A stretch of DNA of 20,497 nucleotides from a virus, in IMG/VR virus record IMGVR_UViG_3300024999_001601, positions 1 to 20,497 of that record; one strand, 5' to 3'. A program made the position numbers and the translations under genes. The notes under the pieces were generated by a model, which searched no databases, had not been told where the DNA came from, and saw only the letters and a list, made by a program, of their open reading frames with translations. Of this stretch, positions 1 to 20,497 are shown in pieces; position 1 is the first letter of the stretch, and the number at the start of each line of letters is the position of its first letter.

Positions 1-199
1 CATTTCCCTCTGAATAAAAGCATTCTTCAAACATTCGTTTATTTAAATCTGGTTCACAATCTGCTTTAACTATATTGCTTGCTACTGAAAGATCATAATC
101 TTCATCTAGTATTTCTCCTAATATTCTTAGTGCTTGTTTTCTGTTTGTTTCTTCTAGTAACATGCTAATATTATCTTTAATATCTTTAAGGTCTTCCAT
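1..199 (-). CDS. Small hypothetical protein, runs off left edge
   Basis: An open frame starts at the ATG at 199 and continues to the window edge without a stop (66 codons visible). An AGAAAGGA ribosome binding site lies about 8-14 bases upstream. The visible protein is acidic and probably helical, beginning MEDLKDIKDNISMLLEE, with Cys residues near visible positions 48 and 61. I recognise no family. It is the last visible member of the minus-strand run of small phage genes behind the PARP operon. Its C-terminus is outside the window. Confidence 0.65.
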   Translation of the reverse strand, partial: MEDLKDIKDNISMLLEETNRKQALRILGEILDEDYDLSVASNIVKADCEPDLNKRMFEECFYSEGN

Positions 200-231
200 T
201 TAATCAATTCCTTTCTCAAATACCATAAATG

Positions 232-402
232 TTAAATTTTATCTGGAGCATATTCATCACAATCTTCAACCATCTTTGATTTTAATGTATGTAAACAAGT
301 ATAATTTTTCTCCAAACACAATTCTAATTCTTCACAATCTAAACAACATATATCTTTTAATATTTTGCTTTGTGGACATTCACCTAGAAAACATTTACCC
401 AA
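232..402 (-). CDS. Cysteine-rich mini-protein (56 aa, TTG start)
   Basis: This 56-residue frame starts with TTG at 402 behind a near-perfect AAGGAGGA site and ends with TAA at 232. There is no ATG near the N-terminus. It has eight cysteines (residues 4, 9, 19, 20, 23, 29, 36 and 48), including a CCxxC core, and is otherwise acidic. The spacing suggests a small metal-binding (zinc-knuckle-like) protein or a disulfide-rich peptide. No secretion signal is seen, so an intracellular zinc-binding role is more likely. I do not recognise a family. It sits 23 bp after the 85-aa gene and 32 bp before the next start, consistent with one operon. Confidence 0.7.
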   Translation of the reverse strand: MGKCFLGECPQSKILKDICCLDCEELELCLEKNYTCLHTLKSKMVEDCDEYAPDKI

Positions 403-425
403 GTTTATGTATTCCTCCTTTCTTA

Positions 426-683
426 TTATATTTTTAATACGGTATTTCCTTCTATATCGTCAATTGTAAATAAAAATCCTTTTTGTTCAAATTCTTCTTG
501 CTTTTTAATTTCTATAAGTGGTTCGAACTCAATAGTATTAGATTCAATATCAACACTTTTAATTAATGCTCGATTAATAGTTGTATGCCCATATTCCTTT
601 GAATCAAATTCTATTTTATATTCTTTGTTAACCTCAAATTTACCCACATCCAATTCTGTTTCCTCGAAAGTTAATTTTATCAT
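426..683 (-). CDS. Hypothetical protein, 85 aa
   Basis: ATG at 683 has an AAAGGAGAAAA ribosome binding site. The sequence alternates short beta-like stretches with charged residues (LTFEETELDVGKFEVNKEYK; a second strand region near residues 40-55) and is acidic. No membrane segment, signal peptide or Cys motif is present. It resembles the small all-beta proteins common in Firmicute phages, but I cannot name a family. Co-directional with its neighbours at short spacing. Confidence 0.7.
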   Translation of the reverse strand: MIKLTFEETELDVGKFEVNKEYKIEFDSKEYGHTTINRALIKSVDIESNTIEFEPLIEIKKQEEFEQKGFLFTIDDIEGNTVLKI

Positions 684-727
684 AATTATAATTTTCTCCT
701 TTTTTTTTGTAACATGAAATTGGTCAT

Positions 728-874
728 TTAAAATAATGCTTGATTTATGATATCTATCACATTATCTTGATCAAGAGAACTTAAGTATCCAGTATCTACA
801 TATTTCGAGAACATGTTCTCTAATATTTCTTTTACCATTCTTAATGCTTCATTTTTAGATTCTATAGTATTCAT
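728..874 (-). CDS. Hypothetical helical mini-protein, 48 aa
   Basis: ATG at 874 follows an AGGAAGGAAAA ribosome binding site, and TAA is at 728. The peptide begins MNTIESKNEALRMVKEILEN and is predicted helical, amphipathic and soluble. Its start codon overlaps (ATGA) the stop of a conserved-looking open frame at 871-984 that lacks a usual start codon, which suggests translational coupling. Function unknown. Confidence 0.6.
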   Translation of the reverse strand: MNTIESKNEALRMVKEILENMFSKYVDTGYLSSLDQDNVIDIINQALF

Positions 875-984
875 TCGTTTTTCCTTCCTATCCATTGAAA
901 TCGATATTTTATGCCATTTGGAGAATCCTGAAACCCTTTAATAGCAACGATTACAGGATTCTTACCTTTCTTAATTTTATGATT
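871..984 (-). other. Protein-like open frame without a canonical start
   Basis: After the stop of the 100-aa gene, a different frame (+1 relative to it) is open for 37 codons and reads like real protein: ...KKGKNPVIVAIKGFQDSPNG followed by IKYRFQWIGRKNE and TGA. That TGA overlaps the ATG of the 48-aa gene. No ATG, GTG or TTG exists in the frame. Possible explanations are an ATT/ATC start (ATC at 951 has an AAGAAAGG 13 bases upstream), a C-terminal piece separated from the 100-aa gene by a frameshift, or a remnant. I cannot choose among them. Confidence 0.35.
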
Positions 985-1279
985 TTACTAAAGTTTTAAG
1001 TTCTTTCTGTAATGATACTATTTTTGCTCTGATATATGCAATTTTAATTCCTTTTGTCTCATTATATGTATCAATAGGTAAACATTTTGATACTCCTTTT
1101 GATCCATCTTCAAGAATTACAATCGTGGCATTATTATTTTGAATAACTTTTTCATGTTTTGCTGAAGTTCTAAAAGAACTATCTTTGATAACATCTTTTG
1201 TTCTAGCATCAACCTCTGTAAAATATTGTTTAGTCCCATGATATGTAATTTCCTTAATCTTAGCATCTTGATTTCCCAT
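977..1279 (-). CDS. Hypothetical protein, 100 aa
   Basis: ATG at 1279 follows AAAGGAG with good spacing. The protein starts MGNQDAKIKEITYHGTKQYF, is basic and mixed alpha/beta, and ends in a lysine-rich helix (AYIRAKIVSLQKELKTLVKS). There are no membrane segments. No family recognised. It lies 33 bp downstream of the PARP gene and may share its transcript. An open frame continues in another register beyond its stop (871-984), so the true C-terminus may be longer if a frameshift is present. Confidence 0.65.
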   Translation of the reverse strand: MGNQDAKIKEITYHGTKQYFTEVDARTKDVIKDSSFRTSAKHEKVIQNNNATIVILEDGSKGVSKCLPIDTYNETKGIKIAYIRAKIVSLQKELKTLVKS

Positions 1280-1312
1280 TTTATCAAAACTCCTTTATAT
1301 TTTATTTTTAAA

Positions 1313-2530
1313 TTATTTAAGTTCTACTAAATACTTGATTGTAATTTGATCTTCCTTATAGACAATAATCTCATCGTTTCTTAACATACTTCCTTCGTGG
1401 GCATGTAAACAATTTGCTCCTTTACATTCTCTTTGCAATTGTTCATAGTTGAAATTGTGATATTTATTATCAAAAGAATGAACGTCATAAGGTTTACCAT
1501 ATGCCACATCATACAAACTCATGAATGCTGAATTTGAATTTCCTCCAGCCCAATATGAACCATGTAAAGACGTATATCCAAGACTCTTTTGCGCTTTAGG
1601 GGCAAAATATATCCCATATCCAAACATCTTGCCTGTAACCACTGCTGATGGTCTTAGAACTAATCCTGTATTGATAATGCTCCACCAGTTCTCATTTCTG
1701 CTACCGTGCCATAATAATTTTGTGTTCTTTATTTTATTTTCCTTGATGTATGTATCATATTTTTCTTGAGTCTTAATGCTAGTAACTTTCCATGCCTGAT
1801 AGAATTTATCACTAATTGAACCAAGTGTTTTCTTTATTAGTTTCTTCTCTTCTTCTGTAATTTCTTCAAATTGTAAACCCATAACATCTAATATTGTTTG
1901 ATTGTTAATTGGCTCGTTTTCAGTAGTATCTTCATCCTCTTTAACTACAGATTGTTGAACTACTTGCCCCTTCATTACATCAAGTAAATCCTGTTCTTTC
2001 TGAATAATTTCACCAAAATCTTCTACTTTTGTTGCTAAATTATCCTTAACTTTTTTCATTTTTCGAGGAATAATCTTAAACAGTTCTACAAGAATTTTAT
2101 TAAATAATTCAATTGTATCAGAACTAATTAAGTTATTTAAAGTTAATTGTGCTTCATCAATCATTACTTGAGTAACTTTATTTGAAGAAATTGTATAGTT
2201 ATCTGCAATTGCTTGTCGAGCCATAGATTGCAGTCTTGATACAATAGATGCAATTACTTGATTTGGAATATCCAAGTATTCTTTGTTCTTCTTTTCTTTA
2301 ACGATTGTATCAGCAACTAATCTTGACTGATTTTCATATCCCTTTTTCAATTTGCTTTTCAAAGTAGAATCCCATTTACCCATAGGGTAAGAAGTTGTTT
2401 GGAAACCTGAATTTCCAATTCTACCGAATTGAACGTCAAATATCGAACCATTAGGTATCATTCGATAAAATTTATTGTTGTTTGCTCCTGCTTCTACTTT
2501 TACAAGATATAATGGATTTACTTCACTCAT
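1313..2530 (-). CDS. WGR-PARP: poly/mono(ADP-ribose) polymerase-like protein
   Basis: This protein transfers ADP-ribose from NAD+ to a target, probably at or near damaged DNA. Residue numbers count from the ATG at 2530, chosen because GGAGGTG lies just upstream; an in-frame ATG at 2545 has no site. Residues about 5-70 are a WGR-type domain (FYRM, FDVQFGRIG, KLKKGYENQS). Residues about 85-190 are helical, where eukaryotic PARPs have the regulatory domain. Residues about 235-405 are the PARP catalytic domain: LLWHGSR with H275, FGYGIYFAPKAQKS with Y308, and NDEIIVY with E387. This is the complete H-Y-E triad of PARP1-type enzymes. The start overlaps the macrodomain stop (TAATG), so the two are translationally coupled. 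Target and chain length cannot be read from sequence. PARPs are rare in bacteria and phages. Confidence 0.93.
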   Translation of the reverse strand: MSEVNPLYLVKVEAGANNNKFYRMIPNGSIFDVQFGRIGNSGFQTTSYPMGKWDSTLKSKLKKGYENQSRLVADTIVKEKKNKEYLDIPNQVIASIVSRLQSMARQAIADNYTISSNKVTQVMIDEAQLTLNNLISSDTIELFNKILVELFKIIPRKMKKVKDNLATKVEDFGEIIQKEQDLLDVMKGQVVQQSVVKEDEDTTENEPINNQTILDVMGLQFEEITEEEKKLIKKTLGSISDKFYQAWKVTSIKTQEKYDTYIKENKIKNTKLLWHGSRNENWWSIINTGLVLRPSAVVTGKMFGYGIYFAPKAQKSLGYTSLHGSYWAGGNSNSAFMSLYDVAYGKPYDVHSFDNKYHNFNYEQLQRECKGANCLHAHEGSMLRNDEIIVYKEDQITIKYLVELK

Positions 2531-2988
2531 TATTTCACCTCCCATCTATATAGCGTCACATCATAGTCACCAAAAACTTCTTCAATAATTTTATAAACAA
2601 AAGGCCATGATCCTCCAGCTAGACCGCATCCAATGTTGAATGGAATTGCGACAGATAAATTATGATCTTTTGCATTGATTTTTAATGTAAATAAAGCTTC
2701 TTCTAATGCCTTATAATCAGTTTGTTGTTTGTCTGTGCCATACTTATATTGACCAAATAAATTTGCTACATATTTATTTTCATCTACTTTTACAAAATGA
2801 CAATCTCCTAAAGCTTGAATTGGAAATTTAGTATTGGTGAGATATATTTGATAGTCTTTAAAAACTTTAGGATATTTGCTTTTAATTTGTTTGGCTATTC
2901 CTCCACCCATTACGCTCATGCAATTAACTTGGTGGGCTATGATATTTTCAGATGCTTGTAAAATATCTTCATCTACTATTTTAATCAA
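2530..2988 (-). CDS. Macrodomain protein (ADP-ribose binding or hydrolase)
   Basis: A stand-alone 152-aa macrodomain. The ligand-binding loops are clear: HQVNCMSVMGGGIAKQIK (residues 19-36) and IPFNIGCGLAGGSWP (115-129). The family binds ADP-ribose and often removes it from proteins or nucleic acid (TARG1/DarG-like) or hydrolyses ADP-ribose-1''-phosphate. The start is TTG at 2988 with GGAGGAAAA 8-9 bases upstream; no ATG fits. It sits between the DNA ligase (19 bp upstream) and the PARP (1-nt overlap), forming a writer/eraser pair. Hydrolase activity is inferred from family and context; it could be a binder only. Confidence 0.92.
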   Translation of the reverse strand: MIKIVDEDILQASENIIAHQVNCMSVMGGGIAKQIKSKYPKVFKDYQIYLTNTKFPIQALGDCHFVKVDENKYVANLFGQYKYGTDKQQTDYKALEEALFTLKINAKDHNLSVAIPFNIGCGLAGGSWPFVYKIIEEVFGDYDVTLYRWEVK

Positions 2989-3007
2989 AATATTTTCCTC
3001 CTCTCAA

Positions 3008-4294
3008 TTAATTCATACTAATTTCATTTTTATCATGTCTGATTTTTCCTTCCCAAGTTGGAAAGCGAAGTCCATAACTACCATTTGAGTTCTTAGAGAC
3101 TTCAAAATAACCGACCGTCACTATTTTACCTGTAATTAATTCTGGTTGCTTGTAGTACGTTTTACGCTCTTCATCTGAGAATCCTGAACCACAATTACAT
3201 TCGTATAATTTACCTTCATGCTCAAATTGAATTGTAATTGCCCCAAGCATATTTTCATATTTTCCTGTGCCTTCTAAAACTTCTAAACAACGAACATCAG
3301 CATTATTGAAAACTTTAACTTTTAATATCACATCACTTCTTTTACAAACGTAAGGCATGTCCATATTAACCATTAATCCCTCTAATCCTTGTTCTGTCGC
3401 CCAAGACATCCATTTTCCTACTTCATCTAAATTACCTCCAATATATAAAGATTTAACTTCTCTACAATGTGGAAGATCGTATGTTTCAAATATATTGCTC
3501 AATCTTGATTTTCTCGCTACACATTTACTCAAAGATTTACCATTTTGAAATTCTTTAAGGTCTAATACATCAAAAATATGAAATACTAATCCAGTTTTAT
3601 TACTTCCTTTGCTTCTTGCTTTAGAAGTTGTTTCTGCATAAACTTCAATTGTACTGCCCTGAATATCTGCAATCAATTCTCCGTCAAAAACAATATTATC
3701 TATTGGTAAACCAAGAATATCTGATTCAATTTCTTGAAGCCCTTCATATGGTTTTCCCTGTCTGCTGAAAGATTTAATAATCCCATTATCTTTGATTACT
3801 ACACACCGATTTCCATCGATTTTTTCACTAATTACGAAATTACCTTTAATTTTATGTTGATGGTCTTCAAATTTCTTGGCTAACATTACACTGAATGCTT
3901 TAATAAACCCAGCTCCATAAACCTTATTCAAAGTACCATCTGTTAGTCCAATTGATAAATCTTTTGAAACAATTTTAGTGTAGAAGTCTCTTAATTCTAT
4001 TGGTTGTGATTGAATGAAATGCTGTACGAACGCAATATCTTCGTCCCTGCCTGAATTATGTACTTTTAAATAATCCATAATCTCAATGATTGATAATGTC
4101 GATGCGATTGTTGGAAGTTTTAACTTCTTACTGATTTTCTTTTTACTTAACCCTGTTAAAACGAAAGGATCATAGATAAACTTCATTACCTCTTTAAACA
4201 GTTTATTATCTTTATTTTCTAATAAGATTTTCTCCTTATAATTCCTACCACTAGTTCCTTGAAGTTTTTCTACGATTTCTAATACTTTTTCCAC
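3008..4294 (-). CDS. ATP-dependent DNA ligase
   Basis: Seals nicks in DNA using ATP. Motif I is SEKIDGNRCVV with the adenylated lysine at about residue 158 (numbering from the GTG start). Motif III is FDGEL, IIIa FHIFDVLD, IV LEGLMVN and V ILKVK, and the C-terminal OB fold ends in RFPTWEGKIRHDK, resembling motif VI. The length of 428 aa is larger than SPbeta LigB (about 270 aa) and closer to T7/T4-type enzymes with an N-terminal DNA-binding region. I prefer the GTG at 4294, with GAAGGAGA about 7 bases upstream; an ATG at 4315 would add 7 residues but lacks a good site. It opens the ligase-macrodomain-PARP operon behind a clear promoter. Using ATP makes phage DNA sealing independent of NAD+, unlike host LigA. 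Confidence 0.95.
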   Translation of the reverse strand: MEKVLEIVEKLQGTSGRNYKEKILLENKDNKLFKEVMKFIYDPFVLTGLSKKKISKKLKLPTIASTLSIIEIMDYLKVHNSGRDEDIAFVQHFIQSQPIELRDFYTKIVSKDLSIGLTDGTLNKVYGAGFIKAFSVMLAKKFEDHQHKIKGNFVISEKIDGNRCVVIKDNGIIKSFSRQGKPYEGLQEIESDILGLPIDNIVFDGELIADIQGSTIEVYAETTSKARSKGSNKTGLVFHIFDVLDLKEFQNGKSLSKCVARKSRLSNIFETYDLPHCREVKSLYIGGNLDEVGKWMSWATEQGLEGLMVNMDMPYVCKRSDVILKVKVFNNADVRCLEVLEGTGKYENMLGAITIQFEHEGKLYECNCGSGFSDEERKTYYKQPELITGKIVTVGYFEVSKNSNGSYGLRFPTWEGKIRHDKNEISMN

Positions 4295-4346
4295 TAATAT
4301 CTCTCCTTCTTTCATATAAAAATTTAGACTCCATTGCCCATACCTT

Positions 4347-4376
4347 ATGATACCACAATGAAGTACAATATGTCAA
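4347..4376 (-). promoter_or_regulatory. Sigma-A-type promoter of the ligase-macrodomain-PARP operon
   Basis: On the minus strand TTGACA (4376-4371) and TATCAT (4352-4347) are 18 bp apart. The predicted start is near 4340, about 45 bases upstream of the ligase GTG. The -35 is a perfect consensus match and there is no gene on the other strand. Confidence 0.7.
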
Positions 4377-4436
4377 TATTATTATTTTCTATTGATTAAA
4401 TAATTTATCTTCCGATGAACTCACAAACTTAATGGA

Positions 4437-4721
4437 TTATTCATCCCAATAATCTAATTGCCCAGACCAACCCTCAAATTCCTTGAGATATGAAAACTTC
4501 TCTGTATGTTCGGAAATATATTTATCAATAGCACTTTTTATTTGAGCAATAATACTCTGTTCTTGCGTAGTGCTCCAAGAATAATTAAATGGCATTATAT
4601 ATTTGTCATCTACTCTCAATATTTGAACGGTATGTTCAGTTGAACCATTTATTCTTTTTTCTTTTGTATAAGAATAGTCTACTAGATAGTTTTTACCATG
4701 ATAGTTTATAGTTTTTCTCAT
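4437..4721 (-). CDS. Hypothetical protein, 94 aa
   Basis: Five in-frame codons separate ATGs at 4733, 4730 and 4721. The AGAAAGGA site directly abuts the first two, so I take 4721 as the start. The protein (MRKTINYHGKNYLVDYSYTK...) is mixed alpha/beta with aromatic residues, a helix around IIAQIKSAIDKYISE and an acidic C-terminus GQLDYWDE. No known family. The leader upstream holds one copy of a 29-nt repeat and an inverted repeat. The ligase promoter lies just downstream, so this gene probably ends the upstream transcript. Confidence 0.65.
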   Translation of the reverse strand: MRKTINYHGKNYLVDYSYTKEKRINGSTEHTVQILRVDDKYIMPFNYSWSTTQEQSIIAQIKSAIDKYISEHTEKFSYLKEFEGWSGQLDYWDE

Positions 4722-4776
4722 ATTATTCATCATCCTTTCTAAATTAGAATAAAACTTCTCTTTTATCGGTTATTGC

Positions 4777-4813
4777 GCTTCTGAAAGTGACTTATAGTAA
4801 GGGTTTCAGAAGC
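4777..4813. repeat. 10-bp inverted repeat containing copy 1 of a 29-nt repeat
   Basis: The arms GCTTCTGAAA (4777-4786) and TTTCAGAAGC (4804-4813) are perfect complements around 17 bases. The inner part 4781-4809 matches, in the opposite orientation, a 29-nt element at 9066-9094 with 21 of 29 identities (shared GAAACCCTTA at one end and ACTTTCAG at the other). Both copies lie in gene leaders and are followed toward the gene by GATAAAAGAGA and a TTTAGAA ribosome-binding region. It could be a protein-binding site or an RNA hairpin. Confidence 0.6.
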
Positions 4814-4834
4814 ACAAATTTAGTTAATTCATTC

Positions 4835-6148
4835 TCAAAGAGAAATGTTGTGTATTTTTATCATTGTATCAATATATTCTTTTAATCTTTTGGTTAATTC
4901 TAAGAATGTACCATACAATTCAATTTTATCTTGTATTTTATCTAGCTTAATAGTCCATTCTTCTTTGTTATCATCATAATCTTGATACTCTTCATATTGT
5001 GAATAAATATAGTTAATAATTTCTAGTCTGCAATTATTATTTTTAGTCTTATCATACTCAAAAACAATTAACGACTTGTTTACTAATTCTCCCTCTGACC
5101 ATTGTGCAGCATCATTAAAAGTCAACTCTGTTTCTAAATAAATTTCTAACCCTTTATATTTGTTAACAATTTTTGCATCTTGATTGTAACCTCTACCATC
5201 CCAATAGTCTTTATACTCAATTTGAATATGGCGTTCATTCCAAGATTCTTTGTAGTAATCTTCTTTATCTCTGAGATTATTAAATATTTTCTGCACATCA
5301 TATGTATTATAATATTTTCCATTCTCAAAGTATCCTATTTTACCTTCTTGCTCTTCTTTAAAAGCATTAATACACTTTACTAACTCATTAATATCATCTG
5401 CTCCATTGTAATTAAAATAATATGCTTTCTTCACGTCTCCTGAATGCGTTCCTGAATTAACATCCCATCCCTTGTCATTAGTTACTACCAAATGGAAATT
5501 ATCCATCCATGCAGAATATACTTTAATAAAAAGGTTTTTGCCAAGTTTTAAATACCCTTTTGGTCTATTTAAAGTAAAAGTGTAATCTCTTTCTTCTACT
5601 TCAAAACCATTTTCTCTCAATAATTCTGGTAAAATAATATATTTTTTATACTTAATACTCATATAATCTTCTAAAGAATCATACTTAAACAAATCTAATG
5701 CTTCTTCAAGTCTTGCTTGAGATGTATTTTGGCAACCAAGATCACAATAAAAATCAATTTTCTCCCCAGATAACTTATTCTGTATTTCTCTTAACGCCCA
5801 AATGCCTTGATCGATATCAACATCGCTAGAATTATTTACTTTAAACTCCCAATTGTTCAATGAGCAATAATATACTTCTAGTGTGGATTCATAATCTTCT
5901 TCATCAAAATTAGTAAACTTCTCATAACTCTCAATAATAAATCCACATTCCTTAATTTTGTTAAGTAGTTTAGAAGAATAACAATCGGTTTCATAATTTA
6001 CATTTTTAAATCCAACTTCTCTATGTTCTTTTATTTTTTCTTCAATCTGAATCTTGTTACTTTCCATATCAATTAATTTTTTAGCATATTGTTTCTCATT
6101 TAACTCCATTGCTTGTTGTGCAAGTTTATAAATATTTTCAAAACTCAT
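4835..6148 (-). CDS. Large hypothetical phage protein, 437 aa
   Basis: ATG at 6148 has an AGAGGAA ribosome binding site. The protein is acidic and rich in Tyr, Asn, Asp and Glu. The N-terminal 50 residues look like a coiled coil (YKLAQQAMELNEKQYAKKLI), and another helical stretch is at the C-terminus (about 400-437). Between them are several beta-rich, aromatic segments around residues 60-110, 190-240 and 310-360. There are scattered cysteines but no regular zinc motif. No membrane segments or signal. I do not recognise a family; large proteins of this look are common in jumbo and SPbeta-like phages. Its stop is followed by the leader carrying the 29-nt repeat. Confidence 0.75.
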   Translation of the reverse strand: MSFENIYKLAQQAMELNEKQYAKKLIDMESNKIQIEEKIKEHREVGFKNVNYETDCYSSKLLNKIKECGFIIESYEKFTNFDEEDYESTLEVYYCSLNNWEFKVNNSSDVDIDQGIWALREIQNKLSGEKIDFYCDLGCQNTSQARLEEALDLFKYDSLEDYMSIKYKKYIILPELLRENGFEVEERDYTFTLNRPKGYLKLGKNLFIKVYSAWMDNFHLVVTNDKGWDVNSGTHSGDVKKAYYFNYNGADDINELVKCINAFKEEQEGKIGYFENGKYYNTYDVQKIFNNLRDKEDYYKESWNERHIQIEYKDYWDGRGYNQDAKIVNKYKGLEIYLETELTFNDAAQWSEGELVNKSLIVFEYDKTKNNNCRLEIINYIYSQYEEYQDYDDNKEEWTIKLDKIQDKIELYGTFLELTKRLKEYIDTMIKIHNISL

Positions 6149-6196
6149 TTATATTCCTCTTTCTATATTTTATATCAATTAAATTCCTGATTTTAA

Positions 6197-6571
6197 TTAC
6201 TCTTTTATATACCATTTTCCTTCAGCTATAGCATGTGCAGGAAACTGATCATAAACATGATTTATATCATTTTCTCTATTCCATTCTCCATCATATACAT
6301 CACAATATATTATTCTACCTTCATAATACCAAGCAAGAAATGCATCTTTGAATTCTACAGGAGTTTTTAATAATTCCCATTCATCATTTATATTACCATT
6401 GTCTTCAATTAAACCTATAGATACAGTAAATGGTTCATTAAGCTCTTTCCAATATAAAGTACAATCTTCTTCATTAAAATGAATCGTTAAATTACATCTA
6501 AGATTTTTAAATTCTAAACCACATCTATTATCTGATTCTGAATATGTTTTTAACATTTCCCAAGTTTTAAT
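6197..6571 (-). CDS. MKTWEM-type phage protein, probable ATT start
   Basis: The first ATG (6556) has no ribosome binding site at a useful distance, but GAAGGGAG sits exactly 8 bases upstream of an in-frame ATT at 6571. Starting there gives (M)KTWEMLKTYSES, which matches the MKTWEM N-terminus I know from a widespread family of small Firmicute phage proteins. The later WELLKTPVEFKDAFLAWYYEG and the C-terminal EGKWYIKE also fit that family. It is 124 aa from ATT. Function of the family is unknown; it is usually found among early or accessory genes. Co-directional with its neighbours. Confidence 0.75.
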   Translation of the reverse strand: MKTWEMLKTYSESDNRCGLEFKNLRCNLTIHFNEEDCTLYWKELNEPFTVSIGLIEDNGNINDEWELLKTPVEFKDAFLAWYYEGRIIYCDVYDGEWNRENDINHVYDQFPAHAIAEGKWYIKE

Positions 6572-6685
6572 ATTAGCATCTCCCTTCTAAATTCCGATGA
6601 ATTACATTTTTGATCTGATTCTGCATAATAAACTCTTACTTAGGACATAATAATATCAACAATTTCACTCTCATCCTTTAGCATT

Positions 6686-6724
6686 GGCCTTGCCTATCGG
6701 TGAGGTCTTTCTTTTTACTTTTTC
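6686..6724 (+). terminator. Plus-strand intrinsic terminator
   Basis: GGCCTTGCC (6686-6694) and GGTGAGGTC (6699-6707) pair fully in RNA with some G-U pairs around a TATC loop. They are followed by TTTCTTTTTACTTTTTC. This works only for a plus-strand transcript, although all large genes nearby are on the minus strand. The transcript it would end (6572-6685 or longer) is unknown and could be a small or antisense RNA. Confidence 0.65.
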
Positions 6725-6763
6725 TATATCAAACTATCAAACAAATTAATAGGATGTGATATT

Positions 6764-6856
6764 ATGGATTTTAAAAGAATCATAATTATAATATTAGGAT
6801 TAATGGTTATTGCAACTCCGTTTGTGAGTATGGCTGTTTATTATTTTAGTTATTAA
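6764..6856 (+). CDS. Hydrophobic 30-aa peptide on the plus strand
   Basis: ATG at 6764 lies behind an AGGATGTGA ribosome-binding-like site and the frame stops at 6856. The peptide is MDFKRIIIIILGLMVIATPF followed by VSMAVYYFSY: a short charged head and one membrane-spanning segment. It is the only convincing plus-strand frame in the window and stands alone between a plus-strand terminator and the convergent 62-aa gene. Size and shape fit a small membrane peptide, including type I toxins such as those of SPbeta, but no antisense promoter could be identified. A chance frame is possible. Confidence 0.45.
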   Translation: MDFKRIIIIILGLMVIATPFVSMAVYYFSY

Positions 6857-6860
6857 TATT

Positions 6861-7049
6861 TTATTCTTCAATTACAATGTATTTTTTATTTTCAGACTGT
6901 TTATCTATACCATATTCAATATCATTAATTAGTTTGCCAAAATAATAACCTTTATCATTTTCATGCAATACTTTATATTTTTCTCCCTCTTTCCAAACCA
7001 AATGTTCTCCATCGTAAATATCTTTATTGAATATACAATATTTATTCAA
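6861..7049 (-). CDS. Hypothetical protein, 62 aa (TTG start)
   Basis: TTG at 7049 follows AAAGGAG by about 11 bases; no ATG is available. The protein (MNKYCIFNKDIYDGEHLVWK...) is short, charged and likely beta-rich, like the small SH3-like phage proteins (HLVWKEGEKYKVLHENDKGY). Function unknown. It converges on the plus-strand peptide at 6764-6856 with only 4 bp between stops. Confidence 0.65.
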   Translation of the reverse strand: MNKYCIFNKDIYDGEHLVWKEGEKYKVLHENDKGYYFGKLINDIEYGIDKQSENKKYIVIEE

Positions 7050-7107
7050 TTTTTATTTATCTCCTTTCACTTATGAAATCTAATTCCTTTTAAGTTTAGT
7101 CAAATAA

Positions 7108-8478
7108 TCAGATATCTTTAATTATGAATTTATTAGTTATGTTATTATTCACAATTATATCTACAAGAATCGTTTCTATGTTGTCATATTCCCAATATGG
7201 TATACGTATTAGAGGTATGTTGTGTGAAATACAATATTGGTTTTTAAGCTTATCATGATATTGCAATCTTTCATATTCTTCTTTTGTCATCCAACTTTTA
7301 ATCCATTCATAATGTTGTTTACCATCAAATTCTATAAGAAATATTAACTTATCTTTTTCTTTATTATTAAATATAGAGGCATCATAGCGTAATTTATTTC
7401 TTAAAACACTCAATAAATCATCAAACATATGTTGTGTATCATAAGTAATTTCTCTACATTTTAATATTTCTACTATATATTTTTCTCCTTTTGATTCACT
7501 GCATTCTGGGCATCCACACCCATTATTTCTATTAGCGATTTGAGAACGCCATTCATTATTACATTTTTTACATATCCAATTAACCCTCTTTTTAGTGTTA
7601 GGTAAATATTCTTCTGGCAATTTATCATTTTTCGTATAATTCCATTCTTCGCACAATATAGGATTGGCCACCAATAAGTTGTATTCATTTGACGGCAATT
7701 TATGAGAACAATATGGACAATTAGTATTAAATTTATTTCTGCTAGATATTTTTACACTCCACTCATGTTTTGGATTAATTAAACATTGCCACCAAACCTT
7801 TTTATTGCTATACTCACTTACATCATAAGGGGTAAGATTACCATTTTTAGTAGGATGCCATTCTAAAGCTAATTCAGGATTTTTAGTTGCAAGACAGTTA
7901 GATAAACCTACTTGTTTTCCACTACAAACTCCACAACCATATCCACTATAGATGTCACTCCAAGTCGATTCAAAAATCTCCTCACAGTCTGCTTTTAAAC
8001 ATTTCCACTTCAGTTTATTTTTTGAATTAATAAATACATCACTAATTAATTCAAATGGTTTGTTTTCTAATGTACACCACAATTTGATATTTTGTATTGT
8101 ATAAGGATTTGATTGATGAAATTTACTTGACATATCATGCATAATTACATGGCTTATATTATTTAAATAAAGATAATTATCTTTATCTTTAAAGATTAAA
8201 TTATCTTTACTATTAATATATAAACTGCTTACTAATTCTAAGGGAACGTTGTTTAATTTTAACCATAATCTAATATTTTGAATTGTATATGGATTAGATT
8301 TATGAAATTTTCTTGGTATCCTGCCGTGTTTTAGGTTATCAAAACTGGCTCTATAATAATAGTTGTCATTATCTCTTAAAATGATTGGAACTGAATAATT
8401 TTTATATTCCTCCAAAGGATATAATCCTAATGAATTTATAAAATTTAAAACTGTAAGTTTGTTAAGAACTTTTGCCAT
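7108..8478 (-). CDS. EDxHD-type homing endonuclease with zinc-ribbon repeats
   Basis: A free-standing mobile endonuclease. Numbering is from the ATG at 8478, with AAGAAGTGA upstream; the frame also opens at GTG 8487. Two copies of a roughly 40-residue DNA-binding repeat lie at residues 58-97 and 120-159 (FHKSNPYTIQNIRLWLKLNN / FHQSNPYTIQNIKLWCTLEN). Zinc-ribbon (DUF4379-like) units follow, with CxxC pairs around residues 160-330 and motifs such as LEWHPTKNGNLTPYDVS. The C-terminal 330-430 is a Vsr-like nuclease fold: RYDASIF, LIEFDGKQHYE, then KNQYCISHNIPLIRIPYW, matching the EDxHD family. It cuts DNA to promote its own copying into related phages. No intron is evident around it. Confidence 0.88.
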   Translation of the reverse strand: MAKVLNKLTVLNFINSLGLYPLEEYKNYSVPIILRDNDNYYYRASFDNLKHGRIPRKFHKSNPYTIQNIRLWLKLNNVPLELVSSLYINSKDNLIFKDKDNYLYLNNISHVIMHDMSSKFHQSNPYTIQNIKLWCTLENKPFELISDVFINSKNKLKWKCLKADCEEIFESTWSDIYSGYGCGVCSGKQVGLSNCLATKNPELALEWHPTKNGNLTPYDVSEYSNKKVWWQCLINPKHEWSVKISSRNKFNTNCPYCSHKLPSNEYNLLVANPILCEEWNYTKNDKLPEEYLPNTKKRVNWICKKCNNEWRSQIANRNNGCGCPECSESKGEKYIVEILKCREITYDTQHMFDDLLSVLRNKLRYDASIFNNKEKDKLIFLIEFDGKQHYEWIKSWMTKEEYERLQYHDKLKNQYCISHNIPLIRIPYWEYDNIETILVDIIVNNNITNKFIIKDI

Positions 8479-8501
8479 ATAAATCACTTCTTTATTTAAT
8501 A

Positions 8502-8621
8502 TTAAAATACTATGGGCATACTGGTAAAATATAGTGTTAGAGCTTTAATCACAACACATTTTAGTAAATAAATAAATGATTTATCTACTCCAACAATTAG
8601 GAGGATAACGTACTTTTTCAT
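8502..8621 (-). CDS. Hydrophobic 39-aa peptide with strong RBS
   Basis: ATG at 8621 follows a strong AGGAGG site (8635-8630) at ideal spacing; the TAA is at 8502. The peptide is MKKYVILLIVGVDKSFIYLL then KCVVIKALTLYFTSMPIVF, with hydrophobic N- and C-terminal halves that could each enter a membrane. No family recognised. The ribosome binding site is complementary to its own codons 5-8 (next entry). It lies between the cREC gene and the homing endonuclease, so it could be a small membrane protein, a toxin-like peptide or a decayed gene end. Confidence 0.5.
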   Translation of the reverse strand: MKKYVILLIVGVDKSFIYLLKCVVIKALTLYFTSMPIVF

Positions 8622-8636
8622 TGAATTATCCTCCTA
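8598..8636 (-). promoter_or_regulatory. 11-bp hairpin hiding a ribosome binding site
   Basis: In the minus-strand RNA TAGGAGGATAA (8636-8626) pairs with TTATCCTCCTA (8608-8598) across a 17-base loop that contains the ATG of the 39-aa peptide. The stem holds the whole AGGAGG site, so translation would be low unless the stem is opened. It could also act as a weak terminator after the cREC gene, but there is no following T-run. Confidence 0.6.
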
Positions 8637-8647
8637 TATATTATTAT

Positions 8648-8977
8648 TTAATCATTATTAGGCATTGGACTTCGATGCAATTTTACCCAATCAGGTTTAT
8701 ATCTGTTTAATAATTGATACATATTATCTCTTCCGACCCCATTTGCTGTATGAAGATAAATTACTTTAGGATAAATATGAGGTGATTCTATTCCTTGCTC
8801 TACAATCCATTTACATAAATCATATCCTGTTAGAGCATCTGAGTCTCCCAAATCGTGATCCAATGACAATGTATTAACTTCATTGTTTCTGAGCAATACA
8901 GAGCATTCTGTGGCGTTACGTGCTAATATAAATCCTTCTGGGCATGGTCTAATATCATCTAAAAATATATTGATCAA
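8648..8977 (-). CDS. cREC: cyclic-phosphate-processing receiver-like protein
   Basis: A 109-aa receiver-fold protein of the cREC type, which is proposed to process cyclic phosphates at RNA ends or in nucleotide derivatives. Signatures are FLDDIRPCPEGF (D7, D8), SLDHDLG (D40-H41-D42), TGYDLCKW and HTANGVGRDNM (H76). A true response regulator would have a phospho-acceptor Asp and no DHDLG/HTAN motif. TTG at 8977 is the only available start, 14 bases after GGAGG. Its leader (8978-9111) is highly structured, with a 13-bp inverted repeat and a 29-nt repeat. Found in many phages, often as a single gene. Biochemical activity is a prediction from the family, not visible here. Confidence 0.85.
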   Translation of the reverse strand: MINIFLDDIRPCPEGFILARNATECSVLLRNNEVNTLSLDHDLGDSDALTGYDLCKWIVEQGIESPHIYPKVIYLHTANGVGRDNMYQLLNRYKPDWVKLHRSPMPNND

Positions 8978-9000
8978 ATTTGTTTATCTCACCTCCTTCT

Positions 9001-9058
9001 AAATAGGATAAAACATAAATTTTAAACCAACCCATGAAAGGTCTCTTTTATCCTATTT
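9001..9058. repeat. 13-bp inverted repeat in the cREC leader
   Basis: AAATAGGATAAAA (9001-9013) and TTTTATCCTATTT (9046-9058) are perfect complements with a 32-base spacer. On the RNA the stem ends directly at the AGAAGGAGG ribosome binding site. A shorter version (ATAAAA/TTTTAT) occurs in the leader at about 4750-4766, next to the other copy of the 29-nt repeat, so the two leaders are related. Confidence 0.6.
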
Positions 9059-9065
9059 TACGATT

Positions 9066-9094
9066 TTGAAACCCTTATGTAGAGCGACTTTCAG
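9066..9094. repeat. Copy 2 of the 29-nt leader repeat
   Basis: TTGAAACCCTTA at the left and ACTTTCAG at the right match the reverse complement of 4781-4809 (21 of 29 identities). The ends are partly self-complementary (TGAAA/TTTCA). It lies just upstream of the 13-bp inverted repeat in the gap before the cREC gene. It could be a regulator site of this phage, comparable in concept to the dispersed repeats bound by the SPbeta repressor; I cannot confirm sequence identity to those. Confidence 0.5.
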
Positions 9095-9111
9095 AGGATG
9101 ACATTTTGATT

Positions 9112-9408
9112 TTATCTCTGTTTATACACCTTTTTGACAAAATATCCATTATGAGCAAGCCAAAGTGGTATATCATGTCCAGAATTATCAATAATGACTA
9201 ATTCTCCATCATCTCTACAGTCAAATAATCTATATGGGATATCTAAAATAACACGAGTGTCACCACTATATCTTTTTCTAGTTAATTTACTGCTAATATA
9301 TCTATGTATCTTTTTGATAATGTCACATTCATACCTATCATCACTTAATGCAATCCAGTGTGTGGCATCTTCTAAATTATCTGTAGTGATATAATTATAT
9401 TCAATCAT
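9112..9408 (-). CDS. Hypothetical protein, 98 aa
   Basis: ATG at 9408 has a GAAGAG site 9 bases upstream. The protein (MIEYNYITTDNLEDATHWIA...) has an acidic first half, a basic middle (YISSKLTRKRYSGDTRV) and a C-terminal DIPLWLAHNGYFVKKVYKQR. It is mixed alpha/beta with no membrane segments. No family recognised; typical of small phage accessory genes. Confidence 0.65.
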   Translation of the reverse strand: MIEYNYITTDNLEDATHWIALSDDRYECDIIKKIHRYISSKLTRKRYSGDTRVILDIPYRLFDCRDDGELVIIDNSGHDIPLWLAHNGYFVKKVYKQR

Positions 9409-9516
9409 ATTACACTCTTCTTTCTTTTTTAATTTGCACCAGACCCACTCAATTTAAAATCTCCATGCGTATATAATATTAGTAAGAAGTAATGCGTCTG
9501 TATTTTCATTTAATTA

Positions 9517-9732
9517 TTATGTATCACAATTCTCTAAACGATATGCCAATTCTGTATCAGGTATATGTTCTGCGTAGATACAATTATCATCAAAATATAC
9601 TTTGTATCTAAAATCGCCTTTTTGATTTATTCCATATCTTTTTTTCATTTCTTCTTCAAGTTTGTTTTGTGCTTCTAATCTCTGTTTAAAATTCCCATCA
9701 AAATACAAAACTGTACAATCATTGCATAGCAT
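9517..9732 (-). CDS. Hypothetical protein, 71 aa
   Basis: ATG at 9732 with AAGGAG 9 bases upstream. The N-terminus MLCNDCTVLYF carries a CxxC pair, followed by a charged helix (QRLEAQNKLEEEMKKRYGI) and a beta-rich end. A single CxxC is too little to assign zinc binding. Function unknown. The gap downstream (9409-9516) holds no supported gene. Confidence 0.6.
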   Translation of the reverse strand: MLCNDCTVLYFDGNFKQRLEAQNKLEEEMKKRYGINQKGDFRYKVYFDDNCIYAEHIPDTELAYRLENCDT

Positions 9733-9777
9733 CTAAAAACATCTCCTTATTATTATTTTCTGTCTAATATATTCTAA

Positions 9778-10368
9778 TTAATTAAGTATTGTTACATATG
9801 CTTCTGTAACTCCAAATTTTATTGTCTCTTTGCTTGCTTTTTCTGAATGAAAGTCGCCCATGAAAAAATCAATTTTATTTCCAATAATTCCACTGCCAGT
9901 ATCTCTACAATAATAAATGCCATTATATTTCTTATAATTTTCATCAACAAATTCAAGTTTTATTTTACTACCCAATGGTATTAATCTTGGGTCAACAGAT
10001 ATTGCTCTAGCATCTCTCCATGTTAAACCTCTTAAATCTGTTCCATCTTTAGTGATTCCATACCCTGAATCACCTCTTGATTTACTAGTACATTTAATGG
10101 ATAAGTCATATGCAGTAATGGCAAAAAGCTTACTTTTCTTAGTTTCTTCAATTTTTTGTTCACTTGTTTTAATAGGTAGAACTATTCTACGATATTTACT
10201 AAATATCTCAGGAATAGGTTGTGAATTTACTAATTTACTTTCGTTTAATTTTGCGTCTTTGTTTTTATGTATAATCTTACTAATCCCTGCTTGACTAATA
10301 ATTAGCATCATCATGACCAACACACAAATGCCAAACCTCATATTATTTACTCGTTTAAATTTTCGCAT
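9778..10368 (-). CDS. 3D-domain cell-wall protein (YorM/YocH-like)
   Basis: A secreted or membrane-anchored protein with a C-terminal 3D (Asp-Asp-Asp) domain, the MltA-like barrel found in lytic transglycosylase-type enzymes that cut peptidoglycan. Residues 11-30 are a hydrophobic signal or anchor (MRFGICVLVMMMLIISQAGI). Residues 30-80 are a charged linker. The 3D domain spans 82-196: AITAYDL, SGYGITKDGTDLRGLTWRDA, VDPRLIPLGS (D126), and RDTGSGIIGNKIDFFM (D156, D167). SPbeta carries a 3D-domain protein, YorM. Role could be entry, release or spread through wall turnover. ATG at 10368 has AGGAAG upstream; ATG at 10341 is an alternative. Confidence 0.85.
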   Translation of the reverse strand: MRKFKRVNNMRFGICVLVMMMLIISQAGISKIIHKNKDAKLNESKLVNSQPIPEIFSKYRRIVLPIKTSEQKIEETKKSKLFAITAYDLSIKCTSKSRGDSGYGITKDGTDLRGLTWRDARAISVDPRLIPLGSKIKLEFVDENYKKYNGIYYCRDTGSGIIGNKIDFFMGDFHSEKASKETIKFGVTEAYVTILN

Positions 10369-10422
10369 CTCAAACTCTCTTCCTAAATTATTATTTATAA
10401 GCTATATAAGGGAGAAAGGGGA

Positions 10423-10761
10423 TTATGCGATATGTAACATCCCCATTTCGTTAATCTGTACAGTAGTAAACGGATCTCTTGGCACAGGTGATTTATTTTC
10501 CTCGGTTGAGATTTTGAGTTTATTTATTTTCTCAACATGGAAATATATACTAATTTTATTTTTTGTTGCTATTTCTTGAAGTTTTTTCAGTGCCTCTCTA
10601 GCACTTGATTCGGTTGGATATGTATAGAAACCATTCGTTAACCATTTAGAATAAGAGTAGAAAAACTGCTTGGTTGGTTTGTCATATGAAATTGAATTAC
10701 TACCTACATAGTTGTTTCTTTCATCTTTTAGTACAAATCTTTCTCCGTCATTTAATTTCAT
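10423..10761 (-). CDS. SOS-controlled hypothetical protein, 112 aa
   Basis: The ATG at 10761 directly follows AAAAAGGAGAA, so I prefer it over the in-frame ATG at 10809, which has no good site and lies only about 20 bases from the predicted transcription start. The protein begins MKLNDGERFVLKDERNNYVG and contains a central helix (SSAREALKKLQEIATKNK) and a Pro-rich tail. No family recognised. It is the first gene after a promoter overlapping a LexA/DinR box and directly follows the lysogeny-control operon, so it is a candidate early induction gene or the head of an SOS-responsive operon. Confidence 0.65.
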   Translation of the reverse strand: MKLNDGERFVLKDERNNYVGSNSISYDKPTKQFFYSYSKWLTNGFYTYPTESSAREALKKLQEIATKNKISIYFHVEKINKLKISTEENKSPVPRDPFTTVQINEMGMLHIA

Positions 10762-10815
10762 GCTATTCTCCTTTTTAATTTTATAGTGAAACCAGAATGG
10801 AAACGCCATTGTTTC

Positions 10816-10829
10816 CGAACAAATGTTCT
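10816..10829 (-). promoter_or_regulatory. LexA/DinR (SOS) box
   Basis: On the plus strand CGAACAAATGTTCT fits the Gram-positive LexA operator CGAACnnnnGTTCG with one mismatch at the last base. The GAAC/GTTC half-sites are perfect. It lies 6 bp after the -10 of the promoter at 10836-10864, so LexA bound there would block transcription until DNA damage. Confidence 0.75.
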
Positions 10830-10835
10830 AATAAT

Positions 10836-10864
10836 ATTGTACACCTTTGCTTGTATGATATCAA
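10836..10864 (-). promoter_or_regulatory. SOS-regulated sigma-A promoter
   Basis: On the minus strand TTGATA (10864-10859) and TACAAT (10841-10836) are 17 bp apart, directly upstream of the LexA box. It would drive the 112-aa gene and possibly the run of small genes beyond. The rest of this gap (10865-11002) is very AT-rich and I see no gene in it. Confidence 0.65.
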
Positions 10865-11002
10865 GTGCAACATAACCAAAAAATAGCTGTTGTAGTACAA
10901 TATAAACAATTAATTCGACAAAATATACTCATTAATTTAATTATTATATTCTCTCTATAAAATTTACACACATAATATAATATACAAAATACAAGGAATC
11001 TT

Positions 11003-11026
11003 AAAGCCCCAATTAGTTTGGGGCTT
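11003..11026 (-). terminator. Terminator of the YopQ-MrpR operon
   Basis: AAAGCCCC and GGGGCTTT (11003-11010 and 11019-11026) form an 8-bp G+C-rich stem around the stop codon of the MrpR-like gene, whose last codons lie in the stem. The T-run is short on the minus strand (CTTTAAG) and better on the plus strand (CTTTATTCTTTTT), so it may work both ways. Confidence 0.7.
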
Positions 11027-11987
11027 TATTCTTTTTAAATGCTTCATACATCTCTTTTAATGAAAACCACCTCCTAGGATCAAGATTAACATTAAGGTAA
11101 ATTTGTCGAAAATCTTCATTTTGTAGCTCTCCTTTTTCCTTTTCCTTTTCTTCACATCTTTCTAACAGACCCGATTGGAACACCAACGTTGGATTTAAAA
11201 ATTTAATACCTGTGTACTCACGAAATTTTGTAAAACGTGTAACAATACATGAAGATGTAATTTTATCTCCATCAGAAAATTCTACATCTAAAGTTCGTAA
11301 AATATAAGGTGTTTGTTTTAAAGGTCTTATGGCAAATCTACCTTTTCCTTCACCATTTAGTTTGTGATACTCAGTTTCTTTTGTTGCAGCTACTAAGATA
11401 TCCATGGTTTTCTGACTTACCTTAATGTCTCTTTCTTCTCCGTTGTCTCTTGTGACTGTGATAACATTTATCTCAGGATTAATATCTGTATCCTTTAGAT
11501 TACGCAATTCTTCAAACGTATGATCAACAATACTTCTACCTCTAGCTCCTTCAAAAAGAAGTGCTACCATTGCCTTATCGACGTAATTATAAAGCCTATC
11601 GATCACCTCGGTAAAAAGTCTATCCCTAGCAAAATAAGAATGCTTCTGAGCAACTTGATGAACAAACTTTTTCAAATCCTCTTTTGTCAATAGTTTGAAA
11701 GCATTGATACCTGTCTTACTGTATTCTTCAGCTAAACACCAGTCAACATATTTTGTGATAATTGTTTGAGCGACATCTAATGATTTTGGTGTTTTTTTCT
11801 TTAATCCAATCATTAAATCAACAACATCTGAATAACTAAAGTCGCACAAATCTTTTTGTTTTTCTACTTCAAATTTGCTTGTAGAGACCAACAAAGAGGT
11901 ATAGGTTGATCGAGTTGATTCATTTGGATACTCTTCGTTCAAAAACCTATTCTTTTGATCTGGATTAAAAAGTTTTAAATTGAACAT
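11013..11987 (-). CDS. yopR: YopR/MrpR-like master lysogeny repressor (recombinase fold)
   Basis: A tyrosine-recombinase-like protein of 324 aa; SPbeta YopR (MrpR), the master repressor of lysogeny, is about 325 aa and also lies right after YopQ. Residues 1-110 look like the helical core-binding domain (STRSTYTSLLVSTSKF, AQTIITKYVDWCLAEEY). Residues 120-324 look like the catalytic domain, with R149 in LLFEGARGRS where active enzymes have a G-x-R motif. The later HxxR box and tyrosine are not recognisable, which fits a DNA-binding repressor rather than an active integrase. ATG overlaps the YopQ stop (TAATG) with GGAAGGTG upstream. Alternative: an active or decayed integrase. The assignment rests on length, order and pattern from memory. 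Confidence 0.7.
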   Translation of the reverse strand: MFNLKLFNPDQKNRFLNEEYPNESTRSTYTSLLVSTSKFEVEKQKDLCDFSYSDVVDLMIGLKKKTPKSLDVAQTIITKYVDWCLAEEYSKTGINAFKLLTKEDLKKFVHQVAQKHSYFARDRLFTEVIDRLYNYVDKAMVALLFEGARGRSIVDHTFEELRNLKDTDINPEINVITVTRDNGEERDIKVSQKTMDILVAATKETEYHKLNGEGKGRFAIRPLKQTPYILRTLDVEFSDGDKITSSCIVTRFTKFREYTGIKFLNPTLVFQSGLLERCEEKEKEKGELQNEDFRQIYLNVNLDPRRWFSLKEMYEAFKKNKAPN

Positions 11988-13339
11988 TATGCAACACCTT
12001 CCTGAACTAAACCTCTAAAATAATCTGCGATCTTTTTAATAGTTGATAAATTAAGGTTGTTCTCAATGCCAATCTTTTTCCAGATAGGATTAGATTTTTG
12101 GAAGTCTAATTTGTTTAAAATTGTTTTTAACTCTCTTTTCCATTCATTACCGTACTTTTGCCTTAATTCTTCGCCAAGTACAACATATCCAATAGACATA
12201 TTGTTGTCTGCAAGATAGGATGATTTTTTTGTTTCAGACAGTTCATCATTAAATTTTTCGTAGTTTATTCCGATAACAACATTAAATAAATCAACAATAA
12301 ACTCCTCTACCTCTTCCACCTGAATAAATGATTTATCTTTTAAATCATAAACATATTCAATCGTTTTCGAAAGCGTATCAAATGTGTATAGTTTAAAATT
12401 ATCTTTTCTTATTTCTGCGTTGTCTAATCCAAAACGATTAAATAGCTCATTCTTTCTTTGCTTGATATTCACGCTCTTAACTATTTCCATGTTTTTATTG
12501 GATTCATCAAACTGGTCTACCCAATGTTCATCTAAAGGTTCTGCTTTTGCTTCTTGAAAAATTACTTGCCTAGCCTTAGATTCATCAACAAAATAAATCA
12601 TAATTAAAGTAGTCATGTCAATATTTGGTTTTTCTTCTACTGCCTTGAGGATTGCACCTGTTCTGTTAGCTCCATCAATAACATCGACATTTATATTATT
12701 TACATCTATGGTTAGTGTTCTATCCTTTGCATTGTATTTAAATTTTTCTCTTTCAGATCCATCTACTCTTCGAATATTCCATATTATTGTGTTTGGGTTA
12801 AAAGTACCACTAATCATTTCTTGCTTTATAGCATTGACTTTTGAGGGTTTGATGTTTGGACTGTAGGTTATTTTATCTCCATATTTCCGAACTGTTGGTT
12901 GTCTCTGCGTATTTTTATTATACGTAATTAAACCATTTTGCATATAAAGTGCAACATTTTGATATGTTTCTTTTGTACATATCCATTGATAATTGTTTAT
13001 TTGATCAACATTGTGCAAAACTATCATAGTTGTTTTTTCATCATCAATGAATTTATAAATCTCCGCTGCCTGAATTTCATTTTCATTAAACCAATCTTCT
13101 AATTTTATCTTATATTTCTTTGTAGTAATATAGAGGTATTTAACAACAAGGCATAATTCAATATTAGAAAAATAGTTAATAGGTGTTGATTGAGTAAAAA
13201 TACCCACAATTCTACCTCTTGAAAAATTATGCTTTTCTACTAAAGAATCTACAACTGCATCAATCACCTTGTTGTCATTACTGTAATCTTCAAGAATTGA
13301 ATTAAGTTCCTTTTCAAGTAGTTGTCTATCTTTTTTCAT
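11987..13339 (-). CDS. yopQ: YopQ-like lysogeny-operon protein (DGQHR-like)
   Basis: The start is ATG 13339, immediately behind AAAGGAGGAAATAATA; ATG 13360 lies upstream of that site and has none of its own. It is 450 aa, near the about 460 aa of SPbeta YopQ, which also immediately precedes YopR. The middle holds IDGANRTGAILKAVEEK (about residues 221-237), reminiscent of the DGQHR motif of DndB/ParB-like proteins, with regions rich in charged residues around it. The C-terminus is helical (KIADYFRGLVQEGVA). Its promoter, operator-like palindrome and leader hairpin lie just upstream, and it is coupled to the repressor. Molecular function is unknown; a role in repression or induction is inferred from context. 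Confidence 0.7.
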   Translation of the reverse strand: MKKDRQLLEKELNSILEDYSNDNKVIDAVVDSLVEKHNFSRGRIVGIFTQSTPINYFSNIELCLVVKYLYITTKKYKIKLEDWFNENEIQAAEIYKFIDDEKTTMIVLHNVDQINNYQWICTKETYQNVALYMQNGLITYNKNTQRQPTVRKYGDKITYSPNIKPSKVNAIKQEMISGTFNPNTIIWNIRRVDGSEREKFKYNAKDRTLTIDVNNINVDVIDGANRTGAILKAVEEKPNIDMTTLIMIYFVDESKARQVIFQEAKAEPLDEHWVDQFDESNKNMEIVKSVNIKQRKNELFNRFGLDNAEIRKDNFKLYTFDTLSKTIEYVYDLKDKSFIQVEEVEEFIVDLFNVVIGINYEKFNDELSETKKSSYLADNNMSIGYVVLGEELRQKYGNEWKRELKTILNKLDFQKSNPIWKKIGIENNLNLSTIKKIADYFRGLVQEGVA

Positions 13340-13362
13340 TATTATTTCCTCCTTTGACATTA

Positions 13363-13383
13363 AGCAATAAATAAAATATTGCT
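13363..13383 (-). promoter_or_regulatory. Leader inverted repeat before YopQ-like gene
   Basis: AGCAATA (13363-13369) and TATTGCT (13377-13383) are perfect complements around a 7-base loop. The repeat lies between the predicted transcription start (about 13391) and the ribosome binding site. It could be an operator or an RNA hairpin influencing translation of the lysogeny operon. Confidence 0.5.
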
Positions 13384-13387
13384 ATGT

Positions 13388-13399
13388 ATCATCAATGAT
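13388..13399. promoter_or_regulatory. Palindromic operator candidate at the YopQ promoter
   Basis: ATCATCAATGAT is an inverted repeat (ATCAT/ATGAT around 2 bases) overlapping the end of the -10 and the predicted transcription start of the YopQ-MrpR operon. It is suitably placed for a repressor such as the MrpR-like or HTH protein. Short, so chance is possible. Confidence 0.4.
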
Positions 13400-13427
13400 T
13401 ATATGATATTTATACCCAATGTGTCAA
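13398..13427 (-). promoter_or_regulatory. Consensus promoter of the YopQ-MrpR operon
   Basis: On the minus strand TTGACA (13427-13422) and TATAAT (13403-13398), both perfect, are 18 bp apart. This would be a strong constitutive promoter unless repressed, as expected for a lysogeny-maintenance operon. Confidence 0.8.
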
Positions 13428-13513
13428 GGAGGTATGCATTAGTCTTATTTTTTGTTTGTTCATTTTAGTTTGTTAGACATTAATTTTACTAATTGAAGAA
13501 AATTAAAAATCAA

Positions 13514-14296
13514 TTAAGCAAATACAGCAACCCTTTGTGGTTGACGATTATAACTAACCTGACGATTATTTTCAACTCTTTGACTATGTTCGGTTAATTT
13601 GGTTAAAAATCTGTCTACTATAGACTCGTCTAATCTTGTATCAACGATACCAGTTTGCTTCATAATAGCCACTTCAACTTTTTTAAGCACATCTTCTGGA
13701 CACTCACATAAAACTTGAACAAAACCATCAACCATTAATCTTCTTTTAGATACGACTCGCATTTGCTCAACCAAAATTTCAGATTCGTAAGCTAAACCAC
13801 ATTCCTGTCCAATTCTTACGTGAGTTGGTTGATAGTTTTTTCCTAGTCTACTGGATAGTGGAGCAACCATTGTGATCCCTGCATGTAAATTTCCCATGTT
13901 GTTTTGTAGTACTAGCGAAGGGCGTATACCTCCTTGTTCTGAGTCTAAAATGTTTCCATAATCACAAAGAACTATCCAACCTCTCATAACCCTTATACTT
14001 CTTAAATCAACTCCACTATTATTTAAATTATATCCACACGCAATCCTTAAATCGTCAAAAGATACACGAAATTCAGATCCCATAGCAATTTTCTTAAGTA
14101 AACCCACATCTGGATATGAAGTGATCTTACCATTAATTATATTGGCAATTATTTTGACCGAATTTGGAATACCACAGTTGTTAGCGAATTCGGGGATTGA
14201 ATTGTAACCTACAGCTTTTCTAACTAAAATAGCAAGTTTTTTGAAATCCTTTTCCTCGTTTGATTTAACCGTTTCTTTTCTTTTTACATTGAACAT
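13514..14296 (-). CDS. XRE-type HTH fused to PemK/MazF-family domain
   Basis: A 260-aa two-domain protein. Residues about 18-90 match an XRE/HTH module (LRK-like VRKAVGYNSIPEFANNCGIP, ANIINGK, LLKKIA, FDDLRIACGYN). Residues about 103-215 match the PemK/MazF RNase fold: RGWIVLCDYGNILDSEQGGI with R125, LVLQNNMGN, MVAPLSSRLGKNYQPTHVRI and ILVEQMRVVSKRRL. MazF toxins cut RNA at short sites; the catalytic Thr is Ser here (S148/S149), so activity may be kept or reduced. No MazE gene is next to it, and the HTH may serve as built-in antitoxin or operator-binding part. It has its own promoter, follows agrD and precedes the lysogeny operon. It is a candidate regulator linking signalling and lysogeny. 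The C-terminal tail (about 225-260) is basic. Confidence 0.82.
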   Translation of the reverse strand: MFNVKRKETVKSNEEKDFKKLAILVRKAVGYNSIPEFANNCGIPNSVKIIANIINGKITSYPDVGLLKKIAMGSEFRVSFDDLRIACGYNLNNSGVDLRSIRVMRGWIVLCDYGNILDSEQGGIRPSLVLQNNMGNLHAGITMVAPLSSRLGKNYQPTHVRIGQECGLAYESEILVEQMRVVSKRRLMVDGFVQVLCECPEDVLKKVEVAIMKQTGIVDTRLDESIVDRFLTKLTEHSQRVENNRQVSYNRQPQRVAVFA

Positions 14297-14360
14297 ATTA
14301 ATACATCCACCTTTCTTTAATAGGGTAATTATAATTTCTTCAATTCTTATTTATATTATT

Positions 14361-14389
14361 ATATTACAGGATTTGTATTAATATGTCAA
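14361..14389 (-). promoter_or_regulatory. Promoter of the HTH-MazF fusion gene
   Basis: On the minus strand TTGACA (14389-14384) and TAATAT (14366-14361) are 17 bp apart, with the predicted start about 57 bases before the ATG. It lies between the agrD terminator and the gene. TATTAATA in the spacer is a perfect palindrome and may be part of an operator. Confidence 0.75.
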
Positions 14390-14421
14390 CTATATTTTAA
14401 TAAATTAATTATTTTTAGTTA

Positions 14422-14451
14422 AAGGGAGAGGTATATAATACTCTCTCCCTT
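14422..14451 (-). terminator. Terminator after agrD
   Basis: AAGGGAGAG (14422-14430) and CTCTCCCTT (14443-14451) form a 9-bp stem, extended by GTAT/ATAC in the loop with one bulged base. It begins 17 bases after the agrD stop. The T-run on either strand is weak. It separates the agr cassette from the HTH-MazF promoter. Confidence 0.6.
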
Positions 14452-14467
14452 CTTAATTAAGTATGTA

Positions 14468-14587
14468 CTATGCGATGCACTTAGGAGTTTCTGGTTGATG
14501 CCATGCTGCGAAACAAGACATAGTTGCTGCATAAATAGCAATAGAAGCGATAAGTAGTAAACCTCCAGCAAATATTTTGTTCTTCAT
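14468..14587 (-). CDS. agrD: AgrD-type cyclic lactone autoinducer peptide precursor
   Basis: A 39-aa peptide that would be cut and cyclised by AgrB into a secreted signal. ATG at 14587 follows GGAGGTGA; stop TAG is at 14468. The layout is that of AgrD: an amphipathic/hydrophobic leader (MKNKIFAGGLLLIASIAIYA), a core ATMSCFAAW, and a tail HQPETPKCIA with the Pro-containing motif found after the AgrB cleavage site (HQP-x-x-P in clostridia, DEPxVP in staphylococci). I predict a five-residue thiolactone, CFAAW, with a few residues of N-terminal tail. The recognition tail is short and carries an extra Cys. It lies at the end of the agrB cassette rather than directly after agrB. Confidence 0.9.
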   Translation of the reverse strand: MKNKIFAGGLLLIASIAIYAATMSCFAAWHQPETPKCIA

Positions 14588-14618
14588 TTTTTTCACCTCC
14601 TTACATTATGATTATTTG

Positions 14619-15428
14619 TTAAACAGACATATTATCTTCATGAGAAGATATATTATAAGTCTGTTTTACACTGTTTGTAAGAAAAATACAATGATTTATA
14701 ATTAGATATAAACCTATTATTACAATAGAAGGTATTAAATAAGTAAAACTTATAACAACAATTATCTGACCTGCCAGTGAATTTAATATATTTAATAAAT
14801 TATTATAAAGAACTAATTTAAGTATACATATTTCGAATATTAATAATAATGTCATAGTGGTGATAACAAATCTTTTGAAAAAGATATTTTTATAAATATA
14901 TTCCAATATATCAATTTGAAATTTTCTTTGCTTATAGGTAAGTATGAATACTATTATTGAGAATTCAATAATTTTAGATGCAAGTGAACATAATAAAAGT
15001 AATCGCATATTATTATAAATTTCTTGAAAATTAACATGAAAGAAGAAAAATAAAACTGGTGCAGTTAATAGATCAATTGCGATTAAACTTATGTATAAGG
15101 GTATAAATTTTATAATAATTTTTATTTTTAAATATTTTGTCTCTTCTAATTTTGTCTTTTCAAAAACATATGTTGATAAAACACATAGTAAAATTAAACT
15201 AATTATAGATGCAATATTCCTTTGTATATTAAAACCATAAATAGCTATACTTATCAATAAAGATGGTGGTATTATTAGAATTGAATACCATTTAATATTT
15301 TCTCTTAATCGATAAACATCCAATAATTCTTTTCTACCCATAAATTTTATTAAAAGTACTGTCATAAAAATCATTTCTGGGACAGCTAAGAAAAAGAAAC
15401 ATATAATAATATTGAATAGGTTTTCCAT
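14619..15428 (-). CDS. AgrC-like membrane sensor lacking a kinase domain
   Basis: A 269-aa integral membrane protein with roughly six to seven hydrophobic segments and no soluble domain. The N-terminus FFFLAVPEMIFMTVLLIKFM has the hydrophobic-PE pattern seen at the start of AgrC/Spo0B-type sensor kinases in clostridia. Such kinases continue for another 150-200 residues with a GHKL ATPase; here the gene stops after the membrane part and is followed 31 bp later by agrD. It has its own promoter and an AGGAGGA site before ATG 15428. It could bind the peptide without phosphotransfer, act as immunity or decoy, or be a truncated sensor. The family call is tentative. Confidence 0.5.
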   Translation of the reverse strand: MENLFNIIICFFFLAVPEMIFMTVLLIKFMGRKELLDVYRLRENIKWYSILIIPPSLLISIAIYGFNIQRNIASIISLILLCVLSTYVFEKTKLEETKYLKIKIIIKFIPLYISLIAIDLLTAPVLFFFFHVNFQEIYNNMRLLLLCSLASKIIEFSIIVFILTYKQRKFQIDILEYIYKNIFFKRFVITTMTLLLIFEICILKLVLYNNLLNILNSLAGQIIVVISFTYLIPSIVIIGLYLIINHCIFLTNSVKQTYNISSHEDNMSV

Positions 15429-15457
15429 ATTTAATCCTCCTTAATATTTATATATTA

Positions 15458-15486
15458 AGAATAGCATATATTAACTGTTTTGTCAA
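15458..15486 (-). promoter_or_regulatory. Internal promoter for the sensor and agrD
   Basis: On the minus strand TTGACA (15486-15481) and TATTCT (15463-15458) are 17 bp apart, with the start about 23 bases before the sensor ATG. It allows sensor and AgrD expression separately from the AgrB transcript. Confidence 0.7.
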
Positions 15487-15502
15487 AATAATTATTTATT
15501 AA

Positions 15503-16123
15503 CTATTTATATTCATTAATTTGCTTGATTGTATAGTATAAAATTATTACTGCAAATAATTTTATTAGTATGTCGCCGAGGCTCATTATCACATAAAAAA
15601 TATCCCATGTGTCAGTTAAGAATATTAATTTTGCTGTGTGATCACCCCATATATGAAAGTCTTTAAACACTTCCGCTTTTTCAAACATATCAATTTTTGA
15701 GTATCCAGTACTAAGACTATTGCTCGGAAACACAGGCATTTTACCATTATTATAAAACATAGCAATTTGATTTAATTTTGATCCAAGAGTAGCAAATAAT
15801 GTGCCTATTATAACTGGTGAAGTTAATGATGTAATTAATTGCCCATTATTTTGTATATTAATATTTTTAAATATTGAAATGTTAATTAATTTATATTTAA
15901 TAATAAGTATTATATAAAATAAAAATGTAATGTTTTTTATATGATTGCTATATTGTAGAAACCAATACTCACTTTGGATCATCAAATATATAATATATAC
16001 GTTCAAGACACAGGCTAATATGATAGGATACATACTCCAATGTTTAAAGATATTAAGAATTTCAGACCATTTATATCCCTTAAATTTTGCAAACAAACAG
16101 CTGAAAAATACTACTTCTATCAT
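15503..16123 (-). CDS. DUF5317-like membrane protein of agr loci
   Basis: A 206-aa membrane protein with about five hydrophobic segments. It shows the pattern of DUF5317 proteins: MIEVVFFSCLFAKFKGYK at the N-terminus, NNGKMPVFPS in the middle (residues about 124-133), then HTAKLIFLTDTWDIF and SLGDILIKLFAVIILYY near the end. DUF5317 genes often accompany agrB/agrD in clostridia; their role is unknown. The start overlaps the agrB stop (ATGA) with GGAGGA inside agrB, so it is translationally coupled to AgrB. Confidence 0.65.
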   Translation of the reverse strand: MIEVVFFSCLFAKFKGYKWSEILNIFKHWSMYPIILACVLNVYIIYLMIQSEYWFLQYSNHIKNITFLFYIILIIKYKLINISIFKNINIQNNGQLITSLTSPVIIGTLFATLGSKLNQIAMFYNNGKMPVFPSNSLSTGYSKIDMFEKAEVFKDFHIWGDHTAKLIFLTDTWDIFYVIMSLGDILIKLFAVIILYYTIKQINEYK

Positions 16124-16815
16124 ATATGTCCTCCATCAATAAATTTAAAAAATTTAATACCTATAGGTGTAATTGTAAATACTTCAAGTAATATTCCAAA
16201 AATAACACTTATACTAATCATTTGATGTGATTTGAATAACATAACACTCACAACGTTACAAAAGACAATAAATAAAATAGAAGTTTTTTTCTTGATATTG
16301 CCACTGTCGCAATCTTTATCAGATTTATCTTGTCGTTCTTGGGGAGCGTATTTTGCAGCTATGTATACACTCCATATTAATCCTACAGTAAAACAAATAC
16401 CTGCAATTAAATTGGTCATAGGTATCAATGTGGCTGTATATCCTAAAGACAAAAATGAAAAAATCATTGTGGCGAAACATTTATTGAAGGTGCTCATATG
16501 AACCCCACCTGCAAATCCCCTTAGTATAGAAAACGTATTCATAATAAAAAATGTTGGCAGTAAAATATCCATAAAATACGCAATAGATAAAACAATTAGG
16601 TATTTAAACAATTCGCTATAAAATATCGTTACTCCGTTTTCGCATAATTGTTTAACTAATTCTTCGTTAATTTTTACTTCTTTGTTTTTTGGACGATATT
16701 TTTTAATTAAATTTTCTATGTAAGTATACTCTACTTGAGTAAATGTTTTATTTATTAAATCGTGTTTGTTTATAAGATTTACTGTACCTTTTGATAATGA
16801 CTTTATTATATCCAT
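16120..16815 (-). CDS. agrB: AgrB: peptide-processing membrane endopeptidase
   Basis: AgrB cleaves the AgrD tail and helps form the thiolactone and export the signal. The family motif is complete: ILRGFAGGVHMSTFNKCF with H106 and C113, the catalytic His and Cys at the canonical seven-residue spacing, and YAPQERQDK after the next membrane segments. It is 231 aa with four to six membrane helices; the N-terminal 60 residues are cytoplasmic and charged, and the last ones end in FFKFIDGGHI. ATG at 16815 follows AAAGGGAG that lies inside the end of the homing-endonuclease gene, which overlaps it by 10 bp. No response regulator (AgrA) follows in this window. Confidence 0.95.
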   Translation of the reverse strand: MDIIKSLSKGTVNLINKHDLINKTFTQVEYTYIENLIKKYRPKNKEVKINEELVKQLCENGVTIFYSELFKYLIVLSIAYFMDILLPTFFIMNTFSILRGFAGGVHMSTFNKCFATMIFSFLSLGYTATLIPMTNLIAGICFTVGLIWSVYIAAKYAPQERQDKSDKDCDSGNIKKKTSILFIVFCNVVSVMLFKSHQMISISVIFGILLEVFTITPIGIKFFKFIDGGHI

Positions 16816-18344
16816 GTTTTATTATCTCCCTTTAGTATAATTGTATTCATGTATTCATTATAGTACATCCATCTCAAAGGTTTTTTTGTATCAGGATCTA
16901 TTCCACTAGTTTTTTGTTTATTTTTACAACATTGAGATATTCCATTGCCTTGTATGTGATATTTTATTTTTGCATCTTTCATACTATTAAAGATTTCTCC
17001 ATTTGATAAACATATTACTTTTATACAATGATAATTCTTTTTTCTTTCTAAGTCGGCATTATAGTTACCCCACCCTATTTCTAAACCCTGTTTAAGATAC
17101 TTGATCACTGTTGTTTTACTTAATTTCAATATTTCTGATATTTTTTGTGCATTACTAATCCCGTCATTCCATATATCACAAGTAATTTTAACAAGATTGT
17201 TGCACCCTGCTTCATGACACTTTAACCAATCTATATCTTCTTCCTTGAAGTTAAGTAATTTAGGTAATTTGGATTGCATAATATTATTCCTAATCCATTC
17301 TAAATTGGACTTCCGACAATCAATAATTATGTAATTCTCAATGCCATTTGCTTTTGCTAATATTTCTTTTTGCTTATCATTTTCCTGTACTTCTTCTAAT
17401 GATAATTTCCAACCTTTAATTTCTTCATAATGTTGCAATCCTCCTACTTCACAAATGCCATTAATTTCTATTATGTAAAAATCATATTTATACTTGCCAC
17501 ACCATTTAAAAGTTTTTTTACTTAACTGAGTTTTAAAGTTTTTATTTAATAATTGTTCTAAAAAATTAAAAAAGAATTTTTCTGGATATGATTTTCCATC
17601 TGAGCATTTTGGGCAACAAAACCCTTGTCTTTTTAAATCACCCATTGTTTTTTTCTTCTCATATCCACAATCTGGGCATTTAATCGGGAGTTGAATTTTT
17701 GTAGATCCCATAGAATATTTATGTGCATCTTCTTTGTTTATTAAATATTTAATTAACTCTGGATTAGTATTAGATATAGAATTGCATTGAATGCATTGAA
17801 GATTTACTCCGCTACTATCACTAGTAAAACTAGATATATTCTTTAATTCAGATTCATGTTCTGGATGTTCTAAGCATTTAAACCAATATCCTTTCTTGTT
17901 TATTATACCATGTGAACTATAACTTATATCTTTAGGACTTAATTTATTGCCATACTTATCAACATTTAAATCATAATCCCAACGAGATAATAATTTATCT
18001 GCTTCTTCTTTAGAAAGATTTTCATAACACCAGTCAAAAAAGGATTTACTATTTTTTAATCTAGTTTTTCTTCCTTTTTCTCCTCCAAATAATTTAGTGG
18101 AACAGTCATGACAATAATATCCTCCATCTTCTTTTACACACTTTTTATAATTACTATATTTCACTCTATAGATTTCTTCACATTCATCGCATTGAACTTG
18201 AACAGAAACCCTAGAGCCATTTGGTAAATCTCTAACTTTAACATTAAATTCTTTATAGTATTTAGTAAAAATATACCCAATATTTTCATAATATTTTCTT
18301 GTGGCTTGGTTCCACTTTGTTGTAGTAATTTCACTAATAAGCAA
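16806..18344 (-). CDS. EDxHD-like homing endonuclease with NUMOD-type domain
   Basis: A 512-aa mobile endonuclease starting at TTG 18344 (AAAGGAG 14 bases upstream; an in-frame stop precedes it). Residues about 10-85 are the TKWNQATRKYYENIGYIFTK plus VKVRDLPNGSRV module and CxxC zinc fingers. Further CxxC pairs occur at 157-190 and 223-247. Residues 254-350 are the nuclease fold (KYKYDFYIIEINGICEVGGL, ENDKQKEILA, IIIDCRKS). The D of the EDxHD signature is G here (EVGGLQH), as I believe is tolerated in relatives with EVHG. Residues 395-425 are an HTH and 440-497 a NUMOD1-like domain. It sits between mazF and agrB, and its last codons carry the agrB ribosome binding site. Confidence 0.85.
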   Translation of the reverse strand: MLISEITTTKWNQATRKYYENIGYIFTKYYKEFNVKVRDLPNGSRVSVQVQCDECEEIYRVKYSNYKKCVKEDGGYYCHDCSTKLFGGEKGRKTRLKNSKSFFDWCYENLSKEEADKLLSRWDYDLNVDKYGNKLSPKDISYSSHGIINKKGYWFKCLEHPEHESELKNISSFTSDSSGVNLQCIQCNSISNTNPELIKYLINKEDAHKYSMGSTKIQLPIKCPDCGYEKKKTMGDLKRQGFCCPKCSDGKSYPEKFFFNFLEQLLNKNFKTQLSKKTFKWCGKYKYDFYIIEINGICEVGGLQHYEEIKGWKLSLEEVQENDKQKEILAKANGIENYIIIDCRKSNLEWIRNNIMQSKLPKLLNFKEEDIDWLKCHEAGCNNLVKITCDIWNDGISNAQKISEILKLSKTTVIKYLKQGLEIGWGNYNADLERKKNYHCIKVICLSNGEIFNSMKDAKIKYHIQGNGISQCCKNKQKTSGIDPDTKKPLRWMYYNEYMNTIILKGDNKTWI

Positions 18345-18368
18345 TTAGTTTATATTTCTCCTTTCATA

Positions 18369-18752
18369 TTATGCATATGCAATATTATTTTTATTTAGTT
18401 GTATCAACCCAAATTGTATGGCAATTCCTTGATCAATTCTTCTTAGTGTTTCTGTATCACAGACTCCTATTTTATCTAAGCATGCACTCTTTGCAACCAA
18501 CATAGTTTGCTCGCAGAGAGCGATAGAATCCCTTATAAGGCCACAGCTTTTATTGACCATGATATGAGTAGGCAATTTAGATTTTGAAGTCACAGAAGTC
18601 AACGGACAAATATGTAGCACAGGACTATAATGATTGGCTAAATTGTTGCTAATTATTACTGCCGGACGTTGTTTCGATTGGATTGAACCATTAGTATCAG
18701 GTAAATTTACAATATATATATCTCCACGTTTAAGTTCTTTCTGTGTTTGCAT
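18369..18752 (-). CDS. PemK/MazF-family RNase toxin, no adjacent antitoxin
   Basis: A 127-aa MazF/PemK protein: KRGDIYIVNLP, SIQSKQRPAVIISNNLAN with R29, HICPLTSVTSKSKLPTHIMV with T52, then RDSIALCEQTMLVAKSACLDKIG. The catalytic Arg and Thr of the family are both present, so it is probably an active sequence-specific RNase. ATG 18752 is chosen with AAGGAG 11 bases upstream; GTG 18764 overlaps that site. A MazE-like antitoxin is not found up- or downstream. It heads the transcript that leads into the homing endonuclease and agr genes, and its start codon lies in one arm of a 15-bp inverted repeat. Confidence 0.9.
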   Translation of the reverse strand: MQTQKELKRGDIYIVNLPDTNGSIQSKQRPAVIISNNLANHYSPVLHICPLTSVTSKSKLPTHIMVNKSCGLIRDSIALCEQTMLVAKSACLDKIGVCDTETLRRIDQGIAIQFGLIQLNKNNIAYA

Positions 18753-18797
18753 AATAACTATCACTCCTTAATTATTTTCTTATGATAGTTATTATGC
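18749..18797. promoter_or_regulatory. 15-bp perfect inverted repeat over the mazF start
   Basis: GCATAATAACTATCA (18749-18763) and TGATAGTTATTATGC (18783-18797) are perfect complements around 19 bases. In the mRNA the AAGGAG site would sit in the loop edge and the AUG in the 3' arm, so the stem would block translation. As DNA it would be a large operator. Autoregulation or MazF-linked control is an inference. Confidence 0.75.
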
Positions 18798-18816
18798 CCT
18801 ACATCTTGTATTTTAT

Positions 18817-18844
18817 ACATTACCGAATAATTATATTATGTCAA
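18817..18844 (-). promoter_or_regulatory. Promoter of the mazF-HEN-agr transcript
   Basis: On the minus strand TTGACA (18844-18839) and TAATGT (18822-18817) are 16 bp apart; TATAAA a few bases further is an alternative -10. It lies just after the nadV stop and upstream of the 15-bp inverted repeat, which would be in the leader. Confidence 0.6.
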
Positions 18845-18879
18845 TTGTTTGTACTTCGCGTAAATGTTTAGAAATTAGC

Positions 18880-20497
18880 TTATTTTAAAACTCTTGCCCT
18901 AATTTCAGATAAACTTTCGTCCCTTACTAGTTTCCCATCAATAAATACATCTTCAAGTAAATCGTACACTTTTAATTGTTCTCTTTGTTCTTTAGTTAAA
19001 CAATCTGTGACTCTTAATTTTCCAAATCCTTCAACTACTACAACCATGCCTTTTTGAGATTTCTTAATTCCACTATCAGTTTTTGGATTTTTAAAGATAA
19101 ATTTCTCCTTTCCATCAATTACCGTATAGGTTGCTTTTAATGCGAAAGAAAAAGTATCTCTTGTATAATATCCTAATGAATATGAACCTACTCCAAATAC
19201 AACATTTTCACTAGAGAATCCTTTATATTCAAGAAGATCAAATATTTCTTCTGCTCGTTCAGGAGTTATTGCATCGCCATATATCAAACCAATATGACTA
19301 TCTAATACTTTATATCCCTTACTATTAATAGCCCCTCCAAAGGTATCCCATAGAGCTTCTACAGACCCTTTTTGTTCTAATGATAATTCAATTTCTTTAT
19401 ATTTAACTCTCACCTTATCAACTACAAAATATTTATTATCTGAATAACCTCCTCGTTCTGAAGTTATGTCAGCATTACAATTTACTTCATATAACTTCCC
19501 ATCAATCCTGCAATAATACGTTGCTTCATCAATATAACCATCTGAGTCACAGTTATCACTAAAATAGTCTCTAGACACTTCTCTATACCAATCTTTAATA
19601 GTTTCCAAGGTTAAATCTTCATCTTCTTCAATATCCATTACATTACCACAAATAATCTTAACAGGATCACCACTATCAGGTCTCACAACTAATTTTCCAT
19701 CTCTAGACATAATAGTATCTTTTAATGTTGGAAGAATATTATCAATAACATTCCAATAATCATAGCCATCACTCACAATACTTACAATACCACTTTGGGC
19801 AACTTCCTCAATCATTCTCTTATAATATCTCAAATCATCTTGATATTGACATTGAATAGAATGTTCTGTAGCTAAAACACTAGCTGCCACAAGTTCATTT
19901 TCAACATTAGCATTATAATATTGCTCTAAGTATTGAATGCTTGGAATAGTGTCTGTACCTGTAAAATATAACAAATGACCTGCCCCTGTTGTAACTGCAT
20001 CCTCATGTCCAGACATACCTCTGTAGCTAAAATTATGACATTGCCATTGAATATGAGCGTGGCTATCTGCGGTAACATCGGCCCATTTTTCACAAATATC
20101 TCTATACTGTTTTGCAATAGTTGTTGCTGTAATTACTTTCCACATGCAAGCAGAGATAAAAGTTTCAAGGAAATTAGTTAACCAATAGAAGTCTTTGTGA
20201 GTATTTTCAATCGTGAATACTGGTACTCGCATAGGAATGATGGTTCCCTCTTTAACTGCCTTGATCTGAATTGGTAGATATCCTAAATCATGTAACGCTT
20301 CAATATGATTTGTGATTGCACAATTTTCTCCTAGAGTATATGTAATAATCCTCTTATAATCTGCAATTACTGTTTCTTTGGGTAAATTAAAGAAGTTTTC
20401 ATTAAAATAATCAATTAAATACTCTTTTATAAATCCCTGTAAACCGAAGAAAACTACTGAATCAATCCCTTCAATTCTTGAATGTCGTGGGGTAAAA
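18880..20497 (-). CDS. nadV: Nicotinamide phosphoribosyltransferase (partial, N-terminus outside)
   Basis: Makes NMN from nicotinamide and PRPP, the first step of NAD+ salvage. The frame is open to the right edge (first complete codon at 20496), so the true start is outside; the in-frame ATG at 20232 is internal. Visible N-terminal sequence TPRHSRIEGIDSVVFFGLQG is typical of NAMPT/NadV. Further signatures are PVFTIENTHKDFYWLTNFLE, YNANVENELVAASVLATEHS, SDGYDYWNV, VVRPDSGDPVKIICG, IYGDAITPERAEEI and FGVGSYSLGYYTRDTFSFAL. Compared with short bacterial NadV it has an acidic insertion of roughly 90 residues after VRPDSGDP. Phage NadV, sometimes with an NMN adenylyltransferase, rebuilds NAD+ against NAD-depleting defences; the partner is not in this window. 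Confidence 0.95.
   Translation of the reverse strand, partial: FTPRHSRIEGIDSVVFFGLQGFIKEYLIDYFNENFFNLPKETVIADYKRIITYTLGENCAITNHIEALHDLGYLPIQIKAVKEGTIIPMRVPVFTIENTHKDFYWLTNFLETFISACMWKVITATTIAKQYRDICEKWADVTADSHAHIQWQCHNFSYRGMSGHEDAVTTGAGHLLYFTGTDTIPSIQYLEQYYNANVENELVAASVLATEHSIQCQYQDDLRYYKRMIEEVAQSGIVSIVSDGYDYWNVIDNILPTLKDTIMSRDGKLVVRPDSGDPVKIICGNVMDIEEDEDLTLETIKDWYREVSRDYFSDNCDSDGYIDEATYYCRIDGKLYEVNCNADITSERGGYSDNKYFVVDKVRVKYKEIELSLEQKGSVEALWDTFGGAINSKGYKVLDSHIGLIYGDAITPERAEEIFDLLEYKGFSSENVVFGVGSYSLGYYTRDTFSFALKATYTVIDGKEKFIFKNPKTDSGIKKSQKGMVVVVEGFGKLRVTDCLTKEQREQLKVYDLLEDVFIDGKLVRDESLSEIRARVLK

What the first reader, a model, noticed from the sequence alone, without database searches (positions are those of the whole stretch)
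14468..16815. Complete agr-type peptide signalling cassette in a phage-like lysogeny region
AgrB (H106/C113) and a clear 39-aa AgrD with predicted ring CFAAW lie with a DUF5317-like and an AgrC-like membrane protein immediately upstream of HTH-MazF, YopQ-like and MrpR/YopR-like genes. In SPbeta the arbitrium genes aimR/aimP lie a few genes from yopQ-yopR. Here an agr cassette occupies that kind of position. I infer that this phage family uses a cyclic thiolactone peptide, not arbitrium, to sense phage or host density and set lysogeny. Agr genes are known on some C. difficile phages, but linkage to an MrpR-type repressor would be new to my knowledge.
Basis: partly seen in the sequence, partly recalled or inferred. 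Interest (0 to 1): 0.92.

Follow-up and report, generated by a model that had tools for sequence, protein, structure and literature searches.

The report
Phage agr peptide-signalling lysogeny cassette
A family of large temperate phages related to clostridial prophages carries a bacterial-style cyclic-peptide signalling cassette next to its master-repressor genes, where the Bacillus relative SPbeta has its arbitrium peptide genes, so these phages may use a different chemical language to choose between killing the cell and lying dormant.

Summary
On the minus strand (16815-11013) the window encodes AgrB, DUF5317, a 269-aa membrane protein (MP269), a 39-aa AgrD (ring CFAAW, then HQPETP), a HTH-like/MazF protein, YopQ and MrpR. 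This is not an accident of one contig: six further phages (five IMG/VR contigs, one Clostridiaceae prophage; MrpR 27-63% identical to the window's) carry all seven genes together. Trees show that AgrB/DUF5317/MP269/HTH-MazF are inherited together and exchanged between phages independently of YopQ-MrpR (AU p 1e-5 or less); AgrD follows the same pairing. The predicted ring differs in each phage; in five of seven it starts at Ser, not Cys. No AimR, AgrC-type kinase or AgrA (LytTR) was found in the phage records searched, so this is not a complete agr system. It resembles the Clostridium perfringens-type operon. Best explanation: a phage-encoded peptide communication system that biases lysogeny through HTH-MazF and YopQ-MrpR, with MP269 the candidate receptor. 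Linkage, co-inheritance and selection are shown; sensing and control of lysogeny are inferred. Agr genes on phages were known; linkage to an MrpR module and the HTH-MazF partner were not found in the papers searched.

The parts
16120..16815 (-). AgrB, peptide-processing membrane protease (H106, C113)
   Evidence: PF04647 101 bits; catalytic residues invariant in 11 sequences; present in all seven phages
15503..16123 (-). DUF5317 membrane protein, overlapping the end of agrB
   Evidence: PF17248 48.5 bits; 34-37% identical to the DUF5317 gene of C. perfringens-like agr operons
15458..15486 (-). Promoter-like site TTGACA-17-TATTCT before MP269-agrD
   Evidence: consensus scan; the scan as a whole found no more sites than shuffles
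14619..15428 (-). MP269, kinase-less multi-helix membrane protein, candidate peptide receptor
   Evidence: no Pfam, NCBIfam hit; N-terminal ~170 aa align with the small membrane protein of C. perfringens-like agr operons; all-helical model pLDDT 72.6
14468..14587 (-). AgrD signal precursor, 39 aa, predicted ring CFAAW followed by HQPETP
   Evidence: TIGR04223 27.2 bits, cut-off 19; homologue at the same place in six other phages; pN/pS 0.22 against L157
14421..14452 (-). Hairpin directly after agrD
   Evidence: fold of about -18.6 kcal/mol; a comparable hairpin follows agrD in all seven phages; weak U-tract, not called a terminator
14361..14389 (-). Promoter-like site TTGACA-17-TAATAT before HTH-MazF
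13514..14296 (-). HTH-like domain fused to MazF/PemK domain, candidate output protein
   Evidence: PF02452 74 bits; MazF fold by Foldseek, E 1e-11; follows the cassette tree, not the repressor tree
13398..13427 (-). Perfect consensus promoter TTGACA-18-TATAAT before yopQ-mrpR
   Evidence: 12 of 12 matches
11987..13360 (-). YopQ-like (DndB family) protein
   Evidence: PF14072, phrog_5732; alignment with SPbeta YopQ
11013..11987 (-). MrpR/YopR-type master repressor
   Evidence: PF22822 and PF22823 above cut-off; relatives in 38 phage records
18369..18764 (-). Stand-alone MazF upstream of the cassette; also present upstream in L154-L158; membership of the system uncertain
   Evidence: PF02452 82 bits

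Best explanation
A phage-encoded, kinase-less agr-type peptide communication module built into an SPbeta-type lysogeny region. AgrB cuts and cyclises AgrD into a five-residue (thio)lactone that leaves the cell. As infected cells or lysogens accumulate, the peptide is sensed at the membrane, most likely by MP269. The signal acts on the cytoplasmic HTH-MazF protein, which by DNA binding and/or MazF RNase activity shifts the balance towards the YopQ-MrpR repressor and lysogeny. The cassette takes the place that arbitrium aimR-aimP holds in SPbeta. Shown: the genes, conserved linkage, co-inheritance and exchange as a unit, peptide diversity, purifying selection, absence of AimR, AgrC-type kinase and AgrA from the records searched. 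Inferred: peptide maturation, MP269 as receptor, HTH-MazF as output, and the direction of the effect.
For: Seven phages carry DUF5317-MP269-AgrD-HTH-MazF plus AgrB beside YopQ-MrpR, including one whose MrpR is only 26-29% identical to the rest. HTH-MazF shares the history of the membrane genes and not of YopQ-MrpR. Rings differ between alleles, as expected of signal specificity groups. pN/pS 0.21-0.49. No AimR, no HATPase_c_5 or LytTR. Precedents: MrpR is the SPbeta master repressor and binds the aimR promoter (PMC10516654); arbitrium acts through MazF, whose activity favours lysogeny (PMC10769878). MP269-AgrD sits beside an XRE regulator in two bacterial loci. MazF genes also lie beside YopQ-MrpR in three clostridial prophages without agr.
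Against: No functional data. HTH domain rests on a model only. One of seven HTH-MazF proteins lacks the MazF Arg. MP269 has no known structural relative. Only 1 of 11 clostridial MrpR loci found without the window's agr as bait has the cassette. No shared operator found. Viral records may be incomplete.
Confidence: 0.58

Rival explanations
1. The cassette talks to the host, not to the phage: the peptide is sensed by a host two-component kinase (such as a VirS- or AgrC-type protein) and changes host behaviour in the phage's favour; its place beside the repressor only secures expression in lysogens.
For: The gene set resembles the C. perfringens-type operon, whose peptide is thought to be read by the separately encoded VirS kinase (PMC7492741, abstract). 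No kinase or response regulator in the phage records.
Against: It does not explain why HTH-MazF co-inherits with the cassette, nor why the cassette stays beside YopQ-MrpR. No AgrD with the ring CFAAW among the 94 genome stretches matching Cx4HQPExPK, though that set is small.
Confidence: 0.22
2. The cassette is cargo: a fitness, toxin-antitoxin-like or superinfection-exclusion module carried in a permissive spot beside the repressor, with no influence on the lysis-lysogeny decision.
For: Stand-alone MazF and endonuclease-like genes nearby vary between phages; the cassette moves between phages independently of the repressor.
Against: All exchanges end at the same place, immediately upstream of YopQ-MrpR, in seven diverged phages. 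In SPbeta-type genomes this is the decision region. No match to defence models except the DndB-like domain of YopQ.
Confidence: 0.14
3. AgrD-AgrB make a cyclic peptide that acts on competitors (antimicrobial or quorum-quenching), with DUF5317/MP269 as self-protection.
For: Hypervariable peptide and two dedicated membrane proteins. Staphylococcal AIPs inhibit other agr groups (own knowledge).
Against: Ordinary AgrD layout. The DUF5317 and small membrane genes belong to a signalling operon in C. perfringens, where agrBD alone did not complement an agrB mutant but the four-gene operon did (PMC2706048).
Confidence: 0.05

Closest known systems
Arbitrium (AimR-AimP-AimX) of SPbeta and phi3T
   Same: Peptide-signal genes a few genes upstream of yopQ-yopR(mrpR); MazF in the circuit (PMC10769878)
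   Different: Cyclic AgrD-type precursor with AgrB instead of a linear AimP; no AimR in the records searched; membrane proteins in the cassette; MazF encoded by the phage
C. perfringens-type agr operon (CPE1563-CPE1562-agrB-agrD)
   Same: DUF5317, small membrane protein, AgrB and AgrD with C-x4-HQPE; no AgrC/AgrA in the operon
   Different: Gene order changed, MP269 is ~115 aa longer, HTH-MazF added, located in a phage; matched by gene content in C. perfringens-like genomes, not by the CPE sequences themselves
agr genes of C. difficile phage phiCDHM1
   Same: Phage-borne agrB and agrD without agrA (PMC3901668)
   Different: phiCDHM1 has an AgrC-like kinase, lies in another phage family and near the endolysin gene; no MrpR or HTH-MazF reported
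agr cassettes of Brevibacillus phages Abouo and Davies
   Same: AgrB, AgrD-like peptide and kinase-less membrane proteins; placed between integrase and XRE regulators
   Different: Membrane proteins unrelated to MP269 or DUF5317 by profile comparison; no MrpR, no HTH-MazF; smaller phages of another kind

Membership tests
agr quorum-sensing system (agrBDCA) | AgrB with catalytic His and Cys | tested here: met
   PF04647 101 bits; H106, C113 invariant
agr quorum-sensing system (agrBDCA) | AgrD precursor with Cys/Ser ring and PxxP motif | tested here: met
   TIGR04223 above cut-off in window, L155, L156, L157; below it in L154, L158, L144, which rest on synteny and alignment
agr quorum-sensing system (agrBDCA) | AgrC receptor histidine kinase | tested here: not met
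   no HATPase_c_5 in window or L154-L158 records; MP269 has no kinase domain
agr quorum-sensing system (agrBDCA) | AgrA response regulator with LytTR domain | tested here: not met
   no LytTR in window or L154-L158 records; records may be fragments
agr quorum-sensing system (agrBDCA) | Secreted cyclic peptide | not testable with these tools
   needs mass spectrometry
C. perfringens-type agr operon | DUF5317 gene with agrBD | tested here: met
C. perfringens-type agr operon | Small membrane protein (153 aa) homologue | tested here: met
   profile alignment over 144 columns, E 4e-6, probability 87%; a two-sequence profile had missed it
Arbitrium | AimR receptor | tested here: not met
   NF038310: none in L154-L158 records or in the genome with L144; control in B. 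subtilis positive
Arbitrium | AimP-like linear pre-peptide | not tested
   no aimR found beside which to look for it
SPbeta-type lysogeny module | MrpR repressor, both domains | tested here: met
   PF22822, PF22823
SPbeta-type lysogeny module | YopQ directly before mrpR | tested here: met
SPbeta-type lysogeny module | YopP integrase-like gene directly before yopQ | tested here: not met
   no YopP-like hit beside YopQ in window, L144 or L154
Phage communication system controlling lysogeny | Peptide changes lysogeny frequency | not testable with these tools
   needs an experiment

The most novel reading that the evidence does not exclude
A second class of phage-to-phage communication: a cyclic AgrD peptide read by a kinase-less membrane receptor (MP269) that acts directly on an HTH-MazF regulator to control the SPbeta-type YopQ-MrpR switch, with signal alleles exchanged as cassettes and Cys/Ser (thiolactone/lactone) variants. 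It would stand in for arbitrium in this phage lineage and define a kinase-free agr route, also present in bacterial chromosomes as AgrB-MP269-AgrD beside an XRE regulator.
Probability: 0.42. Interest if true: 0.94.

Novelty: new variant of a known kind. Interest (0 to 1): 0.86.

Why it matters
It would show that phages with the same repressor core have recruited unrelated peptide-signalling systems (arbitrium and agr) for the same decision, and it would give a kinase-free agr pathway with a named candidate receptor and effector. It also provides seven natural peptide alleles with which signal specificity, cross-talk and phage density sensing can be tested.

Tried and rejected
Single-protein searches with AgrB, MrpR and HTH-MazF in viral and genome contigs found nothing; relatives came only through profiles. 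An identical-ring pattern search in viral contigs gave two chance hits that are not AgrD. AgrB by tblastn in phage and plasmid records: no match, weak evidence of absence since known phage agr genes were missed too. MP269 model against the PDB: nothing; MP269 profile against PDB sequences: only chance-level eukaryotic channels. HTH part against PDB sequences: nothing significant. De novo search for a shared operator in the 167-kb relative found only ribosome-binding-site-like words. Direct repeats in the window: nothing of note. The hairpin after agrD was considered a terminator, but it lacks a good U-tract and was not called one. Two-sequence comparison of MP269 with the C. perfringens-type protein was negative and became convincing only with 14 sequences. 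A review's remark that SPbeta-like phages carry agr homologues (PMC11945551) rests partly on a reference that, as listed, concerns cinnamaldehyde and a LytTR domain; not followed further. The phiCDHM1 record was not held.

Full report
What is there. The window is a whole IMG/VR record of 20,497 b. On its minus strand, in transcription order, lie a nicotinamide phosphoribosyltransferase (open at the contig end), a stand-alone MazF, an endonuclease-like gene, AgrB, DUF5317, a 269-aa membrane protein (MP269), AgrD, HTH-MazF, YopQ, MrpR, a small gene and a 3D-domain protein. AgrB, DUF5317, AgrD, MazF and both MrpR domains pass curated cut-offs. The 'AgrC-like' label is not: MP269 has no kinase domain.

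Is the linkage real? I aligned MrpR and YopQ with those of SPbeta, Perkons, Geobacillus E3 and Mammaliicoccus phages and searched 207 Clostridiaceae genomes with the MrpR profile. Eleven strong MrpR loci appeared. One of them, L144, carries DUF5317, MP269, an AgrD, HTH-MazF, AgrB, YopQ and MrpR within 6.3 kb on one strand. A YopQ profile then found a 94-kb IMG/VR phage with the same set (L154), and a MrpR pair alignment found four more (L155-L158, contigs of 39-167 kb). All seven share DUF5317-MP269-AgrD-HTH-MazF in this order. AgrB lies before DUF5317 in the window and L157, and between HTH-MazF and YopQ in the others. The sample is biased towards relatives of the window, because its proteins were the bait. 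The strongest case is L144, whose MrpR is only 26-29% identical to the others and which was found by MrpR alone.

A unit that is exchanged. Pairwise identities and maximum-likelihood trees disagree between cassette and repressor. For DUF5317+MP269+AgrB the pairs are window-L157, L154-L158 and L155-L156 (bootstrap 99-100). HTH-MazF gives the same pairs (94, 99 and 78). YopQ+MrpR give window-L155 and L156-L157-L158. Each cassette pair is rejected for YopQ+MrpR (AU p 1e-5 to 3e-7), and the repressor groups are rejected for the cassette and for HTH-MazF (p below 1e-50). The groups were chosen after seeing the identity matrix, so the p values are not strictly a priori, but they are extreme. HTH-MazF therefore belongs to the signalling cassette and not to the repressor pair. 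AgrD is too short for a tree, but its identities pair in the same way. L156 and L157 carry a second MP269 before YopQ, and L158 a 98-aa piece of one, perhaps leftovers of earlier cassettes. The cassette genes show pN/pS of 0.21-0.49 in the three pairs.

The peptide. Aligned on the [HYN][QE]P motif, the predicted ring is CFAAW (window), CLAAW (L157), SWFFA (L155), SWLFS (L156), SAMWS (L154), SAFWT (L158) and SHLLF (L144). Five of seven have Ser where two have Cys. Lactone AIPs with Ser are known from some staphylococci (own knowledge). L144 and L154 also have a Cys three residues before the Ser, so a larger thiolactone cannot be excluded there. Among 94 genome stretches matching Cx4HQPExPK no AgrD has the ring CFAAW.

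Where it comes from. DUF5317 with a 153-aa membrane protein, AgrB and AgrD form the operon of C. perfringens-like genomes (L073, L089), which matches CPE1563-CPE1562-agrB-agrD in gene content. There the four genes are co-transcribed, and agrBD alone did not complement an agrB mutant while the whole operon did (PMC2706048). I matched by gene content and not by the CPE sequences themselves. MP269 residues 10-171 align with the 153-aa protein over 144 columns (E 4e-6, probability 87%). MP269 relatives also occur in bacterial genomes: AgrB-MP269-AgrD near a divergent XRE regulator (L169) and MP269-AgrD beside an XRE regulator (L167). I saw no kinase gene among the listed neighbours but ran no kinase profile on those loci.

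What is absent. No AimR in the L154-L158 records or in the whole genome with L144; no HATPase_c_5 and no LytTR domain in the window or in the L154-L158 records. Viral records may be fragments. Among the MrpR loci looked at, AimR occurs in SPbeta and in B. velezensis plaBV1, agr in the seven, and neither in the rest.

The phages. The 167-kb relative and the contig of L144 both encode a serine-type integrase, portal, tape-measure and terminase-like proteins and share PHROG families. The portal protein of the 167-kb relative has relatives in large Enterocloster and Mammaliicoccus phages and in Alicyclobacillus KKP_3916; the last two groups also carry MrpR.

How it probably works. In SPbeta MrpR binds the aimR promoter (PMC10516654), and in phi3T arbitrium sets lysogeny through MazE-MazF, MazF activity favouring lysogeny (PMC10769878). 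Here the peptide gene is followed in all seven phages by a strong hairpin, and a sigma-A-like promoter precedes HTH-MazF; a perfect consensus promoter stands before yopQ-mrpR. I propose: AgrB makes the cyclic peptide; MP269 senses it at the membrane; HTH-MazF carries the signal to phage or host RNA or DNA; YopQ-MrpR holds lysogeny. Only gene content, linkage, co-inheritance and selection are shown. Receptor, output and direction are inference. The HTH reading rests on a model with pLDDT 80-90 in that part without a significant sequence match; the MazF half is certain. One of seven HTH-MazF proteins (L157) has His in place of the MazF Arg, so RNase activity may not be general.

Novelty. Agr genes on phages are known: phiCDHM1 with an AgrC-like kinase, and Abouo, Davies and Emery with kinase-less membrane proteins (PMC3901668). 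In Abouo and Davies I find the cassette between the integrase and XRE regulators, with unrelated membrane proteins. Searches of the paper library found no report of agr linked to MrpR and none mentioning DUF5317; most subscription papers are not in that library. I file this as a new variant of a known kind: it works like a phage peptide-communication system, but it fails membership of agrBDCA (no AgrC, no AgrA) and of arbitrium (no AimR).

Noticed in passing
L146:1232-2311, L147:8910-10052, L148:13630-14884: Clostridial MrpR prophages without agr have a MazF gene followed at once by a 164-213 aa protein with weak TPR matches, beside YopQ-MrpR. A MazF-TPR pair may alternate with agr-HTH-MazF; the TPR protein could be a peptide receptor or an antitoxin.
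   Followed up: partly
L188:26243-29822; L189:26243-30561: Brevibacillus phages Abouo and Davies carry agrB, an AgrD-like gene and kinase-less membrane proteins between integrase and XRE regulators, a separate case of agr in a phage lysogeny region.
   Followed up: partly
L169:2702-4983; L167:6230-8124: Bacterial loci with AgrB-MP269-AgrD (L169) or MP269-AgrD (L167) beside an XRE regulator, possibly a kinase-free agr type in chromosomes.
   Followed up: partly
L156:7570-8421, L157:7526-8425, L158:8153-8449: Second MP269 copies, one of them a fragment, between the cassette and YopQ: possible orphan receptors or remnants of replaced cassettes.
   Followed up: partly
window 1313-2988 and 18880-20496: NAD/ADP-ribose genes in one phage contig: PARP with WGR domain, a DarG-like macro-domain protein and a nicotinamide phosphoribosyltransferase.
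   Followed up: no
window 9778-10368 and 10423-10809: A 3D-domain protein and a small gene follow MrpR; a 3D gene follows MrpR in L154, L156 and L157 as well and lies upstream of the cassette in L144.
   Followed up: no
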